64,000 bases of DNA from positions 2,976,001-3,040,000 of the forward strand of contig NZ_CP017661.1 of NCBI RefSeq assembly GCF_016805985.1, in the 5' to 3' direction. The DNA is from Microbacterium sp. JZ31. GTDB taxonomy: Bacteria > Actinomycetota > Actinomycetes > Actinomycetales > Microbacteriaceae. The position numbers were made by a program, and so were the translations under genes. The notes under the pieces are model-generated. The model saw nothing but the letters and a program-made list of their open reading frames with translations, did no database searches and was not told the origin of the DNA. Below are positions 1 through 64,000 of the stretch, one piece after another (position 1 is the stretch's first letter; every line of letters starts with the position of its first letter).

Positions 1-470
1 ACTCCGGCGTCAACAGGAAGATCCGCGAGGTCGTGAAGACCTCCCTGCTGGATCTGCTCAGCGAGCAGTCATCGCTGTCGCACCCGTCGATGGTCGACAT
101 CTGGAAGGACATCTGCGCGAGCTGCGATCTCGGCATCGGCACGCTCGCGACGCTCGCCGCTTCGCAGCTGCCCGGCCAGCATCAGCGCCTGCGGAAGATG
201 ATGGGAGAGCGCGTGAAGCGCATCACGATCAAGCCCTTCATGGACATCAACACGATGATCGAGGAGCGGCTGACGCAGTGCTGCGTGCATGTCGCGACCG
301 TGAACGAGACCACCGACGCGCACCAGTGCGCACCGTTCTGCGCGGTGCAGGCGTGGGCGCCGCTGGGCCGGACCCGGCTGTCGACCGCCACCGGATCGCG
401 AGAGCCCGCCGAACGCCTCGGCGACGTCCGCGCGACCGGCGGTCGCACGGCGCTGCCGGTGATCGCATGA
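1..470 (+). CDS. Radical SAM protein, Tes/MJ0619-like, C-terminal part (5' end outside window)
   Basis: Only the last ~156 codons are present. The reading frame is open from base 3 and the true start lies upstream. The visible part has a conserved stretch (GERVKRITIKPFMDIN) followed by a Cys-rich tail: QCCVHVAT, then HQCAPFCAVQAW. This resembles the C-terminal region of the MJ0619 group of radical SAM enzymes, whose archaeal member Tes couples lipid tails to make membrane-spanning tetraethers. Substrate and the CxxxCxxC cluster cannot be checked because the N-terminus is missing. The stop overlaps the next ATG (ATGA), and an Lgt-like gene follows, so a lipid-modifying role is plausible. Family assignment is from memory of motifs, not from a search. 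Confidence 0.6.
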   Translation, partial: SGVNRKIREVVKTSLLDLLSEQSSLSHPSMVDIWKDICASCDLGIGTLATLAASQLPGQHQRLRKMMGERVKRITIKPFMDINTMIEERLTQCCVHVATVNETTDAHQCAPFCAVQAWAPLGRTRLSTATGSREPAERLGDVRATGGRTALPVIA

Positions 471-784
471 CATCGGCCCACGAGGGGCTCAACCGGTACG
501 ACCCTCGGGTCGGCGACCCGACCCCGGCGTTCGATCCGCTCAAGCTGTGCGTCTTCACGACGGTCGCGCTCATCACGTGCGTGCTCGGCCCCGTCGCGCT
601 GCTGGCGTTCAGCGGCGTGGCGATCGCCGGCTACGTGCGGGCGCGGCGCGCGGGGCTGCTGCGGTCGAAGTGCCGGCTCGGCGACACGCGACTGGTGCTG
701 CTGTACCTGTCGGTGATCGCGCTGCTCGCGACCGCGGCGATCCCATTCTGGGTGATGCTCTGGATCCGGATCCTGGCGGGCTGA
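467..784 (+). CDS. Small membrane protein in the radical SAM/Lgt-like operon
   Basis: A 105-residue protein whose ATG overlaps the upstream TGA, so it is probably translationally coupled. Residues ~24-53 and ~72-100 form two or three hydrophobic segments separated by a short basic, Cys-containing loop (RARRAGLLRSKCRLGD). There is no recognisable enzymatic motif. Its stop is one base before the GTG of the Lgt-like gene, which argues for a partner or scaffold role in the same membrane pathway. I do not recognise the family. Frame choice is supported by hydrophobicity and by the tight coupling on both sides. Confidence 0.7.
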   Translation: MTSAHEGLNRYDPRVGDPTPAFDPLKLCVFTTVALITCVLGPVALLAFSGVAIAGYVRARRAGLLRSKCRLGDTRLVLLYLSVIALLATAAIPFWVMLWIRILAG

Positions 785-785
785 C

Positions 786-1607
786 GTGTTCCCGACACTG
801 CAGGACCTCGCGGCCTGGCTGCCGCCGTTCGACACGCACTCGGCGTTCGTCGCCCTCGGCCTGCTCGCGGCGGGGGTCGTGTTCCTCGTCGAGAAGCGCC
901 GCCGCGGCGTGACCGACTACCGCGTCTGGTACCTCGTGCTCGGCGCCCTGGCGGGCGCGGCCCTCCTGGCGCGCCTGGGGACCTGGGCCCAGCACCTCGA
1001 TCCGACGCAGAACCTGAGCCTGGTCGAGCAGCTGTCGTACGGCAACGCGTCCATGCTGTCGGCGCTGGTCGGCGCGTGGCTCGGCGTGCACGTCGCGAAG
1101 CGCATCGTGCGGTACCCGCATCGCACCGGCGACCTGTTCGCCCCGGCGGTCGCGCTCGCGATGGCGATCGGCCGGATCGGATGCCTGCTCACCGAGAAGC
1201 CCGGCACGCCGACCGGCTCCGGCTGGGGCGTCGTCCTCGACGCCGATGCCGCGGCGTACACGGGCGGCCCGGCCGGCGTGCCGCTGCATCCGAGCTTCGT
1301 CTACGAGATCGCCTTCCATGCCGCGGCGTTCGCGCTGCTGTGGTTCTGGCTGCGGCGGCGCGACATCGCGCCGGGCGAGACGCTGACGCTGTACATCGCC
1401 GCGTACGGCACCTTCCGCTTCCTCGTGGAGTTCGTGCGCGGCAACGAGATCGCCTGGCTGGGACTCACGCGCCCGCAGCTGTTCCTGCTGGTGACGATGC
1501 CCCTCCTGTTCGCCCGGATCGCCTGGATGATCCGCACCGGGCGCTTCCACGCCCCCGCCCCCGCGCTCACGTCGGAGAGGACGACCGCACATGAACAGCA
1601 CGCCTGA
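786..1607 (+). CDS. Divergent prolipoprotein diacylglyceryl transferase (Lgt) family protein
   Basis: A 273-residue polytopic membrane protein starting with GTG. Lgt-like signatures are present: GRIGC at 129-133 (canonical Lgt has GR-x-G-N), HPSFVYE at 168-174, and a late R/E/R set in FRFLVEFVRGNE (R211, E215, R218). In canonical Lgt these regions bind phosphatidylglycerol and move a diacylglyceryl group to a lipobox Cys. The GRxGN asparagine is replaced by Cys133, so this is probably a specialised paralogue rather than the housekeeping enzyme. It follows the Tes-like radical SAM gene and a small membrane protein with almost no spacing, suggesting modification or transfer of a lipid tail. Substrate unknown. 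Confidence 0.75.
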   Translation: MFPTLQDLAAWLPPFDTHSAFVALGLLAAGVVFLVEKRRRGVTDYRVWYLVLGALAGAALLARLGTWAQHLDPTQNLSLVEQLSYGNASMLSALVGAWLGVHVAKRIVRYPHRTGDLFAPAVALAMAIGRIGCLLTEKPGTPTGSGWGVVLDADAAAYTGGPAGVPLHPSFVYEIAFHAAAFALLWFWLRRRDIAPGETLTLYIAAYGTFRFLVEFVRGNEIAWLGLTRPQLFLLVTMPLLFARIAWMIRTGRFHAPAPALTSERTTAHEQHA

Positions 1608-2145
1608 GCAGCCTGGGCAGGAGCCGGAGCACTCCGAGCCGCAGCCCGAGCGTCCCGCGCCGCAGGCGCCGCAGCCGCCCCAGCCGCCGCAGCCGTACCC
1701 GGAGCAGCCGCCGCACCCGCAGCAGCCGCCCCAGCCGTACCCGCAGCAGCCGCCGCACCCGCAGCAGCCGTACCTTCCGCCCGGGACGACGCCTCCGGGG
1801 GCGACGCCGGGACCGCAGCCGCAACCCTACGGTGCGCCGCCCGCGCCCCCGCGGCAGCTCGGCGGGCTGAAGTTCGGCACATGGGTCGGCATCGGCGTCC
1901 TCGGCGGTGTCGTGCTGTCGGTCGGCTCGTTCCTGCTGGGCATCTTCGTGGTGAGCGGCCCGTTCGGCATCGGCCAGCTCAGCTGGGCGCCGTGGATCCT
2001 GGTGGGCCTGGCGGGCGTCGTCCTGATCTTCTTCCCTCGCACGCGCGGGCTGGCCACGGGGCTGCTGATCAGCGTCGCCGCGGCGCCGATCGTGCTGATC
2101 GGCGTCTGCTTCGTCGTGATCGCGGCGCCCCCGCTGATGATGTAG
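1591..2145 (+). CDS. Proline-rich membrane protein
   Basis: A 184-residue protein whose ATG lies inside the end of the Lgt-like gene (17-base overlap). Residues ~8-85 are extremely rich in Pro, Gln and Tyr with repeats of the type PQPPQPYP and PPHPQQP. Three hydrophobic segments follow at ~98-120, ~127-148 and ~155-180, with a very short exposed C-terminus. Such Pro/Gln-rich cytoplasmic tails are common in actinobacterial membrane proteins of unknown role and may mediate protein contacts. Fourth gene of the left-edge operon. It is convergent with ligB, leaving only 16 bases between the stops. Confidence 0.75.
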   Translation: MNSTPEQPGQEPEHSEPQPERPAPQAPQPPQPPQPYPEQPPHPQQPPQPYPQQPPHPQQPYLPPGTTPPGATPGPQPQPYGAPPAPPRQLGGLKFGTWVGIGVLGGVVLSVGSFLLGIFVVSGPFGIGQLSWAPWILVGLAGVVLIFFPRTRGLATGLLISVAAAPIVLIGVCFVVIAAPPLMM

Positions 2146-2161
2146 CCCGACGCCGCAGGGC

Positions 2162-3703
2162 TCAGCCCCGCAGCAGCGCCCGCAGCGCGTCGATCGTGTC
2201 GGCCTCGACGGCGCGCTTGTCACAGCGGTACGACTTGACGCGCGCGAAGCGCAGCGCGACGCCGCCGGGGTAGCGCGACGAGCGCTGGACGCCGTCGATC
2301 GCGATCTCCACCACGGTCTCGGGGCGCACATGCACGGCGGACGCGGTGCGGTGGGTCTCGATCGTCGGGAAGTGCTCGGTCTGCCAGCGCAGCGTCGCGT
2401 CGGTCATCCCCTTGAAGGTCTTCCCGACCATCACGAAGCCGCCGGGCTCTCCGAAGGCGCCATCCGGATCCCGTGCACCGAGGTGCAGGTTCGACAGCAT
2501 GCCGCTGCGCCGGCCCGATCCCCATTCGACCGCGAGCACGACGAGGTCGAATGTGAGCACGGGCTTCACCTTGAGCCACCCCTTGCCGCGACGGCCGGCG
2601 GTGTAGGGCGAGTCGATCGCCTTCACCATCACGCCCTCGTGGCCCGCGGCGAGCGCGCCACGGGCGAACTCCTCGGCCGCTTCCGGATCCGCCGTCACGA
2701 TGCCGGGCATACGGAGGTCGCCGACCACGCGCTCCAGCGTCTCGAGCCGCGCGCGCAGCGGCTCGTCGATCAGGTCGCGTCCGTCGACGTGCAGGATGTC
2801 GAAGAACCACGGACGCAGCGCGATGGCGGCGGCGGTCTCGGACCCGAAGCGCGCCATCGTGTCCTGGAACGGGCGCGGCGATCCGTCGTCGTCGAGCGAG
2901 AGCGTCTCGCCGTCGAGGATCAGGCGTTCGGCGGGCAGCGCCCGCACGGCGTCGACGAGCTCCGGCACGCGATGCGTCACGTCCGCGAGGCTGCGCGTGT
3001 AGACCCCCACGTCCTCGCCGTCCGGCCGCGTGCGGTCCAGATGCACCTGGATGCGGGCGCCGTCGAGCTTGTACTCGACCGACACGTCGGTGCCGACCGC
3101 CGTCATCGCGGCGGCCACCGACGACGCGGTCGAGGCGAGCATGGGCTGCACGGGCCGGCCGACACGCAGGCCGACGTCGGCGAGATCGTCGGCCGAGCCG
3201 GTCAGCGCGATGCCCGCGGTCTCCCCGAGGTCGCCCGAGAGCATCGCCGCCCGCCGCACGGTCGCACCGTCGCGCTCGGCCGCCCTCGCGATCGCGTCGA
3301 GCAGCACCCCCTCGAGCGCGCCCGTGCGCAGCTCGCCCAGGATCACGCGCACCACGAAGTCCCACTCGGGCCCGGTCGCACGCCGCGCGAGCGTCTCGAG
3401 CGCACGTCGTCGCGCGTCAGTCGATCCGGCGCCCGCCGTGGCGGCCAGCCGGTCGAGCGCCGCGTCGACGTCGAGCACGCTCAGAGTCGGGGCATCGGCG
3501 TGCTCGACCGCGAGGTTCGACAGGCCCCGCCAGCCGACGCCGAGGCGTCCCTGTCGCGGACTCGCCGTCAGGAAGCCGATCGCGGGCGCGATCTCCTCCG
3601 CGTCGAGCTCCCGCAGCACGCCGGCGAGCGCCGCCACCTTCTGCAGCCGGGACGATGTCGCGGCGACGGCCTCGGTCGCGGTCACGAGCTCGCTCAGCAG
3701 CAT
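2162..3703 (-). CDS. ligB: ATP-dependent DNA ligase (LigB type)
   Basis: A 513-residue nucleotidyltransferase of the mycobacterial LigB type. The N-terminal DNA-binding domain (~1-185, with GVGWRGLSN and GELRTGALEGVLLDAI) is followed by the adenylation domain with motif I YKLDGARIQ (catalytic Lys212), motif III-like WFFDILHVDG, motif IV EGVMVKA and motif V GWLKVKP. A C-terminal OB fold ends in FARVKSYRCDK. It seals nicked DNA using ATP; actinobacteria keep it beside the essential NAD-dependent LigA. The start at 3703 aligns with the usual MLL beginning of the family; an in-frame ATG at 3712 is a close alternative. Single-gene unit. Confidence 0.93.
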   Translation of the reverse strand: MLLSELVTATEAVAATSSRLQKVAALAGVLRELDAEEIAPAIGFLTASPRQGRLGVGWRGLSNLAVEHADAPTLSVLDVDAALDRLAATAGAGSTDARRRALETLARRATGPEWDFVVRVILGELRTGALEGVLLDAIARAAERDGATVRRAAMLSGDLGETAGIALTGSADDLADVGLRVGRPVQPMLASTASSVAAAMTAVGTDVSVEYKLDGARIQVHLDRTRPDGEDVGVYTRSLADVTHRVPELVDAVRALPAERLILDGETLSLDDDGSPRPFQDTMARFGSETAAAIALRPWFFDILHVDGRDLIDEPLRARLETLERVVGDLRMPGIVTADPEAAEEFARGALAAGHEGVMVKAIDSPYTAGRRGKGWLKVKPVLTFDLVVLAVEWGSGRRSGMLSNLHLGARDPDGAFGEPGGFVMVGKTFKGMTDATLRWQTEHFPTIETHRTASAVHVRPETVVEIAIDGVQRSSRYPGGVALRFARVKSYRCDKRAVEADTIDALRALLRG

Positions 3704-3791
3704 GGGGTTCATTGTGCCCCGCGGCGCCGACACCCGCGCCGGGCTTGACGCGGCCCCGCCCACGACAGCACGCGGGCCCCGCGCTCCTCGC

Positions 3792-4811
3792 TCAGACCGT
3801 GAGCAGCACCTTGGTGGCGCGGCGCTCGTCCATCGCGCGATAGCCCTCCGCCGCGTCCTCGAGCGGGAGCGTCAGGTCGAAGACCTTGCCCGGGTCGATC
3901 CGGCGGTCCCAGATCAGCTGGATGAGCTCGGGCAGGAACCGGCGCACGGGCGCCGGGCCGCCGTGCAGGTGCACGCCGGAGAAGAACAGCGAGAGCCCGT
4001 CGAGCGTGACGCCGTGCGAGACGCCGACGTAGCCGACGTGCCCGCCGGGACGCGTCGCCTTGATCGCCTGCATCATCGCCTCCTGCGTGCCGACGGCCTC
4101 GATCACCGAGTGCGCGCCGTAGCCGCCCGTGAGCTCCTTGATGCGGGCGACGCCCTCCTCGCCGCGCTCCTCGACGATGTCGGTCGCGCCGAACTCGCGG
4201 GCGAGCGCCTGCCGGCCCGCGTGCCGGCTCATCGCGATGATCCGCTCGGCGCCGAGCTGCTTCGCAGCGAGGATGCCGAGCAGGCCCACCGCGCCGTCGC
4301 CGACGACCGCCACGGTCTTGCCCGGTCCCGCCTCGGCCGCCACGGCGGCGAACCAGCCGGTGCCCAGCACGTCGGACGCGGCGAGCAGCGAAGGGATGAG
4401 ATCGGCGTCGGGCTGGTCGGGCGTCGCGACGAGCGTGCCGTCGGCGAGCGGGATGCGCGCGTACTCGGCCTGCGTGCCGATCGCGCCCATGGGCTTGGCG
4501 TGGATGCAGCGCGACTGGTAGCCGGCCTGGCAGATCTCGCACGTGTTGTCGGAGGCGAAGAACGATCCGACCACGAAGTCTCCGACCTCGAGGGTCTTCA
4601 CGTCCGCGCCGATCTCGGTCACGACGCCGACGTACTCGTGGCCCATCGGCGCCTTGTCGATGGACTCCACACCGCGATAGGACCAGAGGTCGGATCCGCA
4701 GATGCAGGATGCCGCGAGGCGGATGATCGCGTCCGTCGGCTCGACGATCGCGGGGTTCTCGCGATCCTCCACCCGGACGTCGCCGGGTGCGTGCATGATG
4801 ACTCCGCGCAT
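3792..4811 (-). CDS. Zinc-dependent alcohol dehydrogenase family protein
   Basis: A 339-residue medium-chain dehydrogenase. The catalytic zinc site is visible as ASCICGSDLW (~35-44) and GHEYVG (~58-63). A structural zinc lobe is seen as SDNTCEICQAGYQSRC, and the Rossmann motif is VVGDGAVGLLG. It probably oxidises an alcohol or reduces an aldehyde with NAD(P); the substrate cannot be told from sequence. It starts at the ATG at 4811, preceded on the same strand by a purine-rich AAGGAGA ribosome site. It is transcribed divergently from the SQR-like gene across 237 bases in which I see no further gene. Confidence 0.9.
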   Translation of the reverse strand: MRGVIMHAPGDVRVEDRENPAIVEPTDAIIRLAASCICGSDLWSYRGVESIDKAPMGHEYVGVVTEIGADVKTLEVGDFVVGSFFASDNTCEICQAGYQSRCIHAKPMGAIGTQAEYARIPLADGTLVATPDQPDADLIPSLLAASDVLGTGWFAAVAAEAGPGKTVAVVGDGAVGLLGILAAKQLGAERIIAMSRHAGRQALAREFGATDIVEERGEEGVARIKELTGGYGAHSVIEAVGTQEAMMQAIKATRPGGHVGYVGVSHGVTLDGLSLFFSGVHLHGGPAPVRRFLPELIQLIWDRRIDPGKVFDLTLPLEDAAEGYRAMDERRATKVLLTV

Positions 4812-5048
4812 GCTGAATCTCCTTGTCGGACGAGGCTGGTGCTGACGACATCCAGTCTGCTCCCGATCCTCTCCCGAGCCGGGATCCGACTCCGCCGAGC
4901 GCCTGCGGCTGCTCGCGTCGTGGGGCGCGCGGCAGCCGGCCACGACTCCGGGTGTGTGACGGGAGGCCCGCGGTGTCCGCCCTGACGCGTGAGCGGGCGC
5001 TTGGCAACCCCATCCCGCGAGCGGGCGAAGATCCGTATCGTCGCGCAC

Positions 5049-6233
5049 ATGGCCACCCATGCGCATGATGTCGTGATCGTCGGCGGCGGCAACGGCGGGA
5101 TCGCCGCCGCCGCGCAGCTGCTCCGAAGGGGAGCCTCGGACGTCGCGCTGGTCGATCCCGCCGCGGACCACGTCTACAAGCCACTGCAGAACTACGTCGG
5201 CACCGGGCTCGCGGCCCCGTCGGCGCTCACGAAGCCGCAGGCGGACGTCATCCCGGACGGCGTGCACTGGTACCGGTCGGCCGCGACGCGCGTCGACGGC
5301 GCGGCACGGCGGGTCGAGCTCGCCGACGGGACCGAGCTGCGCGCGGCGGATCTCGTGATCGCCTGCGGCGCGCTCACCGACTGGGACGCGCTGCCCGGCG
5401 CCGTCGCCGCGCTCGACAGCGGCCACGCGTGCACGACGTTCGAGCGCGACCGCCTCGAGGACACGTGGGATCGGATCCGCTCACTGACCTCGGGACGGGC
5501 CGTGTTCACGCTGCACGAGCAGCCGGCATCCGGACGCGAGACCGCGCTCAAGCCGCTGTTCCTGGCGTGCGACCACTGGCGCCGGCGCGGCGTTCTGAAG
5601 CACATCGAGGTGCGCCTGCTGCACGACGGCGACCGCCTCCACCCCGTCGAGCCGCTCGAGGCGGAGATCCGCCGGCACCTCGACGCGTACGGCATCGAGC
5701 TCACGCTCGGCGCGCGCGTGACGGGCGTTGAGGGCCGCACCGTCACGGTGGAGCGGCAGGGTCGAGGCGAGGAGGTCCAGACCGATCTGCTGCATCTGCT
5801 GCCGCCGTACAAGGCGCCCGACCTCATCCGCGAGTCCGGTCTCGACGAGCCCGGCACCGGCGGGTTCGCCGCGGTCGATCCGCTGACGCTCCGCCACCCG
5901 AAGCATCCGCGCGTGTGGTGCATCGGCGACGCGGCGGACCTCGGGGACGCCCGCACCGGCGGGGCGCTCCGCCACCAGGTGCAGACCCTGGTCGAGAACA
6001 TCGCGAACCGCCGCATGGGACGGCCGCTGGCACCCTACGACGGGTACACCGTCGCGCCCATCACGACGTCGCGCCGCTCGCTCAGCTTCGGCGAGTACGA
6101 CAGCCGCACGCACGAGGTGCGCCGCACCACGGGCATCCTGGACAACATCCGCTCGCGGCCATGGTGGTACGCGCTCGATCGCTACGTCCTGCCGCGCATC
6201 TACTGGCACGGCATCCTGAAGGGCCGGGTCTGA
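5049..6233 (+). CDS. Sulfide:quinone oxidoreductase-like FAD-dependent oxidoreductase
   Basis: A 394-residue flavoprotein with an N-terminal FAD dinucleotide fold (VVIVGGGNGGIAAA, ~8-21), the middle NADH-like fold and a second FAD contact (VWCIGDAADL). Cys residues in IACGALTDWD, LACDHW and VWCIGD are placed as in type-I-like SQRs. The C-terminus, rich in aromatic and basic residues (RIYWHGILKGRV), matches the membrane-binding amphipathic end of SQRs. It would oxidise sulfide or persulfide and pass electrons to menaquinone at the membrane. I chose the ATG at 5049 because the glycine-rich FAD motif follows shortly after it. No rhodanese or persulfide dioxygenase gene is adjacent. Confidence 0.8.
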   Translation: MATHAHDVVIVGGGNGGIAAAAQLLRRGASDVALVDPAADHVYKPLQNYVGTGLAAPSALTKPQADVIPDGVHWYRSAATRVDGAARRVELADGTELRAADLVIACGALTDWDALPGAVAALDSGHACTTFERDRLEDTWDRIRSLTSGRAVFTLHEQPASGRETALKPLFLACDHWRRRGVLKHIEVRLLHDGDRLHPVEPLEAEIRRHLDAYGIELTLGARVTGVEGRTVTVERQGRGEEVQTDLLHLLPPYKAPDLIRESGLDEPGTGGFAAVDPLTLRHPKHPRVWCIGDAADLGDARTGGALRHQVQTLVENIANRRMGRPLAPYDGYTVAPITTSRRSLSFGEYDSRTHEVRRTTGILDNIRSRPWWYALDRYVLPRIYWHGILKGRV

Positions 6234-6292
6234 CGGGCTGATCGGGCGCCCCGACCGGGGGCACGGTGCCCGCCCGGCCCGCGCCCGCGCCG

Positions 6293-6309
6293 CTTCAGCG
6301 CCGCTTCAG
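6293..6309 (+). promoter_or_regulatory. Tandem CTTCAG boxes upstream of the response regulator
   Basis: Two CTTCAG direct repeats at 6293-6298 and 6304-6309, start-to-start 11 bases apart, 24 bases before the response regulator ATG. The same hexamer recurs three times before the PepSY-like gene at 8314-8340. About one helical turn between direct repeats is the geometry used by OmpR/PhoB-type regulators, so this is probably an autoregulatory operator. Confidence 0.6.
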
Positions 6310-6332
6310 CGCCGCTCCGCCACACTGGACGC

Positions 6333-7010
6333 ATGCGGGTGCTGGTTGTCGACGACGAGGTGCGCCTCGCCGAGGGCCTGCGTCGGGGCCTGGAGGCCGA
6401 GGGCTTCGCGGTCGACGTCGCACACAACGGCGTCGACGGGCTGTGGCGCGCGAGAGAGACGGCGTACGACGCGATCGCGCTCGATCTGATGATGCCCGGC
6501 ATGAGCGGGTGGAAGGTCTGCGCGGCGCTGCGCGAGGAGGGCAACTGGACGCCCGTGCTGATGCTGACGGCCAAGGACGGCGAGTGGGATCAGCTCGAGG
6601 CGTTCGAGAACGGCGCGGACGACTATGTCACGAAGCCGTTCTCCTTCGCGGTGCTGGTGGCGCGGCTGCGCGCCCTGATCCGGCGCGGGGCCGTGGAGCG
6701 CCCCGTCGCGCACCGGGCGGGCGACCTGACCGTGGATCCCGGATCGCGGCGCGTGTGGCGCGGTGACACGGAGGTCTCGCTCACGGCGCGCGAGTTCGCC
6801 GTGCTCGAGCACCTGATCCGGCACCGCGGCGACGTGGTCTCCAAGCGCGACCTGATCGCCGGGGTGTGGAACGACGACTTCGAGGGCGACCCGAACATCG
6901 TCGAGGTGTACGTGGGTCACCTGCGCCGCAAGCTCGACCGCCCCTTCGGGCGCACCGCGATCGAGACGATCCGCGGCGCGGGCTACCGTCTGGCTGCCGA
7001 TGGCGGCTAG
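6333..7010 (+). CDS. OmpR/PhoB-family response regulator
   Basis: 225 residues. The receiver domain (1-~115) has the acidic pair D7/D8, phospho-acceptor Asp51 in ALDLMMPG, T79 in MLTAKDG, and K101 in TKPF. The C-terminal winged helix (~128-222) has the TAREFAVLEHL and VYVGHLRRKLDR signatures of the OmpR/PhoB class. It overlaps the kinase gene by 11 bases, so the two form a two-component pair. Tandem CTTCAG boxes sit before this gene and before the PepSY-like gene downstream, suggesting it regulates both. This arrangement resembles CutR/CutS- or MprA-like pairs, but the signal is unknown. Confidence 0.95.
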   Translation: MRVLVVDDEVRLAEGLRRGLEAEGFAVDVAHNGVDGLWRARETAYDAIALDLMMPGMSGWKVCAALREEGNWTPVLMLTAKDGEWDQLEAFENGADDYVTKPFSFAVLVARLRALIRRGAVERPVAHRAGDLTVDPGSRRVWRGDTEVSLTAREFAVLEHLIRHRGDVVSKRDLIAGVWNDDFEGDPNIVEVYVGHLRRKLDRPFGRTAIETIRGAGYRLAADGG

Positions 7011-8307
7011 GCGCGCGTTCCGCTCCGTCCGCGCGCGGACCACGCTGGGCGCCACGATCGTGGTCGCGGTCGCTCTGATCCTGGGCGCCGTGACGTTCTT
7101 CCTCGTGCTGCGCGACAGCGTGCTGTCCTCGGTCGAGGGCACCGCGCAGACGCGCGCCCAGCAGCTCGCGGACGCCGTGAACGAGGGCGGCCTCGGCGTG
7201 ATCGCGGCCCTGGACGACGAGCTCGTGCAGGTCGTCGACGACGCCGGCACGATCCTGGCGACCGCCGACGAGGTGGCCGAGGTGAGGCTGCCGCCCGTCC
7301 GCGAGCCGACGATCGCCGACGTGGACGGGGAACCGGTCCTGCTGGTCTCCGAGGACGCAGGGGACGACCCCAGCGTGGTCGTCGGTGTGGCGATCGACGA
7401 CCAGCTGGAGACGCTGTCGACGGTCACGGTCCTGCTCGGCGTCGCGGTCCCGCTCGTCGCGATCCTCGTCGCGGTGACCACCTGGGTCGTGAGCGGGCGA
7501 GCGCTGTGGCCGGTCACCCGGATCCGCCGGGAGGTCGATGACATCACGGCCGAGCGGCTGGATCGGCGCGTGCCCGTGCCGGGTACGGGCGACGAGATCG
7601 CGGCGCTCGCGGTGACCATGAACGGGATGCTCGACCGGCTCGACCGATCCGCGCGGGCGCAGCGGGCGTTCGTGTCCGACGCGTCGCACGAGCTGCGCTC
7701 CCCGCTCGCGACGATGCGGCAGCACGCCGAGATCGCCCTGGCACACCCGCAGAGCACCTCGGTGGAGGAGCTCGCCGAGGTCGTGCACGAGGAGGGACTG
7801 CGCCTGCAGGGCATCGTCGACGCGCTGCTGCTGCTGGCGCGGCTCGGGGAGGGCGCGCACGAGGCGACCGAGGCGGTCGACCTCGACGATCTCGCCCTCG
7901 CCGAGGTCGCGCGGCTGCGGGCGCAGGGCCTGCAGGTCGACGCCGCCGGCATCGGCGCGGCGCGGGCGGCGGGCAGCGCGCGGCTGTTCGGTCAGCTGCT
8001 GCGGAACCTCTGCGACAACGCGGCCCGGCATGCGCGCGGCCGCGTCGCGATCGCGACCCGCGCGCAGGGCGGTCGCGTCATCCTGAGCGTCGAGGACGAC
8101 GGGACGGGCGTCCCGCCGGCCGAGCGCGAGCGCATCTTCGAGCGCTTCGTCCGCCTCGACGAAGCCCGCGCACGGGACGCCGGCGGCAGCGGACTGGGCC
8201 TCGCGATCGTCGGCGGCATCGCCGACGCCGCCGGCGGCTCCGTGTCGGTGGATGAGTCGCGGTGGGGCGGCGCGCGCTTCACGATCACGCTGCCCGCGGC
8301 ATCCTGA
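7000..8307 (+). CDS. Sensor histidine kinase
   Basis: 435 residues. TM1 ~18-37, an extracytoplasmic sensor of ~100 residues with strongly acidic patches (LDDELVQVVDDAG, SEDAGDDP), TM2 ~142-165, then HAMP ~166-218. Dimerisation/phosphoacceptor box SDASHELRSPLATMR has His230. The ATPase domain has N box NLCDNAARHA (N340), G1 EDDGTG (~366-371) and G2 GGSGLGLAI (~395-403). It phosphorylates the response regulator encoded just upstream. The acidic sensor loop might sense cations or cationic peptides; that is inference. Its stop lies 56 bases before the PepSY-like gene, separated by the CTTCAG operator. Confidence 0.95.
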   Translation: MAARRAFRSVRARTTLGATIVVAVALILGAVTFFLVLRDSVLSSVEGTAQTRAQQLADAVNEGGLGVIAALDDELVQVVDDAGTILATADEVAEVRLPPVREPTIADVDGEPVLLVSEDAGDDPSVVVGVAIDDQLETLSTVTVLLGVAVPLVAILVAVTTWVVSGRALWPVTRIRREVDDITAERLDRRVPVPGTGDEIAALAVTMNGMLDRLDRSARAQRAFVSDASHELRSPLATMRQHAEIALAHPQSTSVEELAEVVHEEGLRLQGIVDALLLLARLGEGAHEATEAVDLDDLALAEVARLRAQGLQVDAAGIGAARAAGSARLFGQLLRNLCDNAARHARGRVAIATRAQGGRVILSVEDDGTGVPPAERERIFERFVRLDEARARDAGGSGLGLAIVGGIADAAGGSVSVDESRWGGARFTITLPAAS

Positions 8308-8313
8308 AGACGC

Positions 8314-8340
8314 CTTCAGCACGCTTCAGGGCCGCTTCAG
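8314..8340 (+). promoter_or_regulatory. Triple CTTCAG operator upstream of the PepSY-like gene
   Basis: CTTCAG occurs at 8314-8319, 8324-8329 and 8335-8340, spaced 10 and 11 bases apart. A reverse copy CTGAAG at 8304-8309 overlaps the kinase stop. With the two copies before the response regulator this gives five direct copies in exactly the two promoter positions of the locus. Predicted binding site of the response regulator encoded at 6333-7010. Confidence 0.65.
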
Positions 8341-8363
8341 CACCCGCGCGACACGATCGGCAC

Positions 8364-9182
8364 ATGAGCGATAACGACACGAACAACCCGCAGCCCATCC
8401 CCGCCGAGCCGCAGCAGCCCACGGCCGCCGAACCGCAGCACCCCGCGGCCGCCGAGCCCGCGCAGGAGAGCGCGCCGAAGCCGCGCCGCCGGCGCGGTCT
8501 CCTGATCGCGGGCGGCGTGGTGGCCGCCGCTCTGCTCGTCGGAGGCGGTGTCGCGGCCGGCGCCGCACTCGAGGACGCGGATGACGACGACCGCGCCGAA
8601 GCGTCTTCGCAGCAGGCGGCGGGCTCCGACGACGCGGACTCGGACGACGCATCGGACGGCGCATCGGACGACTCCGGCTCGGACGGCTCAGGAACCGACG
8701 ACTCCGCGACCGACGACGCGTCAAACGACTCCGGCAGCGACGACTCCGGAACCGGCACCGCCGCGGCGCGCGGCAGCGACTCGGCCGAGGAGATCACCGC
8801 GATCGCGGACGCGGCCTCCGGGGCCGCGGAGGGCGACGTGGTCGACATCGACGCCAAGCGCGACGGCTCGTGGGAGGTCAAGCTCGAGACCGCGGGCGGC
8901 GACGAGAGCGAGGTGCGCGTCGCGTCCGACGGAAGCACGCGCGTCATCGAGACCGAGAACGCCGGATCCGACGATCGCGGCCCCGAGAACGTCCTCGACG
9001 CCGACACCATCGCCGCGCTCGTGGATGCGGCACTGGCCGACACGGCCGGCACGATCCTCGAGCTCGACAGCGGCGACGGCTCGACGCCCTACGACGTCAC
9101 CGTCCTCGCAACCGACGGCACCACGGTCGAGCTGGAGCTCGGCGCGGACTTCACGATCACCGCCCGCGACACCGACGACTGA
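8364..9182 (+). CDS. Membrane-anchored acidic protein with PepSY-like repeats
   Basis: 272 residues. A cytoplasmic Pro/Gln/Ala-rich head (1-~38), a basic stop (PKPRRRR), one TM (~44-68), then a long low-complexity Asp/Ser/Gly linker (~70-130). Two PepSY-like units follow: EEITAIADAASGAAEGDVVD...WEVKLETAGGDESEVRV, and LDADTIAALVDAALADTAGTI...PYDVTV. PepSY modules bind or inhibit peptidases or sense peptides outside the cell. It is the last gene of the two-component locus with its own CTTCAG operator, so it is the likely direct target and perhaps a feedback partner of the kinase. The ATG at 8364 was chosen because upstream in-frame sequence crosses the operator. Confidence 0.8.
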   Translation: MSDNDTNNPQPIPAEPQQPTAAEPQHPAAAEPAQESAPKPRRRRGLLIAGGVVAAALLVGGGVAAGAALEDADDDDRAEASSQQAAGSDDADSDDASDGASDDSGSDGSGTDDSATDDASNDSGSDDSGTGTAAARGSDSAEEITAIADAASGAAEGDVVDIDAKRDGSWEVKLETAGGDESEVRVASDGSTRVIETENAGSDDRGPENVLDADTIAALVDAALADTAGTILELDSGDGSTPYDVTVLATDGTTVELELGADFTITARDTDD

Positions 9183-9204
9183 CGCACTCCGAACGCCCGA
9201 CGCC

Positions 9205-9236
9205 GAGAGCCCCGCATGCCGTGCGGGGCTCTCTTG
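9205..9236. terminator. Bidirectional intrinsic terminator
   Basis: A perfect 12-bp stem, GAGAGCCCCGCA (9205-9216) with TGCGGGGCTCTC (9222-9233), closed by a 5-base loop and followed by TT. It lies between the PepSY-like gene (+) and the convergent SdpI-like gene (-), so it can serve both. Confidence 0.8.
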
Positions 9237-9241
9237 CGCCG

Positions 9242-9604
9242 TCAGCGCTCGTCGTTGGCCCTCGCGGCACGGGCTCCGACGGCCGCGCCCCGCAGCGCGA
9301 ACGCGAGCATCGCGATCGCACCGACGAGCACCGAGATGATCACCACCGGAAGCGGCACCGGAAGCAGTGCGGGAACGGCGCTGGCGATCGCGCACCATCC
9401 GGCGATCTCCGTCAGACGCTTGGCAGCCCGGTGCGCGGCGAGCCATGCCGCGTCGCTCGACATCGTCACGGGGAGGCGGATTCCCGCGACGTGATTGCGC
9501 TGCAGCCGGCCGTCGGCGGCGGCGCGTGCCATCCACAGCATCAGGGCACCGCAACCCCACATCGCCACGAGGAGGACCACCCGGGCGACGAGTTCCTGCT
9601 GCAT
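9242..9604 (-). CDS. SdpI/YhfL-family membrane protein
   Basis: 120 residues with three hydrophobic segments (~8-26, ~63-83, ~86-106). The stretch GRLQRNHVAGIRLPVTMSS between TM1 and TM2 matches the SdpI-family signature (N-x-x-x-G-I-R-x-x-x-T). SdpI gives Bacillus immunity to the SdpC toxin; most actinobacterial members are of unknown function. A non-immunity role is likely because no toxin gene is nearby. The two genes behind it on the same strand (GNAT, CNNM) look independently placed, with ~60-base gaps. Confidence 0.8.
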   Translation of the reverse strand: MQQELVARVVLLVAMWGCGALMLWMARAAADGRLQRNHVAGIRLPVTMSSDAAWLAAHRAAKRLTEIAGWCAIASAVPALLPVPLPVVIISVLVGAIAMLAFALRGAAVGARAARANDER

Positions 9605-9663
9605 GCCCCCAGGCTAACGAGGGCCCTCGACGCGGACGCGACGACGTGGGCGCCGCGTTCGCC

Positions 9664-10164
9664 TCAGTCGCGGCGGCGCCGCTCGATCAGCACGGTGTCA
9701 CGCCACTCACCCGCGCGCGGACCGAGCTGCGCCTGCGCGATCCGCTCTCGGCGCCCCACTTCCCGGAAGCCGGCCGCTTCGTGCAGCCGCAGGCTCGCAA
9801 CGTTCTCGGGGAAGATCGACGACTGGATCGTCCAGAACCCGGCCTCATCGGCCGCCTCGACGAACGCTTCGAGCAGGATGCGCCCGACACCTCGCCCGCG
9901 GGCCTCGGCGGCGATGTAGATCGAGTGCTCGATCACGCCCCGGTAGACCGCGCGGACCGAGACCTGCGATGCGGCTGCCCACCCCAGGATGCGATCCGTC
10001 TCGTCCACGGCGACCAGGCGCGGCTTGGGTAGCCTCCCCGCGTCGAACGCCTTCCACGACGGCGGCTCCGTCTCGAACGTCGCCTCGCCGGTGTCGATCC
10101 CCTCCCGGTAGATCCGCTCGACGATCGGCCAGTCCGCGGTGGTCATCAAACGGGTCCGGATCAT
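9664..10164 (-). CDS. GNAT N-acetyltransferase (phosphinothricin/methionine-sulfone type)
   Basis: 166 residues. The family signature is present: TTADWPIVERIYREGIDTGEATFET at the N-terminus (given here only as a landmark), then SVYIAAEARGRGVGRILLEA-like acetyl-CoA loop (EARGRGVG). The C-terminal part is SSIFPENVASLRLHEAAGFREVG. This is the Pat/MnaT subgroup, which acetylates phosphinothricin, methionine sulfone or related amino acids. I used the ATG at 10164 because it directly precedes the conserved start; upstream ATGs at 10173 and 10206 are possible but add basic residues not seen in the family. Confidence 0.85.
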   Translation of the reverse strand: MIRTRLMTTADWPIVERIYREGIDTGEATFETEPPSWKAFDAGRLPKPRLVAVDETDRILGWAAASQVSVRAVYRGVIEHSIYIAAEARGRGVGRILLEAFVEAADEAGFWTIQSSIFPENVASLRLHEAAGFREVGRRERIAQAQLGPRAGEWRDTVLIERRRRD

Positions 10165-10230
10165 ATGTCCCATTCTCGTCCTGATCAGCACTCGCCGGAG
10201 ACGCACGTCGGGCCCGCCACGCGACGACGG

Positions 10231-11520
10231 TCACTGTCCCGCCGAGGGCTGCTCGACCGGCACGTACGAGACGCGCACGCCCGCCACGCGGCGCCGGTCG
10301 AGCTCGACGACCTGGATGGTGGCTCCGGAGACCTCGACGACGTCCCCGACCAGCGCCAGCCGGCCGAGCTGCTCGATGACGAATCCCGCGATCGTGTCTG
10401 ATGCGCCGCGCGGCAGCGTCAGCCCGGTCAGCTCCTCGAAGTCCTGCAGGTTGAGACGGCCGTCCAGCGTCCCGCCCGCGGAGGCGGGATCGACCGCCGT
10501 GTCGTACTCGTCGAAGATCTCGCCGACGACTTCCTCCACCAGGTCCTCGAGCGTCACGATGCCGTCGGTTCCGCCGTACTCGTCCACGACGACCGCGATG
10601 TGATGACCATCCGCGCGCATGCCGGTGAGCGCCGGCAGCACGCCGGCCGTCGAGGGGAGGTACGAGATGGGACGGCTCAGACGCTCGACGGGGCGGTCGG
10701 GATCGACGGATGCGGCCTCGAAGAGGTCGCGCACGTGGAAGAACCCGGTGATGTCGTCGATCGACTTGTCGACGACGGGGTAGCGCGAGAACGGCAGGTC
10801 GCGCACGAGCGCGACCGCGTCGGCGACGGTCGCCGTCTCGTCGATCGAGACCACCTCGGGGCGCGGCCGCATGACCTCGCTCACCTGGCGGCCGCGCAGC
10901 GACAGCACGTCGTCGAGGATCCGCCGCTGGTCGTCGGGCAGCCCCTGATGGGTCGCGACGATGTCGCGGATCTCCTCCTCGCTGAGCTCGTCCGCGGTCT
11001 TGTGCGGGTCGCCGCCGAGCACGCGCACGAGCGCGTTCGTCGAGACGGACAGCAGCCAGATCACGGGCCTCATGATCTTCGCGAAGCCGTTGAGCACCGG
11101 TGCGACGGCGTACGCGAACTGCGCGTTGCGCTGGATCGCGAGGCGCTTGGGCGCCAGCTCGCCCAGCACCAGCGAGAGGTAGGCGATGACGAGCGTCAGC
11201 AGCACGGTCGCGAGCGTCATCGCCACCGCGTCCGGCACGCCCCACGACACGAACAGCGGGGCGACCGACGGCGCGATGGACGTCGCGCCGTAGGCCGCGG
11301 ACGCGAAGCCCGCCACGGTCACGCCGATCTGCACGGCCGAGAGGAAGGTGTTCGGGTTGCGGGCGAGGCTCGCGACCTTCGCTCCGCGGCGACCGCGCGC
11401 CGCGATCGCGTTGATCTGGCTCTCACGGAGCGTGACCAGCGCCATCTCCGTCGCGGCGAACACTCCGCCAACGAGCACGAAGACGATGACGAGCACGATG
11501 TTCCACAGGAGGTCGGTCAT
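10231..11520 (-). CDS. CNNM/CorC-HlyC family membrane protein with CBS domains
   Basis: 429 residues. The CNNM transmembrane domain (~1-190) carries the family motifs GGVFAATEMALVTLRESQI and LVLGELAPKRLA. It is followed by a CBS pair (~205-330, DLPFSRYPVVD, HIAVVVDEYGGTDGIVTLEDL) and a C-terminal CorC/HlyC domain with the LNLQDFEELTGL pattern (~345-420). These proteins move or regulate Mg2+/Co2+ at the membrane, despite the historical label hemolysin. It lies downstream of terC on the same strand, with a hairpin between them, so metal-ion handling is a shared theme. Confidence 0.9.
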   Translation of the reverse strand: MTDLLWNIVLVIVFVLVGGVFAATEMALVTLRESQINAIAARGRRGAKVASLARNPNTFLSAVQIGVTVAGFASAAYGATSIAPSVAPLFVSWGVPDAVAMTLATVLLTLVIAYLSLVLGELAPKRLAIQRNAQFAYAVAPVLNGFAKIMRPVIWLLSVSTNALVRVLGGDPHKTADELSEEEIRDIVATHQGLPDDQRRILDDVLSLRGRQVSEVMRPRPEVVSIDETATVADAVALVRDLPFSRYPVVDKSIDDITGFFHVRDLFEAASVDPDRPVERLSRPISYLPSTAGVLPALTGMRADGHHIAVVVDEYGGTDGIVTLEDLVEEVVGEIFDEYDTAVDPASAGGTLDGRLNLQDFEELTGLTLPRGASDTIAGFVIEQLGRLALVGDVVEVSGATIQVVELDRRRVAGVRVSYVPVEQPSAGQ

Positions 11521-11549
11521 CGGACGTCGCCTCCCCGCTCGTCCGAGGG

Positions 11550-11573
11550 GGTGCCCGGGGTCAGCCGGGCACC
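11550..11573 (-). terminator. Hairpin between terC and the CNNM gene
   Basis: GGTGCCCGG (11550-11558) pairs with CCGGGCACC (11565-11573) across a 6-base loop. It lies in the 97-base gap downstream of terC and before the CNNM start, consistent with termination or partial attenuation. No clear T-run follows, so strength is uncertain. Confidence 0.45.
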
Positions 11574-11617
11574 GGGTCTGTCAGGGTCGGCGTGGGATTC
11601 CGATCCGCGCAGAGAGG

Positions 11618-12664
11618 TCACGAGCGTTCCTTCGTGTGAGGGGCGGTTTCTTCGAGGGGGGCATGGTCGTCGGATCGCACCGGAGGGGCCGACGGCGCGG
11701 CCTGCGACCGACGCGTCTTGAGCAGGCTCGCCACCGTCGCGACCGCGATCGTGGCGGCGATGAACAGCAGCGAGAACCAGATCGGGATCTCGGGAGCCCA
11801 CAGCATCGGCTCACCGCCGTTGATGAAGGGCAGTTCGTTGACATGCATCGCGTGCAGCACGAGCTTGACGCCGATGAACGCGAGGATGACCGCCAGCCCC
11901 TGGGCGAGGTAGACGAGGCGCTCGAGCAGGCCGCCGATGAGGAAGTACAGCTGCCGCAGGCCCATCAGCGCGAAGGCGTTGGCGGTGAAGACGATGTACG
12001 CCTGGTTCGTGAGGCCGTAGATTGCCGGGATCGAGTCGACCGCGAAGATGAGATCGACGAACCCAATCGCGATGATCGTGAGCAGCATCGGGGTGACGAA
12101 CCGGCGACCGCCCATCCGGGTGGTGAGGCGATCCTCGTCGTAGGTGTCGGTGACGGGCAGCACGCGACGCACGAGGCGCATGAAGCGTCCGTTCGCGGGG
12201 TTCTCGTCGTGGCTGCCGAACGCCTGCCGGTACGCGAGGAGCAGCAGCAGCGCACCGAAGGCGTAGAACACCCACGAGAAGTTCTCGATGAGGGCCGCGC
12301 CCACCGCGATGAAGATCCCACGCAGGATCAGCGCGATCACGATGCCGATCATCAGCACCTTCTGCTGGTAGATCTTCGGGACCGCGAAGGCGGTCATCAC
12401 GAGGAGGAACACGAACAGGTTGTCGATCGACAACGCCTTCTCGGTCAGATAGCCGGCGAAGTACTCGCCGCCGTACGTCCAGCCCGAGACCATCCCGATC
12501 CCGACGCCGAACAGCAGGGCGAGGCCGATGTAGAACGCGGACCAGCGGGCCGACTCGCCGATCGTCGGCTCGTGGGGCTTGCGGACGTGCGCGAAGAATT
12601 CGTAGACGAAGAACGCGATCGTGACCGCGATCGTGATGATCCACACGAGAGGGGTGATGTGCAA
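11618..12664 (-). CDS. TerC/Alx family membrane protein, probable Mn2+ exporter
   Basis: 348 residues with about nine TM segments and the TerC-family acidic membrane motifs EKALSIDNLFVFLLV and FVDLIFAVDSIPAI. The C-terminal tail is basic then acidic. Family members such as Alx and YceF/YkoY export Mn2+ (YkoY-type also help metallate exported enzymes). The start is TTG at 12664-12662, with GGAG six bases upstream on the minus strand; the conserved HITPLVWI begins at once. A yybP-ykoY-type riboswitch occupies the leader at 12699-12792, which strongly supports a manganese role. Confidence 0.92.
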   Translation of the reverse strand: MHITPLVWIITIAVTIAFFVYEFFAHVRKPHEPTIGESARWSAFYIGLALLFGVGIGMVSGWTYGGEYFAGYLTEKALSIDNLFVFLLVMTAFAVPKIYQQKVLMIGIVIALILRGIFIAVGAALIENFSWVFYAFGALLLLLAYRQAFGSHDENPANGRFMRLVRRVLPVTDTYDEDRLTTRMGGRRFVTPMLLTIIAIGFVDLIFAVDSIPAIYGLTNQAYIVFTANAFALMGLRQLYFLIGGLLERLVYLAQGLAVILAFIGVKLVLHAMHVNELPFINGGEPMLWAPEIPIWFSLLFIAATIAVATVASLLKTRRSQAAPSAPPVRSDDHAPLEETAPHTKERS

Positions 12665-12698
12665 GGAGGACTCCAGACCTGGCGCAACTGAACGGCGT

Positions 12699-12792
12699 CA
12701 AGGTCTTCCCCATCCCCGTGCCCGAGGACCGGTGGCCCGGGATGCTCGTGCATCCGAACTGACGAGCCGACCGTGCCGGAGTACTCCCCTTG
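12699..12792 (-). promoter_or_regulatory. yybP-ykoY (Mn2+-sensing) riboswitch aptamer
   Basis: Read on the minus strand, the leader of terC has the class hallmarks in order. P1 is CAAGG (12792-12788) pairing with CCTTG (12703-12699). The conserved AAGGGGAGTA is at 12791-12782. The invariant CGTCA-GTTCG is at 12764-12755, leading into a perfect hairpin GGATGC-ACGA-GCATCC (12755-12740). The 3' AAGACCTTG closes P1. The same order is known from characterised Mn2+ riboswitches that control TerC/MntP/P-type ATPase genes. The TTG start and GGAG site lie ~35 bases downstream, suggesting translational control. A TAGTCT -10 candidate lies at 12806-12801. Covariance-model score not available. Confidence 0.85.
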
Positions 12793-12934
12793 GACTTGGG
12801 AGACTAAACGATCGCGTCGACAGTTTTCTGACAGGCGCCTGGGTGCCGTGTCGCGAGCGCTGCGACGCGGGGCACTACCGTTGAGTCAGCCGCCGCCGCG
12901 CGCGATCCGAAGCCGAACTCGAGGAGAATCACCC

Positions 12935-13828
12935 ATGTCCGTCGGACTTCTCGCCGTCGTCGACGACATCCTGGCCGCGGCGGTGAAAGCCAGCGCGAAG
13001 ACCGCCGGAGTCGTCATCGACGACGCCGCCGTGACGCCGCAGTACGTGCACGGACTCACCCCCGCCCGGGAGCTGCCGGTCGTCTGGAGGATCGCGCTCG
13101 GAAGCCTGGTGAACAAGTTCGTCATCATCATCCCGATCGCGCTCCTGCTCACCGCCGTCGCGCCGTGGATCCTGCCCTACCTGCTCATCATCGGCGGCGG
13201 CTTCCTCTGCTTCGAGGGTGCAGAGAAGGTGCTCGAGTGGTTCGGGCTGCACCACGGCCACGCGGACGACGGTCCGCGCGACGAGAAGAAGCTCGTCCTC
13301 GGCGCCGTCCGCACCGACCTCATCCTCAGCACCGAGATCATGCTGATCTCGCTCGCCAGCCTCGATCCCGACTTCGGCATCTGGATGACGCTGGGCGCGC
13401 TGCTCGTCATCGGACTCGGCATGACGGTCGCGGTGTACGGCGCCGTGGCACTTCTCGTGAAGATCGACGACATCGGGCTTCGCCTCATGAAGAGCGCCTC
13501 GCGCAGGGTGCGCCGCACGGGTGTGCGAATCGTTGCGGCGATGCCGGGCGTCTTCCGGGTGATCAGCGTCATCGGAACCGTGGCGATGCTCTGGGTCGGC
13601 GGCCACCTCGTCATCGAGAACCTCGCCGCGACCTTCTGGCACGCTCCCCATGACGTCGTGCACGCGGTCACGCACGCGATCGAAGCGGCGGGCCCGGTCA
13701 TCGTGTGGATCGTCGAGACCGCCCTTTCCGCGGTCGCCGGCTTCGCACTCGGCCTCCTGATCGTCGGCGTCGTCACCCTCGTGTCGCGCGCGCTGCGGCG
13801 CACCCCGGCCACCGAAGACGCGCACTAG
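12935..13828 (+). CDS. DUF808 family membrane protein
   Basis: 297 residues, polytopic, with five or six TM helices. The family motifs are GLLAVVDDILAAAVKASAKTAGVV (landmark at the N-terminus), DDAAVTPQYVHG, LPVVWRIALGSLVNK, and GGGFLCFEGAEK followed by KLVLGAVRTDLILSTEI. DUF808 (YedI) proteins are inner-membrane proteins of unknown function. The ATG at 12935 has a GAGGAG ribosome site 9 bases upstream and matches the conserved beginning. It is divergent from the riboswitch-controlled terC, sharing a 270-base intergenic region; common control by Mn is possible but untested. Confidence 0.9.
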   Translation: MSVGLLAVVDDILAAAVKASAKTAGVVIDDAAVTPQYVHGLTPARELPVVWRIALGSLVNKFVIIIPIALLLTAVAPWILPYLLIIGGGFLCFEGAEKVLEWFGLHHGHADDGPRDEKKLVLGAVRTDLILSTEIMLISLASLDPDFGIWMTLGALLVIGLGMTVAVYGAVALLVKIDDIGLRLMKSASRRVRRTGVRIVAAMPGVFRVISVIGTVAMLWVGGHLVIENLAATFWHAPHDVVHAVTHAIEAAGPVIVWIVETALSAVAGFALGLLIVGVVTLVSRALRRTPATEDAH

Positions 13829-13839
13829 TCGTACTCGGC

Positions 13840-13882
13840 AGAAGCCCCGCGATCCCTGTCTGCACGGGATCGCGGGGCTTCT
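13840..13882. terminator. Bidirectional intrinsic terminator
   Basis: A 17-bp perfect stem: AGAAGCCCCGCGATCCC (13840-13856) with GGGATCGCGGGGCTTCT (13866-13882), 9-base loop. Between the convergent DUF808 (+) and quinone oxidoreductase (-) genes. Confidence 0.85.
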
Positions 13883-13926
13883 GATGTAGGGCCTTGGAGC
13901 GGCCCCCTCGGGGCGGCCACGACGCG

Positions 13927-14904
13927 TCAGGGACGGAGGAGGATCTTGCCCACGCGGCCCGGCGCGAAGTTGGCGCGGGCGGCCCCGGCGATCTCCGCCA
14001 GCGGGTAGACGGCCTCCACCGGAAGCGTGATCGTCCCGTCGGCGAGGCGCGCGAAGAGCTCGCCCATAAGACGGTTGCGGTCCTCCGCACTCGTCGCGGC
14101 GCTCACCTTGCTGCCCCAGAATCCGCGCACGGTCGCCTGCTTGAAGATCACGTCGCCCGAGTCGATCTCCATCGTCGGCGACGCCATCGCCCCGAACGCC
14201 ACGAGCGTGCCGTTCTCGGCGAGCTGCGACAGCACGTCGCCGCTGGCGCGCCCTCCGACCGAGTCGACACCCACCGAGATCGGCGCCCCACCGGTGATCT
14301 CGGCGACGCGCTGCTGCCATCCCTCGGAGTCCGTGGCGACGATGCGGCCGATGCCCTGCGCCTCGAGCTCCGCGATGCCGTCGACGCGTCGCACGAGACC
14401 GACGACGTTGACGCCGCGGCCCACCGCGAGCTGCGCGACGAGGCGCCCGACGGCGCCGTTGGCGGCGTTCTGCAGCAGCCAGTCGCCCTCCGCGAGGTCC
14501 AGCGAGTCGAGCAGGCTGATCGCCGAGAAGGGCATGGCCACGAGCTGCGCCGCGACCTCGTCGCTCATCCCCTCGGGAACGGGGATGAGCGTGCCGGCCT
14601 TGGCGACGAACTGCTCGGCCCAGACACCGAACGTCCCGCCGGCGACGACGCGCTGGCCGACCTGCAGGTGATCCACGCCCTCGCCGAGCGCCTCGATCAC
14701 GCCGACGGCCTCCGTGCCGGCGCGCGCGGGCAGCTCGGGCTTGAACCCGTACGTGCCGCGGACCGTCCAGAGGTCGTGGTTGTGGATCGCGGCGAGCACG
14801 AGGCGCACGCGGGCCTCCCCCGGTCCCGGCTCCGGAGTCGCGACGTCCTCGACGGCGAGGACCTCCGCCGGGTCGCCGAATGCGTGATGAATGAGTGCCT
14901 TCAT
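13927..14904 (-). CDS. Zinc-independent quinone oxidoreductase-like medium-chain dehydrogenase
   Basis: 325 residues of the QOR/MECR branch. The N-terminal GroES-like fold has PGPGEARVRL and HNHDLWTVRGTYG, with no catalytic zinc Cys. The NADPH site is NAANGAVGRLVAQLA, followed by GVDSVGGRASGDVLSQL and GKILLRP at the C-terminus. It reduces quinones, enones or enoyl thioesters with NADPH. It has its own terminator hairpin. Its ATG at 14904 is preceded on the minus strand by GAAGGAAGG. LysR-type regulator and MFS genes lie upstream, but the 193-base gap to the LysR gene argues for a separate unit. Confidence 0.88.
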   Translation of the reverse strand: MKALIHHAFGDPAEVLAVEDVATPEPGPGEARVRLVLAAIHNHDLWTVRGTYGFKPELPARAGTEAVGVIEALGEGVDHLQVGQRVVAGGTFGVWAEQFVAKAGTLIPVPEGMSDEVAAQLVAMPFSAISLLDSLDLAEGDWLLQNAANGAVGRLVAQLAVGRGVNVVGLVRRVDGIAELEAQGIGRIVATDSEGWQQRVAEITGGAPISVGVDSVGGRASGDVLSQLAENGTLVAFGAMASPTMEIDSGDVIFKQATVRGFWGSKVSAATSAEDRNRLMGELFARLADGTITLPVEAVYPLAEIAGAARANFAPGRVGKILLRP

Positions 14905-15097
14905 GACGGGCCTTCCTTCGTGAGGACGATGAGTGCGGCCGCGGCGTCGCGACTTCCTGGCCCAACGTGCCCGTCGCGCCGGTTGTTCCGGCTCGGCGTG
15001 TCCGGCGGCGGTCAGAAGCTGCGCACGGGTGCACCCTCAGCGTCGCGCCCGCTCCCTCACACAGATGCTCTGCGGATCCTGATCGAGCTCCTGCGGC

Positions 15098-16000
15098 TCA
15101 GTCGCCCGGCCCCGAACGATCGGCACTCGATCCAACCAGATCCCGCAGAGCGGCGGCAGCGGCGCTCAGGCGCCGCGTCCGCGGGCTGGCGAGCGACAGC
15201 GGCCAGGCGAGGTCTGCGTCCGAGACGACGCGCGTCGCGAGATCCCGTACTCCCTCCAGAACGAAGCGAGGCAGGAGGGCGATCCCCAGACCGTGGCGGA
15301 CGTAGTCCGGCGCGGTCGCGATGTCCGCGACCTCGATGGTGACGCGCCGACTCACCCCGGCCGCGGCGAAGGCACGGTCGGTCACCGCTCGATTGCCGTA
15401 GCCGGTCGGGGAGTCGATGAAGTCGAAGCCGGCGATGTCGCCGATGCCGACCGACCCGGCGACCGCGAGGGGATGATCGCGAGGCACCACGAGGTCCATG
15501 GGGACGCGGTCGAGATCGATCAGGGTCACGTCGGCCGGCGCCGGACCCGGGACGGAGACGAAGGCGAGGTCGAGACGGCGTTCGGCCACCGCCTGGATGA
15601 GCCCGCGGGAGCCGGAGGTTGCCGCGACGAGCTGGAGGCTGACGAGAGGGTGCTGACGGTGGTAATCGCCGAGCAGCCTCGGGATGTCGATGATTCCGAC
15701 GGAGGTCAGGGTGCCCACCCTGACGGTGCCGCGGAGGCCGCCCCGCACCTCGGCGAGGGCATCCCTCGCGCCGTCCGCGGCGTCGAGCGTGGTGCGCGCG
15801 TGAGGCAGGAGGGCGGCCCCCGCGTCGGTGAGATCCACGCGTCGCGAGGTGCGCTCCAGCAGGGTGGCGCCGAGCTCTCGTTCGAGCGACTTGATCGCGG
15901 CCGACACCGCGGACTGGACGACGAAAAGCCGCGCGGCCGCCGCCGTGAAGCTCCGCTCCTCCGCAACGGCGACGAAGATCTCCAGCTGGCGAAGCTCCAT
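15098..16000 (-). CDS. LysR-family transcriptional regulator
   Basis: 300 residues. The N-terminal winged HTH (~1-60) has LRQLEIFVAVAEERSFTAAA and QSAVSAAIKSLERELG landmarks. The periplasmic-binding-like effector domain (~90-290) starts at GTVRVGTLTSVG. It is transcribed divergently from the MFS gene at 16113, and an inverted repeat CTATCG-N7-CGATAG lies between them, 10 bases before this start. That is the classical LysR arrangement for autorepression and effector-dependent activation of the transporter. The effector is unknown. Confidence 0.93.
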   Translation of the reverse strand: MELRQLEIFVAVAEERSFTAAAARLFVVQSAVSAAIKSLERELGATLLERTSRRVDLTDAGAALLPHARTTLDAADGARDALAEVRGGLRGTVRVGTLTSVGIIDIPRLLGDYHRQHPLVSLQLVAATSGSRGLIQAVAERRLDLAFVSVPGPAPADVTLIDLDRVPMDLVVPRDHPLAVAGSVGIGDIAGFDFIDSPTGYGNRAVTDRAFAAAGVSRRVTIEVADIATAPDYVRHGLGIALLPRFVLEGVRDLATRVVSDADLAWPLSLASPRTRRLSAAAAALRDLVGSSADRSGPGD

Positions 16001-16009
16001 GTCGCCAAT

Positions 16010-16028
16010 CTATCGATTTGGACGATAG
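16010..16028. promoter_or_regulatory. Probable LysR operator
   Basis: Inverted repeat CTATCG (16010-16015) N7 CGATAG (16023-16028); it contains ATC-N9-GAT, fitting the T-N11-A rule of LysR sites. It sits between the divergent LysR and MFS genes in an AT-richer patch. Confidence 0.6.
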
Positions 16029-16112
16029 GTGGATGCAGAATCGTTCGTTGGACGTGATGGGCGCGCGAGCGGAGGCTGATCAGACAACCCGACGCGACCC
16101 GAGGAGCAGCCC

Positions 16113-17381
16113 ATGTCCATCGCCCCGTCATCCCGAGCCTCGGCCGATCGACCGGCCGCCGACAGGAGTCGCCCCGCGAGCCGCGCGCGACACCATGCCG
16201 GCTTCTGGTTCGTCGCCTCCGCCTTCCTGATCGCCATGGCGTTCTCGACCGTTCCGGCTCCCCTCTACACGCTCTATCAGGCGCGCGACGGCTTCTCGAC
16301 GTTCATGATCACCGTCGTCTTCGCCGCCTATGCCGCCGGCGTGGTCACCAGTCTCGTGCTCGCCGGCCATGTCTCGGACTGGATCGGCCGCAAGAAGATC
16401 ATCCTTCCCGCACTCGGACTCGAGATCGTCGCGGCGATCCTGTTCGCAGCCTCGGCCGCCCTGCCGGTGCTGCTCGTGGCGCGGGTCGTGAGCGGCCTGG
16501 GCATCGGCATGCTGACCGCGACGGCCACCGCGCACCTTCACGACCTGCACCGCCGCGCCCGCCCCGAGGCGTCACTGCAGCGGTTCGAGGTCGTCTCCAC
16601 CGCGGCGAACATCGGCGGCCTGGGGCTCGGGCCGCTGATCGCCGGCGTCCTCGCCCAGTACGTCGACGCGCCGCTGCGCACCCCCTACGTGGTGTTCATC
16701 GTGCTCCTCACCGTCAGTGTCGTCCTCGTCATGCTCACACCGGAGACCGTCGAGGAGAAGCTGGTGCACCCGGTGTACCGGCCGCAGCGGCTCAGCACCG
16801 ATCACGGCGAGCGCCGGCACTACGTCGCCGCCGTGGCCGCCGGAGTGGCATCCTTCGCGGTGTTCGGCGTCTTCACCTCCGTCGCCCCCGGCTTCGTGGG
16901 CGGGGCGCTGCACCAGCGGTCGATGGTTCTCGCAGGCGTCACCGTGTTCGCGGTCTTCGGCTCGGCGGCCGCCGGCCAGTCCCTGACCAGCCGCATGCGT
17001 CCGACGGCGAAACTCGCGCTCGGGCTGATCGCGGAAGCCGTGGGCATGGTCGGTCTGATCATCGCCATGCACACCGCCAGCGTGCAGGGCTTCCTGGCAG
17101 CGGGCGTGATCACGGGGGTCGGCGCCGGCGTCCTGTTCAAATCCGCGGTCGGCAGCGTCACCGCCCTTGCGGCGCCGGATCGGCGGGGCGAGGCCCTCGC
17201 GGGGCTCTTTCTGATCTCTTACCTGGGCCTCAGTCTCCCGGCCCTCGGGATCGGACTGGCGGTCCGATACGTCCCCGTCGTCACCGCCATGACCTGGCTG
17301 ACCGGCGTCCTGCTCGTCGTCATGCTCGGCGTCGCCGTCCTCAGCGGCGAGCGCCCGTCCACCCGGGCTGCGGGCACCTGA
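16113..17381 (+). CDS. MFS transporter (YitG/sugar-arabinose efflux-like)
   Basis: 422 residues, 12 TM helices. MFS motif A is GHVSDWIGRKKII after TM2. The N-terminal cytoplasmic stretch of ~30 residues is polar and basic. LVARVVSGLGIGMLTATATAHL (landmark in TM4) is typical of drug/sugar efflux carriers. The substrate is not predictable. The LysR gene is divergent with a palindromic operator between, so expression is presumably inducible. The stop is embedded in a hairpin at 17373-17392 that may terminate transcription before the GH16-like gene. Confidence 0.9.
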   Translation: MSIAPSSRASADRPAADRSRPASRARHHAGFWFVASAFLIAMAFSTVPAPLYTLYQARDGFSTFMITVVFAAYAAGVVTSLVLAGHVSDWIGRKKIILPALGLEIVAAILFAASAALPVLLVARVVSGLGIGMLTATATAHLHDLHRRARPEASLQRFEVVSTAANIGGLGLGPLIAGVLAQYVDAPLRTPYVVFIVLLTVSVVLVMLTPETVEEKLVHPVYRPQRLSTDHGERRHYVAAVAAGVASFAVFGVFTSVAPGFVGGALHQRSMVLAGVTVFAVFGSAAAGQSLTSRMRPTAKLALGLIAEAVGMVGLIIAMHTASVQGFLAAGVITGVGAGVLFKSAVGSVTALAAPDRRGEALAGLFLISYLGLSLPALGIGLAVRYVPVVTAMTWLTGVLLVVMLGVAVLSGERPSTRAAGT

Positions 17382-17392
17382 CACCAGGTGCC
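17373..17392 (+). terminator. Hairpin overlapping the MFS stop codon
   Basis: GGCACCTG (17373-17380) and CAGGTGCC (17385-17392) form an 8-bp stem with a 4-base loop. The TGA stop of the MFS gene is at 17379-17381. No T-run, so only a candidate terminator. Confidence 0.4.
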
Positions 17393-17444
17393 GGGGCGCC
17401 CCTGGTTGCGGACGTTCGAGCTCGACCGCGTGCGATCATCTCTC

Positions 17445-18218
17445 ATGCCGTCCTCCACGGGGAGCCTCCCTGCCGCGCCGAGCCGTGAGCCGGACATCGA
17501 CGACGACTTCCGTCGGGGACTTGATCCGGAGCTGTGGGTCCCGAGCTATCTGCCGCACTGGACCACCCCGGAACGAGCACGCGCGCGGTACGACGTCGTC
17601 GACGGCGGGATCGAGCTGCGGATCGATGCCGACCAGCCGGACTGGCGTCCGGAAGATGCGCCTCTGCGCGTCTCGAACCTGCAGACCGGCGTCTACTCGG
17701 GGGCGGTGGGCTCCCCGCTCGGGACGCATCGCCACCGTCCGGATCTCACCGTGCGCACCGCGACGCCGCAGCGATTCCTCTTCGCGCCGTCGCGGGGGCG
17801 CGTCGACATCACGGTCTCCGCAAGCCTCGGCGCCGATTGCATGGTCGCGGCATGGCTCGTCGGAACGGAGCACCGCTCCCCCACCGAATCCGGTGAGATC
17901 TGCATCTTCGAGATCGACGCCGACGCCATCGGGAAGACCACGGCGGCCCGCGCCGGGATCAAGGCTCATCATGACCCCGGACTCACCACCGACATGAGCG
18001 AGGTCACCCTCCCGTTCGACGCGTCCTCGCCCCACACCTGGACGGCGATCTGGGGCGAGGGCGAGACCGTGATCGGCTGCGAAGGCCGCGTCCTCCGCCG
18101 CATCGCGCAGGCTCCCGCCTACCCCCTGTTCCTCATGATTGATCTCTTCGAGATCGGGGCGAGCCGCGGCGGATATCCCAAGACGGCCACCCTCCACCGC
18201 GTCCGCGCCTGGGAATGA
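17445..18218 (+). CDS. GH16-like (laminarinase fold) protein with altered catalytic motif
   Basis: 257 residues of a concanavalin-A-like beta sandwich. The sequence opens with FRRGLDPELWVPSYLPHWT, followed by a substrate-cleft-like RVSNLQTGVYSGAVGSPLG. The GH16 catalytic motif E-I-D-I-x-E appears as E151-I-C153-I-F-E156, so both Glu are kept but the helper Asp is Cys. No signal peptide is visible, so it is probably cytoplasmic. It may be a weak hydrolase, a transglycosylase or a carbohydrate-binding relic. The ATG at 17445 was chosen by fit to the family; an in-frame GTG at 17388 exists. No obvious ribosome site. Confidence 0.7.
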   Translation: MPSSTGSLPAAPSREPDIDDDFRRGLDPELWVPSYLPHWTTPERARARYDVVDGGIELRIDADQPDWRPEDAPLRVSNLQTGVYSGAVGSPLGTHRHRPDLTVRTATPQRFLFAPSRGRVDITVSASLGADCMVAAWLVGTEHRSPTESGEICIFEIDADAIGKTTAARAGIKAHHDPGLTTDMSEVTLPFDASSPHTWTAIWGEGETVIGCEGRVLRRIAQAPAYPLFLMIDLFEIGASRGGYPKTATLHRVRAWE

Positions 18219-18362
18219 GGAGCGCGAGGCAGGGCGGTCCGGGCAACGCGCAGCACGATCGCGATGAGGACACCTGGGACCGACCGACGGGAGGAGCCAC
18301 GCCGGCGTCGCCACCCCTCCTCACGAGTGAATGCGCGATCGGGACTCCACCAGACTGACCTC

Positions 18363-19211
18363 ATGGTCAAGGTCATCGCGATCCAGGGCGACATCACGCG
18401 CCAGCAGGCAGACGCCATCGTCAACGCCGCCTCCCCGCGCATGCGTGGCGGTGGCGGTGGCGGTGTCGACGGTGCGATCCACCGCGCAGGGGGTCCCGCA
18501 ATCCTCGACGACTGCATCAGCCGCTTCCCGAACGGGCTCAGAACGGGGGAGGCAGGGTGGACGACCGCCGGCGAGCTCGACGCATCCTGGGTGATTCACG
18601 TTGTCGGCCCGAACCACAACGCCGGAGACACCGACCGAACGCGGCTCGAATCCTGCTACCGCCGCGCTCTCGAAGTCGCGGATGAGCTGGGCGCGCACAC
18701 GGTGGCATTCCCTCTCATCAGTGCCGGCATCTACGGCTGGCCACTCGACGACGCGATTGCGGCGGCCGTCGAGACAATCGCGACAACACCGACCCGAGTC
18801 TCGGAGGTCCGCCTGGTCGCACTGGACGCGGACACGCACGCTCGGCTGTCCGCACAGGTGACTCGCCGGTTCCCGGTCACCCCTGGATCGGGCTCGACAG
18901 GAGGCCTGTTCGATCCGGAGCCCAGCCAGTGGGGACTGCGCGGCGACCCGCACCTGTGGCGCGCACTTCTGACCCGACTCGCCACCGTCGCCCGCCCCGG
19001 CACACGGGAAGAGCTCGAGGCGCTGATTCGAAGTGCCGCCGAAGAGATCCTGGGCGGCGCTCTGGCGGAGGAAGCGCCGATCTACGTCGCTGCGTTCGAT
19101 CCAGGCCACGGCATGTCCGCCGGAAGCGTCTCGCCCGGATGGTGGCGCCAGACCGGGATTCCGCTGCTACTCGATCGTTTCGGCGCCTCCCACACGCCGC
19201 CGCCGGCCTGA
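18363..19211 (+). CDS. Macrodomain protein with C-terminal uncharacterised domain
   Basis: 282 residues. The macrodomain (1-~170) shows GDIT (9-12), NAAS (21-24), the glycine-rich loop GGGGGGVDGAIH (29-40) and SAGIYGWP (120-127), all ADP-ribose-contact motifs of the YmdB/MacroD type. It should bind or hydrolyse ADP-ribose, O-acetyl-ADP-ribose or ADP-ribosylated proteins. Residues ~184-275 form a second domain with SQWGLRGDPHLWRALL, a helical middle and FDPGHGMSAGSVSPGWW. I know this only as a conserved uncharacterised module. Position after a GH16-like gene gives no functional hint. The stop lies in the loop of a terminator hairpin. Confidence 0.82.
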   Translation: MVKVIAIQGDITRQQADAIVNAASPRMRGGGGGGVDGAIHRAGGPAILDDCISRFPNGLRTGEAGWTTAGELDASWVIHVVGPNHNAGDTDRTRLESCYRRALEVADELGAHTVAFPLISAGIYGWPLDDAIAAAVETIATTPTRVSEVRLVALDADTHARLSAQVTRRFPVTPGSGSTGGLFDPEPSQWGLRGDPHLWRALLTRLATVARPGTREELEALIRSAAEEILGGALAEEAPIYVAAFDPGHGMSAGSVSPGWWRQTGIPLLLDRFGASHTPPPA

Positions 19212-19219
19212 GGCCGGCG
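19201..19219 (+). terminator. Terminator hairpin spanning the macrodomain stop codon
   Basis: CGCCGGCC (19201-19208), loop TGA (the stop codon), GGCCGGCG (19212-19219), followed by the pyrimidine-rich CTTCCTCCTTC. Confidence 0.6.
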
Positions 19220-19276
19220 CTTCCTCCTTCCCGGGAGGCGCCCACGGCGTTGTCGAACCGGCCGTCCGGAACAAGA

Positions 19277-19324
19277 CGAAACCCCCGCGATCCCTGTGTT
19301 TCCAGGGATTCTGCGGGGGTTTCG
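19277..19324. terminator. Intrinsic terminator between the macrodomain gene and tRNA-Ser
   Basis: CGAAACCCCCGC (19277-19288) pairs with GCGGGGGTTTCG (19313-19324). An inner stem TCCCTG/CAGGGA is also present. It lies just 3' of the minus-strand tRNA and 3' of the plus-strand macrodomain gene, so it can stop both transcripts. Confidence 0.8.
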
Positions 19325-19326
19325 GA

Positions 19327-19417
19327 TGGCGGTGACGGTGGGATTTGAACCCACGGTAGGGGGTTACCCTACACAACTTTTCGAGAGTTGCACCTTCGGC
19401 CGCTCGGACACGTCACC
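19327..19417 (-). tRNA. tRNA-Ser (anticodon CGA)
   Basis: On the minus strand the RNA begins GGTGACG and ends CGTCACC-G-CCA, with the 7-bp acceptor stem and encoded CCA (19329-19327). The anticodon stem-loop CAACT-CTCGAAA-AGTTG gives anticodon CGA (reads UCG). A long variable arm (TGTAGGGTAACCCCCTAC) and TTC-containing T loop (GGGTTCAAATCCC) are typical of class II tRNA-Ser. 88 nt without CCA. Confidence 0.96.
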
Positions 19418-19500
19418 GGGATCGAGTTTACGGGAGGTTCACGAGGCGGCCAAATCCGCGGGGCCTTACGCCGCTGGAGATCCGCTGTCAGGATGACCCC

Positions 19501-20457
19501 ATGGCCGTCATCGAGAACGCGAAGATCACCGTCGTCGGAGCCGGCGCCGTCGGGGCCGCGACCGCGTACGCCTCGCTCATCCGCGGCGCGGCACGCCACG
19601 TCGCCCTGTACGACATCAACGCGGCGAAGGTCGAGGCCGAGGCACTCGACCTCGCCCATGGATCGCTCTTCACCGGCGCGAGCGATATCCAGGGCTCCGC
19701 GGACATCTCCGTGACCGAGGGCTCGCACGTCGTGATCGTGACGGCGGGTGCCGCCCAGCAGCCGGGTCAGACCCGGCTGGAACTCGTCGGCACCAACGCG
19801 CGGATCTTCTCCGCGATGATCCCGCAGCTCGTCGAGGCCTCGCCCAACGCCGTGTTCGTGATCGTGTCGAACCCGTGCGACGTGCTGACGATCCTCGCGC
19901 AGGAGCAGACCGGACTGCCGCCCGAGCGGATCTTCGCCTCCGGCACGGTGCTCGACACCTCCCGGCTGCGCTGGAAGCTGGCGGAGCGGATGGATGTGTC
20001 GGCGAGCTCGGTGCACGCCCACATCGTGGGTGAGCACGGCGACACGCAGTTCCCGCTGTGGTCCACGGCCTCGATCGGCCCCGTTCCCCTCGCCGACTGG
20101 CGGCCGGAGGGCGGCGAGCCGATCACGCGCGAGGAGCTCGACCGGCTCGCCTACGACGTGGCTCATGCGGCGTACAAGGTGATCGACGGCAAAGGCGCCA
20201 CCAACTACGCCATCGGCCTCTCGGCGACGCGGATCGCGGAGGCGGTGCTGCGCGACGAGCACGCGGTGCTGCCCGTGTCGACGGTGCTGAGCGACTACCA
20301 CGGCCTCTCGGGCGTCGCGCTCTCGGTCCCGTCCGTCGTCGGCTCGACCGGCGCCTTCCCGATCTACGAGACGCCGTTCTCGGAGTCGGAGCTCGGCCTG
20401 CTGCACGCCTCGGCCGAGACGATCAGGGCGACCACCGATCAGGTGCGCAGCGGCTGA
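19501..20457 (+). CDS. ldh: L-lactate dehydrogenase
   Basis: 318 residues. The NAD fold starts VVGAGAVGAATAYA (11-24) with Asp38 for NAD preference. The substrate-specificity residue is Gln90 followed by Arg92 in PGQTRLELV: Gln marks lactate, where malate dehydrogenases have Arg. Arg155 is in SGTVLDTSRLR and the catalytic His179 in GEHGDTQ. It interconverts pyruvate and L-lactate in the cytoplasm. The ATG at 19501 is at the conserved start. It has its own hairpin terminator at 20481-20510 and precedes radA on the same strand. Confidence 0.95.
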   Translation: MAVIENAKITVVGAGAVGAATAYASLIRGAARHVALYDINAAKVEAEALDLAHGSLFTGASDIQGSADISVTEGSHVVIVTAGAAQQPGQTRLELVGTNARIFSAMIPQLVEASPNAVFVIVSNPCDVLTILAQEQTGLPPERIFASGTVLDTSRLRWKLAERMDVSASSVHAHIVGEHGDTQFPLWSTASIGPVPLADWRPEGGEPITREELDRLAYDVAHAAYKVIDGKGATNYAIGLSATRIAEAVLRDEHAVLPVSTVLSDYHGLSGVALSVPSVVGSTGAFPIYETPFSESELGLLHASAETIRATTDQVRSG

Positions 20458-20480
20458 CCCGGTCGTTGCCTCCAACCGGG

Positions 20481-20510
20481 CGGGGCTTCGAACGGATGTC
20501 CGAAGCCCCG
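20481..20510 (+). terminator. Hairpin between ldh and radA
   Basis: CGGGGCTTCG (20481-20490) pairs with CGAAGCCCCG (20501-20510), 10-base loop. Located 23 bases after the ldh stop and 14 before the radA ATG, so the radA promoter must lie within or upstream of it, or some read-through occurs. Confidence 0.6.
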
Positions 20511-20524
20511 CCTACCCTGGTCTC

Positions 20525-21883
20525 ATGGCCAGCAAGCGTTCCGCCCCCGCCGCGTACAAGTGCACCGAGTGCGGATGGACGGCCGCCAAGTGGGTCGGTC
20601 GCTGCGCGGAGTGCCAGCAGTGGGGAACGGTCGTCGAGGCCGCCGAACAGACGGGCATCACGCGCCGGCTCGACCCGATGATCCCGACCGCGGCCGCGCG
20701 CCCGATCACCCAGATCGACACGACCGAGGCGCCGCGTCGCCCGAGCGGCGTCGGCGAGTTCGACCGCGTTCTCGGCGGCGGCGTCGTGCCGGGCGCCGCG
20801 ATCCTGCTCTCGGGAGAGCCCGGCGTCGGCAAGTCCACCCTGCTGCTCGAGGTCGCCGCGCGCTCCGCCCGCGAGGGCCGGCGCGTGCTCTACATCAGCG
20901 CCGAGGAGTCGCCCGCGCAGGTGCGGATGCGGGCCGAGCGCACCAACGCGCTGCACGACGAGCTGTACCTGGCGAGCGAGACGGATCTCGCGACCGTGCT
21001 GGGGCAGATCGACACCGTCGAACCGCAGCTCGTCATCGTCGACTCGGTGCAGACCGTGTCCTCGTCGCTGTCCGAGGGCGCGGCGGGCATGCCGGGGCAG
21101 GTGCGCGAGGTCGCGTCCACCCTAATCCGCGTCGCGAAGGACCGCGGGCTGCCGATCATCCTCGTCGGTCACGTCACGAAGGACGGGCAGATCGCCGGCC
21201 CCCGACTGCTCGAGCACCTGGTCGACGTCGTGTGCCAGTTCGAAGGCGACCGCCAGACCGCGCTCCGCTTCGTGCGCGCGCTGAAGAACCGCTTCGGCCC
21301 GACCGACGAGGTCGGCTGCTTCGAGATGACGGGCGACGGGATCGCCGAGGTGCCCGACCCGAGCGGGCTGTTCCTCTCGCACGGATCCCCCGAGCCGGGC
21401 ACGTGCGTCGCGATCGCGCTCGAGGGGCGCCGCGCGATGCCCGTCGAGGTGCAGGCGCTGACGATCCCCTCCAGCGCTCCGAACCCGCGGCGCGTGGTGC
21501 ACGGCGTCGACGCCTCGCGCGTGGCCATGGTGCTCGCGGTGCTCGAGCGACGTGCGGGAGTGAAGACCAGCGACCTCGACGTGTACGTCTCGACCGTCGG
21601 GGGCATCCGCTTCACCGAGCCCGCCGCCGACCTCGCGATCGCGATCGCGGTGGCCGGCTCCGTGCTCCACCGCGCGACGCCGCGCGAGATCGCCGCCGTG
21701 GGCGAGCTCAGCCTCGCCGGCGAGGTGCGCCCCGTCTCCGCGGCGGCGCAGCGACGCAGCGAGGCCGCGCGCCTCGGCTACGAGCGGGTGATCGACGAGC
21801 GCTCCGGGAAGCTCCGGGCGGCGCTCGACGACATGCGGGCGCAGGGCAAGCCGGCCGCGCTGGAGGACGTGCCGCAGTTCTGA
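20525..21883 (+). CDS. radA: DNA repair protein RadA/Sms
   Basis: 452 residues. N-terminal zinc finger C13-x2-C16-x10-C27-x2-C30. RecA-like ATPase with Walker A SGEPGVGKSTLL, Walker B-like LVIVDSVQT and the RadA-specific KNRFGPTDE. C-terminal Lon-like domain has DVYVSTVGGIRFTEPAADLAIA and ends near LAGEVRPVS. RadA is a branch-migration helicase acting with RecA in recombinational repair. The length is normal for the family. It is convergent with the small gene at 21885, with only one base between the two stop codons. Confidence 0.97.
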   Translation: MASKRSAPAAYKCTECGWTAAKWVGRCAECQQWGTVVEAAEQTGITRRLDPMIPTAAARPITQIDTTEAPRRPSGVGEFDRVLGGGVVPGAAILLSGEPGVGKSTLLLEVAARSAREGRRVLYISAEESPAQVRMRAERTNALHDELYLASETDLATVLGQIDTVEPQLVIVDSVQTVSSSLSEGAAGMPGQVREVASTLIRVAKDRGLPIILVGHVTKDGQIAGPRLLEHLVDVVCQFEGDRQTALRFVRALKNRFGPTDEVGCFEMTGDGIAEVPDPSGLFLSHGSPEPGTCVAIALEGRRAMPVEVQALTIPSSAPNPRRVVHGVDASRVAMVLAVLERRAGVKTSDLDVYVSTVGGIRFTEPAADLAIAIAVAGSVLHRATPREIAAVGELSLAGEVRPVSAAAQRRSEAARLGYERVIDERSGKLRAALDDMRAQGKPAALEDVPQF

Positions 21884-21884
21884 C

Positions 21885-21986
21885 TCACCGACGGCGGCGC
21901 ATGCGCCGCCGCTGGCTGGGCAACGCGGACAGCGCGATCGGCAGCATGAGACCCGCGAAGCAGAAGGCAGCGAGCAGGATCTCCAT
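21885..21986 (-). CDS. Small 33-residue membrane peptide (candidate)
   Basis: ATG at 21986-21984, TGA at 21887-21885. The product begins MEILLAAFCFAGLMLPIALS and ends in a strongly basic SQRRRMRRRR-type tail: one TM helix with a positive cytoplasmic end, a sensible type-I small membrane protein. The gene starts 9 bases after the upstream SseB-like stop on the same strand, so it may be its operon partner. No strong ribosome site is visible. Part of its end forms a GGCGGCGCATGCGCCGCC palindrome that could also terminate radA. Family unknown. Confidence 0.5.
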   Translation of the reverse strand: MEILLAAFCFAGLMLPIALSALPSQRRRMRRRR

Positions 21987-21995
21987 GGCCCGAGA

Positions 21996-22409
21996 CTAGG
22001 CGCCCAGGTCGAGCGCGTCCAGCAGATCGGCGGGCGATGCCTGCATCGGGTGAGGGCCCGCGATGTCGAGGAAGACCGTCGTGATCGTCTCGCGATGCTT
22101 CGACAGGAACGAGCGCAGCCATGCCGGCGAGTACAGGCCGATCCCCTGCGGCAGGTTCTCAGGCTTGTGCTTCGCGTCGCTGAACAGCAGCAGGGCGACC
22201 TGTCCGGTCTGCGGGTCGCGGTACGTCCAGACCTCGCCGCCGTCGAGCGGGTCGTCGCGCTTGCCGGGCTTCAGAAGCGGAACGACCGTGTTGCCGTTGC
22301 GCAGCGCGAGCGCCACCGCGGCCATGTCCTGCCGTTCGAGGGCCTGCGCCAGAGCTTCCGACCGGAACTCGACGTCGGGGGCCTTCTTCGCGCGCTTCTT
22401 GGACACCAT
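21996..22409 (-). CDS. SseB-like hypothetical protein
   Basis: 137 residues, soluble, with a basic N-terminus (MVSKKRAKKAP). The region ALRNGNTVVPLLKP...GEVWTYRDPQTGQVALLLFSD resembles the SseB N-terminal fold found in many actinobacterial proteins of unknown role. The end ASPADLLDALDLGA is short and acidic. No catalytic motif is visible. It probably heads a two-gene unit with the small membrane peptide downstream. Start chosen at the ATG at 22409. Confidence 0.75.
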   Translation of the reverse strand: MVSKKRAKKAPDVEFRSEALAQALERQDMAAVALALRNGNTVVPLLKPGKRDDPLDGGEVWTYRDPQTGQVALLLFSDAKHKPENLPQGIGLYSPAWLRSFLSKHRETITTVFLDIAGPHPMQASPADLLDALDLGA

Positions 22410-22502
22410 CCGTTCAGCGTACGGCTACGCACATCTCAAGCTCCGGATAGAAAGGTTCAAGCATTCTGTCAGGTTCGCGAAAGCCGGATTGATAGTGTTG
22501 TC

Positions 22503-22604
22503 ATGCCCGTTCGGGCGCGACATCGGTGGGGACTGGTGGAAGATCGCGCCCTCACAGCAGGTTCGGCGCTCAGCGCCTCTGGGGGCCTGCGCGGGACGAC
22601 GTGA
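22503..22604 (+). CDS. Candidate leaderless 33-residue ORF before a terminator
   Basis: ATG at 22503 and TGA at 22602-22604, giving a basic peptide starting MPVRARHRWGLVEDRA. A TAGTGT hexamer at 22493-22498 would place the transcription start at or next to the ATG, as in leaderless actinobacterial transcripts, and the ORF runs directly into the hairpin at 22605. The upstream 70 bases are AT-richer than the surroundings. No family is recognised and codon evidence is weak; it could equally be a small RNA gene. Confidence 0.25.
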   Translation: MPVRARHRWGLVEDRALTAGSALSASGGLRGTT

Positions 22605-22631
22605 AAGGCCCGGAGCATCGCTCCGGGCCTT
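22605..22631. terminator. Strong intrinsic terminator downstream of the manganese catalase
   Basis: AAGGCCCGGAGC (22605-22616), loop ATC, GCTCCGGGCCTT (22620-22631): 12-bp perfect stem with a 3-base loop. It is 18 bases beyond the catalase stop on the minus strand and also follows the small plus-strand ORF. Confidence 0.8.
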
Positions 22632-22649
22632 CTCCGTACGGCGACGCGG

Positions 22650-23531
22650 TTACTCCTTCTTGAGCTTGTCCTGCACCGCTCCCGCCATCTTCTCGACGAC
22701 GTTCGGCAGCTCCGTCGTGCCGTAGAACCGCGCGTCCGGGTGGGTGGGCGGCGGCATGGGCGCGCTGGTCGTCGGGCCGTCGTGATACGAGAACTCGCCC
22801 TTCCCGTCCGGGGTGGGTCCGCTCGCCCAGGTTCCTTCGGATGCCGCGGCGCCGTCGCTGAAGTTCAGGTACTGGTACGAGACCTCCGTGTCCTCCTTCG
22901 ACTGCGGGAAGTTGCTCGGCACGGGCAGCGTCTCGGCGCCCGACTCCTTGAGCTCCTCGATCGCCGCGAGCCACTGGTTCTGATGCATCGTGTCGCGCGC
23001 GATCAGGAACGACAGCAGATCACGCACGCCCTTGTCATCGGTCATGTGGTACAGGCGAGCCGCCTGCAGTCGGCCCTGCATCTCACCGTTGGCGTTCGCG
23101 GTGAAGTCGGCGAGGAGGTTGCCGCTCGCCGTGATGTAGCTGCCCTGCCAGGGGTTGCCGTTGCTGTCGACAGGCCGGGCTCCGGCACCCGCCACGATCG
23201 CCTGCTGCACGTCGGTGCCGCCGATGACCGCTGCGACGGTCGGGTCGCTCTGCACCGCCTCGTCGGTGATGCCGAGCGGCGACTTCTCGAGCAGCTGCGC
23301 GATCATGATCGCCAGCATCTCGACGTGTCCCATCTCCTCCGCGCCGATGCCGTACACCAGGTCGCGGTACTTGCCCGGGATGTGCATGTTCCACGCCTGG
23401 AACTGGTACTGCATCGCGATGGTGATCTCGCCGTACTGGCCCCCGAGCACCTCCTGCAGCTTTCGCGCGTACACCGCATCGGGTGCCTCCGGCTTGACCG
23501 CGTGCTGGAGTTCCTGCCTGTGGAAGAACAT
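22650..23531 (-). CDS. Manganese catalase
   Basis: 293 residues. Dinuclear manganese ligands appear at the same positions as in the Lactobacillus enzyme: Glu35 (GGQYGEITIAM), Glu66 and His69 (GAEEMGHVEML). Later ligands are in GEMQGRLQAARLYHMTDD and ARDTMHQNQWLAAIEEL. It dismutates hydrogen peroxide without heme. The length and Pro-rich C-terminal part are normal for the family. The start at 23531 has AGGAGCACGC just upstream on the minus strand. It fits a genome segment that also holds a Mn-riboswitch-controlled TerC protein, though the genes are 10 kb apart. Confidence 0.95.
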   Translation of the reverse strand: MFFHRQELQHAVKPEAPDAVYARKLQEVLGGQYGEITIAMQYQFQAWNMHIPGKYRDLVYGIGAEEMGHVEMLAIMIAQLLEKSPLGITDEAVQSDPTVAAVIGGTDVQQAIVAGAGARPVDSNGNPWQGSYITASGNLLADFTANANGEMQGRLQAARLYHMTDDKGVRDLLSFLIARDTMHQNQWLAAIEELKESGAETLPVPSNFPQSKEDTEVSYQYLNFSDGAAASEGTWASGPTPDGKGEFSYHDGPTTSAPMPPPTHPDARFYGTTELPNVVEKMAGAVQDKLKKE

Positions 23532-23639
23532 GCGTGCTCCTTCCCGCCCGAAGGCGGTGTCACTGGTTGATCGGATCTCCAGTGAAGGTGCCATCGAAGC
23601 ATCAGCCCATGCGGTTTACAGGCGCGGGATGAGGTGAAA

Positions 23640-24002
23640 TCATTCGGCGCCGCGGGCGAGCGAGGCCGGCCCGTGCTCAGCGGCCGGCCGAGACGAGCTC
23701 AGGCCTCCCGCGAGCTTCTCCGGCACGAGCGTGATGCCGCCGAGCAGGTTCGCCGACTCGGCGAGCTCTTCGAGCCACTGCGGATTGAGCTCGGGTCGCT
23801 CGCTCTCCTCGAACGAGAAGCGCAACGGGATCGCCGCACTCAGCCAGACCGTGCTGCGGCCGCTTCCGTCCTCATGCTGCAGCGAGAGCGTGAACGCCTC
23901 GCCGCGGCGCAGTTTCGCGACGATCACGGCCTTCAGATGCGCGAGCGCACGGTCGTTGATGTCGATCGCGGTGCCTTGGGAACCGTAGTAGAGCGTGCCC
24001 AT
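23640..24002 (-). CDS. DUF7882-like small protein, typical of Microbacteriaceae
   Basis: 120 residues. Conserved beginning GTLYYGSQGTAIDINDRALAHL (landmark), then KLRRGEAFTLSL and GRSTVWLSAAIPLRFSFEE, then LNPQWLEELAESAN. This small family is widespread in Microbacteriaceae, often next to or annotated with DNA ligase-related names, and has no established function. The ATG at 24002 matches the conserved MGTLYYG start. The last ~20 residues (GLSSSRPAAEHGPASLARGAE) are outside the conserved part. Confidence 0.8.
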   Translation of the reverse strand: MGTLYYGSQGTAIDINDRALAHLKAVIVAKLRRGEAFTLSLQHEDGSGRSTVWLSAAIPLRFSFEESERPELNPQWLEELAESANLLGGITLVPEKLAGGLSSSRPAAEHGPASLARGAE

Positions 24003-24073
24003 GCACACCACGGTAGAAGCCGCGCCGCATGATCGCCAGTATTTCGGAGGCCTCTCGCTCGCGGGGTCGCCGC

Positions 24074-24742
24074 TCAGCGCAGGAAGAACTGCGCCGTCTG
24101 CTCGGCCTTCACCTCGCCCACCTCCACGTGGAGGTGGTACGCGGCGCCGCCGCGCGGCGCTCGCGGACGGTTCTCGTTGCCGCAGGTGGACACATCCGAC
24201 CGCGTCTGGTCCCACGTCAGCGGCTCGGCGCTCTCGACCGTCTGGCCGGCCGCCAGCGTCACGATCATGTCACTCGGCTCGCTCTGGCAGTCGGTCGAAC
24301 GCCACCAGGTGTCCTGGCCGCTCGTGATCACGAACCGCTGCTTCGAGGTGCCGACGTCGAGCGTGCAGTCGACGGATCCGGTGTTGGTGAGCCGGATGCT
24401 CAGCGTCACCGGCTTCGTCTCGAACGTCTCGCCGTGCACCACCGGCACCAGGTCGATCACGGTCGGATCGCACGGCTGCGGCTTCGCGGGCTCGGTCGAC
24501 GACGGCGTCGGGCTCGGGCTCGCGCTCGGCGGAGGTGTCGCGCTGTCGGACGGTGCCGCCGCGGTCTCCGATGCCGTGGGCGAGGGAGCCGGCGCCGCGA
24601 GCATGCCCGCGAGCGCGCGCCACGGCTGGGCCACCACGAGCCACACGATGCCCGCGATGACGATCAGGGCGAGCAGCAGCACGGCGATCCTGCGCCGCCG
24701 GTACACGGCGGGCGAGTGTCGACGGCGCGGCTGTTCTCCCAC
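24074..24742 (-). CDS. Membrane-anchored secreted-domain protein
   Basis: 222 residues from a GTG at 24742 (GGA-containing ribosome site upstream). Short basic N-terminus (GEQPRRRHSPAVYRRRR), one TM (~18-40), a Ser/Pro/Thr-rich linker (~50-85), then an extracytoplasmic beta-sandwich-like domain (~88-222). Cysteines in QPCDPTV, SVDCTLDV, STDCQSE and STCGNEN probably form two disulfides. The phrase VTLSIRLTNTGSVDCTLDVG is typical of actinobacterial Ig-like domains of unknown function. An ATG is lacking; longer in-frame extension upstream is unlikely because it overlaps low-quality Arg/Pro-rich sequence. Confidence 0.75.
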   Translation of the reverse strand: MGEQPRRRHSPAVYRRRRIAVLLLALIVIAGIVWLVVAQPWRALAGMLAAPAPSPTASETAAAPSDSATPPPSASPSPTPSSTEPAKPQPCDPTVIDLVPVVHGETFETKPVTLSIRLTNTGSVDCTLDVGTSKQRFVITSGQDTWWRSTDCQSEPSDMIVTLAAGQTVESAEPLTWDQTRSDVSTCGNENRPRAPRGGAAYHLHVEVGEVKAEQTAQFFLR

Positions 24743-24840
24743 GCATTCCAGCGTAAGCGGGGCTTGCTGAGCGATCCCGGCGGCACGCGCGCGAGCCTTC
24801 GCTTGCGCTCCGTCGGCCGCAGGCCGGTCGAGAGGACGGG

Positions 24841-25356
24841 CTACAGCAGCTTGAGCATGCGCGTGTTGCCCAGCGTGTTGGGCTTCACGTGCGCCAGGTC
24901 GAGGAACTCGGCCACGCCCTCGTCGCGGCTGCGCACGAGCTGCGAGTAGACATCCGGATCCACGATCTGCTCGCCGATCGGCGAGAACCCGCGACGCGTG
25001 AAGAAGTCGACCTCGAAGGTCAGGCAGAACAGGCGGCTGAGCCCCAGCTCCCGCGCGCGCTGCTCGAGTCCCTCGACGATCGCGCGTCCGACGCCGCGGT
25101 GCAGCCACGCGGGGTCGACGAGCAGGGTCCGGACCTCGCCGAGGTCCTCCCACATCACGTGCAGGGCGCCCGCGCCGATGACCCGGCCGTCCGCCTCCGC
25201 GACGAGGAACTCCTGCGTCGCCTCGTACAGCATGACGAGGTCCTTGCCGAGCAGGATGCGCTCCTGCACGAGCGGCTCGAGCATCCGATGGATGTGGACC
25301 ATGTCGGCCGCGCGGGCCGCGCGCACCACGAAGGGGGCGGGCGCGATGTCGGTCAC
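24841..25356 (-). CDS. argA: Amino-acid N-acetyltransferase (ArgA-like N-acetylglutamate synthase)
   Basis: 171 residues, a single GNAT domain. Typical of the short NAGS (Rv2747-like): RMLEPLVQERILLGKDLVMLYE (landmark), FLVAEADGRVIGAGALHVMWEDLGEVRTLLVDP, acetyl-CoA loop HRGVGRAIVEGLE, and LFCLTFEVDFFTRRGF. It makes N-acetylglutamate to start arginine synthesis, complementing ArgJ. It lies directly after clpC on the same strand but beyond a terminator hairpin. The symbol follows the common annotation of the family. Confidence 0.85.
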   Translation of the reverse strand: MTDIAPAPFVVRAARAADMVHIHRMLEPLVQERILLGKDLVMLYEATQEFLVAEADGRVIGAGALHVMWEDLGEVRTLLVDPAWLHRGVGRAIVEGLEQRARELGLSRLFCLTFEVDFFTRRGFSPIGEQIVDPDVYSQLVRSRDEGVAEFLDLAHVKPNTLGNTRMLKLL

Positions 25357-25400
25357 GCCCTCAGCCTATGGGCGCGAACCTGAGCCGTCGCCGGAAACGG

Positions 25401-25436
25401 CGGAGGGGGCGATGCCCGCAGGCACCGCCCCCTCCG
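25401..25436 (-). terminator. Terminator of clpC
   Basis: CGGAGGGGGCG (25401-25411) pairs with CGCCCCCTCCG (25426-25436), with an inner TGCC/GGCA stem in the loop. On the minus strand it is followed by CCGTTTCC. It lies 15 bases past the clpC stop. Confidence 0.7.
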
Positions 25437-25450
25437 AGGGAACCGGGTCG

Positions 25451-27979
25451 TCAGCTCGCGTTCGCCGTGATGTCCGGCGTCGCGCTGATCGCGCCGCCGC
25501 CGGTGTTCACGCCGACGGCGACCTTCTCACCGCGCGGCGCGTTCTCGAACACGAACCGGCCGTCCTCGACGTCGACCTTGATGTGGTGACCCGTGTCGAG
25601 CTGGCCGTTCAGGATGCGCTCCGACAGGCGGTCCTCGATCTCATGCTGCATGGCACGACGCAGCGGGCGCGCGCCCAGCGCGGGGTCGAAGCCGATCTCG
25701 ATCAGGCGCTCCTTGGCGGCCTGCGACAGCTCGATCGTCATGTCGCGGTCGAGCAGGCGCTGGTTCAGGCGCTTCGTGAACAGGTCGACGATCTGCACCA
25801 GCTCGGGCTTCGACAGCTGCGGGAACACGATGATGTCGTCCACGCGGTTGAGGAACTCGGGCTTGAAGTGGCGCTTCAGCTCCTCGTCGACCTTGCCCTT
25901 CATCCGCTCGTACGTCGTGGTCGTGTCGCCCTCGACCTGGAAGCCGACGGGGCCACCGGCGATCGCCGACGAGCCGAGGTTCGTCGTCATGATGATCACG
26001 GTGTTCTTGAAGTCGACCACGCGGCCCTGACCGTCGGTCAGGCGACCCTCCTCGAGGATCTGCAGCAGCGAGTTGAAGATGTCCGGGTGCGCCTTCTCGA
26101 TCTCGTCGAACAGCACGACGGAGAACGGCTTGCGGCGCACCTTCTCGGTGAGCTGGCCGCCCTCCTCGAAGCCGACGAAGCCGGGAGGGGCACCGAACAG
26201 TCGCGAGACCGTGTGCTTCTCGCCGAACTCCGACATGTCGAGCGAGATCAGCGCGCCCTCGTCGTCGAAAAGGAACTCGGCGAGCGCCTTGGCGAGCTCG
26301 GTCTTTCCGACGCCCGTGGGGCCGGCGAAGATGAACGAGCCCGAGGGACGCTTCGGGTCCTTGAGGCCGGCGCGCTGACGACGGATCGTCTTCGACAGCG
26401 CGGCGATCGCCTCCTCCTGGCCGATGACGCGCTCGTGCAGCGCCTTCTCCATGAAGACCAGGCGGCTGGTCTCCTCCTCCGTGAGCTTGAACACCGGGAT
26501 GCCCGTGGCCTGGGCCAGCACCTCGGCGATCAGGCCCTCGTCGACCGTCGCGGCCGTCGAGACGTCACCCGACCGCCACTGCTTCTCGAGACGCAGGCGC
26601 TCGGCGAGCAGCGACTTCTCCTCGTCGCGCAGAGAGGCGGCCTTCTCGAAGTCCTGCTCCTCGGACGCAGCCTCCTTGGCCTCGCGGACGTTGGCGATCT
26701 TGTCGTCGAACTCGCGCAGCTCGGGCGGCGACGACAGGATCGACAGACGCAGGCGGGCGCCCGCCTCGTCGAGCAGGTCGATCGCCTTGTCCGGCAGGAA
26801 GCGGTCGCTGACGTAGCGGTCGGAGAGGTTCGCGGCGGCGACGATGGCGCCATCCGTGATCTGCACCTTGTGGTGCGCCTCGTACCGGTCGCGCAGGCCC
26901 TTCAGGATGTTGATGGCGTGCGGCAGCGACGGCTCCGCGACGTTCACCGACTGGAAGCGGCGCACGAGCGCGGCGTCCTTCTCGAAGTGCTTGCGGTATT
27001 CGTCCAGCGTCGTCGCGCCGATCGTCTGCAGCTCGCCGCGGGCCAGCATCGGCTTCAGGATCGACGCGGCGTCGATCGCGCCCTCGGCGGCACCCGCACC
27101 CACGAGGGTGTGGATCTCGTCGATGAAGATGATGATGTCGCCGCGCGTGCGGATCTCCTTGGTCACCTTCTTGAGGCGCTCCTCGAAGTCACCGCGATAG
27201 CGCGATCCGGCGATCAGCGATCCGAGGTCGAGCGAGTAGAGCTGCTTGTCCTTGAGCGTCTCGGGCACGTCGCCCTTGACGATCGCCTGCGCGAGGCCCT
27301 CGATCACGGCGGTCTTGCCGACGCCGGGCTCGCCGATCAGCACGGGGTTGTTCTTGGTGCGGCGCGACAGGATCTGCATGACGCGCTCGATCTCCTTCTC
27401 GCGCCCGATGACCGGGTCGAGCTTGTTGTCGCGCGCGGCCTGGGTGAGGTTGCGGCCGAACTGGTCGAGCACCTGCGAGCCGCCCTTCGAGCTGTCGCTC
27501 TCCTGCTGCGCGCCGGCGTTGACGCCCACGGGCTCCTTGCCCTGGTAGCCGGACAGCAGCTGGATGACCTGCTGGCGCACCTTGTTCAGGTCGGCGCCGA
27601 GCTTGACGAGCACCTGGGCGGCGACGCCCTCGCCCTCACGGATGAGGCCGAGCAGGATGTGCTCGGTGCCGATGTAGTTGTGGCCGAGCTGCAGCGCCTC
27701 GCGCAGGGACAGCTCGAGCACCTTCTTCGCACGCGGCGTGAACGGGATGTGCCCCGTCGGCTGCTGCTGGCCCTGACCGATGATGTCCTGGACCTGCTCG
27801 CGGACGGCGTCGAGCGAGATCCCGAGCGACTCGAGCGCCTTCGCGGCGACTCCCTCACCCTCGTGGATCAGGCCGAGCAGGATGTGCTCGGTGCCGATGT
27901 AGTTGTGGTTGAGCATCTTCGCCTCTTCCTGGGCGAGGACGACCACACGACGGGCACGGTCGGTGAATCTCTCGAACAT
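25451..27979 (-). CDS. clpC: ATP-dependent Clp protease ATP-binding subunit ClpC
   Basis: 842 residues. Two N-terminal Clp repeats (~1-145, each with [14 protein letters not shown]), AAA-1 with Walker A GEPGVGKT, a UVR/middle segment (~420-460), and AAA-2 with Walker A GPTGVGKT and [12 protein letters not shown]. The C-terminal D2-small domain has [21 protein letters not shown]. It unfolds substrates for the ClpP1P2 protease in the cytoplasm. ATG at 27979 with an excellent AGGAGGAGTGAG ribosome site. It is divergent from the DUF2975-like operon with 204 bases between them. The +-strand open frame of about 1000 codons over this gene is a high-GC shadow. Confidence 0.98.
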
Positions 27980-28116
27980 CTCACTCCTCCTAGGCGAGGC
28001 CGGCGGCATCGGCCCACACAGCTGGGCCGCGCCGTGGTTCCACGGTAGCCAGCACGGGACGCCCGCGGTCCGCTGTTCGCCCTGGGCATAGCGCGTCGTC
28101 TCCCGGAGAGCGGAGC

Positions 28117-28146
28117 TTGACCGGCGCGTTCTCGAGCGCATATCGT
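28117..28146 (+). promoter_or_regulatory. Promoter of the DUF2975-like/XRE operon
   Basis: TTGACC (28117-28122) and TATCGT (28141-28146) separated by 18 bases, 38 bases before the first ATG. The -10 element is part of the TATCG operator. Confidence 0.5.
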
Positions 28147-28170
28147 TCTTCGATAACAACGACTATCGTT
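28141..28170 (+). promoter_or_regulatory. TATCG triple half-site operator
   Basis: TATCG (28141-28145) N5 CGATA (28151-28155) N8 TATCG (28164-28168): three half-sites in 28 bases in an island of AT-rich sequence, overlapping the probable -10 and ending 15 bases before the ATG. Both 28141-28155 and 28151-28168 are inverted repeats. The likely ligand is the small XRE protein encoded as last gene of the operon. Confidence 0.6.
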
Positions 28171-28183
28171 AAGGACGGGCGGG

Positions 28184-28789
28184 ATGGCACACCAGAACAT
28201 CGACAGGGGCGACCGGTACGCGAGCTGGTTCACCGCGGGCATCGCCGCGGTCGCCGGCGTGTGGATCGTGGTGCAGGCGGGCATCCGGATCGCCGAGGTG
28301 CTGCACGGGACGGATGTGCCCGTGCTGGCACCGTTCTCGGGTGAGCAGACGGTGCTGCCGATCGGCCCGGGCGGATCGGACGTGACGGTGACCGTCGATC
28401 AGGCGGTGATCGCGGCGAACAGCCTGGCGCCCATCACCTCGGTCTCACTCGTGCTCGAGGCGATCGTCGGCGCGCTCGGGTTGCTCGGGGCGCTCGTGTG
28501 CCTGGTGCTGCTGTGCATCAACCTGGCCCGCGGTGTGGCCTTCAGCCGGCTGAACAGCCGCCTGATCCTGCTCGGTACGACCTCGCTGCTCGTCGCGTGG
28601 GCCCTGGGCGGGCTTTTCCGCACGATGGGCGTCAACGGCACCTTCGCCGCCGTGAGCGAGCACTCATACGACAACGTGATCTTCTCCTCCGATCTCGGAC
28701 CGCTCTTCGCCATCCTCGCGCTCGGCGCGATCGGCACAGCCTTCACCGTCGGCGAGCGCCTGCAGCGGGACACCGAGGGCCTGGTGTGA
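28184..28789 (+). CDS. DUF2975-like membrane protein, paralogue 1
   Basis: 201 residues, four TM segments (~16-35, ~88-112, ~124-146, ~168-190). An extracytoplasmic loop of ~50 residues lies between TM1 and TM2. It ends in the signature VGERLQRDTEGLV, shared with the next two genes; DUF2975 proteins of Firmicutes end in a comparable LKEDxDLTV. Such proteins are regularly encoded with a YozG-like XRE regulator, as here. Function unknown. First gene of a four-gene operon; its stop overlaps the next ATG by one base (TGATG). Confidence 0.8.
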   Translation: MAHQNIDRGDRYASWFTAGIAAVAGVWIVVQAGIRIAEVLHGTDVPVLAPFSGEQTVLPIGPGGSDVTVTVDQAVIAANSLAPITSVSLVLEAIVGALGLLGALVCLVLLCINLARGVAFSRLNSRLILLGTTSLLVAWALGGLFRTMGVNGTFAAVSEHSYDNVIFSSDLGPLFAILALGAIGTAFTVGERLQRDTEGLV

Positions 28790-29415
28790 TGACGAGCCCT
28801 CAACCCGCGCGTCCCGAGCTGTTCGCGCAGAGCGACCGCTGGTCCTTCATTCTCCTGGTCCCTCTGTCCGCAATCATCGCGGTGGTGATCGTGATGGAGA
28901 CCGCGCAGCGGCTGGCCGCCGTGATCCCGAACGCGGACATCCCGATCGAGCTTCCGCTGGCGCCCGATGCCGCGGCGCTGGACCTCACGGCGGAGGGCGT
29001 CGCCGTCACCGCCTGGTCGGATCGGGCGACGGTGCTGCTGAGCGATGTGCCGGGCGGCGTGCACGCGGCGCTGATCGCGGCACCGCTCATCCACGGCGCG
29101 GCGATGCTCGTGGCGCTCGCGACCGCGGCCCTGTTCACCCTGAACCTCGCACGGGGCATCGCCTTCGACGTGCGCAACACGAGGCTGATCGCGATCTCCG
29201 GAGCGGCGCTGGCACTCGACCTCGCCGCGCGCTTCCCTGTCGACCTCATCGTCACGAACCATGCCCGCGCGGCGCTGGATCAGGATGTGTTCGGCGGGAC
29301 GGCGACGGACTCGGGCTTCTTCCTGAGCCTGTTCCTGGTGTTCGTAATCAGCGCGGTCGCGGTCGCCTTCGCCGCGGGCGCCCGACTGCAGAAGGACACG
29401 GAGGGACTCGTATGA
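28789..29415 (+). CDS. DUF2975-like membrane protein, paralogue 2
   Basis: 208 residues, same four-TM plan as paralogue 1: TM1 ~20-42, a ~60-residue loop, then GAAMLVALATAALFTLNLARGIAFD matching the first protein's ALVCLVLLCINLARGVAFS region. C-terminus AGARLQKDTEGLV. The match between NLARG-(V/I)-AF motifs places both in one family. Stop and next ATG overlap (ATGA at 29412-29415), so translation is coupled. No enzymatic residues are apparent. Confidence 0.8.
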   Translation: MTSPQPARPELFAQSDRWSFILLVPLSAIIAVVIVMETAQRLAAVIPNADIPIELPLAPDAAALDLTAEGVAVTAWSDRATVLLSDVPGGVHAALIAAPLIHGAAMLVALATAALFTLNLARGIAFDVRNTRLIAISGAALALDLAARFPVDLIVTNHARAALDQDVFGGTATDSGFFLSLFLVFVISAVAVAFAAGARLQKDTEGLV

Positions 29416-30137
29416 GCGCGGGAGGTAAAGACCCCCTGGTGGCGCTGCTGTGGCTGGCGGCCTTCGTCGCGGGCCTCGCGGTGATCGTGGGGATCGTGAT
29501 GTGGCGCGGACGCCGGAAGGGAAGCCGCACGATCGCTCTCGACGCGGCGTTGACCGTCGCCGGGGCATGGCTGTTCCTCGCGGTGGTCGTCGCCGGGGCG
29601 CAGCTCATCCAGACGCTCACGAGCGTCGAGCTCACCCTCACCGACGCCCCCGTCATCTGGACCGCGGCCGAGCCCCTGACGTGCACTCACCCCGACGACC
29701 TCCCGGACGCGCCGACGGTGACGTGCGCGTCGACATCCGGAGCGGATGTCACGATCGCGAACCTCAGCATGGGTGCGCGTCTCCTGCTGGCATCGGCCCA
29801 GCTGCTGACCGCCGTCCTCGGAGCGCTTCCCGCCGCGCTGCTCGCCACGATCGCGGCTGCGGCGCTGCGCGGCGCCGCCTTCAGCCGGAGCGTGGTCCGC
29901 GCGCTCTACATCGGCGCGGGCGTCGTCCTGGTCGCGGGGATCGGTGCGGGCGTGCTGCAGGCGCTGGCCGTGTCGGCCGCACTGGGCGAGGCGCTGCCGG
30001 CGCACGGCATCGAGCCCTCCTTCTTCCGGGTCACGATCGAGCCCCTGATCTTCGTCTCCGCGCTGGCGCTGGGGGCGCTCGGTTCGGTGTTCCAGCACGG
30101 CACGGCGCTGCAGCGCGACACCGAGGGCCTGGTGTGA
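29412..30137 (+). CDS. DUF2975-like membrane protein, paralogue 3
   Basis: 241 residues, the longest of the three. TM1 ~12-33, an added TM (~47-70), a loop with two Cys (LTCTHPDDL, VTCAST) that may form a disulfide outside, then the family core (LLASAQLLTAVLGALPAALLATIAAAALRGAAFS). It ends in GTALQRDTEGLV. It retains the signature tail but has drifted most in the NLARG region (here ALRGAAFS). Stop overlaps the GTG of the XRE gene (GTGA). Confidence 0.78.
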   Translation: MSAGGKDPLVALLWLAAFVAGLAVIVGIVMWRGRRKGSRTIALDAALTVAGAWLFLAVVVAGAQLIQTLTSVELTLTDAPVIWTAAEPLTCTHPDDLPDAPTVTCASTSGADVTIANLSMGARLLLASAQLLTAVLGALPAALLATIAAAALRGAAFSRSVVRALYIGAGVVLVAGIGAGVLQALAVSAALGEALPAHGIEPSFFRVTIEPLIFVSALALGALGSVFQHGTALQRDTEGLV

Positions 30138-30361
30138 GCCCCGCGGACGACGAACCCACCGGCGTCCACTGCCGCCTCGACGAGCTGCTCGCCGAGCGCG
30201 GGATGACGCTCACGCGGCTGAGCGAGCTGGTCGGCGTGAGCATCGTGAACCTGTCGGTGCTCAAGAACGACCGGGCGCGCGCGATCCGGTACTCGACGCT
30301 GTCCGCCATCTGCCGCGCGCTCGACTGCGAGATCGGCGACCTGCTGGTGCGCGCCGACTGA
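30134..30361 (+). CDS. Small XRE/Cro-CI family regulator (YozG-like)
   Basis: 75 residues from a GTG that overlaps the upstream TGA. Nearly all of it is a HTH: CRLDELLAERGMTLTRLSELVGVSIVNLSVLKNDRARAIRYSTL then SAICRALDCEIGDLLV (landmarks). This matches the YozG-type HTH_26 family, whose genes accompany DUF2975 membrane proteins in Firmicutes and actinobacteria. It probably binds the TATCG operator before the operon and represses it. How the membrane partners modulate it is unknown. Confidence 0.9.
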   Translation: MSPADDEPTGVHCRLDELLAERGMTLTRLSELVGVSIVNLSVLKNDRARAIRYSTLSAICRALDCEIGDLLVRAD

Positions 30362-30386
30362 ACCGGGGGCGCGCACGGGCACGGAG

Positions 30387-30438
30387 ATCTGCACGGATCC
30401 GGATCCGCTCAGGCGGGATCGTCCGGGACCGTGCAGAT
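30387..30438. terminator. Long-loop inverted repeat after the XRE gene
   Basis: ATCTGCACGG (30387-30396) and CCGTGCAGAT (30429-30438) are perfectly complementary, with a 32-base loop containing GGATCCGGATCC. Located between the convergent XRE and antiporter genes; it could be a terminator or a small palindromic repeat. Confidence 0.4.
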
Positions 30439-30511
30439 GTCCGGGATCCTGCAGCCGCACGCGCCGCCGCGGTCGCCGCCATGGAAATGCCCGAAGGCCC
30501 GCGGGGCGCCC

Positions 30512-32263
30512 TCACTCGCGGGGGATGGCGCCCCGGGTGTCGAGCGCGAGCTCCTCGGCGTCGATCGCGGTGAACAGCTCGCGCATGACCTCCTCGCCGA
30601 GGTTGCCGCGGTCGCGCTCCTCGATCAGGGTCCGGCGGCGCACCTCCAGCCAGCCGCGGCGCAGCTCCACCATGTCGTCGTAGCCGGGGCGGGGATCCTC
30701 CACATCCCGGTCGAACTCGGCCGCCGCGTCCGCGCCGCTCTGCACGCGCAGCATCGCCTTCGCCAGCCGGTCGAAGACCTCGGCACCCGGGGTGCCGTAG
30801 CGCTCGACCCACTCCGTCCGCTTGGCGCGCAGGTACGCCTTGCCGACCTCCCGGTTGCGCTCGAGCACCGCAGCGACCTGCTGCGCGTCCTGCCGGAACT
30901 CGTCCTCCGCGCCGACGCCCAGGCGCTTGATGAGCGGGGCCAGCGTCAAGCCCTGCAGCAGCAGCGTGCCGACGGTCACCACGAACGCCACGACGAAGAT
31001 CCTCTGCACGTGCGCCTCGGGCATCGCCTCGTGGGTCAGCTCCGGGAGCGCCGCCGCCAGCGCGAGGGTCACCACCCCGCGCATGCCGGCCCACGACAGC
31101 ACGGCCCGCTCCTGGACGCTGAGCACCGGCTCCAGGAGCCGCTGACGCAGGTTGCGCTCGTTCAGCTCGAGGCCGCGCCGCTCCAGCCGTCGGCGGCGTC
31201 TGCGCACGGCCCGCGCGCGAGGGTGCTCGGGATCGCGGCGGAACTGCTCGAGGCTGTGCTTCCACCGCACGACGCGGACGCCCTGGAGGAACCGCCCCCA
31301 CGCGTACGCGGCGTAGACGAAGATCGGCCGCACCAGCAGCACGACCGCGAGCACGCTGAACGCCAGCAGGATGGTGGTGCCCGCCTCATCGTCGTTGAGC
31401 TCGCGCACCACTCCGGGGAACTGCAGGCCGATGTACGCGAACACGAAGCTCTCGAGCAGGAAGTCGACCGACAGCCACAGCGGCCGGTCCTGCTGGCGCG
31501 TTGCGTAGTCGGTCTTGGGCGCGTTGAAGCCCACATACATCCCCATCGCCACGACGGCGAGCACGCCGGAGCCGCCCAGGTGCTCCGCGATCGCGTACGC
31601 GCCGAACGGCACGAGCAGCCCGACCGTGCCGACGACCACCGGATCGTCGAGCCGCATGCGCAGCTGATGCACCACCACGCCGATCACGAGCCCGACCCCC
31701 ACGCCCACGATCACGGCCAGCAGGAACTGCCAGATGCCCGACCACACCGTCACGGTGGCGCCGGCCAGGATCGCGGCGAACACCCGCACGAGGGTGAGGG
31801 AGGTCGCGTCGTTGATGAGGCTCTCGCCGGACAGGGCCGTCATCAGGCGCCGCGGCAGCCCGAGCTTGCGTCCGATCGCGGCCGCGGACACGGCGTCGGG
31901 CGGGCCCACGATGGCTCCCAGCAGCAGCGCGCCGGGGAGGGTGAGCTCCGGCATGATCCACCACGCGACGAGACCGACCGCGAAGGCGGTGAGGAGCACG
32001 AGCCCGACCCCGAGGCGACGGATGCGCGGCATGCTCTGCCGGAATCCGACGAAGGACACCTCGTGCGCGGCCGAGTAGAGCAGGGGCGGGAGCACGAGGT
32101 TGAGCAGCAGATCGCCGTTGATCCGCACGTCCGGCACCGCGGGGATGAGGGAGACGAGGATCGCCGCGACCGTGATCAGCAGCGGCGCCGGCCATCCGCG
32201 CCACCGGGCGAAAGCGCCCACCGCGAGGGCTCCCACGAGCACGTAGACGATCTCGGGGTTCAT
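30512..32263 (-). CDS. Na+/H+ antiporter (CPA1/NhaP type)
   Basis: 583 residues. About 12 TM helices in the first ~400 residues, with the CPA1 core motifs GAIVGPPDAVSAAAIGRKLGLP and LSGESLINDATSLTLVRV (ND pair of the ion site). SWAGMRGVVTLALAAALP is the other conserved membrane motif. The long hydrophilic C-terminal domain (~430-583) is probably regulatory. It exchanges cytoplasmic Na+ (or K+) for protons. It is divergent from the luciferase-like gene with 75 bases between starts. Confidence 0.92.
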   Translation of the reverse strand: MNPEIVYVLVGALAVGAFARWRGWPAPLLITVAAILVSLIPAVPDVRINGDLLLNLVLPPLLYSAAHEVSFVGFRQSMPRIRRLGVGLVLLTAFAVGLVAWWIMPELTLPGALLLGAIVGPPDAVSAAAIGRKLGLPRRLMTALSGESLINDATSLTLVRVFAAILAGATVTVWSGIWQFLLAVIVGVGVGLVIGVVVHQLRMRLDDPVVVGTVGLLVPFGAYAIAEHLGGSGVLAVVAMGMYVGFNAPKTDYATRQQDRPLWLSVDFLLESFVFAYIGLQFPGVVRELNDDEAGTTILLAFSVLAVVLLVRPIFVYAAYAWGRFLQGVRVVRWKHSLEQFRRDPEHPRARAVRRRRRRLERRGLELNERNLRQRLLEPVLSVQERAVLSWAGMRGVVTLALAAALPELTHEAMPEAHVQRIFVVAFVVTVGTLLLQGLTLAPLIKRLGVGAEDEFRQDAQQVAAVLERNREVGKAYLRAKRTEWVERYGTPGAEVFDRLAKAMLRVQSGADAAAEFDRDVEDPRPGYDDMVELRRGWLEVRRRTLIEERDRGNLGEEVMRELFTAIDAEELALDTRGAIPRE

Positions 32264-32338
32264 GCGATCAGGCTACGCGCGCGCTCCGACCGCCCCCGGT
32301 CGGGAATGCCCTCCGGGTCCGGGCGGTTGGCACAGAGG

Positions 32339-33391
32339 ATGAGCGAGCCAGTGATCCCCGCCCTGTCCGTGCTCGACCTGGTGCCCGTGCGCACCGGTCA
32401 GTCCAGCGTTCAGGCGGTCGCCGCCTCGATGAGCCTCGCGCGGCGCGCGGACGAGCTCGGCTACCGCCGCTACTGGTTCGCCGAGCACCACAACATGCCC
32501 GCGGTCGCCTCCACGACGCCTCCCGTGCTGATCGCCGCCGCGGCGGCGCGCACCTCTCGCATCCGCGTCGGATCCGGCGGCGTGATGCTCCCCAACCACG
32601 CGCCGCTGATCGTGGCCGAGCAGTTCGCGGCCCTGGAAGCGGTGGCCCCCGGGCGCGTGGATCTCGGCATCGGACGCGCGCCCGGCAGCGACCCCGTCAT
32701 CACGCAGCTGCTGCGGCGCTCGGGGACGACGAGCGAGGTCGAGCAGTTCCCCCAGCACATCACGGACATCCTGAAGCTCGTGAGCCCCGAGGGCGCGACC
32801 GTGCGCTTCACGAGCGGGGGCGAGTACGACGTGCACGCGACGCCGGCCGCGACGGGCGTTCCCGACGTCTGGCTGCTCGGCTCCAGCGACTACTCCGCGA
32901 CGCTCGCGGCGGCGTACGGCCTGCCCTACGTGTTCGCGAACCACTTCGCGGGCGACGGGCTGGAGCGCGCCATGGAGCTGTACCGCTCGCAGTTCCAGCC
33001 CACGGAGCAGAACCCCAAGCCCCGCTCCTTCATCACGGCGAACGTCGTCGCGGCGCCGACGCAGGAGGAGGCCGACGCCCGCGCCCTCCCGCAGCTGCGC
33101 CAGTTCGCCCGGCTGCGCACGAACAAGCCCATGCGCGCGATCGAGACGGTCGACGAGGCGCTGGCGGCGCCGTCCGATCCGCTCGAGCAGAGCATGGTCG
33201 ACCAGAACCGCGCGCGCTGGTTCGTCGGCACGGGCCCGGACGTCGCCGCCGCGCTGCGCGACTTCGCCGCGCGATACGACGTGGAAGAGGTCATGATCTC
33301 GCCCGCCGCCGGGGCGTACGCGTCCGAGCCGCTCGACGGCACCCCCGGCCGCGAGCAGACCCTCGAGCTGCTGATAGACGCGCTGCGCTGA
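32339..33391 (+). CDS. LLM class flavin-dependent oxidoreductase
   Basis: 350 residues, bacterial luciferase-like TIM barrel. Family landmarks: LSVLDLVPVRTGQSS at the N-terminus, YWFAEHHNMPAVAS, GSGGVMLPNHAPLIVAEQFAAL, DLGIGRAPGSDP, and VWLLGSSDYSA. This is the MsnO8/YhbW-like group, which uses FMN and probably a partner reductase; the substrate is unknown. The ATG at 32339 matches the family start. It ends in a strong terminator at 33403-33432 shared with the convergent pheA gene. Confidence 0.9.
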   Translation: MSEPVIPALSVLDLVPVRTGQSSVQAVAASMSLARRADELGYRRYWFAEHHNMPAVASTTPPVLIAAAAARTSRIRVGSGGVMLPNHAPLIVAEQFAALEAVAPGRVDLGIGRAPGSDPVITQLLRRSGTTSEVEQFPQHITDILKLVSPEGATVRFTSGGEYDVHATPAATGVPDVWLLGSSDYSATLAAAYGLPYVFANHFAGDGLERAMELYRSQFQPTEQNPKPRSFITANVVAAPTQEEADARALPQLRQFARLRTNKPMRAIETVDEALAAPSDPLEQSMVDQNRARWFVGTGPDVAAALRDFAARYDVEEVMISPAAGAYASEPLDGTPGREQTLELLIDALR

Positions 33392-33402
33392 TTTGCCCCG
33401 AA

Positions 33403-33432
33403 CTGCCGGAATCCGCCGCCGGATTCCGGCAG
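33403..33432. terminator. Bidirectional intrinsic terminator
   Basis: CTGCCGGAATCC (33403-33414), loop GCCGCC, GGATTCCGGCAG (33421-33432). Between the convergent LLM (+) and pheA (-) genes. Confidence 0.75.
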
Positions 33433-33470
33433 ATTGCGGCAAGTGGCCGCCGGGGGCCACGGGGGCCGGA

Positions 33471-34424
33471 TCAGGCGTCGGGAGCGCCCGCGATGAGGTC
33501 GCGGAGCCAGTCGCGCGCCTCGACGAAGACCTCGTCCGAGTATCGGCCGGGGTACTGCACGATCGCGCGGTCCGCACGCGGGTAGGAGCCGAGGAAGACG
33601 ACGTTCGGGCTGAAGCGGCGCAGGCCCATGAGCGCGTCGGCCATGCGCTCGTCCAGGATGTGGCCGTCCGCGTCGATCACGAAGCGGTAGCGGCCGAGGG
33701 CGTCGCCGATCGGACGCGACTGGATGAGGCTCAGGTTGATGCCGCGCGTCGAGAACTGCTCGAGCATCTCGAGCAGCGTGCCCGCGCGGTCCTCCGGCAG
33801 CTCGACGATCACGCTCGTCTTGTCCGCCCCGGTCGGAGCGGGCGGCGCCGTCGGCCCCGTCACCAGGACGAAGCGCGTCACGGCGTCGGGGTTGTCGCCG
33901 ATGCCGCGCGCGAGCACCTCGACGTCGTGATGCGCCGTGATGCCGGGCGGCGCGATGGCCGCCTCGGCCGGGCTCGATCCGTCGAGGACGCCGACCGCGC
34001 TGGCGACGTTGCTCGCGGCGGGCACGTGCTGGTGGCTCGGCAGGTTCGCGGTCAGCCACCCCAGGCACTGCGCGTACGCGACCGGGTGCGCACTGACGAG
34101 CTTCACATCCTCGATCCGCGTGCCGGGGGCGCCGACGAGCACGAAGTCGACGGGCACGAGGTACTCGCCGACGATGCGGAGGTTCGGGATGCGGGCGAGC
34201 GCATCCTGCGCCGTCGAGACACCGCCGTCGATCGAGTTCTCGATCGCGATCATGGCGGCGTCGCTGCGCCCCTCGGCGACCGCGGCGAGCGCCTCGCCGA
34301 CGTTGTGCACGGGGTGCCAGATCTGGCCGCGGGCCTCGGGGACCTGGTCGAGCGCCGCCTCGGTGAACGTTCCGGCGGGGCCCAGGTAGCTGTATGTGCG
34401 ACGAGGAGCGGCATCCGACGGCAT
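33471..34424 (-). CDS. pheA: Prephenate dehydratase
   Basis: 317 residues. The prephenate dehydratase domain (~10-190) begins YSYLGPAGTFTEAAL. It has ENSIDGGV (62-69) and the catalytic TRF (Thr183-Arg184-Phe185). The C-terminal ACT domain (~203-285) has the ESRP-like segment QSRPIGD for phenylalanine feedback. It turns prephenate into phenylpyruvate in phenylalanine synthesis. Monofunctional, without chorismate mutase, as usual in actinobacteria. The ATG at 34424 is clear. A MFS gene of the aromatic-acid type lies upstream on the same strand, 71 bases away. Confidence 0.96.
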   Translation of the reverse strand: MPSDAAPRRTYSYLGPAGTFTEAALDQVPEARGQIWHPVHNVGEALAAVAEGRSDAAMIAIENSIDGGVSTAQDALARIPNLRIVGEYLVPVDFVLVGAPGTRIEDVKLVSAHPVAYAQCLGWLTANLPSHQHVPAASNVASAVGVLDGSSPAEAAIAPPGITAHHDVEVLARGIGDNPDAVTRFVLVTGPTAPPAPTGADKTSVIVELPEDRAGTLLEMLEQFSTRGINLSLIQSRPIGDALGRYRFVIDADGHILDERMADALMGLRRFSPNVVFLGSYPRADRAIVQYPGRYSDEVFVEARDWLRDLIAGAPDA

Positions 34425-34495
34425 GGGCTTCAGCCTAGCCCCGGCGCGAGAGGCGGTCCGCCCGGGCACCGCGGCACCCGGGCGGACCGGCGACG

Positions 34496-35725
34496 TCACG
34501 CGGAGACGCGCTCCGGCTCGGCCGCGACCTCGGCCTTGCGCGGGTTCGGCATCTGCAGGATGACCAGCACGGCGATCACGGCCGCGCCGCCGTACAGGAA
34601 GAACGCACCGGGGTACGCGGTGCCCGCGGCGACCATGAGGCCGGTGATGTAGGGGCCGATGATGGCGCCGAAGCGGCCGATGCCCGACGCCAGGCCGATG
34701 CCCGTCGCCACGAGCTCGCGCGGGTAGACGTGTCCGGCGTAGACGTACATCAGGCTCTGCGCGCTGAAGACGAACACACCCGTGATGAAGATGACGGTGG
34801 TCAGCAGCACCTGGCTGCCGAACGGGATCGCCAGCAGCACGAGGAACACGGCCGCCGCGCCGAACCACAGCATCGAGACGCCCTTGATGCCCTTCGCGTC
34901 CGCGGCGAACGCGCTGATGAGCAGGCCCGCGATCGCGCCGAGGTTGAGCACGAACAGCATCACGAGCGAGTCGGCGACGGGGTAGCCGGCCGCGCCCATG
35001 ATCTTCGGCAGCCAGGCGTTCAGGCCGTAGACGAGCACGAGGCCCATGAACGCGGCGATCCACAGCCCGACCGACGAACGCAGGAACTTCGGCTTCACGA
35101 CGTCCGCGAACGTGCTGCGCGGCGCCGATCCGTCGCGCGCGACCGTGCTGTCGGGGAGCTTGAACCACAGGACGGCGAGGAGAGCGAGACCGAGGCCACC
35201 GCCGAGGTAGTAGAGCGCCGACCACTCGATGCCGGCCGCGCGGCCCGTGAGGGATGCGAGCACGGCGCCCAGGTGGTAGCCGACCATCGGCAGGTTGTTG
35301 GCGAGCGCGCGGCGGCCGACGGGGGCGTTCTCCTGCATCATCGCGAGGGCGACAGGCATGCAGCCGCCGAGGCCGAGGCCCGCGATGAAGCGGACGGCGC
35401 CCATCAGGAACGCGTTGGGCATGAGGGGGAACACGATCGTGAAGATCGAGAAGACCAGCACTGCCAGGAGCAGCGGCGTGCGGCGGCCGAACCGATCGGC
35501 CAGGCGGCCCATGAACGCCGCCCCGACGCCCACGCCGATGAGCGAGAACGTGTTGACCCAGTTCATCTCGTCGACCGCGAAGCCGCCGACCTCGGGATCG
35601 GTGAGCACCGGGATGGTCGCGCCGAGCGCCACGATGTCGTAGCCCTCGAAGACCACAATCAGGAAGCACAGGATCGCGATCCACAGGTCGACGGTGGGCT
35701 TCTTCTTCGCTGCATCAAGCGTCAT
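34496..35725 (-). CDS. MFS transporter, aromatic acid:H+ symporter type
   Basis: 409 residues, 12 TM. AAHS landmarks: FEGYDIVALGATIPVL in TM1 with the Asp typical of this group (D30), motif A GRLADRFGRRTPLLL, and RFIAGLGLGGCMPVALAM in TM4. It probably imports an aromatic acid such as benzoate or hydroxybenzoate with protons. No ring-cleavage genes are in the window, so the substrate is open. It is transcribed toward pheA and divergent from pgm. The 200-base gap to pgm contains a TGCATG-C-TGCATG direct repeat at 35849-35861 that could be an operator. Confidence 0.9.
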   Translation of the reverse strand: MTLDAAKKKPTVDLWIAILCFLIVVFEGYDIVALGATIPVLTDPEVGGFAVDEMNWVNTFSLIGVGVGAAFMGRLADRFGRRTPLLLAVLVFSIFTIVFPLMPNAFLMGAVRFIAGLGLGGCMPVALAMMQENAPVGRRALANNLPMVGYHLGAVLASLTGRAAGIEWSALYYLGGGLGLALLAVLWFKLPDSTVARDGSAPRSTFADVVKPKFLRSSVGLWIAAFMGLVLVYGLNAWLPKIMGAAGYPVADSLVMLFVLNLGAIAGLLISAFAADAKGIKGVSMLWFGAAAVFLVLLAIPFGSQVLLTTVIFITGVFVFSAQSLMYVYAGHVYPRELVATGIGLASGIGRFGAIIGPYITGLMVAAGTAYPGAFFLYGGAAVIAVLVILQMPNPRKAEVAAEPERVSA

Positions 35726-35925
35726 AGACGTCTTCGTCCTTCATTCGTGGAGTGCGCCGGCAGTCGCCGCCGGGCCGTCGGCGATCCTCACACGCAGACT
35801 CGACGCCGCCGGGAAGAACGTCCCACTGAGTGAGAAGTTCGCGTACCTTGCATGCTGCATGGCACTGCTGTCAACCGGCGCCACCCGACTACGCCGGCGC
35901 GCGCCCGCGTGGAAGACTGTCCGCC

Positions 35926-37569
35926 ATGACGAGCCGTGCCGGACTCCCTGCCGAAGCATCCGATCTCATCGACGTCGACGAGCTGATCAGCGCGTACTAC
36001 GACCGGATCCCGGATCCGAGCGTCACCGGTCAGAGGGTCGCGTTCGGGACGAGCGGGCACCGAGGGTCGAGCCTCAGCACGAGCTTCAACGAGCAGCACA
36101 TCCTCGCCACGACCCAGGCGATCGTCGACTACCGCGCGGCGCAGGGCATCGAGGGCCCGCTGTTCCTCGGGCGCGACACGCACGCGCTGTCGCTTCCGGC
36201 CGAGCGCAGCGCGATCGAGGTGCTGGTCGCCAACGCGATCGACGTGCGCATCGACGCGCGCGACTCCTGGGTGCCGACCCCCGCGCTCAGCCTCGCGATC
36301 CTGACGCACAACCGCGAGCTGGAGCCCGGCGACGCCGGTCGTGCCGACGGCATCGTCGTGACGCCGAGCCACAATCCGCCGGCCGACGGCGGCTTCAAGT
36401 ACAACCCGCCGCACGGGGGCCCGGCGGACACCGACGCCACCTCGTGGATCGCGGCGCGGGCGAACGAACTCATCGAGGGCGGCCTGGAGGGCGTGGGGCG
36501 CGTGCGCTTCGCCGACCTCGACGCGGGCGCGATCGCGACCTACGACTTCCGCGACGCGTACGTGCGCGAGCTCGCGTCGATCATCGACATCGAGGCGATC
36601 AAGCGCGCGGGAATCCGCATCGGAGCCGACCCGCTGGGCGGCGCGTCCGTCGAGTACTGGGCCCTAATCGCCGAGCACTACGGCCTCGACCTCACCGTCG
36701 TAAACCCGGACGTCGACCCGACGTGGCGGTTCATGACGCTCGACTGGGACGAGAAGATCCGGATGGATCCGTCCTCCCCGTCCGCGATGGCGTCGCTCGT
36801 CGCGAAGCGCGGCGAGTTCGACATCCTGACCGGCAACGACGCCGACGCCGACCGGCACGGCATCGTGACGCCCGACGCAGGGCTGATGAACCCGAACCAC
36901 TACCTCGCCGTGGCGGTCGAGTACCTGTTCTCGCACCGTCCCGGCTGGTCGGCCGATGCCGCCGTGGGCAAGACCCTCGTGTCGTCCATGATGATCGACA
37001 AGGTCACGGCCGCGCTCGGGCGACGACTGCTCGAGGTGCCCGTCGGCTTCAAGTGGTTCGTGCCGGGCCTGCTCGACGGATCCGTCGCGTTCGGCGGCGA
37101 GGAGTCGGCAGGAGCGTCGTTCCTGCGCACCGACGGCACGGTGTGGACGACCGACAAGGACGGCATCCTGCTCTGCCTGCTCGCGGCCGAGATCCTCGCC
37201 GTCACCGGAAAGACGCCGTCGCAGCGCTACGCCGAGCTCGAGGCGGAGTACGGCGCGTCCGCCTACCAACGGGTCGACGCCCCGGCCACGCCCGAGCAGA
37301 AGTCGGCGCTGGCGGGGCTGGGACCGGACGCCGTGACCGCCACGACGCTCGCGGGCGAGGAGATCATCGCGAAGCTGTCGCACGCGCCCGGCAACGACGC
37401 CCCGATCGGCGGCCTCAAGGTGCAGACCGCGAGCGCGTGGTTCGCGGCGCGCCCGTCCGGCACGGAGGACGTGTACAAGCTCTACGCCGAGTCGCTGCGC
37501 GGCGAGGAGCACCTCCGCCAGGTGCAGGACGAGGCCCGCGCCGTCGTCGGCGCCGCACTGAACGGCTGA
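35926..37569 (+). CDS. pgm: Phosphoglucomutase (alpha-D-glucose phosphate-specific)
   Basis: 547 residues. FGTSGHRGSS (40-49), the phosphoserine loop TPSHNPP with Ser148, the Mg loop GNDADADRHG, sugar-specificity GGEESAGASF, and the phosphate-binding RPSGTED near the C-terminus. It interconverts glucose 1- and 6-phosphate for glycogen, trehalose and cell-wall sugar synthesis. The ATG at 35926 precedes the conserved region by the usual ~40 residues; the longer in-frame start at 35830 adds an atypical Cys/Arg-rich segment. It ends before a 32-base perfect palindrome. Confidence 0.96.
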   Translation: MTSRAGLPAEASDLIDVDELISAYYDRIPDPSVTGQRVAFGTSGHRGSSLSTSFNEQHILATTQAIVDYRAAQGIEGPLFLGRDTHALSLPAERSAIEVLVANAIDVRIDARDSWVPTPALSLAILTHNRELEPGDAGRADGIVVTPSHNPPADGGFKYNPPHGGPADTDATSWIAARANELIEGGLEGVGRVRFADLDAGAIATYDFRDAYVRELASIIDIEAIKRAGIRIGADPLGGASVEYWALIAEHYGLDLTVVNPDVDPTWRFMTLDWDEKIRMDPSSPSAMASLVAKRGEFDILTGNDADADRHGIVTPDAGLMNPNHYLAVAVEYLFSHRPGWSADAAVGKTLVSSMMIDKVTAALGRRLLEVPVGFKWFVPGLLDGSVAFGGEESAGASFLRTDGTVWTTDKDGILLCLLAAEILAVTGKTPSQRYAELEAEYGASAYQRVDAPATPEQKSALAGLGPDAVTATTLAGEEIIAKLSHAPGNDAPIGGLKVQTASAWFAARPSGTEDVYKLYAESLRGEEHLRQVQDEARAVVGAALNG

Positions 37570-37583
37570 ACCCGCCCCACTCG

Positions 37584-37615
37584 CTCTCGCATGGGGAGTA
37601 CTCCCCATGCGAGAG
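37584..37615. repeat. 32-base perfect palindrome between pgm and phoX
   Basis: Arm CTCTCGCATGGGGAGT (37584-37599) is followed immediately by its exact complement (37600-37615) with no spacer. It lies 14 bases after the pgm stop and just before the PHO-box-like repeats of phoX. As RNA it would fold to a long hairpin with a minimal loop and could terminate pgm; as DNA it could be a protein site. Confidence 0.75.
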
Positions 37616-37623
37616 GCCGGAAT

Positions 37624-37641
37624 GGTCACCTGCCGTTCAAT
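37624..37641 (+). promoter_or_regulatory. PHO-box-like direct repeats
   Basis: GGTCACC (37624-37630), 4 bases, GTTCAAT (37635-37641): two 11-base direct repeat units close to the actinobacterial PhoP consensus GTTCACC-N4-GTTCACC, 22 bases before the phoX ATG. Fits phosphate-starvation control of this phosphatase. Confidence 0.55.
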
Positions 37642-37663
37642 CGCGGCGGGGACCCTGGGGCGC

Positions 37664-39790
37664 ATGACGATCACATCCCCTGACTCCGATGCGGTGATCC
37701 GTCCCGAAGACGAGACGCGTCGCCGCCCCCTGCTGAACCTCCTGATGACGGGTCGCACGCACGGCAAGCGCAGCCCGGTCACCTGCATGTACAAGTGCGA
37801 CAACGCGTGCTTCCACCCCGTCCCCAACACGTCGGACAACGAGTACTTCCGCGACATCGCGGATGCCGCGCTCAGCCGCCGCGCCGTGCTGGCGGGCGGC
37901 GCCGCCGCGGCGAGCGCCATCGTGCTGACGTCCGCCATCGCCGGTGCCGACCCGGCCGCCGCCTCGGTCACGACCGCGGTGTCCACGGGCCGCGGCGGCG
38001 GGCGCGCGTTCGGCTTCGAGCCGATCGCCCCCGTGCCGGCCGACGTCGACGCGGTGACGGTGCCGCGCGGCTTCCGCTGGACGCCGATCATCCGCTGGGG
38101 CGATCCGCTGTTCAGCCGCCGCGACACGTTCGACCCGAACAACCAGACGGCCGAGAAGCAGGCACGTCAGTTCGGCTACAACAACGACTACCTCGACATC
38201 CTCGTCGAGCGGAACGGCCGCGAGGCGCTGCTCGTCGCGAACCAGGAGTACGTCAACCCCGGCATCATGTTCCCGCCGGCGGCCGACGAGGCCGAGCGTC
38301 TCGAGCAGCTGCGCGTGTCGAAGGCCGCGCACGGCATGGCGGTCGTCGAGCTCGAGCGCCGCCGCTCCGGCGAGCCGTGGACCTACCGCGTCGGCGGCCG
38401 CCGCAACCGCCGCATCACCGCGGACACCCGCATGGTGTTCTCGGGTCCCGCGGCCGGCTCCGACCTGCTCAAGACCGTCGAGGACCCGGCGGGCCGCTAC
38501 CCCGTCGGCACGTTCGGCAACTGCGCGGGCGGAACGACCCCGTGGGGCACCGTGCTGTCGGGCGAGGAGAACTTCAACGGCTACTTCGTGGCGCCCGGCG
38601 TCTCGCCCGAGCAGAAGCGCTACGGTCTCAGCCCGAACCCCTCGAGCTACGGCTGGGAGGCCGTCGACCCCCGCTTCGATGCGCGTCAGCCGGGCTACGA
38701 GAACGAGCCGAACCGCTTCGGCTGGATCGTCGAGATCGACCCCGAGAACCCCCACGAGCCGCCGGTCAAGCACACGGCGCTCGGCCGCATGAAGCACGAG
38801 GGCGCCAACGTCACGATCAGCCGCTCGGGTCACGCCGTGGCGTACATGGGCGACGACGAGCGCTTCGACTACCTCTACAAGTTCGTCTCGGCGGAGCGGT
38901 ACCAGCGCGGCAACAGCCGCTGGGCCCGCGCGCACAACAAGAAGCTGCTGAGCGCCGGATCGCTGTACGTCGCGAAGTTCTCGGGCGACTCGCCCGTCGA
39001 GGAGATCACCGGCACGGGCGCGCTCCCCTCGGACGGCACCTTCGACGGCACGGGCGAGTGGGTGCCGCTGATGGTCGACGGCCGCAGCAAGGTGCCCGGC
39101 TTCACGGTCGAGCAGGTGCTCGTGAACACCCGGCTCGCGGCCGACAAGGTCGGGGCGACCAAGATGGACCGCTGCGAGGACGTCGAGCCCAACCCCAAGA
39201 CCGGCCGGGTGTACGTCGCGTGCACCAACAACACGGATCGCGGCAAGGCGGGCAAGGAGGGCGCGACCGAGACGAACCCGCGCAACTCCAACCGCGACGG
39301 TCACGTGATCGAGATCACCGAGGCCCGGGGCGACAACTCGTCGACGCGGTTCGGCTGGAGCATCCTGCTGCTGTGCGGCGACCCCGCCACGACGCCGAAC
39401 ACGTACTTCGCGGGCTACCCGGCCGACCGCGTGTCGCCCATCTCGTGCCCGGACAACCTGACGTTCGACTCGGACGGCAACCTGTGGATCTCGACCGACG
39501 GCCAGCCCGGCACGATCGGCTACAACGACGGCCTGTTCCGCGTGCCGCTCGAGGGCCGGGACCGCGGTCGCGTGCAGCAGTTCCTCGCGGTGCCGCGCGA
39601 GGCCGAGACCTGCGGCCCGGTCGTGCACGACGAGGACGGCAGCGTGTTCGTCGCGGTGCAGCACCCGGGAGAGGACGGCGAGTGGGACGCGCAGCACTCC
39701 TACTTCCCCGACTACATCCAGCCCGGCGCCGTGCGCGGCGGCAAGTGGGGCGGGCCGCGCCCCTCGGTGATCCAGATCACCAAGCGCTGA
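37664..39790 (+). CDS. phoX: PhoX-family alkaline phosphatase, Tat-exported
   Basis: 708 residues. Long N-region with the family landmark SPVTCMYKCDNACFHPV (~37-53). The Tat signal is SRRAVLAGG (71-79), a hydrophobic stretch and a cleavage region near ADPAAAS (~95-101). The mature beta-propeller carries metal-binding motifs, e.g. GNCAGGTTPWGTVLSGEENFNGYF (landmark), GRMKHEGANVTI, and DNLTFDSDGNLWISTDGQ. PhoX uses Ca2+/Fe3+ to release phosphate from organic esters outside the membrane. A PHO-box-like repeat precedes the gene, and a terminator follows. ATG at 37664 is the first sensible start before the long N-region. Confidence 0.93.
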   Translation: MTITSPDSDAVIRPEDETRRRPLLNLLMTGRTHGKRSPVTCMYKCDNACFHPVPNTSDNEYFRDIADAALSRRAVLAGGAAAASAIVLTSAIAGADPAAASVTTAVSTGRGGGRAFGFEPIAPVPADVDAVTVPRGFRWTPIIRWGDPLFSRRDTFDPNNQTAEKQARQFGYNNDYLDILVERNGREALLVANQEYVNPGIMFPPAADEAERLEQLRVSKAAHGMAVVELERRRSGEPWTYRVGGRRNRRITADTRMVFSGPAAGSDLLKTVEDPAGRYPVGTFGNCAGGTTPWGTVLSGEENFNGYFVAPGVSPEQKRYGLSPNPSSYGWEAVDPRFDARQPGYENEPNRFGWIVEIDPENPHEPPVKHTALGRMKHEGANVTISRSGHAVAYMGDDERFDYLYKFVSAERYQRGNSRWARAHNKKLLSAGSLYVAKFSGDSPVEEITGTGALPSDGTFDGTGEWVPLMVDGRSKVPGFTVEQVLVNTRLAADKVGATKMDRCEDVEPNPKTGRVYVACTNNTDRGKAGKEGATETNPRNSNRDGHVIEITEARGDNSSTRFGWSILLLCGDPATTPNTYFAGYPADRVSPISCPDNLTFDSDGNLWISTDGQPGTIGYNDGLFRVPLEGRDRGRVQQFLAVPREAETCGPVVHDEDGSVFVAVQHPGEDGEWDAQHSYFPDYIQPGAVRGGKWGGPRPSVIQITKR

Positions 39791-39798
39791 TCACGCGC

Positions 39799-39833
39799 GA
39801 GACGCCCGGCCTCCTCGAGGGGCCGGGCGTCTC
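39799..39833. terminator. Bidirectional intrinsic terminator
   Basis: GAGACGCCCGGCC (39799-39811) pairs with GGCCGGGCGTCTC (39821-39833), 9-base loop; between the convergent phoX (+) and GH13 (-) genes. Confidence 0.8.
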
Positions 39834-39853
39834 CGCGTGTCAGCGGACGTGCC

Positions 39854-41602
39854 TCAGCGGACCGTGACTTCCGCGTCCGCGGGGTGCAGCAGGAACCAGC
39901 GCCAGCCGTACGGCTCGAGGTCGAGCGACAGCGGTGCCGTCGCGTCGATCGCCGCGCCGGTCATCCGATCGGTGAGGATCGAGTCGTCCGCGTCCACGGT
40001 GATCCGGACCGACGTGCCCTTGTCTGCGAAGCTGTGCAGCGCGAGCATCGCCCAGTCCTCGCCGCGGCAGACGTGCGCGAGCACCTCGGCGGGCCCGCCG
40101 TGCAGCACCTCCAGGTGCGCCCACGCCTGCTCGGGCGTCGAGCGGTACAGGCCGATGAGCTGTCGCAGGTGGGACAGCAGCGAGCCGGGGTCGGCGAGCT
40201 GGTCATCGACGTTGACCTGCTCCGGACCGTACGGTCCCGCGGGCGCCTGCCGCACCCAGCGCGACGGCCGCGCGGTCGAGAAGCCGCCCTCGCTCGCCCA
40301 CTGCATGGGCGTGCGCACCGCGAGCCTGCCCGGCACATCGAGGTTCTCGCCCATGCCGATCTCCTCGCCGTAGAACAGGATCGGCGTGCCCGGCAGCGCG
40401 AACGTGAGTGCGTAGACCATGCGCACGGCGCGCTCATCCTGGACCATCGAGGGCAGCCGGCGGCGGATGCCGCGGCCGTAGACGCGCATGCCCTCCTCCG
40501 GCGCGAACGCCTCGAACACCTCGTCGAGCTCCTTGGGCGCGAGCTGGTCGAGCGTGAGCTCGTCGTGGTTGCGCACGAAGTTCGCCCACTGCTGCGACGA
40601 GTCGACCTCGGGCCGGGACGCGAGCATGTCGCCGAGCGCCCGCGCGTCGCCGCGCACGAGGGAGAGGTACAGCCGCTGCATCGCGGGGAAGTCGAACTGG
40701 AGCTGGAGGCCGTCGCGCGCCTGCCCGAACCACCGCTTGCCCTGCTCGTACGGCAGATTCACCTCGCCGAGCAGGAACGCCTCGGCACTGCGGCGCGCGA
40801 GGAACTCGCGCACGCGGGCGAGGTGATCCACGCCGTTGTACTCGTGCGTCTCGGAGCCGTCGGCCCCCGTGCCGCCCGCGTTCGATCCGCCCGCGCCGGC
40901 ATCTCCCGGACCGCTGTTGAACATGAACGGCACGGCGTCGATCCGGAAGCCGGAGACGCCGAGCTCGAGCCACAGGCCGAGGTTCTTGTCGATCTCCCGC
41001 CGCACATCGGGCAGCGCGACGTTGAGATCGGGCTGATCGTGCAGGAAGTGGTGCAGGTAGTACTGACCCGTCTTCTCATCGCGGGTCCACGTGCTGTCCT
41101 CCTTGTCGGGGAAGACGGGCGGATCCGGGTTCTCGGGCGGCTCGTCGCGCCACACGTACCAGTGGCGCTTCGGATCGTCCTTCGATCTCCGTGCCTGCTT
41201 GAACCAGGCGTGCTGGTCGGAGGTGTGGTTCATGACGAAGTCGACGATGATCCGGATGCCCATCCCGCGCGCGACCCGGAGCAGCTCGACCATGTCGCCG
41301 AGTGTGCCCAGACGCGGATCGATCGAGAAGAAGTCCGTGATGTCGTAGCCGTCGTCGCGGTGCGCGGTCGGGAAGAACGGCATGAGCCACAGGCACGTCA
41401 CGCCGAGATCCGCGAGGTACGGAAGGCGCGAGATCAGTCCCGGGATGTCGCCGACGCCGTCGCCGTCCGAGTCCTGAAACGTCTCGATGTCCAGGCAGTA
41501 GAAGACGGAGTGACGCCACCACAGGTCCGCCGCGTCGATCGGGATCGGCGCGCGCCGGGCGCCCTTGAGCATCTGGTCCTGCGAGATCCGGAAGCGCGTC
41601 AC
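39854..41602 (-). CDS. GH13 alpha-glucosidase / trehalose synthase-like enzyme
   Basis: 582 residues. A (beta/alpha)8 barrel with GH13 motifs: DFVMNHTSDQH (region I), nucleophile Asp222 in GFRIDAVPF (region II), acid/base Glu280 in FLLGEVN (region III), and Asp347 in FVRNHDE (region IV). Opening WWRHSVFYCLDIETFQDSDGDGVGD (landmark) resembles the TreS-like subgroup that isomerises or hydrolyses maltose/trehalose. No signal peptide, so cytoplasmic. It overlaps the upstream FMN oxidoreductase by 4 bases (ATGA), so the two are co-translated. An in-frame ATG at 41572 is an alternative start. Confidence 0.9.
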   Translation of the reverse strand: MTRFRISQDQMLKGARRAPIPIDAADLWWRHSVFYCLDIETFQDSDGDGVGDIPGLISRLPYLADLGVTCLWLMPFFPTAHRDDGYDITDFFSIDPRLGTLGDMVELLRVARGMGIRIIVDFVMNHTSDQHAWFKQARRSKDDPKRHWYVWRDEPPENPDPPVFPDKEDSTWTRDEKTGQYYLHHFLHDQPDLNVALPDVRREIDKNLGLWLELGVSGFRIDAVPFMFNSGPGDAGAGGSNAGGTGADGSETHEYNGVDHLARVREFLARRSAEAFLLGEVNLPYEQGKRWFGQARDGLQLQFDFPAMQRLYLSLVRGDARALGDMLASRPEVDSSQQWANFVRNHDELTLDQLAPKELDEVFEAFAPEEGMRVYGRGIRRRLPSMVQDERAVRMVYALTFALPGTPILFYGEEIGMGENLDVPGRLAVRTPMQWASEGGFSTARPSRWVRQAPAGPYGPEQVNVDDQLADPGSLLSHLRQLIGLYRSTPEQAWAHLEVLHGGPAEVLAHVCRGEDWAMLALHSFADKGTSVRITVDADDSILTDRMTGAAIDATAPLSLDLEPYGWRWFLLHPADAEVTVR

Positions 41603-42573
41603 AGCTGGGTCCTCAGCTCCGGCAGGATGCGCTCCCCCAGCAGGTCGATGAACGCCTCCTGATCGTCGGCCTCCGCGCCCACCTGGTGCAGCATCAGGTC
41701 GTCGAACCCGGCGTCGGCGAGCTCGGCGAGCCGGTCGCGGAGGACGGACGCATCGGACGTCACGATCATCCCGGCGCGCAGCTGCTCATCGGTCGCACGC
41801 TCGGTGCGGCGCGCGAACTCCTCCGGGAACGCGATGTCCCAGCACTCCGGCGCCCCGACGGTGCCGTTGCGCCAGTGGCGGCGCGCCATGTCGAGCGCCC
41901 GCGCCTCGCTCTCGGCGTACGCGATGTGCACCTGCAGCCGCGCGGGTCCGGGCCCGCCCGCGCCGCGATACGCCTGCACCACGTCGCGCGCGGCGCGCGC
42001 CTCGGTGCCGACCGTGATGAGGCCGTCCGCCCATGCGGCATGCTCGGCCGCCGACTCGAGCGACACCGCGGCGGCCAGCAGCGGCGGCGGCTCGGCGGGC
42101 AGCGAGTACACGCGCGCCCGGTCGACGCGCACCAGCCCGTCGTGCGTGACCTCCTCGCCCGCCAGCAGCGCGCGGATGACGTCGACGCACTCGCGCAGTC
42201 GTTGTTCGCGGGTCTCCTTGTCGGGCCACGGATCGCCCGTGACGTGCTCGTTCATCGCCTCGCCGGATCCCAGCGCGGCCCAGAAGCGCCCGGGGAACAT
42301 CTCGCCCAGGGTCGCGATCGCCTGCGCGGTCGTCACCGGATGCGTGCGCTGCCCGGGGGCCGTGACGACGCCGAACGGCAGGCTCGTCGCCTGCAGCGCC
42401 GCGCCCAGCCACGAGAACGCGTAGCCGCTGTGCCCCTGTTCGGGCAGCCACGGCGCGAGGTGGTCGGAGCACATCGCCGCGTCGAACCCGGCCTCCTGCG
42501 CACGCAGGGCGTGGCGGACGAGCCGGGACGGCGGGATCTGCTCGTGCGAACAGTGATACCCGTACGCTGTCAT
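41599..42573 (-). CDS. LLM class oxidoreductase, non-F420 (TIGR03885-like)
   Basis: 324 residues. Luciferase-like barrel: YGYHCSHEQIPPSRLVRHALRAQEAGFDAAMCSDH (landmark), FGVVTAPGQRTHPVTTAQAIATLGEMFPGRFWAALGSGE, and DDLMLHQVGAEADDQEAFIDLLGE. It resembles F420-dependent glucose-6-phosphate dehydrogenase but belongs to the group thought to use FMN instead. The 4-base overlap with the GH13 gene suggests joint action on a sugar, which is inference from context. Start at the ATG at 42573 before the conserved TAYGYHCSHEQ. Confidence 0.85.
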   Translation of the reverse strand: MTAYGYHCSHEQIPPSRLVRHALRAQEAGFDAAMCSDHLAPWLPEQGHSGYAFSWLGAALQATSLPFGVVTAPGQRTHPVTTAQAIATLGEMFPGRFWAALGSGEAMNEHVTGDPWPDKETREQRLRECVDVIRALLAGEEVTHDGLVRVDRARVYSLPAEPPPLLAAAVSLESAAEHAAWADGLITVGTEARAARDVVQAYRGAGGPGPARLQVHIAYAESEARALDMARRHWRNGTVGAPECWDIAFPEEFARRTERATDEQLRAGMIVTSDASVLRDRLAELADAGFDDLMLHQVGAEADDQEAFIDLLGERILPELRTQL

Positions 42574-42691
42574 GCCCCCATGCCATCCCACCCAGCGGGC
42601 CGGGCGAAAGGGGGTTGCGCTCGGACGGCGTCGTCCCCCGCTCACCGTGCGCGCCGACGCGCCGGAGCGCGCAGGGCGCAACGCCGCCGCG

Positions 42692-43831
42692 TCAGGCGCG
42701 CGCTTCGACGTCCTTGCGACGCGCCCAGCGGGCCGGCAGATCCGGCCCGTCCCACACCTTGACGATGCCCCACGCCACCGCGGTGAGCGGCACGGCGAGC
42801 ACCGCGCCGACGATGCCGCCGGTCACGGTGCCGATCGTCAGGGCGACGAGGATGACCAGGCTGTGGAGCTTGAGCGCGCGTCCCATCAGCACGGGCTGCA
42901 GGAAGTTGCCCTCGAGCTGATTCACGACGACGATGATGCCGACCACGATCAGCGCGGTGACCAGGCCGTTCGCCACCAGTGCGACGAGGGCCGCGAGGAC
43001 GCCGGCGAGCACGGCACCCACGATCGGGATGAACGCGAGCACGAACACCAGCACGGCGAGCGCCGGCCAGAGCGGCACCTGCAGGATCGCCAGGCCGATG
43101 CCGATGCCGACCGCGTCCACGGCGGCGACCGTCGCGGTGCCGCGGATGTAGGCGCCGAACGTGTTCACGGTCGTGCTGCCCGCGCGGCGGGCCCGCGCGT
43201 GCCACTCGCCCGTGAACGGGCGGCGCAGGAACTCCCAGATCTCCGGGCCGTCCTTGAGGAAGAAGAACAGCACGACGACCATGAGCACGAGCCCCGTGAC
43301 GAAGTCGGTCACGGCGCCCACGCCCGCGAGCGCTCCGCTGCCGAACTGCGCGCTCGTGAGGAAGTCGGTCGCCTGGTTGATCCACTCCTGGAACTGCTGC
43401 TCGTCGATGTGGAACGGCCCCGTCTGAGCCCAGGCCAGCACACGCTGCACGCCCTCGCTCGCCTGCTGGTAGAGCTCGTCCCACTGGCTGCGCACGGCCG
43501 ACACGATGAGCCAGCCGACGAGGCCCAGCCCCACCACGATCAGCGCCAGCACGATCAGCGTCGCGGGCATCGACCCGATCCCGCGCGACCTCAGCGCCCG
43601 CATGAGCGGCTCGAACGCGCACGCGAGGATGAGGGCCAGCAGCACCGGGATCACGACGAGCGTCAGCGTGCGCAGGCCCCAGATCACGCCGGCCGCGAGC
43701 AGGACGATCGCGATGATCTGGATCGACCGCGTCGCGACGCTCCCGAGGCTGTCCGTCCACAGCCGGCGGACGGGTGGCGTCGGCTTCGGCGTCTCGATCC
43801 TGACGGGCGTGCGGCGGCGCTTGAAGAACAT
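42692..43831 (-). CDS. AI-2E (PerM/YdbO) family transporter
   Basis: 379 residues with about eight TM segments. Family landmarks: IPVLLALILACAFEPLMRAL, then the soluble loop of ~100 residues, LFFFLKDGPEIWEFLRRPF, and FIPIVGAVLAGVLAALVAL near the C-terminus with NQLEGNFLQPVLMGRALKLH. These proteins export autoinducer-2 in some bacteria, while others are Na+/H+ antiporters or of unknown role. ATG at 43831 chosen because the conserved part begins soon after a short basic tail. No partner gene is apparent; the upstream TetR gene is on the same strand with a 109-base gap. Confidence 0.9.
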   Translation of the reverse strand: MFFKRRRTPVRIETPKPTPPVRRLWTDSLGSVATRSIQIIAIVLLAAGVIWGLRTLTLVVIPVLLALILACAFEPLMRALRSRGIGSMPATLIVLALIVVGLGLVGWLIVSAVRSQWDELYQQASEGVQRVLAWAQTGPFHIDEQQFQEWINQATDFLTSAQFGSGALAGVGAVTDFVTGLVLMVVVLFFFLKDGPEIWEFLRRPFTGEWHARARRAGSTTVNTFGAYIRGTATVAAVDAVGIGIGLAILQVPLWPALAVLVFVLAFIPIVGAVLAGVLAALVALVANGLVTALIVVGIIVVVNQLEGNFLQPVLMGRALKLHSLVILVALTIGTVTGGIVGAVLAVPLTAVAWGIVKVWDGPDLPARWARRKDVEARA

Positions 43832-43940
43832 GTCGTCGTCCCCTCGAGTCCTTTCCTCCACTCTCCCACGCGCACGCGATCGGGCGGAGTGCTTGACGGG
43901 CGCGCCCCGCCAGGCAAGGGGCGGGACGCGTCGCACCGCC

Positions 43941-44522
43941 TCAGGCGGAGCGGAACGCGAGCTCGAAGAGACGGCGGGCGCGCGCCGCGACCGTCGCCCG
44001 GTCGCTCTCGGGGGTCGAGGCGAGCTCGTGCGCGAGCATGCTGATCGCGATCTGGACGTCGAGCGTCTGCACGTGCGTTCCGATCCGGCCCGCCGTCTGA
44101 TCGCGCTCGCGCAGCAGGTCGACGAGCCGGTCGAGACGAAGGGCGAGCTCGCGGGCGCGGGGGTCGTGCTGGTGCTCCGACAGCAGCCGGATGAACGCCG
44201 TCGAGACCGAGGCCTGATCGATCACGCGGTCGAGGAGCGTCATGATGGTGCCGTCCTCGCGCAGCGCCTCCTCGAGCGCGTCCACGTTCTCGTCGAACAC
44301 GGCCAGGACGAGCGCGACGCGATCGGGGAAGTGGCGGTACAGCGTGCCCTGCCCCACTCCCGCGCGCTTGGCGATCGCGCTGAAGGGAACGGCCGGGCCC
44401 TGCTCCGCGTAGACCGCGCGGGCCGCGGCGATGAGCGCCCGGCGGTTGTCGGCGGCGGCCGCCGGACCGCGGTTGGGCGCCGACGACCGGCGCGCATCGA
44501 CGCGTGGACGAGAAGTGCTCAT
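43941..44522 (-). CDS. TetR-family regulator
   Basis: 193 residues. HTH domain (~25-75): NRRALIAAARAVYAEQGPAVPFSAIAKRAGVGQGTLYRHFPDR (landmark). The C-terminal ligand domain is helical, with SVSTAFIRLLSEHQHDPRARELAL. It is divergent from the SDR gene at 44585; the 62-base intergenic region holds an inverted repeat CGGACA-N4-TGTCCG, so it probably represses itself and the SDR. The N-terminal 23 residues are basic and unordered. Ligand unknown, presumably a substrate or product of the SDR. Confidence 0.92.
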   Translation of the reverse strand: MSTSRPRVDARRSSAPNRGPAAAADNRRALIAAARAVYAEQGPAVPFSAIAKRAGVGQGTLYRHFPDRVALVLAVFDENVDALEEALREDGTIMTLLDRVIDQASVSTAFIRLLSEHQHDPRARELALRLDRLVDLLRERDQTAGRIGTHVQTLDVQIAISMLAHELASTPESDRATVAARARRLFELAFRSA

Positions 44523-44539
44523 CGGCGTAGCGTATCTAC

Positions 44540-44555
44540 CGGACAGCATTGTCCG
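44540..44555. promoter_or_regulatory. Probable TetR operator
   Basis: CGGACA (44540-44545) GCAT TGTCCG (44550-44555), flanked by TATC on the left and GATA on the right, which extends the dyad imperfectly. It is centred in the 62-base gap between the divergent TetR and SDR starts. Confidence 0.6.
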
Positions 44556-44584
44556 ATACACGTGTGTCAGGTGAAAGGACCCTC

Positions 44585-45604
44585 ATGGCACTCAGCAAGC
44601 ACAACACCATCGGCGAGTGGCTGGCCGACCCGGCCGGCAACGCCGCCCTCTCCGAGCTCCTCGCCAAGGCCGGCGGATCGGTCGACTCGCTCGGACCCGC
44701 CAAGAGCTTCACGCTGGCTCAGCTCGTGTCGATGAGCCAGGGCCAGTTCACGGACGAGATGGCCGACGCGCTGATCACGGCGGTCGGCGGCGAGACCGAG
44801 GAGGCCGTCGGCGAGCAGGGAGTCGCCGCGCCGGCCCCGTCCGAGTTCATCGAGAAGATCACGCCCGGCCGCTTCGCCGGCAAGACCGTGATCGTGACCG
44901 GAGCCGGCTCCGGCATCGGCCGCGCCACCGCGTCGCGCGTCGCGCGCGAGGGCGGCCGCGTCATCGCGGTGGACATCAGCCGGGAGCGCCTCGACGAGTT
45001 CGCGGCCGCGCACTCCGACGCCGAGATCGTGGCCCTCGCGGCCGACATCACGGACGACGCGGGCGTCGCCGAGATCGTCGCCGCGGCGGAAGGCCGGATC
45101 GACGGCCTCGCGAACGTCGCCGGGATCATGGACGACATGACGCCCGTCGGCGAGGTCACCGACGCCGTGTGGAACCGGGTGTTCAACGTGAACGTCAACG
45201 GCACCATGAAGCTGATGCGCGCCGTGATCCCCGCCATGCAGAAGGCCGCCGCCGGGCAGATCGTGAACGTCGCGAGCGAGGCGGGCCTGCGCGGCTCGGC
45301 CGCCGGCGCCGCCTACACGGCCTCGAAGCACGCGGTGATCGGCCTGACCAAGTCGGCCGCGTTCATGTACACAGGATCCGGCATCCGTGTGAACGCCGTG
45401 TGCCCCGGTGGCGTGGCGACGAACATCGAGGCGGCGTTCGCGTCGCCGCTCGGCGCCGAGCGCATCCAGCGCGCCATGGCGATCCTGCCCGCGGTCGCCC
45501 AGTCCGACCAGCTCGCGGCCTCGATCACGTGGCTGCTGAGCGACGACTCGACGAACGTCAGCGGCGCGATCCTCGCCTCGGACGGCGGCTGGTCCGCCGC
45601 GTGA
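44585..45604 (+). CDS. Short-chain dehydrogenase/reductase with N-terminal helical extension
   Basis: 339 residues. Residues 1-~90 form a helical extension (NTIGEWLADPAGNAALSELLAKAG, FTLAQLVSMSQGQFTDEMADAL; landmarks) resembling a small module seen at the ends of some glycosidase-related proteins. The SDR domain (~95-339) has TGAGSGIG for NAD(P), NVAGIMD, and the catalytic Ser in VNVASEAG with YTASK (Tyr-x-x-x-Lys). It ends ASDGGWSAA. It oxidises or reduces an unknown alcohol. AAGGA ribosome site 6 bases before the ATG. Regulated by the divergent TetR. Confidence 0.9.
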   Translation: MALSKHNTIGEWLADPAGNAALSELLAKAGGSVDSLGPAKSFTLAQLVSMSQGQFTDEMADALITAVGGETEEAVGEQGVAAPAPSEFIEKITPGRFAGKTVIVTGAGSGIGRATASRVAREGGRVIAVDISRERLDEFAAAHSDAEIVALAADITDDAGVAEIVAAAEGRIDGLANVAGIMDDMTPVGEVTDAVWNRVFNVNVNGTMKLMRAVIPAMQKAAAGQIVNVASEAGLRGSAAGAAYTASKHAVIGLTKSAAFMYTGSGIRVNAVCPGGVATNIEAAFASPLGAERIQRAMAILPAVAQSDQLAASITWLLSDDSTNVSGAILASDGGWSAA

Positions 45605-45609
45605 ACTGA

Positions 45610-45645
45610 CACCGGCGCGTCGGGCCGCGGCTCGACGCGCCGGTG
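45610..45645 (+). terminator. Terminator after the SDR gene
   Basis: CACCGGCGCGTCG (45610-45622) pairs with CGACGCGCCGGTG (45633-45645), 10-base loop, directly after the SDR stop; the convergent SGNH gene ends at 45706. Confidence 0.7.
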
Positions 45646-45705
45646 CGCGGCTGGAGGCGGGACACCTCGCTCACGGAGCACAGCGGCACCGCGCGCGGAC
45701 GCCGT

Positions 45706-46491
45706 CTAGGACAGCACCTCCACGACCGCCGGCACGAGCGCCATCGCGGTGCGGCGGTAGCCGAGCGCGCTGGGGTGGAAGCGGTCGAGGCTGAACATCT
45801 CGTGCGGGTCGGAGATGAACACGGCGCCCACCGCACGGCGCAGAGACACCGGCCGCGCCCCCGCCGCCGATGCCGCCGCGGCCTGCGCGTTCGCGAGACG
45901 CCGCGAGATCCGTGCCCCGAGCGCGCGCAGCGGCTGCGGCACGGGCCGCAGCGCACCGAGGTCGGGGCACGTGCCGACGACGACCTCGGCTCCTGCCGCC
46001 CGGAGGCGCCGGATCGCCTGCGTCAAGTGCGTGACCGACGCCGAGATCGGCACGCGATGCGTCACGTCGTTGCCGCCCACGACGATCACCGCCACATCCG
46101 CCCGGTAGTCCGCGGGGAGCGCGTCGAGCTGCGCGCCGAGCGCGGACGACTCGGACCCGACCACCGCGGCCGTGCGCAGGCGGACGGGTCGCTTCAGTCG
46201 CGCGCCGACGCCCTTGGCGACGCGGGCGCCCAGCGTGTCCTTGCGGCGCTCCGCCCCCAGTCCCGCCGCGATGGAGTCGCCCAGCACGAGCAGCTCGAGC
46301 GGCGGCCCGTCGAACCTCTTGCGCCACACCCGGTCGGCGTCGATCGCCTCCTCGCCGTGCGGCTTGCCGATGCGGCTGCGAGCGATCGCGGCCTGCCGCT
46401 GCAGCAGCGCGCGTCCGCCGAGCACGGCGCCGGCACCGCCCACGGCCGTGGCTCCGATGATCGCAGCCCGCATGCGTCCCACGGACGGCAT
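45706..46491 (-). CDS. SGNH/GDSL hydrolase family protein, membrane-anchored
   Basis: 261 residues. N-terminal hydrophobic segment (~7-30) could be a signal anchor. SGNH blocks: I LVLGDSIAAGLG (nucleophile Ser), III VGGNDVTHR, V DRFHPSALGYR (Asp/His). It probably removes acyl or acetyl groups from lipids, sugars or peptidoglycan at the outer face of the membrane. I used the ATG at 46491; the ATG at 46473 would shorten the basic N-terminus. It follows the MFS gene on the same strand after an 82-base gap. Confidence 0.88.
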   Translation of the reverse strand: MPSVGRMRAAIIGATAVGGAGAVLGGRALLQRQAAIARSRIGKPHGEEAIDADRVWRKRFDGPPLELLVLGDSIAAGLGAERRKDTLGARVAKGVGARLKRPVRLRTAAVVGSESSALGAQLDALPADYRADVAVIVVGGNDVTHRVPISASVTHLTQAIRRLRAAGAEVVVGTCPDLGALRPVPQPLRALGARISRRLANAQAAAASAAGARPVSLRRAVGAVFISDPHEMFSLDRFHPSALGYRRTAMALVPAVVEVLS

Positions 46492-46573
46492 TGGATCCCA
46501 TCCGGGTGAACGACCGCTTGCCCGCACGTGAAGACCTCGGATGCGGGCCGCCGAGTGCGCGTGCCCAGGCCGA

Positions 46574-48058
46574 TTACTCGGGGTCGCGGTCCGTGTCCGG
46601 CACGCCCCCGGCCTTGGAGGCGACGGGCGTGGTCGAGACCGAGGGCTGCGCGTCATCGACGGCCGGTTCGTCGGCCGCCGGCGCCTCCGCGTCCGGCTGC
46701 TCGACGGGCGCCGCCTGCGCGTACTCGGCCGACAGGCGCCGGTACTGCGGGGTGAGGAACGCCAGCAGCGCGATGAGCACGCAGACGAGGCCGGCGACGA
46801 GGAAGATCAGCGCGATGCCGCGGTTCTCGCCCTCGCCGAGCAGCCAGGCCCACTGCGCCTCGCCGTCCTCGCGCATGAAGGGGATCACCCACGTCTGCGC
46901 GATCGGCGCGATCAGCAGCGACGTGATCGGCGCCGCCGCCGCCTCGAACGTCATGGCGAAACCGAACACGCGGCCCTGCTTCTCGTACGGCACGACACGC
47001 TGGATCACGGTCTGCTCGGCCGCCTCGATCGCCGGGATGCAGGCCATGTAGATCCAGCAGCCGAGGATGTAGAGCCACCCCCACTCGCGCAGCGTGAACA
47101 CCGCGCCGACACCGCCGATGAACGCGGCGAGCAGCAGCATCGTCCGCATGGGCCGCTTGCCGAGGCCGGTCGCCGCGATCACCGCACCACCCGCGATGAA
47201 GCCGGTCGATGCGACCGCGAACCAGATGCCCCAGCCCTGCACCCCGAACAGGTCGATGCCGTACGGGTCCATGAGCGCCATGTACACGCCGCCGACGAAG
47301 TTGTTCAGGGTCGAGAACAGCACGAGCGCGAGCAGCCCCGGCGCCGCGAGCACAGCCTGCCAGCCGCCCCGGATGTCCACCCACTTGGTCTGGTTCTCGA
47401 CATGCACGATCTCGCGCTCGGGGATCCGCAGCGCCGCGAGGTGCAGCATCGCGATCAGCATCGCCGCGAGCCCGATGATCAGCGTCCAGCCCATGCCGAG
47501 GAACCCGACCGACAGGCCGCTGAGCACGCTCGTGACGAGCATCGACACGCCCTGAACCGTGCCGACCATGCCGTTCGCGTTCGCGTGCCGCTCGTCGGGC
47601 ACGAGCAGCGTCACGGTCGTCGACAGGGCGATGCTGCGCAGCTGCTCGACGACCGCGCCGGCGAGCATGACGACCGCGAAGATCCAGAACCACGGCAGCC
47701 GCAGGTCGACGATCTGCTCCTCGCCGATCAGGAAGAAGAACGCGGTGTCGAGGCAGAACACGAAGAACGCGATGACCGTCGCCCACAGCATCACGGCCTT
47801 CTTGCGGAAGCGGTCGACGAGCGTGCCGAAGAACATGCTGAACACCGAGATGAACAGCATGTAGGCCCCGCCGATCACGCCCGTCGCGATCACGTTGCGC
47901 GTCTCGGCATAGATCCAGAACGTCAGCCCGAACCACAAAAAGCTCGTCGTGATGTTCGCGACCGCGGTGTTGATGAGCACGTGCAGGAAGGTGCGCATCC
48001 CGCCGGGCGGAGGCGCGACGGCCGTGCGGGTGCTGGTACTGGGTGCGTCCTGCTCCAT
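46574..48058 (-). CDS. MFS transporter (multidrug/macrolide-efflux-like)
   Basis: 494 residues, 12 TM. MFS_3-type landmarks: FWIYAETRNVIATGVIGGAYML, then FGTLVDRFRKKAVMLW (motif A) and VQGVSMLVTSVLSGLSVG. The C-terminal ~50 residues are acidic and Pro/Ala-rich (QPDAEAPAADEPAVDD), probably cytoplasmic. It likely exports a drug or siderophore-like compound. An AT-rich palindrome CTTG-N7-CAAG lies 33 bases before the start, in the only clear promoter region. Confidence 0.9.
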   Translation of the reverse strand: MEQDAPSTSTRTAVAPPPGGMRTFLHVLINTAVANITTSFLWFGLTFWIYAETRNVIATGVIGGAYMLFISVFSMFFGTLVDRFRKKAVMLWATVIAFFVFCLDTAFFFLIGEEQIVDLRLPWFWIFAVVMLAGAVVEQLRSIALSTTVTLLVPDERHANANGMVGTVQGVSMLVTSVLSGLSVGFLGMGWTLIIGLAAMLIAMLHLAALRIPEREIVHVENQTKWVDIRGGWQAVLAAPGLLALVLFSTLNNFVGGVYMALMDPYGIDLFGVQGWGIWFAVASTGFIAGGAVIAATGLGKRPMRTMLLLAAFIGGVGAVFTLREWGWLYILGCWIYMACIPAIEAAEQTVIQRVVPYEKQGRVFGFAMTFEAAAAPITSLLIAPIAQTWVIPFMREDGEAQWAWLLGEGENRGIALIFLVAGLVCVLIALLAFLTPQYRRLSAEYAQAAPVEQPDAEAPAADEPAVDDAQPSVSTTPVASKAGGVPDTDRDPE

Positions 48059-48090
48059 GAGGCGACCTCCCCGTCGACGTCGTGGTCATA

Positions 48091-48105
48091 CTTGCAAATT
48101 ACAAG
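48091..48105 (-). promoter_or_regulatory. AT-rich palindrome upstream of the MFS gene
   Basis: CTTG (48091-48094) CAAATTA CAAG (48102-48105) in a conspicuously AT-rich island, 33 bases before the MFS start. Candidate operator for an unlinked MarR/TetR-type regulator; no regulator gene is adjacent. Confidence 0.4.
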
Positions 48106-48187
48106 CTCGTGGGTCAAGACCCGGAACCTCCCCCGATGCACGGCACCTTACGACGGGCCTCCGACATCCGGAACGGGAAGCACGAAA

Positions 48188-48215
48188 GAGGCGCCGCCGG
48201 TATCGGCGACGCCTC
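48188..48215 (-). terminator. Hairpin after the F420-type oxidoreductase
   Basis: GAGGCGCCGCCG (48188-48199) and CGGCGACGCCTC (48204-48215) pair with one mismatch around a 4-base loop, 15 bases beyond the stop. Confidence 0.6.
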
Positions 48216-48230
48216 CTGACGACGGCGGGA

Positions 48231-49220
48231 TCAGGCCAGCGCGGGCACGACCTTCTGCTCGAACAGCTCGACGCCGCTCGGGTCGTACGCGGACTCCGGG
48301 AAGTAGTGGATGGCGTAGCCCATCCCCGCGTCGCGCATCGCGGCGAGCTGCTCGGTCACCTGCTCCACCGTGCCGACGAGCGCCTCGCCGCCCGTGTAGC
48401 TGTGCATGAAGCGCTCCATGGCGTCGTCCCCGACGTACGGCCGCACGCGCGCCTCGATGGCCTTGAGCCGGTCGGCGACCTCGGCCTCGGTCTCTCCGAT
48501 CACGGTGTTGAAGTTCGCCGACCGCGTGATCGACGCGAAGTCGCGGCCGAGCCGCTCGGTGTGCCCGCGCAGGATGTCGCTCTTGCGGGTGAAGTTCTCG
48601 ACCCCGCCGTTGAAGTTCGTGTACGACGCGTACTTCGCGGCGATCTTCAGCGTGACCTTCTCGCCGCCGCCGGCGATCCAGAACGGGATGCCGCCGCCCT
48701 GCACGGGCATCGGACGCACGATCGCGCCGTCGACCTCGTAGTACGTGCCGTCGAGCGTCGCGGATCCGGTCTCCCAGGCCTGCTTCATGATCTCGACGCC
48801 CTCGCCGAGCATCTTCAGGCGATCCGGGATCTCCGGGAAGCCGTAGCCGTACGCGCGCCACTCGTGCTCGTACCAGCCGCCGCCGATGCCCATCTCGAGC
48901 CGGCCGGCCGAGACGTGGTCGACGGTCGCGGCGACCTTGGCGAGGTACGCGGGGTTGCGGTAGCCCATGCACGTGCACATCTGGCCGAGACGGATGCGGC
49001 TCGTCGACGCGGCGAAGGCGGACATGAGCGTCCAGGCCTCGTGTGTCGCCTCCTCACTCGGCACCGGAGTGGTGTGGAAGTGGTCGTAGACCCACAGCGA
49101 CTCCCACGGCCCGGCGTCGGCCGCGATCGCCAGCGACTGCATCGTGCTCCAGTGCTGTGCCGGGTCGATGTCGACCAGATCGAAGCGCCAGCCCTGCGGA
49201 ATGAAGATCCCGAATCGCAT
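48231..49220 (-). CDS. LLM class F420-dependent oxidoreductase
   Basis: 329 residues. Luciferase-like barrel of the F420 type: FGIFIPQGWRFDLVDIDPAQHWSTM (landmark), ESLWVYDHFHTTPVP, RLGQMCTCMGYRNPAYLAKVAATVDHVSAGRLEMGIGGGWYEHEW, and PFWIAGGGEKVTLKIAAKYA. The YRNPAYLAKVAATVDH segment is a hallmark of the Rv-type F420 oxidoreductases. Substrate unknown. The ATG at 49220 has GGAGAGCAAGG upstream on the minus strand. It lies 96 bases downstream of the lipoate-ligase gene. Confidence 0.9.
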   Translation of the reverse strand: MRFGIFIPQGWRFDLVDIDPAQHWSTMQSLAIAADAGPWESLWVYDHFHTTPVPSEEATHEAWTLMSAFAASTSRIRLGQMCTCMGYRNPAYLAKVAATVDHVSAGRLEMGIGGGWYEHEWRAYGYGFPEIPDRLKMLGEGVEIMKQAWETGSATLDGTYYEVDGAIVRPMPVQGGGIPFWIAGGGEKVTLKIAAKYASYTNFNGGVENFTRKSDILRGHTERLGRDFASITRSANFNTVIGETEAEVADRLKAIEARVRPYVGDDAMERFMHSYTGGEALVGTVEQVTEQLAAMRDAGMGYAIHYFPESAYDPSGVELFEQKVVPALA

Positions 49221-49316
49221 CCTTGCTCTCCTCGCGTCGTCGCCGGCGCCGCCGCCGGACGCTCGTCAGGCTATCGGCTGGACGATCCGCCCGGGTCGCG
49301 GCTCCCCGCTGCGGCG

Positions 49317-50366
49317 TCAGGGAACCCTGTGCAGCCACGCGTCCGTGGCGAACTTCGACGCGACCAGCGCCTCGGCCTCGGCGTACTCGTCGGGCGTGAT
49401 CGTGCCCATGGTCGCGCCCGTGAACTGCTGGAACGACGCGATGAGCCTGTCGATGATCTCGCGGCGCGCGAGCCCGGTCTGGCTGCGCAGCGGATCCACG
49501 CGCTTCGCGGCCGAGGCAGTGCCCTTGTCGCTGAGCTTCTCGCGCCCGATGCGCAGCACCTGTGTGAGCGTCTCGCCGTCGATGTCGTAGCTGAGCGTCG
49601 CGTGGTGCAGCACGCCGCCGTTCGCGAGGCGCTTCTGGGCGGCGCCGCCGATCTTGCCCGTCGGGCTCGCGATGTCGTTGAGCGGCTGGTAGGTCGCGTC
49701 GATGCCCATCGACCGCAGCGCCTGCAGCACCCAGTCGTCGAGGAACGCGTACGAGTCGGCGAACGTCAGGCCCGCCACCAGCGAGGCCGGCACGTACAGC
49801 GAGTACGTGATGATCTGCCCCGCGCCCATCAGCATCGCGCCGCCGCCGGAGATCCGGCGCACGACGTCGAAGCCGTGGCGGGCGGCGCCGTCCGGGTCGA
49901 CCTCGTTGCGATACGACTGGAAGGATCCGATCACGACGGCCGACTGGTCCCACTCCCAGATGCGCAGCGTCGGCTTGCGTCGACCGTCGCCCACGCGGCC
50001 CGTCAGCACCTCGTCGAGCGCGAGGTTGATGTGCGGCGAGACGGCGGGGTCGTCGACGACCTCCCACTCGAAGTCGGTCCACGCCGAGGCCGTCACGAGC
50101 GCTCGGCGCACCGCGGTGCCCACCGCCTCGGGAGTGAAGCCCAGCAGCTGCGTGCCGGGGGGCAGCGCGCCGCGCACCGCGGCGGCGATCGTCGGCACGT
50201 CCGCGGTGTCGGGCAGCCCGTTGACCGCGGCATTGATGTCGAGCAGCGCGTCGTCCGGCTCGAGGAAGAAGTCGCCCGCGAGCTGGAACTCGGCGATCCT
50301 CCCGTCGACGACCTCGAGGTCGACGACCACGAGCTTGCCCCCTGGCACCTTGTATTCGCCGTGCAT
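49317..50366 (-). CDS. lplA: Lipoate--protein ligase (LplA type, fused accessory domain)
   Basis: 349 residues. N-terminal ~90 residues resemble the LplA accessory domain (GEYKVPGGKLVVVDLEV, FFLEPDDALLDINAAV). The catalytic BPL/LPL domain (~105-349) has INLALDE, SYRNEVD, the lipoyl-AMP motif RRISGGGAML and PTGKIGGAAQKR with the catalytic Lys. It attaches lipoate to E2 subunits and GcvH. The order accessory-then-catalytic is the usual actinobacterial fusion. Start at the ATG at 50366, just before conserved HGEYKVPGGK. Confidence 0.9.
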   Translation of the reverse strand: MHGEYKVPGGKLVVVDLEVVDGRIAEFQLAGDFFLEPDDALLDINAAVNGLPDTADVPTIAAAVRGALPPGTQLLGFTPEAVGTAVRRALVTASAWTDFEWEVVDDPAVSPHINLALDEVLTGRVGDGRRKPTLRIWEWDQSAVVIGSFQSYRNEVDPDGAARHGFDVVRRISGGGAMLMGAGQIITYSLYVPASLVAGLTFADSYAFLDDWVLQALRSMGIDATYQPLNDIASPTGKIGGAAQKRLANGGVLHHATLSYDIDGETLTQVLRIGREKLSDKGTASAAKRVDPLRSQTGLARREIIDRLIASFQQFTGATMGTITPDEYAEAEALVASKFATDAWLHRVP

Positions 50367-50493
50367 GCACCCAGCCTATGCGCGTCGTGCGCGCACGGAT
50401 CCGGCGTCGACCGGGCACGCGCGCGCCGAGCCGGCATGCCCGATCCTGCCCGCTCGGGGTGTCGACGCCCGCTCGCGATGGTTGGATCAGGGC

Positions 50494-50793
50494 ATGGAAC
50501 TCACTGCGGGGCTGGCGCTGCTGCTCGTGTCCGTCGCGACGTGGGCGATCGCCACCGTTGTCCTCATCCGGGATCATCCCGACGCGCGCGTGCCGCTGTG
50601 GCACAGGCCCTTGCGCCTCTCTCGGCGCGCGATGCTTCTGCGGGCGACCGCCGGCGCGTGCGGCGTCCTGGGCGTCGCGTTCCTCGAGCACCCCGCGGTG
50701 TGATGGGCGCTCGTCGGCTGGGTGCTGGCGACCGCGCTGGTGATCCTCGCGCCGCTCATCCAGCACAACCGCCGCGTCGAGGCTCGCGCATGA
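50494..50793 (+). pseudogene. Small membrane protein gene interrupted by an in-frame TGA
   Basis: From the ATG at 50494 the frame reads 69 codons with two TM helices (LTAGLALLLVSVATWAIATVV, and one in LLRATAGACGVLGVAFL), then hits TGA at 50701-50703. The same frame then continues without change for 29 more codons: WALVGWVLATALVILAPLI, a third clean TM, and the basic end QHNRRVEARA. Its TGA at 50791-50793 overlaps the next ATG exactly as other genes here are coupled. This strongly suggests a ~99-residue, three-TM gene broken by a single nonsense mutation, or read through. A sequencing error is also possible. Confidence 0.7.
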
Positions 50794-51446
50794 GGCCGCT
50801 GCGCGCCGTCATCGCCACCGGCTCCGGCCGCTACGCGGATCCGTGGCATCCCTTCGCCGAGACGTCGGATCGGCTGCGTCGCATGCTCGAGGAGGCGGGC
50901 TTCGCCGTGGACATCGCGCCCGTGGACGATGCGCTGCAGCGGCTCGTCGGCGCGGATCTGCTCGTGGTCAACGCCGGCGATCCGTGGGACGAGGACCCGC
51001 CCGCAGTCGGCGCACCGGCGGCGTCCGTCGCCGGGCTCGAGGCGGCGCTCGAGCGCGGCATCGGCGTGCTCGCGATGCACGCGGCACTGTCCTCGCTGCG
51101 CGACCACGCCGCGTGGGCGCCGGCGGTGGGCGGCGTCTGGCTGCCCCGCGCGTCGATGCACCCGCCGATCTCGGACGCCACGTTCTCGTGGAGCGCGCAT
51201 CCCCTGGCCGGCACCGAGCCGCTGACCGCGTTCGACGAGCGCTACGCCTTCCTGCAGGCGGTCGGCGAGCGCGAGGTCGTCGCCACCCACGAGCACGCAG
51301 GCGTCGTGCACCCGGTCGTCTGGGTGCGCGAGCACGGCGCCGCTCGCGTCGCGGTCGATCTGCTCGGCCACGACACCCGTTCGTACGACTCGCCGTCGCA
51401 CCGCGCGCTCATCGCCCGGCTGGCGACCTGGGCGGTGAGGTTCTGA
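50790..51446 (+). CDS. ThuA-like domain protein
   Basis: 218 residues with a class-I glutamine-amidotransferase-like fold of the ThuA family. Landmarks are RAVIATGSGRYADPWHPFAETSDRL, LLVVNAGDPWDEDP and GIGVLAMHAALSSLRDHAAWAPAVGGVWL. HPLAGTEPLTAFDERYAFL and VHPVVWVREHG follow, then DLLGHDTRSYDSPSHRALI. ThuA is linked to trehalose or related sugar catabolism, mechanism unsettled. Its ATG overlaps the TGA of the broken membrane gene, so its translation was probably coupled to it. No sugar dehydrogenase lies nearby. Confidence 0.85.
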   Translation: MRPLRAVIATGSGRYADPWHPFAETSDRLRRMLEEAGFAVDIAPVDDALQRLVGADLLVVNAGDPWDEDPPAVGAPAASVAGLEAALERGIGVLAMHAALSSLRDHAAWAPAVGGVWLPRASMHPPISDATFSWSAHPLAGTEPLTAFDERYAFLQAVGEREVVATHEHAGVVHPVVWVREHGAARVAVDLLGHDTRSYDSPSHRALIARLATWAVRF

Positions 51447-51514
51447 CCGGGGATCGACCGGCCGCTCCGCCCGCGCGTTCTCGCCCAACCCGCAGCAGAT
51501 AAGGTGCGGCGGCG

Positions 51515-52897
51515 TCAGGTCCGGCGGCGCGCTGGGCGCTCGTCGAGCTCGTCCTCGTCGTCGACGAGGCGGATGGCCGCGGTCTGAGCGCCCTGGTCGC
51601 TGAACTCCTCGGGCGCGACCGTGGGCTGCGGCCGCGTGATGACCTCGATCGGCCGCGTCTCGTCGAGCGTCAGGCCGAAGCCCTCGTCGCGGCGGCGGTG
51701 CAGGCGGCCCGATGCGATCACCCATGTGAGCCCGATCGCGCACGCCGCGAGTCCGCCGGCCGCGCCGACGAGGATCGCCGCGCGCGGGCCGAACTCGGCC
51801 GCGATCCAGCCGACGAGCGGCGCGCCGAGCGGGGTGCCGCCCATCAGGATCGCGACGTACAGCGCGAGCACGCGGCCGCGCAGCGAGGCGTCGGTCGTGG
51901 TCTGCACGTAGCCGTTCGCGGTCGTCAGCGTGGTCACGACCGTGAAGCCGACGAACACGAGGCACACGGCGTACAGCCAGTAGATCGGCATGAACGCCGA
52001 CACGATCGACACGACGCCGAACCCGCCTGTCGCCAGGATCGCCACGCGCAGCCGCGCGCGGGCGCGACGGGCCGCGAGCAGCGCGCCCACGAGCGATCCG
52101 ATCGCCAGGATCGAGCTCAGCAGGCCGAATCCGTCCGCCTCCTGCCCGAACTCGAGCGCCATGGTCGAGGCGAAGATCGGGAAGTTCATGCCCAGCGCGC
52201 CGAGCAGAAACACCATCGCGAAGATCACCATGAGGTCGGGGCGCCGCGCGACGTAGCGGAAGCCGTCCGCGAGGCGGGCCGAGGCGTCCGCCTTCTTGCG
52301 CGGGATGAGCTCGCCGGACCGGATCGCGAACAGTGCCACGAGCATGCCCGCGAACGCGAGCACGTTCAGCAGGAACACCCAGCCCGTGCCGACCGCGACG
52401 ATCAGCAGACCCGCGACGGCGGGGCCGATCATGCGGGCGCCGTTGAACGAGGCGGCGTTGAGCGCGACCGCGTTGGAGGCGTTCTCGCGCCGCACGAGGT
52501 CGGTGACGAACGCCTGCCGCGCGGGGTTGTCGAACGCGACGACGAGGCCCATGACGAAGGCGAAGACGTACATCAGCGGCAGCGTCATGACGTCGAGCAG
52601 CAGCAGGGTGCCGATCGTGAACGACAGCAGCAGCAGGACGACCTGCGTGACCATCAGGATGCGCCGGCGATCGAATCGGTCGGTGACCCAGCCGGAGACG
52701 CCGACGAGCAGCAGCGGCGGCCCGAACTGGAGGGCCATCGTGACGCCCATGGCGCCGGCGTCGTTGTCGGTCAGCTGCGTGAGCACGACCCAGCTCTGCG
52801 CCGTCGACTGCATCCACGAGCCGACGTTCGACACGAGCGCGCCGATGAACCAGACGCGGAAGTTGAACGAGGCGAAGGATCGGAACATCGCGCTCAT
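51515..52897 (-). CDS. MFS exporter (EntS/MFS_3 type) controlled by MarR
   Basis: 460 residues, 12 TM plus an acidic C-terminal tail. Landmarks of the enterobactin-exporter/MFS_3 group: FNFRVWFIGALVSNVGSWMQSTAQSWVVL and GVSGWVTDRFDRRRILM (motif A). DNPARQAFVTDLVRRENASNAVALNAASFNGARMIGPAVAG is the TM4-5 hallmark. It probably expels a siderophore or toxic organic compound. Its ATG (52897) overlaps the MarR stop (ATGA), so regulator and pump form one operon behind the palindromic operator at 53322-53349. Confidence 0.92.
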   Translation of the reverse strand: MSAMFRSFASFNFRVWFIGALVSNVGSWMQSTAQSWVVLTQLTDNDAGAMGVTMALQFGPPLLLVGVSGWVTDRFDRRRILMVTQVVLLLLSFTIGTLLLLDVMTLPLMYVFAFVMGLVVAFDNPARQAFVTDLVRRENASNAVALNAASFNGARMIGPAVAGLLIVAVGTGWVFLLNVLAFAGMLVALFAIRSGELIPRKKADASARLADGFRYVARRPDLMVIFAMVFLLGALGMNFPIFASTMALEFGQEADGFGLLSSILAIGSLVGALLAARRARARLRVAILATGGFGVVSIVSAFMPIYWLYAVCLVFVGFTVVTTLTTANGYVQTTTDASLRGRVLALYVAILMGGTPLGAPLVGWIAAEFGPRAAILVGAAGGLAACAIGLTWVIASGRLHRRRDEGFGLTLDETRPIEVITRPQPTVAPEEFSDQGAQTAAIRLVDDEDELDERPARRRT

Positions 52898-53319
52898 CGC
52901 TCGATCACCTCCAGGATGATGCGCGCGGCGGCGCGCAGCGTGTCGCGGTCGGCCTCGGGCACGTCGGCCAGCACCCTCGCGAGCCACTCGTCGCGGCGCT
53001 GCACGGTGTCGCGCACGACCGTGTCGCCCTTGTCCGTGATGGCGATGTTGACCTTGCGGCGGTCGACCTCGTCGGGCTCGCGCGTGATGTAGCCCTCCTC
53101 CTCGAGGCAGTTGACCGTGCGGTTCATGGACGGCGCGGTCACGCCCTCACGCTCCGCGAGCGCGGTGAGGGTGTGCGGTCCGTGCAGCTTCAGCACGACG
53201 AGCACCGCGAACTGTCCATCGGACATCGTGGTGACCGCTCGCTGCTGCCGGAGGCGTCGTGACAGCCGCATCGCCGCGGCACGGATCTCGGAGGCGTCAG
53301 AGGAGAGGTCGGTCATCAT
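52894..53319 (-). CDS. MarR-family regulator
   Basis: 141 residues. Winged-helix landmarks: SDGQFAVLVVLKLHGPHTLTALAEREGVTAPSMNRTVNCLEEEGYITREPDEVDRRKVNIAITDKG. Helices at both ends form the dimer domain. It is translationally coupled to the MFS exporter downstream, and a 28-base palindrome abuts its start, giving the classical MarR autoregulated-pump arrangement. Two adjacent ATGs (53319 and 53316) are possible starts. Confidence 0.94.
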   Translation of the reverse strand: MMTDLSSDASEIRAAAMRLSRRLRQQRAVTTMSDGQFAVLVVLKLHGPHTLTALAEREGVTAPSMNRTVNCLEEEGYITREPDEVDRRKVNIAITDKGDTVVRDTVQRRDEWLARVLADVPEADRDTLRAAARIILEVIER

Positions 53320-53321
53320 TG

Positions 53322-53349
53322 CTTAGCATAACTCATTAGTTTGGGTAAG
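53322..53349 (-). promoter_or_regulatory. MarR operator palindrome
   Basis: CTTA (53322-53325) N4 AACT (53330-53333) N4 AGTT (53338-53341) N4 TAAG (53346-53349): a two-fold symmetric site with all four blocks paired, directly before the MarR start in an AT-rich island. Expected to overlap the promoter of the MarR/MFS operon. Confidence 0.7.
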
Positions 53350-53412
53350 TATACCGCCCGGGCCTGACGTCACCGTCGAGGCCGCGCCGTCGCGCTCTGG
53401 CAGGATCGGCGC

Positions 53413-54270
53413 ATGCCCGAGTTCATCGACGACCACGGGGTCGCGATCGTCTACGACGTCCATCCGGCAGAGCCCGCCCGGGGCGTCGTGCAGCTGCTGC
53501 ACGGCGTCGGGGAGCACGCCGGACGCTATGCCGCGCTGATCGACGCGCTGGTCGGCGCGGGCTTCACGGTCTATGCGGACGACCACCGCGGACACGGCCG
53601 CACGGGAATGCGCCAGCACGGCGACGACGCCGCGCGGCTCGGCCGGCTCGGAGCGGGCGGCCACGCGGCGGCGGTCGCGGCGGTCGCACGGATGACGCGG
53701 ATCATCCGGGACGACGATCCAGGCCTCCCGCTCGTCCTGGTCGGTCACTCGTGGGGATCGTTCCTCGCGCAGATGCTGCTCGATCGCGATCCGGCCGCGT
53801 ACGACGCCGTGGTCCTCAGCGGATCGGCGCTGCGCTGGCCGGGCTCGCTGAATCCGGCGCCGCTCAACGCCCGCTGGAAGGGCCCGGACGCCCTCGGGGT
53901 GGAGTGGCTGTCGTCTGACCTTGAGGTCGGACGTGCCTTCCTCGACGACCCGCTCACCACGACGACGCCCCTGCTGCGGCTGTTCGGCGTGCGCGACGCG
54001 GCCGGCATCATGTTCGGCCGGCCGCGGCGCGGCCTGCGGCGGATCGCCGGACACGACGTGCCGATCCTGCTGCTCGTCGGCGAGGACGATCCGGTCGGCG
54101 GACCCGCGTCCGTGCGCAGGCTCGAGGACGCCTACCGCGTGCGCTCGGGCTTCGAGGACCTCACGACCCGCGTGTATCCCGGTGCTCGCCACGAGATCTT
54201 CAACGAGGTCGCGCAGGCCGAGATCCGCGCGGATCTGCTGGCCTGGCTGGAGGAGCGGTTTCCGGCGTGA
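53413..54270 (+). CDS. Alpha/beta hydrolase (monoacylglycerol lipase-like)
   Basis: 285 residues. Alpha/beta-hydrolase landmarks: oxyanion loop LLHGVGEHAGRY, YADDHRGHGRT, and nucleophile Ser in VLVGHSWGSFLAQ. The acid Asp is in LLLVGEDDPVGGP and the catalytic His in YPGARHEIFNE. The HGVGEHAGRY/DHRGHG pair marks the monoglyceride-lipase/lysophospholipase group. No signal peptide, so cytoplasmic. Divergent from the MarR operon. It is followed by the palindromic repeat cluster. Confidence 0.92.
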   Translation: MPEFIDDHGVAIVYDVHPAEPARGVVQLLHGVGEHAGRYAALIDALVGAGFTVYADDHRGHGRTGMRQHGDDAARLGRLGAGGHAAAVAAVARMTRIIRDDDPGLPLVLVGHSWGSFLAQMLLDRDPAAYDAVVLSGSALRWPGSLNPAPLNARWKGPDALGVEWLSSDLEVGRAFLDDPLTTTTPLLRLFGVRDAAGIMFGRPRRGLRRIAGHDVPILLLVGEDDPVGGPASVRRLEDAYRVRSGFEDLTTRVYPGARHEIFNEVAQAEIRADLLAWLEERFPA

Positions 54271-54301
54271 TCGCCCGCCGGGCTCCATCCGAGGCAGGGT
54301 G

Positions 54302-54503
54302 CGACCGTTTCGACTCCTCGCTGCGCTCGTCGCTCAACGAACAGCGGGGTTCCGCTGCGCTCGTCGCTCAACGAACAGGGGCGGAAGACCCCACGCTCGT
54401 TGAGCGAGCGAAGCGAGTCGAAACGGCCCGGACCACCGGCGACCGCCGCCCGAGGTGGCGAGCGACCGTTTCGACTCCTCACTGCGCTCCTCGCTCGAGG
54501 AAC
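54302..54503. repeat. REP-like palindromic repeat cluster
   Basis: Four copies of one element in a 275-base gene-free gap. Forward copies start near CGTTTCGACTC at 54306 and 54467, a shortened forward copy ends in CGCTCAACGAACAG at 54365-54378, and an inverted copy (CGTTGAGCGAGCGAAGCGAG, then TCGAAACG) lies at 54398-54425. The consensus runs CGTTTCGACTC...GCGCTC.TCGCTCAACGA and is itself partly self-complementary. Such elements are scattered between genes in Microbacteriaceae; here adjacent opposite copies could fold into a strong stem. Confidence 0.7.
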
Positions 54504-54545
54504 GGCGGGGGCAACCTGTCAGACGGAGCGAACCCGGGCGAGGTG

Positions 54546-55724
54546 TCAGCCGCGCAGCGCCACCTGCAGCTGCTCGAGCGCCCAGTCGATCTCCGTGGCG
54601 CGGATGACGAGCGGCGGTGCGATGCGCAGCGTCTGGCCGTGCGTGTCCTTCGCGAGTACGCCGCGCGCGAGGAGGCGCTCGGCGACCTCGCGGCCCGTGC
54701 CGCGCGACGGATCGATGTCGACGCCCGCCCAGAGGCCCGCCGACCGCACCGCCACGACGCCGTCGAGCTTCTCGAGCCCCTGCCGCAGGTGCGCGCCGAG
54801 CTCGCGCGAGCGCTCCTGGAATCGGCCCGACTTCAGCAGCTCGACGACCTTGAGCCCGACGGCCGCGGCGAGCGGGTTGCCCCCGAACGTCGAGCCGTGC
54901 TCGCCGGGCCGGATGACGCCCAGCACGTCCTGGTCGGCCACGACCGCCGAGACCGGCAGGATGCCGCCGCCCAGCGCCTTGCCGAGGAGGTACACGTCGG
55001 GCACCACGCCCTCGCGGTCGCACGCGAACGTCTCGCCCACGCGGCCGAGGCCCGACTGGATCTCGTCCGCGATGAACAGGACGTTGCGCGCGGACGTGAC
55101 CTCGCGCACGCGCCGCAGGTAGCCCTCGGGCGGCAGGACGACGCCGCCCTCGCCCTGGATCGGCTCGATCAGCACGGCGACCGTCCGATCCGTGATCGCG
55201 GCCTCGATGGCGTCCGCGTCGCCGTACGGGACGGCGACGAAGCCCGGCGCGTACGGACCGAAGTCGGTGTGCGCCTGCGGATCGTCGCTGAAGCCGACGA
55301 TCGTCGTCGTGCGCCCGTGGAAGTTGCCGCGCGCGACGATGATCTCGGCCGCGCCCGCCGGGACGCCCTTCACGCGATAGCCCCACGCGCGCGCGACCTT
55401 GATGCCCGTCTCGACCGCCTCGGCGCCCGTGTTCATGGGCAGCACGAGGTCCTTGCCGCACAGCTCGGCGAGCGCGTCGGTGAAGGACGCGAGCCTGTCG
55501 TTGTAGAAGGCGCGGCTCGTCAGCGTGAGGCGACCCAGCTGATCCTGCGCCGCCTGCACGAGCTCGGCGTTCAGGTGGCCGAAGTTCAGCGCGGAGTAGC
55601 CCGACAGCATGTCGAGGTAGCGCTTGCCCTCCGCGTCGGTGACCCACGCGCCGTCGCCGGTCGCGATCGTGACGGGCAGCGGGTGGTAGTTGTGCGCGAC
55701 GTGCGGCTCGTGCGCGGCCGTCAC
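54546..55724 (-). CDS. rocD: Ornithine--oxo-acid aminotransferase
   Basis: 392 residues, PLP class III. Landmarks: YHPLPVTIATGDGAWVTDAEGKRYLDMLSGYSALNFGH, NTGAEAVETGIKVAR, RGNFHGRTTTIVGFSDD, and LFIADEIQSGLGRVG (PLP Asp). The Schiff-base Lys249 is in LLGKALGGG, followed by GEHGSTFGGNPLA. It transfers the delta-amino group of ornithine to give glutamate semialdehyde. GTG start with ribosome site GGGAGGTGCGAG; the GTG overlaps the ddaH stop (GTGA), so the two are coupled. Its product is the substrate of PutA encoded 1.3 kb upstream on the same strand. Confidence 0.95.
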   Translation of the reverse strand: MTAAHEPHVAHNYHPLPVTIATGDGAWVTDAEGKRYLDMLSGYSALNFGHLNAELVQAAQDQLGRLTLTSRAFYNDRLASFTDALAELCGKDLVLPMNTGAEAVETGIKVARAWGYRVKGVPAGAAEIIVARGNFHGRTTTIVGFSDDPQAHTDFGPYAPGFVAVPYGDADAIEAAITDRTVAVLIEPIQGEGGVVLPPEGYLRRVREVTSARNVLFIADEIQSGLGRVGETFACDREGVVPDVYLLGKALGGGILPVSAVVADQDVLGVIRPGEHGSTFGGNPLAAAVGLKVVELLKSGRFQERSRELGAHLRQGLEKLDGVVAVRSAGLWAGVDIDPSRGTGREVAERLLARGVLAKDTHGQTLRIAPPLVIRATEIDWALEQLQVALRG

Positions 55725-56578
55725 CTCGCACCTCCCGGCTCGCCCGCGGCACCGCGCAGCTCGAGCGTGCAGCACTTGATACCTCCGCCGCCGAGCAGCA
55801 GCTCGGACAGGTCGACGAGGATCGGGTTGTAGCCCCGCTCGCGCAGCTGCGCCTCGAAGCCCTTGGCCCGCGGGGAGATGATGACGTTCCGGCCGTCGCT
55901 CGCCGAGTTCAGGCCGAACACCGCGCCGTCGGCGTCCGAGACCCGGATGGCGTTCGGGAACCGGCGCTCGAGCTCGGCCCGGCTCGCGTCGTCGAACGCG
56001 TGCGGCAGGTAGGCGATGCCCGGCTCGGCGCCGTCCTCGACCACCGGGTCCAGGATCGCGATGGCCGTGTCCAGATGGTAGAAGCGCGGGTCGACGAGCA
56101 TGAGGCTCACGACCTCGCGGTTGAAGACGCGCGCGACCTCGGCGTGGCTGTCGCCGGTCGAGCGGAAGCCCGTGCCGGCGAGGATCACGTCGCCGGCGAG
56201 GAGGAAGTCCCCCTCGCCCTCGTTGACCTCCTCCGGCACCCGGGTGTCGAACCCGTTGGCGCGGAACCAGTCGATGAAGGCCGGCGCCTCGCCCTGGCGC
56301 TCGACGTACCGGAACTCGGGGCCGTACGCGACGCCGTCGATCACGAAGCCGCCGTTGGCGGTGTAGACCATGTCGGGGTAGCCGGGCAGCGGGTCGATCA
56401 GCTCGACCTCGTGCCCCAGCTCGAGGTACGTGTCGTAGAGCTTCTGCCACTGCGCGACGGCGAGCGCGGTGTCCGTCGGGTTGGCCGGCTCCATCCACGG
56501 GTTGATCGAGTAGCTCACCGTGAAGTGCTCGGGACGGCACATCAGGTAGCGGCGGCGGTGTGCGATGCGTTCGGACAT
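55721..56578 (-). CDS. ddaH: Dimethylarginine dimethylaminohydrolase-like guanidino-modifying enzyme
   Basis: 285 residues of the guanidino-group-modifying superfamily (five-bladed alpha/beta propeller). Landmarks: YLMCRPEHFTVSYSINPWM, DMVYTANGGFV, EGEGDFLLAG, the catalytic His in DPRFYHLDTAIAIL, and catalytic Cys at 269 or 270 in GGGGIKCCTLEL. Annotated members hydrolyse methylarginine to citrulline. Coupling to rocD, which needs ornithine, raises the alternative that it is an arginine dihydrolase (ArgZ-like) giving ornithine directly. Start at the ATG at 56578. Confidence 0.88.
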   Translation of the reverse strand: MSERIAHRRRYLMCRPEHFTVSYSINPWMEPANPTDTALAVAQWQKLYDTYLELGHEVELIDPLPGYPDMVYTANGGFVIDGVAYGPEFRYVERQGEAPAFIDWFRANGFDTRVPEEVNEGEGDFLLAGDVILAGTGFRSTGDSHAEVARVFNREVVSLMLVDPRFYHLDTAIAILDPVVEDGAEPGIAYLPHAFDDASRAELERRFPNAIRVSDADGAVFGLNSASDGRNVIISPRAKGFEAQLRERGYNPILVDLSELLLGGGGIKCCTLELRGAAGEPGGAR

Positions 56579-56773
56579 GTTGCTCCTCAGCGAAGGGGCG
56601 GCGGACGCTGTCCAGAGGCCCGGCGGAGCGAGGGGAACGCCAACGGCACGGGCACGCCGGGTCCATTGTGGCACGCGCTCCCGCGGGGATCCCGGATCGG
56701 CTCAGGGTGCGCCGTCGCGTCGCCCGAACCCGCGGGGTCGCCTGCCGCGGTGCGCCACCTGCCGCGGGGCGGC

Positions 56774-57004
56774 TCAGAAGGTGGGGCGCATCCAGCTGGC
56801 CTTGCCCTCGGCGCGCAGCGCGGCGCCCTCGGGCGACTGCTCGGACGGCTCCCCGGCGCGCCGGAGGTCGTCGTGCGCGGCTTCGCGCTGCTCGCGACGC
56901 TCGCGCAGGCGCCACATCACCGCGCCGCCGCCGAGCGCGGCGAGCAGTGCGATTCCCGACAGGAGGATGATCGCGTCTCCCGAGATCCCGATGAGGGCTT
57001 CCAT
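56774..57004 (-). CDS. Small single-TM membrane protein
   Basis: 76 residues. Short N-terminus, one TM (~9-31, AIILLSGIALLAALGGGAVMW), then a charged helical tail (RLRERREQREAAHDDLRRAGEPSEQSPEG) and a conserved-looking end KASWMRPTF. It lies between putA and ddaH on the same strand, 67 bases after putA. Function unknown; it could be a small partner of the membrane-associated PutA or unrelated. Start at the ATG at 57004. Confidence 0.65.
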   Translation of the reverse strand: MEALIGISGDAIILLSGIALLAALGGGAVMWRLRERREQREAAHDDLRRAGEPSEQSPEGAALRAEGKASWMRPTF

Positions 57005-57071
57005 GGCGCACACGGTACGCCTCCGCCCCGGCTCGCGACAGATGCGTCGCGAGCCGGGGCGTCAGCTCGCG

Positions 57072-60000
57072 TCAGATGACCTCTGCACTCCAGCGATCCG
57101 GGTTGCCGAAGCGGTGAGCCGTGATCGTGATCGCCTGCTCGCGCAGGAACGGCAGCAGCTCGATGCGGCCCGCGGTCGTGACCTCGCCCGCGTACACCGC
57201 GAGATCGGGATCGCCGTCGACGCCCGCGGCGAGCGCGGCACGCAGGCCGGCGACGGATTCGGGCGACCCGACCAGGCGCGCGCGGGGCGGGCGCTCGTCG
57301 TCCGAGATCAGCTGCCCGACGGGGATCGTGGTCGTACCGGCGGACGGATCCGCGGCCGGATCGGCGGCGGCCGGTTCCGGTGCCCCGCCGACGCGGCGGA
57401 TCCACTGCTCGTCCGACTCGACGAACACCGGCACATCCAGCTGACCGAGCACGCGCCGCACGGCCGGGGGCAGGCCGACGGGCGCCGACAGCGTGAACCC
57501 TCCGCCCGCGCGGATGCCCGCGATCGCGACGCGCAGCACCGCCTGCCAGGTGGCGTCGGCGGTCGCGCGCACCGCGAGCGGCACCGGGCGATAGCGGAAC
57601 AGGTTGCGCTCGATGCCCAGCTCCGAGACGTCCTTGACCTTGCCGAACTCGCGATCCCACGCGATCGCGTCGGACAGCGCGGCGCGGCGCAGCCAGTCGT
57701 ACTCCTCGTACGACAGCGACGGCTGGGCCGCCTCGATCAGCGCCACGATGCGGGTGTCCAGGCCGCGCAGGTGCAGCGACTTGCCCGAGGGGCCGCCGGT
57801 GGACGAGCGCCACGACCCCAGCCCGATCAGGTAGTTCGGGCCGCCCGCCTTGGTCCCCGCACCGACCGAGGAGCGCTTCCAGCCGCCGAAGGGCTGGCGC
57901 TGCACGATCGCGCCTGTGATGCCGCGGTTGACGTACAGGTTGCCCGCCTCGACCGTGTCGAGCCACTGGGCCAGCTCGTCCGGGTCCTGCGTGTAGAGGC
58001 CCGCCGTGAGTCCGAAGTCGACGGCGTTCTGCAGCTCGATCGCCCGCGCGAGTGTCGGCGCGTGCATGATGCCCAGCACGGGTCCGAAGAACTCCTCGCG
58101 GTGGAAGCGCGATCCGGGCTTCACTCCCGTGCGGATGCCCGGGGTCCAGAACCGGCCTTCCTCGTACTGCCAGCCGGTGTCCCGCAGCGGCTTGGGCTGG
58201 ACGAGCCAGTTCTCCCCCTCCTCGAGCGTGGTGAGCGCCCAGTCGAGCTTGCCCTTCGGGACCTCGATCACGGGTCCGACCTCGGACAGCGGATCGGACG
58301 GCGGGCCGATGCGGAGCGATCGCGTCGCGTCGACGAGCTGGCGCGCGAAACGGCGGGAGCGGGCGACCGGGCCGACGAGGATCGCGAGCGAGGCGGCCGA
58401 GCACTTCTGACCGGCATGGCCGAACGCGCTCTTGACGAGGTCGGCGGCCGCCAGATCGAGGTCGGCCGACGGCGTGATGATCATGGCGTTCTTGCCGCTG
58501 GTCTCGGCGAGCAGCGGCAGGTCGGGACGCCAGCTGCGGAACAGCTTCGCTGTCTCCCACGCCCCGGTCAGGATGACGCGGTCGACGGCCTCGTGCGAGA
58601 TCAGCTGGCGGCCGAGGTCGCCCTCCGAGATGTCCACGAGCGCGAGCACGTCGCGGGGGACGCCGGCGTCCCACAGCGCGTCGGCGACGACCGCCGCGCA
58701 GCGGCGGGCCTGCGGCGCGGGCTTGAAGACGACGCCCGAGCCCGCGGCGAGCGCGGCCAGCACGCCGCCCGCCGGGATCGCCACGGGGAAGTTCCACGGC
58801 GGGGTCACGACCGTCAGCCGCGACGGCTGGAACACCGCCCCCGGCACGCGGTCGAGCTCGCGCGCGGTCGCGGCGTAGTAGGCGGCGAAGTCGACGGCCT
58901 CGCTGACCTCGACGTCCGCCTCGGCGAACACCTTGCCGGTCTCGGAGGCGGCGACCTCGATCAGCTCGCCGCGGCGCGCCTCGAGCGCGCGGGCGGCCCG
59001 CTGCAGCACCGCGCTGCGCTCGGCCGCGGGACGCCGGCCCCACTCCTCGCCCGCGGCGCGCACGCGTGCGATCACGGCTTCGAGCGCGGACTCGTCGTCG
59101 ATACGCGCCGCCGCGATCGTCGCGTCACCCGCGGTGGACGACGGGATCCGGGCCAGGATCTCGCGCGACCACGCCCGGTTCGCGGGAAGCGCCGGATCCG
59201 TGTCGGGGGCGTTCTGGAAGCCCGGCGCACCCTCGGCGCGCCCGACCTCGCGCCGCGCGAACACCGCGGTCTCGACGAAGTCGGCGTCCGCGACCGCACG
59301 GAACTCGTCAGCCGGATCCACCGCCACGGTGTCCTCCGGCGTCGCGAGCGCGGGCGTGTGCGATCCGCGCGCGATGTCGGTCGCGATCTGCGTCAGATCG
59401 CCGTCCGCGTCGGAGGCCGCGACCTCCTGCGGCGTCGGCGACGCCGCGCGATCCTGCTTCCGGTTCGCCCCGACCGGCAGCGAGGGATCCGCGGACCGCT
59501 CGACCGACGCCACGAAGCGGTCGCGCTCGCGCTCGAACAGGCTGGTGTCCTCCGCCATGCCGAACGCGGCGGACAGGAAGTTCTCGCTCGACGCGTTCTC
59601 CTCGAGCCGGCGCACGAGGTAGCTGATCGCCACGTCGAACTCGTCGGGGCGCACGACCGGCACGTACAGCAGGACATGGCCGACCTCGCGCGCGACCGCC
59701 GCCACCTGGCCTTGCGCCATGCCGAGCAGCATCTCGAACTCGATCTGCTCCCGCACGTCGCGCTCGCCGGCGAGCAGCCATGCGTACGCGATGTCGAACA
59801 GGTTGTGCCCCGCGACGCCGACGCTGACCGCGCGGGCGTGCTCGGGGTGCAGCGCGTAGTCGAGGCACCGGATGTACGACGCGTCGCTGTCGAGCTTCGA
59901 TGCGTGCGTCGCGACGGGCCAGCCGTGCATCTTGGCGTCGACGCGCTCCATCGCGAGGTTCGCGCCCTTCACCAGCCGCACCTTGATCGGCGCGCCGCCC

Positions 60001-60869
60001 GCGTCGACGCGCTCGGTCGCCCACGCCGTGAGCCGCTCGAGGGCCGGCAGCGCATCGGGAAGGTAGGCCTGCAGCACGATGCCCGCGCGGTAGCCCTTGA
60101 GCTCGGGCGCCGCGAGAAGCCGCTGGAACACCGCGATCGTCAGATCGAGGTCGCGGTACTCCTCCATGTCGAGGTTGAGGAACGTGCCGTGCAGCGCCGC
60201 CGACAGGTACAGCGGCCGCAGGCGCTCGACGACGTGGTCGACGGTCTCATCGAACGCCCACATCGACAGGTGGCTCGCGATCGCCGAGACCTTGACCGAG
60301 ACGTAGTCGACATCCGGGCGCTTCACGAGCTCCTGGATGCCCGCGAGCCGGCGCTTGGCCTCCTGCTCTCCCAGCACGGCCTCGCCGAGCAGGTTGAGGT
60401 TCAGCCGCGCGCCGCCCTCGCGCAGCTTCGCGAGCGCGGGGCCCAGCTTCTCGGGCCGGGCGTCGACGATCAGGTGCCCCACCATCTCGCGCAGCACGCG
60501 GCGCGCGATCGGCACGGTGGGCACGGGCAGGAACGGCGCGACCGTCCCACCCAGCCGCACGGCCCCGCGCAGGTACCAGGGCAGGAAGCCGGGTACGAGT
60601 GGCGCGACGCGGCTGAGGTTGCCCGCCGCCGCGGACGCGCTCTCGGGGCGCATCACGCCGTCGACGAAGCCGAGCGTGAACGGCAGCCCGTTCGGATCCT
60701 GCAGCACGCCGGCCAGTCGCGCGGCGGCCGGATCGGCGCTGTCCTTCTGCGCTCCTTCGGGGTCGGGCACGGCCTCGCGCACCCAGCGCTCGGCGAGGGT
60801 CACGGCCGCCTCCACGAGGTGGTGGGAGGCGTCGGTGACGGTGGGGTTCGGGTCGAGATCGTCGGCCAT
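57072..60869 (-). CDS. putA: Bifunctional proline dehydrogenase / L-glutamate gamma-semialdehyde dehydrogenase
   Basis: 1265 residues. N-terminal FAD-dependent PRODH barrel (~60-480: LNLLGEAVLGE, VDYVSVKVSAIASHL, LNLDMEEYRDLDLTI, VRLVKGANLAMERV). A linker of ~120 Asp/Ala-rich residues follows, then the ALDH domain (~560-1070) with VTPPWNFPVAIPAGG, LAETSGKNAMII and catalytic Cys823 in GHAGQKCSA. The C-terminal ~170 residues (with PVFVESDEQWIRRVGG) are an extra ALDH-like domain as in long type-B PutA. It converts proline to glutamate. No N-terminal DNA-binding domain, so not autoregulatory. Confidence 0.97.
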   Translation of the reverse strand: MADDLDPNPTVTDASHHLVEAAVTLAERWVREAVPDPEGAQKDSADPAAARLAGVLQDPNGLPFTLGFVDGVMRPESASAAAGNLSRVAPLVPGFLPWYLRGAVRLGGTVAPFLPVPTVPIARRVLREMVGHLIVDARPEKLGPALAKLREGGARLNLNLLGEAVLGEQEAKRRLAGIQELVKRPDVDYVSVKVSAIASHLSMWAFDETVDHVVERLRPLYLSAALHGTFLNLDMEEYRDLDLTIAVFQRLLAAPELKGYRAGIVLQAYLPDALPALERLTAWATERVDAGGAPIKVRLVKGANLAMERVDAKMHGWPVATHASKLDSDASYIRCLDYALHPEHARAVSVGVAGHNLFDIAYAWLLAGERDVREQIEFEMLLGMAQGQVAAVAREVGHVLLYVPVVRPDEFDVAISYLVRRLEENASSENFLSAAFGMAEDTSLFERERDRFVASVERSADPSLPVGANRKQDRAASPTPQEVAASDADGDLTQIATDIARGSHTPALATPEDTVAVDPADEFRAVADADFVETAVFARREVGRAEGAPGFQNAPDTDPALPANRAWSREILARIPSSTAGDATIAAARIDDESALEAVIARVRAAGEEWGRRPAAERSAVLQRAARALEARRGELIEVAASETGKVFAEADVEVSEAVDFAAYYAATARELDRVPGAVFQPSRLTVVTPPWNFPVAIPAGGVLAALAAGSGVVFKPAPQARRCAAVVADALWDAGVPRDVLALVDISEGDLGRQLISHEAVDRVILTGAWETAKLFRSWRPDLPLLAETSGKNAMIITPSADLDLAAADLVKSAFGHAGQKCSAASLAILVGPVARSRRFARQLVDATRSLRIGPPSDPLSEVGPVIEVPKGKLDWALTTLEEGENWLVQPKPLRDTGWQYEEGRFWTPGIRTGVKPGSRFHREEFFGPVLGIMHAPTLARAIELQNAVDFGLTAGLYTQDPDELAQWLDTVEAGNLYVNRGITGAIVQRQPFGGWKRSSVGAGTKAGGPNYLIGLGSWRSSTGGPSGKSLHLRGLDTRIVALIEAAQPSLSYEEYDWLRRAALSDAIAWDREFGKVKDVSELGIERNLFRYRPVPLAVRATADATWQAVLRVAIAGIRAGGGFTLSAPVGLPPAVRRVLGQLDVPVFVESDEQWIRRVGGAPEPAAADPAADPSAGTTTIPVGQLISDDERPPRARLVGSPESVAGLRAALAAGVDGDPDLAVYAGEVTTAGRIELLPFLREQAITITAHRFGNPDRWSAEVI

Positions 60870-60986
60870 GCGATCAGCCTAAGTACCCGGATCCCGGATG
60901 GCGACGAGCGCGCCCGATATCCGCAACGGCGTCGCGCTTCGCGGGCCGGACGTGCCTCGCATCCCGAGCACTGACAGGATGAGCGC

Positions 60987-61520
60987 ATGCGCTCGGGGGA
61001 CGCGCTCACGTATGCGGAGGTCGGCGGCACGCGCCGCGACGACCTCCTCGGCCGCCCTCCGCGCGGATACCGGCCGATCGACCGGCGCGCCCGCATCGGC
61101 GACGGCGAGGACGCCTGGCGCGCGGCCGGCGACGCGATCCTGCATTGGGGCATCCAGCGGCGCTCCGGCATCCGGGTGGACGCGGCGGACCGCCCGCTCG
61201 CGCCGGGCGACGTCGCGGTCCTGCGCATCGGTCGCTGGCCGCGCGACGTGCCGTGCCGCGTCGTCTACGTGGTCGACGAGTCCACGGTGCGCGGCTTCGC
61301 GTACGGCACGCTGCGCGGGCATCCCGAGCGCGGCGAGGAGGCCTTCCTCGTCGAGCGGGACCCGGACGGGTCCGTGTGGGTGCACGTGCGCGCGTTCTCG
61401 CGGCCGGCGAACGGGTTCTTCTGGGCGGCGTACCCGCTCGTGCGGCTGATGCAGCACCTGTACACGGAGCGCTACCTGCGGGCGCTCGCGGACGACCTTC
61501 CCGCGGGAGCCCGGCGATGA
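60987..61520 (+). CDS. DUF1990 family protein
   Basis: 177 residues. Family landmarks: ALTYAEVGGTR near the start, RPPRGYRPIDRRARIGDG, LHWGIQRRSGIRVD, and YGTLRGHPERGEEAFLVERDPDGSVWVHVRAFSRPA. It is soluble; DUF1990 folds like START/polyketide-cyclase proteins and may bind a lipid-like ligand. Function unestablished. Its stop overlaps the next ATG (ATGA), heading a four-gene coupled run. Confidence 0.88.
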   Translation: MRSGDALTYAEVGGTRRDDLLGRPPRGYRPIDRRARIGDGEDAWRAAGDAILHWGIQRRSGIRVDAADRPLAPGDVAVLRIGRWPRDVPCRVVYVVDESTVRGFAYGTLRGHPERGEEAFLVERDPDGSVWVHVRAFSRPANGFFWAAYPLVRLMQHLYTERYLRALADDLPAGARR

Positions 61521-62251
61521 GCGAGCAGACCCGAGCGGGCGACCCCCGAACCACGACCCAGGCGGCGGGGGCGAGGCCCGCACGGCGCACACCTGCAACC
61601 TGGATCCGCGTCGCGGCGGGCAGTCTGCCCGCCACCTGGGTGACGGTCGCCGCCACGGGCGCGTTCCTCGGCGCGACCGTGGCCTTCGGCGGACTCGCGG
61701 ACGCACCGGCCGCCGAACCCGAGCCGCTGCCCGTGCACGCGCCGGGCGACACGCACACGAACGAGCAGTTCGACATCCGTGTCGATCGGGCGGTGCTGAT
61801 CGACGAGCTGCCGGGGTCGGGCACGTTCCCTGTGGCGGGCGAGCGCGTGCTCGCCGTCACGGCGACCATGACCAACATCACCGACGAGCCGCTGCTCAGC
61901 ACCCAGTTCGCCGGCGAGACGTTCGTGGCGGAGGCCCTGCCCGACGAACGTGCGGGCGGCGGCGGGCCCGTCACACCGTCGGTCGCCCGCCTCGACGACG
62001 CGACGACGAACCCGTACCTGCAGCCCGACGTGCCGGTCGAGGTCGTCGTCACGTGGCCCGTTCCCGCCGACCTGCTGCGCGAGGGCGACTCGCTGCGCGT
62101 GACGCTGTCGGACTACGAGCGATACGACTTCGAACGCCTGGGTGGATCGGAGGACGACCACGTCTGGACGGACCCGCGTCCGGCGGCGTACGTCGACCTG
62201 CCGATCGAGGACGTGGGTGCCGGTGCGGATCAGGAAGAGGGCAGCGGATGA
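61517..62251 (+). CDS. Membrane-anchored protein of the 61-63 kb cassette, first
   Basis: 244 residues. Polar head (1-~30), one TM (~36-58, SLPATWVTVAATGAFLGATVAF). The extracytoplasmic domain starts PLPVHAPGDTHTNEQFDIRVDRAVLIDELPGSG and contains ERVLAVTATMTNITDEPLL, typical of DUF4352-like Ig folds in exported proteins. No Cys. ATG coupled to the DUF1990 stop and TGA coupled to the next gene. Function unknown. Confidence 0.8.
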   Translation: MSEQTRAGDPRTTTQAAGARPARRTPATWIRVAAGSLPATWVTVAATGAFLGATVAFGGLADAPAAEPEPLPVHAPGDTHTNEQFDIRVDRAVLIDELPGSGTFPVAGERVLAVTATMTNITDEPLLSTQFAGETFVAEALPDERAGGGGPVTPSVARLDDATTNPYLQPDVPVEVVVTWPVPADLLREGDSLRVTLSDYERYDFERLGGSEDDHVWTDPRPAAYVDLPIEDVGAGADQEEGSG

Positions 62252-62856
62252 GCCCGCTGAGTCGCACGCGCCTGCATTCGGCGGGGCGCTGGGCCGTCGG
62301 CATCGGGCTCGTCGCCGCCGCATGGGTGGTCGCGGCGCTCGCACCCGACTCCGACTTCGCCAAGCAGGAGTTCCCGGTGGCGGCGTCCGTCGGGGAGCTC
62401 GCGCAGGGTCGCAACCTGCAGCTCACGGTGCTCGACGTCGCGGGCGCGTCGGAGCTCTCCGACGCGCACGGCTGGCGCGGTGACGGTCCCTGGCTGCTCG
62501 TGACGTTCGAGGCCGAGGCCATGTTCGAGGAGACCGGCGCCTCGCTGGCGCGGATGGACCTGCGCATCCCCGACGGCGAGGGGGGCGACCGCACCTACCG
62601 CGCGAGTGAGCGCCCGAACTTGGCGGCGGCGCCGCGCGAGCGTCTCTCGATCGGTCTGCCGAGCACCGCGACCGCGGCCTTCGAGCTCCCGGCGGACGCA
62701 CTGGAGGACTCCGAGGCGAATCGCCGCGCGGTCGTCGAGTTCGGATTCGACGCCGTGAACCGGCAGCTGGACTCGGTCATCCGACTCGACGTCGACCTCA
62801 CGGCGCTGCCGTTCGACGCGCCCGCCGACATCGCGGATCGGGCGTGGTCGCGATGA
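62248..62856 (+). CDS. Membrane-anchored protein of the 61-63 kb cassette, second
   Basis: 202 residues. N-terminal TM (~14-32, AVGIGLVAAAWVVAALAP), then an exported beta-rich domain with LTVLDVAGASELSDAHGWRGDGPWLLVTFEAEAMFEETGASL. The phrase W-L-(V/L)-V-T-F-E-A parallels the V-L-A-V-T-A-T-M segment of the first protein, suggesting two versions of one fold. No Cys, no catalytic motif. Overlaps both neighbours by 4 bases. Confidence 0.78.
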   Translation: MSPLSRTRLHSAGRWAVGIGLVAAAWVVAALAPDSDFAKQEFPVAASVGELAQGRNLQLTVLDVAGASELSDAHGWRGDGPWLLVTFEAEAMFEETGASLARMDLRIPDGEGGDRTYRASERPNLAAAPRERLSIGLPSTATAAFELPADALEDSEANRRAVVEFGFDAVNRQLDSVIRLDVDLTALPFDAPADIADRAWSR

Positions 62857-63356
62857 AATGGTGGCGACGGAACGCCCTCGCGCTGGCGGCGCTCGCGCTC
62901 CTCATCCCGGGAGCGGTGGTCGTGATCGGAGGGCAGGAGTGGATCACCTACTACGGCTTCCGCCCCATCTCTCCGATCGACGTCCGCGAGGGCGAGAGCG
63001 CGGACTTCGCCGGCGCGACCTTCGGCCCCGCACGCGTGTCCGACGGCACCGCGACGCAGCGCGAGAGGATCCCGAATGGCGCGAGGATCCTCGTGGCCGA
63101 GATCCCCGTGCAGCCCGGCGCGGAGTCGCCCGGCTGCACGGTCACCCTCCGGGAGACGACGGGACAGCGGCGCCACTGGGAGGTCCAGCCGAACGCCCTC
63201 GACCGGACGGGGCATGTCTCCTGCACGACGGAGAACTCCGGGCGCTACGTCGTCGAGGCGCCGTTCCTCGTGCCCGCGGATGCGACGGGGCCGTTCGCGA
63301 TCGAGCTGGTCGTCGCAGGGCAGCAACCGCGGTTCCTTCGGCTCATCGCGCCGTGA
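62853..63356 (+). CDS. Membrane-anchored protein of the 61-63 kb cassette, third
   Basis: 167 residues. KWWRRNALALAALALLIPGAVVVIGG gives a TM near the N-terminus; the outer domain has VREGESADFAGATFGPARVSD, ILVAEIPVQPG and two Cys (SPGCTVTL, HVSCTTEN) that may pair. It ends RFLRLIAP. It could be a third, shorter member of the same Ig-like fold. Start at the ATG at 62853, overlapping the previous stop; the upstream in-frame GTG at 62844 is less likely. It overlaps the convergent gene by 14 bases. Confidence 0.76.
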   Translation: MKWWRRNALALAALALLIPGAVVVIGGQEWITYYGFRPISPIDVREGESADFAGATFGPARVSDGTATQRERIPNGARILVAEIPVQPGAESPGCTVTLRETTGQRRHWEVQPNALDRTGHVSCTTENSGRYVVEAPFLVPADATGPFAIELVVAGQQPRFLRLIAP

Positions 63357-64000
63357 CGTCCGCGCCGACGGGCCGGGGCGCACCTGGTGGCAGCGGCGCG
63401 CCCGGCGGCACGGCGACGGCCGCGGGTGCGACCGCGTCCGCGGGGAGCGCGCCCGCGCTGCCTCCCGGCACGAGCCGGCGCAGCGTGGCGTCGTACGCGG
63501 CGGCGACGACGGCGATCAGCACGGGCTGCAGCAGGATGTCCGGAATCCGCCGCACCGCGTTGCCGACCGCGAGCCAGAACGTCTGGAAGTCCTGCGGGCC
63601 GATGATCCGCGTCTGGAGCCACAGCAGCAGCGGTTCGAGCGCCGTCACGATCGCATACAGCAGCACATAGCCGCCGATCAGCACGGGCCCCGCTCGCCAC
63701 ATCAGCACGACCGCGCGCGCGATGGGTGCGAATCTCGAGGTCGCGAGAGTCGACGTGTCCCGCACGACGCGCTTGACGGGTGCCCCGAGTCGCTCGTAAC
63801 GACGTCGCACGTGCCCGAATCCGCTCGACAGCTCCGGCGCCTTCGCCGCGACCGCATGACCGTAGATCGACCCCGCCACGGCGAGCCAGGCGACGGGCAG
63901 CAGGATCACGGCACCGGCCTCGCCGATCAGCCAGATCAGCGCGTCCCACGCCCAGACGATGGGGAACAGCATGTCCGCCAGCCAGACCCGGGCGTCTGCG
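63343..64000 (-). CDS. Membrane protein, 5' end outside window
   Basis: The frame is open to the window edge (reading ADARVWLAD before the internal Met at 63972), so the gene is partial. The visible ~219 codons have hydrophobic segments at LFPIVWAWDALIWLIGEAGAVILLPVAWLAVAG and VVLMWRAGPVLIGGYVLLYAIVTALEPLLLWL, and a third near RIPDILLQPVLIAVVAAAYD. The C-terminal ~50 residues are Ala/Pro-rich. I do not recognise the family. Confidence 0.7.
   Translation of the reverse strand, partial: ADARVWLADMLFPIVWAWDALIWLIGEAGAVILLPVAWLAVAGSIYGHAVAAKAPELSSGFGHVRRRYERLGAPVKRVVRDTSTLATSRFAPIARAVVLMWRAGPVLIGGYVLLYAIVTALEPLLLWLQTRIIGPQDFQTFWLAVGNAVRRIPDILLQPVLIAVVAAAYDATLRRLVPGGSAGALPADAVAPAAVAVPPGAPLPPGAPRPVGADVTAR

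Follow-up and report, generated by a model that had tools for sequence, protein, structure and literature searches.

Four adjacent genes of Microbacterium sp. JZ31, here called rSAM, TM1, Lgt2 and Pro, almost certainly form one unit, best explained as a discrete cassette of Actinomycetota that moves horizontally and serves lipid modification. On the reading that we prefer overall, at a probability of roughly 0.4, Lgt2 would lipidate a cysteine of Pro and rSAM, a radical SAM enzyme, would act on lipid tails by radical chemistry. The unit, its enzyme families, their residue changes and a Gly-x-Cys helix in Pro are read from the sequence itself. The window, the whole stretch of 64,000 nt analysed, covers positions 2,976,001-3,040,000 of the forward strand of NZ_CP017661.1 (assembly GCF_016805985.1). 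It holds the 3' end of rSAM at 1..470 (+ strand), the gene beginning 1140 bases before the window; the full gene (536 aa) lies at L009:14860-16470, which is C1:2974860-2976470 of the genome, with its start codon picked by conservation and an alternative upstream start possible at 14830. TM1, a 105-aa membrane protein (467..784, +), shares an ATGA overlap with the end of rSAM. Lgt2, a divergent paralogue of the diacylglyceryl transferase Lgt (786..1607, +), follows after a single base, and Pro, a proline-rich small membrane protein (1591..2145, +), overlaps the end of Lgt2 by 17 bp. These coordinates agree with the initial annotation, which had recognised a Cys-rich radical SAM gene end, a coupled small membrane gene, an Lgt-family gene one base later and an overlapping proline-rich gene.

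The genes keep together far beyond this strain (the genome scan for relatives kept 80 of at least 500). Of 91 rSAM loci, 87 have Lgt2 next to rSAM on the same strand; contig ends cut the other four. Across 198 Microbacterium genomes rSAM occurs in 28 and Lgt2 in 27, with 27 in common (hypergeometric P 2e-32); in a phylum sample of 396 genomes, a close rSAM (at least 57% identity) and an Lgt2 above 250 bits are found in the same 10. Adjacency and co-occurrence in both samples rule out chance neighbours, and the gene association on which the initial annotation depended is thus conserved. Its framing of the pathway as one of Microbacteriaceae did not survive, as the cassette occurs beyond that family; Lgt2 genes are also present on two named mycobacterial plasmids. 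Of the Microbacterium genomes, 28 have the cassette and 170 lack it; the small proteins were looked for in 24 of the former and 26 of the latter. TM1 was found in 24/24 and 0/26, respectively, and Pro in 23/24 and 0/26, bar one borderline match (E 8e-4). Pro is a regular partner in the cassette, new here. Neither small protein is universal: TM1 was found in 80 of the 91 cassette loci and not in the other 11, eight of which are not at contig ends, and three genomes from a single MAG family (loci L041, L042, L045 and L046) yielded no Pro. A scan of viral contigs gave three pattern matches and no relative, and a search of the literature found no description of the cassette.

Lgt2 shares a fold family with E. 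coli Lgt (pdb:5azb/5azc) but differs from it at defined positions. The Pfam LGT model (PF01790) scores the window's copy at 93.9 bits against a cut-off of 24.9, whereas the TIGR00544 equivalog gives 51.8 bits against 118.9, and the protein falls below every equivalog cut-off. In the Lgt2 alignment A4, which uses 61 of 71 sequences, E. coli residues R143, E151, Y235, R239, E243 and R246 (R130, E137, Y207, R211, E215 and R218 of Lgt2) are each kept in 61/61. Y26 is replaced by His in 60/61, the remaining row being a gap (H18 of the window's copy, 837-839), H103 by Leu in 60/61 (L91) and N146 by Cys in 61/61 (C133, 1182-1184). The canonical GRxGN accordingly reads GRIGC, as had been noticed from the start. 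Y26 and N146 are required in E. coli Lgt, as is G154, which lies in a part of the alignment with the E. coli enzyme that is broken by gaps. A second Lgt of housekeeping type, scoring 227 bits, lies elsewhere in the genome; this rules out Lgt2 as the housekeeping enzyme, in line with the initial annotation. An intermediate Lgt-like group (141-147 bits, four genomes of one family) was taken as ordinary Lgt because, read by eye, its members in G094, G202 and G360 adjoin an RluD-like gene and two of them also an lspA-like gene.

Retention of the six residues together with Leu at the H103 position is consistent with the preferred reading, since the available text of PMC4728403 proposes that H103 of E. 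coli Lgt is located at the binding site of the lipobox peptide. This histidine is missing from the canonical Lgt of the genome too, which has Phe, so the H103L change is weak evidence for a new acceptor; and as the position is described as variable outside Proteobacteria (PMC13251419, available part), its loss was dropped as a diagnostic mark of Lgt2. N146C alone is not diagnostic either, because the Lgt of L. interrogans carries it and partly works in E. coli (PMC13251419). The closest described parallel is MSMEG_5408, the second Lgt homologue of M. smegmatis, which shares Y26H and N146C and is presumed low in Lgt activity. The likeness is one of shared changes and not of established orthology, and PMC13251419, in the part available, treats this protein solely as a weak Lgt. 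A literature search on MSMEG_5407, MSMEG_5409, MSMEG_5410 and MSMEG_5411 found nothing. Lgt2 might yet be a redundant, ordinary prolipoprotein diacylglyceryl transferase standing by chance beside an unrelated radical SAM gene, as the kept catalytic arginines and the partial function of the L. interrogans enzyme would allow. We consider this very improbable in view of the near-perfect co-occurrence and linkage of Lgt2 with rSAM, TM1 and Pro, the score far under the equivalog cut-off and the presumed low activity of MSMEG_5408 with the same pair of changes.

The full-length radical SAM enzyme matches the tetraether synthase Tes (MJ0619; pdb:7tol) over nearly its whole length, with E 2.2e-37 for residues 12-500 of the 542 searched. 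The Fe-S motif, named beforehand as the feature on which the assignment would turn, is present as CX3CX2C (CNLRCPTC), with C119, C123 and C126 in all 56 rows of alignment A3 (56 of 84 called rSAM proteins). The rubredoxin-like Cys/Cys/Cys/His site is kept, C51 and H54 in 56/56 and C16 and C19 in 54/56 (two gaps). The C-terminal auxiliary cluster cysteines of MJ0619 (C338, C455, C456 and C470) are Cys in 16/16 cassette rows compared, and their counterparts C338, C474, C475 and C494 each stand in 56/56. The SAM contacts F106, R210, Q268 and R275 of MJ0619 are kept as well. The differences from Tes are equally regular. The ligands of the N-terminal auxiliary [4Fe-4S] cluster (C73/C77/C80) occur in 0/16 cassette rows against 12/12 rows of an outer ring of more distant Tes-like relatives in the phylum sample (about 26-38% identity). 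Met439 is Lys in 56/56 (Lys458, window 231-233), Tyr459 is Val in 55 and Ala in one of the 56, and Ser271 is Phe in the cassette rows compared. Five further cysteines are conserved (C109, C333, C419, C422 and C490), and the cassette enzyme is bacterial and linked to Lgt2. Within the part encoded in the window, Lys458, C422, C474/C475, C490 and C494 are invariant and C419 is Cys in 55/56 rows. The AlphaFold2 model has a mean pLDDT of 67.6 and a pTM of 0.71.

The best-scoring curated model is the radical SAM (seleno)protein TrsS (NF045646), with 196 bits, far under its cut-off of 490, ahead of Tes (NF045702) with 157 bits against 450; together with the homology to 7tol, these scores rule out an unrelated SPASM family. 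We therefore class rSAM as Tes-like but not as Tes proper, because it has lost Met439 and the ligands of the N-terminal cluster and because both scores lie far under the cut-offs. The initial assignment to a Tes/MJ0619-like enzyme thus holds as kinship but not as identity with Tes. In the accessible part of PMC9433317, Met439 and Tyr459 are completely conserved in 1000 archaeal homologues, although variants at both remain active in vitro. Lgt2 above 250 bits was found in none of the 12 genomes having only an outer-ring relative of rSAM. Five outer-ring loci, read by eye, lie beside a class I methyltransferase, which we take to be TrsM-like.

MJ0619 was seen binding two phospholipids, and ordinary bacterial phospholipids were bound (PMC9433317, as far as available); that bacterial homologues of Tes make membrane-spanning lipids is a proposal carrying no test in the accessible part of PMC8941075. 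On a version that follows the initial annotation, the product of the cassette would be a free lipid that spans the membrane, is macrocyclic or has its tails modified in some other way; Lgt2 would move diacylglyceryl onto a small acceptor, while TM1 and Pro would serve as structural or redox subunits. Homology to Tes, the phospholipid binding of MJ0619 and two invariant cysteines of TM1 (C27 and C68, in 43/43 aligned) all suit this proposal. (TM1 numbering follows row 1 of alignment A5, beginning one residue after Met; A5 uses 43 of 51 TM1, and a Pfam search matched the window's TM1 to no family.) We rate it as rather unlikely, since it leaves unexplained why Pro, encoded next to an Lgt paralogue, should keep a constant Gly-x-Cys where a helix ends on the outer side. 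To our knowledge, no free tail-modified lipid of such a kind comes from the cassette-bearing genera, which also counts against it.

The Gly-x-Cys, the most telling feature of the locus, was overlooked at first. It ends the last transmembrane helix of Pro, is nearly invariant and varies less than any other part of this otherwise variable protein. In the window's copy it is Gly-Val-Cys, residues 171-173 (codons 2101..2109, +), 11 residues before the C-terminus, and is the proposed lipid acceptor. The helix follows basic residues and is predicted to run from inside to outside, with R or K at -28 to -15 in 85/85 copies and none in the tail in 67/85; median hydropathy is 1.96, the outer-end placement of the Cys being predicted by hydropathy alone for these 85 copies. 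A scan for the tail pattern (helix, basic start, [GA]xC, 4-22 residue tail) gave 89 matches in 79 of the 91 loci, all on the cassette strand, with none on the opposite strand or outside, the pattern having been defined after the family was seen and the control space being mostly non-coding frames. The pattern finds proteins in L043, L044, L101 and L105 that the Pro profile missed. With other residues in place of Cys there were 0 to 9 matches outside the cassette, and inside it 65 with Ala and 58 with Val; Cys thus stands out as a rare residue leading the list and not as the sole one. A first control gave Gly-x-Cys tails in 32/141, inflated by unclustered Pro copies; with genes overlapping known cassette genes excluded it fell to 3/107, one of them (L044) itself cassette-borne. 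The tail alignment A6 (48 of 79 thinned tails) and the set of 85 hold Gly-x-Cys copies only. Two loci found by the HMM have Ala-Ala-Cys (L097) and Glu-Val-Cys (L118) instead. With the best two matches per locus considered, Cys-less HMM matches in L090, L094, L095, L098, L111 and L113, each beside a Gly-x-Cys match of the same locus, were left out.

Pro resembles a lipobox lipoprotein in its basic start, hydrophobic helix and Gly followed by Cys at the predicted outer face. It differs in having one residue between Gly and Cys and in the nearness of the Cys to the C-terminus, and the strict lipobox [LVI][ASTVI][GAS]C is present in the last 45 residues of only 1/85 copies. This helix end points to dedicated lipidation of a membrane protein as much as to synthesis of a free membrane lipid, and we somewhat favour Lgt2 acting on Pro. 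The pairing of small Cys-bearing proteins with a radical SAM enzyme is also reminiscent of RiPP-like systems, in which rSAM would introduce a thioether, for instance, or some other C-H modification into the TM1 or Pro peptide, the same protein being lipidated by Lgt2. Similarity to peptide maturases is weak, mycofactocin, AlbA and StsB models matching 3, 3 and 2 of 56 members at 1e-10, whereas TrsS and Tes models match 56/56 with far better E-values. The tail of Pro beyond the Cys is short and not conserved, and the predicted place of this Cys is across the membrane from a cytosolic enzyme, all of which makes peptide maturation improbable. More improbable still is a donor or acceptor that is neither phospholipid nor protein, such as a quinone, a glycolipid or a cell-wall precursor, with the cysteines serving metal or disulfide chemistry. 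The invariant Cys133 in the core of Lgt2, the invariant cysteines of its partners and the methyltransferases beside the next-closest rSAM relatives would accommodate it, but the cassette neighbourhoods show no recurrent gene that would serve such a pathway, and a short-tailed Gly-x-Cys at the outer leaflet would fit lipidation best.

In the preferred mechanism, Lgt2 would take a phosphatidylglycerol-type donor and move a diacylglyceryl or related lipid group to the cysteine of the Gly-x-Cys that closes the last helix of Pro on the outer side; this helix would occupy the membrane much as the signal peptide of a lipoprotein does, the motif being a lipobox shifted by one residue. On the cytosolic side rSAM, with TM1 as its membrane partner in most lineages, would abstract hydrogen from acyl tails and then modify or couple these, whether in the donor lipid or in the lipid that Pro carries. 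That rSAM acts on lipid tails at all we hold at even odds, and the end product and the order in which the steps occur are likewise inferred. Adjacency, the co-occurrence in genus and phylum, the distribution of TM1 and Pro, the confinement of the tail pattern to the cassette and the retention of the rubredoxin and radical SAM ligands and the C-terminal cluster cysteines of the phospholipid-binding MJ0619 (PMC9433317) all argue for this mechanism. Against it stand its basis in sequence comparison, the missing N-terminal cluster ligands, Met439 and Tyr459, the higher score for TrsS than for Tes, the rarity of a strict lipobox and the loci in which Pro or TM1 was not found. Furthermore, chemistry of the Tes type takes place in the cytosol and that of Lgt outside the cytoplasm; the two steps therefore require lipid movement, and no cassette gene obviously supplies it. 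A more specific form, in which rSAM couples the acyl tails of the anchor, once lipidated, to each other or to a lipid of the opposite leaflet, is unlikely; if true, it would give actinobacteria a protein on a radically cross-linked, possibly membrane-spanning lipid anchor.

The cassette looks like a dedicated route, not described to date, by which membrane lipids are attached and modified. As it includes a small candidate acceptor protein and is sharply present or absent within one genus, the question is testable. If the reading is true, the classic lipoprotein pathway would be joined by a second route of lipidation, the puzzling extra Lgt that some actinobacteria carry, until now regarded as a weak Lgt, may have a role of its own, and radical lipid chemistry of the Tes type would extend to ordinary soil bacteria.

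The cassette in the window is a run of four plus-strand genes in which neighbours overlap or lie one base apart. The first encodes rSAM, a Tes-like radical SAM protein whose 5' end lies 1140 bases upstream of the window. It is followed by TM1, a 105-aa membrane protein (467-784), Lgt2, a divergent Lgt paralogue (786-1607) and Pro, a proline-rich membrane protein (1591-2145); the gene after Pro, ligase-like by eye, is on the opposite strand. The host genome is a single contig of 3.19 Mb that includes the window, and a second Lgt gene in it, of canonical type, is found at 1486070-1486810, scoring 227 bits versus 94 for Lgt2. The window's rSAM clusters with Microbacterium in the rSAM tree and shares 95% identity with the Microbacterium paludicola protein (L057). 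Upstream of the window, at about 8100-8760 of locus L009, is repeated DNA with the translations ERSEESKR and VERRAQRGVET; it lies where an aminomethyltransferase-like frame ends and looks like an intergenic repeat family. Within the window, 28184-30137 and 61640-63356 are separate tandem runs, seemingly alike in layout, each with three small proteins (~170-230 aa), exported or in the membrane.

The cassette is conserved as a unit. Loci were gathered by rSAM alone, 11 from 10 genomes of a 396-genome phylum sample and, from genome contigs, the best 80 of at least 500 relatives; species may overlap between the two sets. Lgt2 lies within 2.5 kb of rSAM on the same strand in 87 of the 91 loci, the remaining four being truncated by a contig end, TM1 is present in 80, and every other gene cluster is shared by 13 loci at most. 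Among 198 Microbacterium genomes, 28 have rSAM and 27 have Lgt2 (all at 209 bits or above, the next best match being 101), all 27 within the 28 (P 2e-32, hypergeometric). The lone genome with rSAM and no Lgt2 is 76% complete and in 540 contigs. TM1 was found in 24/24 cassette-positive versus 0/26 cassette-negative Microbacterium genomes and Pro in 23/24 versus 0/26, besides one borderline match. In the phylum sample, rSAM matches at 1e-30 occur in 22 of 396 genomes. Close rSAM (at least 57% identity) is confined to 10, the same 10 that have an Lgt2 above 250 bits, and none of the 12 with a distant relative only has such an Lgt2. The distances of rSAM and Lgt2 are correlated (r 0.85, 46 loci; reached in 0/999 permutations), as expected under joint inheritance. 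In two single-contig Microbacterium-group assemblies, rSAM is broken by frameshifts, into three frames (L152, G576) and two (L153, G580), despite which Lgt2 and TM1 are unbroken; these may be sequencing errors (indels) or early decay.

Gene order varies by exchange of the rSAM and Lgt2 ends, with the genes still together, and this swap is one change on the rSAM tree (clade support 100/99). In that tree, Tersicoccus and Psychromicrobium are nested in the Microbacterium-Leucobacter clade, and G343, a Microbacterium-group genome, is placed with Arthrobacter, Sinomonas and Micropruina. Among the Nocardioides sequences is one from a MAG labelled Mycobacterium. The cassette is also carried by the M. 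avium plasmid pS2b (L137, 4222-7542) and by an M. branderi plasmid (L138, 4352-7545), with transposase genes close by. In each, Lgt2 and rSAM flank a pair of small membrane proteins, all four genes being adjacent. The pair are G-x-C proteins with a terminal helix bearing A-G-I-C, A-G-Y-C, G-G-L-C or V-G-V-C, and TM1 is unrecognised among the annotated neighbours. Because of the tree placements across genera and these plasmid copies, the cassette is a transferable unit.

The sole solved structure matched by rSAM is the archaeal tetraether synthase, Tes (7tol; E 2.2e-37). The best curated models, TrsS (196 bits, cut-off 490) and Tes (157 bits, cut-off 450), each match all 56 members scanned, and for rSAM both scores are under the cut-off. 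Measured against the ligand and SAM-contact positions published for Tes (PMC9433317), the family retains the rubredoxin-like site, the RS cluster, cysteines equivalent to C338, C455, C456 and C470, and the SAM contacts F106, R210, Q268 and R275. Unlike Tes, it lacks C73, C77 and C80 in 16/16 rows compared, whereas these are present in 12/12 distant Tes-like proteins of the phylum sample, one of them from a genome that itself bears the cassette (G253). Met439 is replaced by Lys in 56/56 and Tyr459 by Val or Ala. Additional cysteines, C109, C333, C422 and C490, are invariant, with C419 in 55/56, and might form a second auxiliary cluster. The predicted structure of rSAM is of moderate confidence. 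Judged by these residues, rSAM is an enzyme that resembles Tes but differs from Tes proper. The rSAM frame of G162 (L044 ~8040-9840, equal to L158 2017-3819) has an in-frame, GC-rich short-repeat insert, translating as DDLARTRGRGSRGPERVVPGGSGG repeats, which looks like a repeat element inside the gene. A second set of actinomycetotal Tes-like radical SAM genes (L047, L048 and L050-L052) retains the N-terminal cluster cysteines, and each is followed by a gene that, by eye, encodes a class I methyltransferase with an N-terminal CC motif.

Lgt2 has an LGT domain but is below every equivalog cut-off shown. The residues R143, E151, Y235, R239, E243 and R246 of the E. coli enzyme are retained in 61/61 rows; R143 and R239 are both essential for transfer (PMC4728403). 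Others are changed: Y26, which bonds the sn-2 ester of PG, is His (60/61, one gap), H103, at whose GGL segment the lipobox peptide is proposed to bind (PMC4728403), is Leu (60/61, one Ile) and N146 is Cys (61/61). N146C alone is no proof, since Leptospira Lgt shares it (PMC13251419), and the host's canonical Lgt has Phe at the H103 position, a caution against reading much into H103L. The pattern fits a retained catalytic network with an altered acceptor site. MSMEG_5408, the second Lgt homologue of M. smegmatis, shares Y26H and N146C and is presumed to be of low Lgt activity (PMC13251419). At a presumed mycobacterial locus (L038), enolase and Ppx-like genes, read by eye, are nearby. MSMEG_5408 has the same kinds of neighbour, and the two may be orthologues.

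Pro-like proteins are found by profile search in 78/91 loci. Their sequences are loose (mean column identity 25% over the last 78 residues), and the Gly and Cys of G-x-C are the only invariant columns of a 48-row alignment whose rows were preselected for G-x-C. Before that selection the motif was present in 76 of the 78, the other two having A-A-C and E-V-C. The helix ahead of the Cys has a basic start in 85/85 copies, and the tail beyond is of 5-19 residues, without basic residues in 67/85, from which hydropathy-based topology predicts the Cys to be at the outer face. A scan for this pattern (basic-start helix, [GA]xC, 4-22 residue tail), set up after the family was known, gave 89 matches on the cassette strand of 79/91 loci. 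There were none in 473,294 open-frame codons on the opposite strand or in 1,000,418 outside cassette loci, both mostly non-coding frames. With Cys swapped for other residues, up to 65 matches (Ala) arise inside and 0 to 9 outside; as other residues also match inside, the telling point is that Cys, though rare, tops the list there. In L043, L044, L101 and L105 the scan added proteins absent from the profile matches. These share the helix, the G-x-C and the short tail, have only one helix as judged by eye, and bring the total to 82/91 loci. Five of the other nine stop at or soon after the cassette genes (L069, L070, L085, L093, L115), and no such protein was found in four loci from three genomes of one MAG family. 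G-x-C is present in 3 of the 107 flanking proteins whose C-terminal helix is hydrophobic, and one of the 3 is the cassette-borne L044 protein. The window copies of Pro and TM1 match no Pfam family at 0.1, and weak matches in other members agree on none (shared by at most 4/48 and 4/43, respectively).

TM1 has two invariant cysteines close to the inner face predicted by eye and may dock or serve rSAM. It was not found in 11/91 loci, and is thus not universal in the cassette. The 11 comprise three loci at contig ends (L046, L093, L115), L038-L040, which are presumed mycobacterial, L106-L108 out of four Janibacter loci, and L104 and L119.

An open-licence literature search, covering sources in part, found no description of this gene association. 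Zeng et al. reported 456 bacterial Tes homologues, with a membrane-spanning-lipid role only hypothesised (PMC8941075). In a 2026 study of membrane-spanning lipids in bacteria, coupling is attributed to Mss (PMC13274423), and nothing on Actinobacteria was found in passages of PMC11186832. For the cassette, we propose that the Pro helix, from its basic inner start, would bring the Gly and the Cys to the outer face, where Lgt2, with its changed peptide-binding segment, would take the Cys as lipid acceptor. The Pro lipobox would be offset by one residue, making the usual signal peptidase step unlikely. From position and conservation, we put the probability that Pro is the acceptor of Lgt2 at roughly 0.55. 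The rSAM would then act on the tails of the donor lipid or of the anchored lipid; its homology to Tes gives an even chance that it works on lipid tails.
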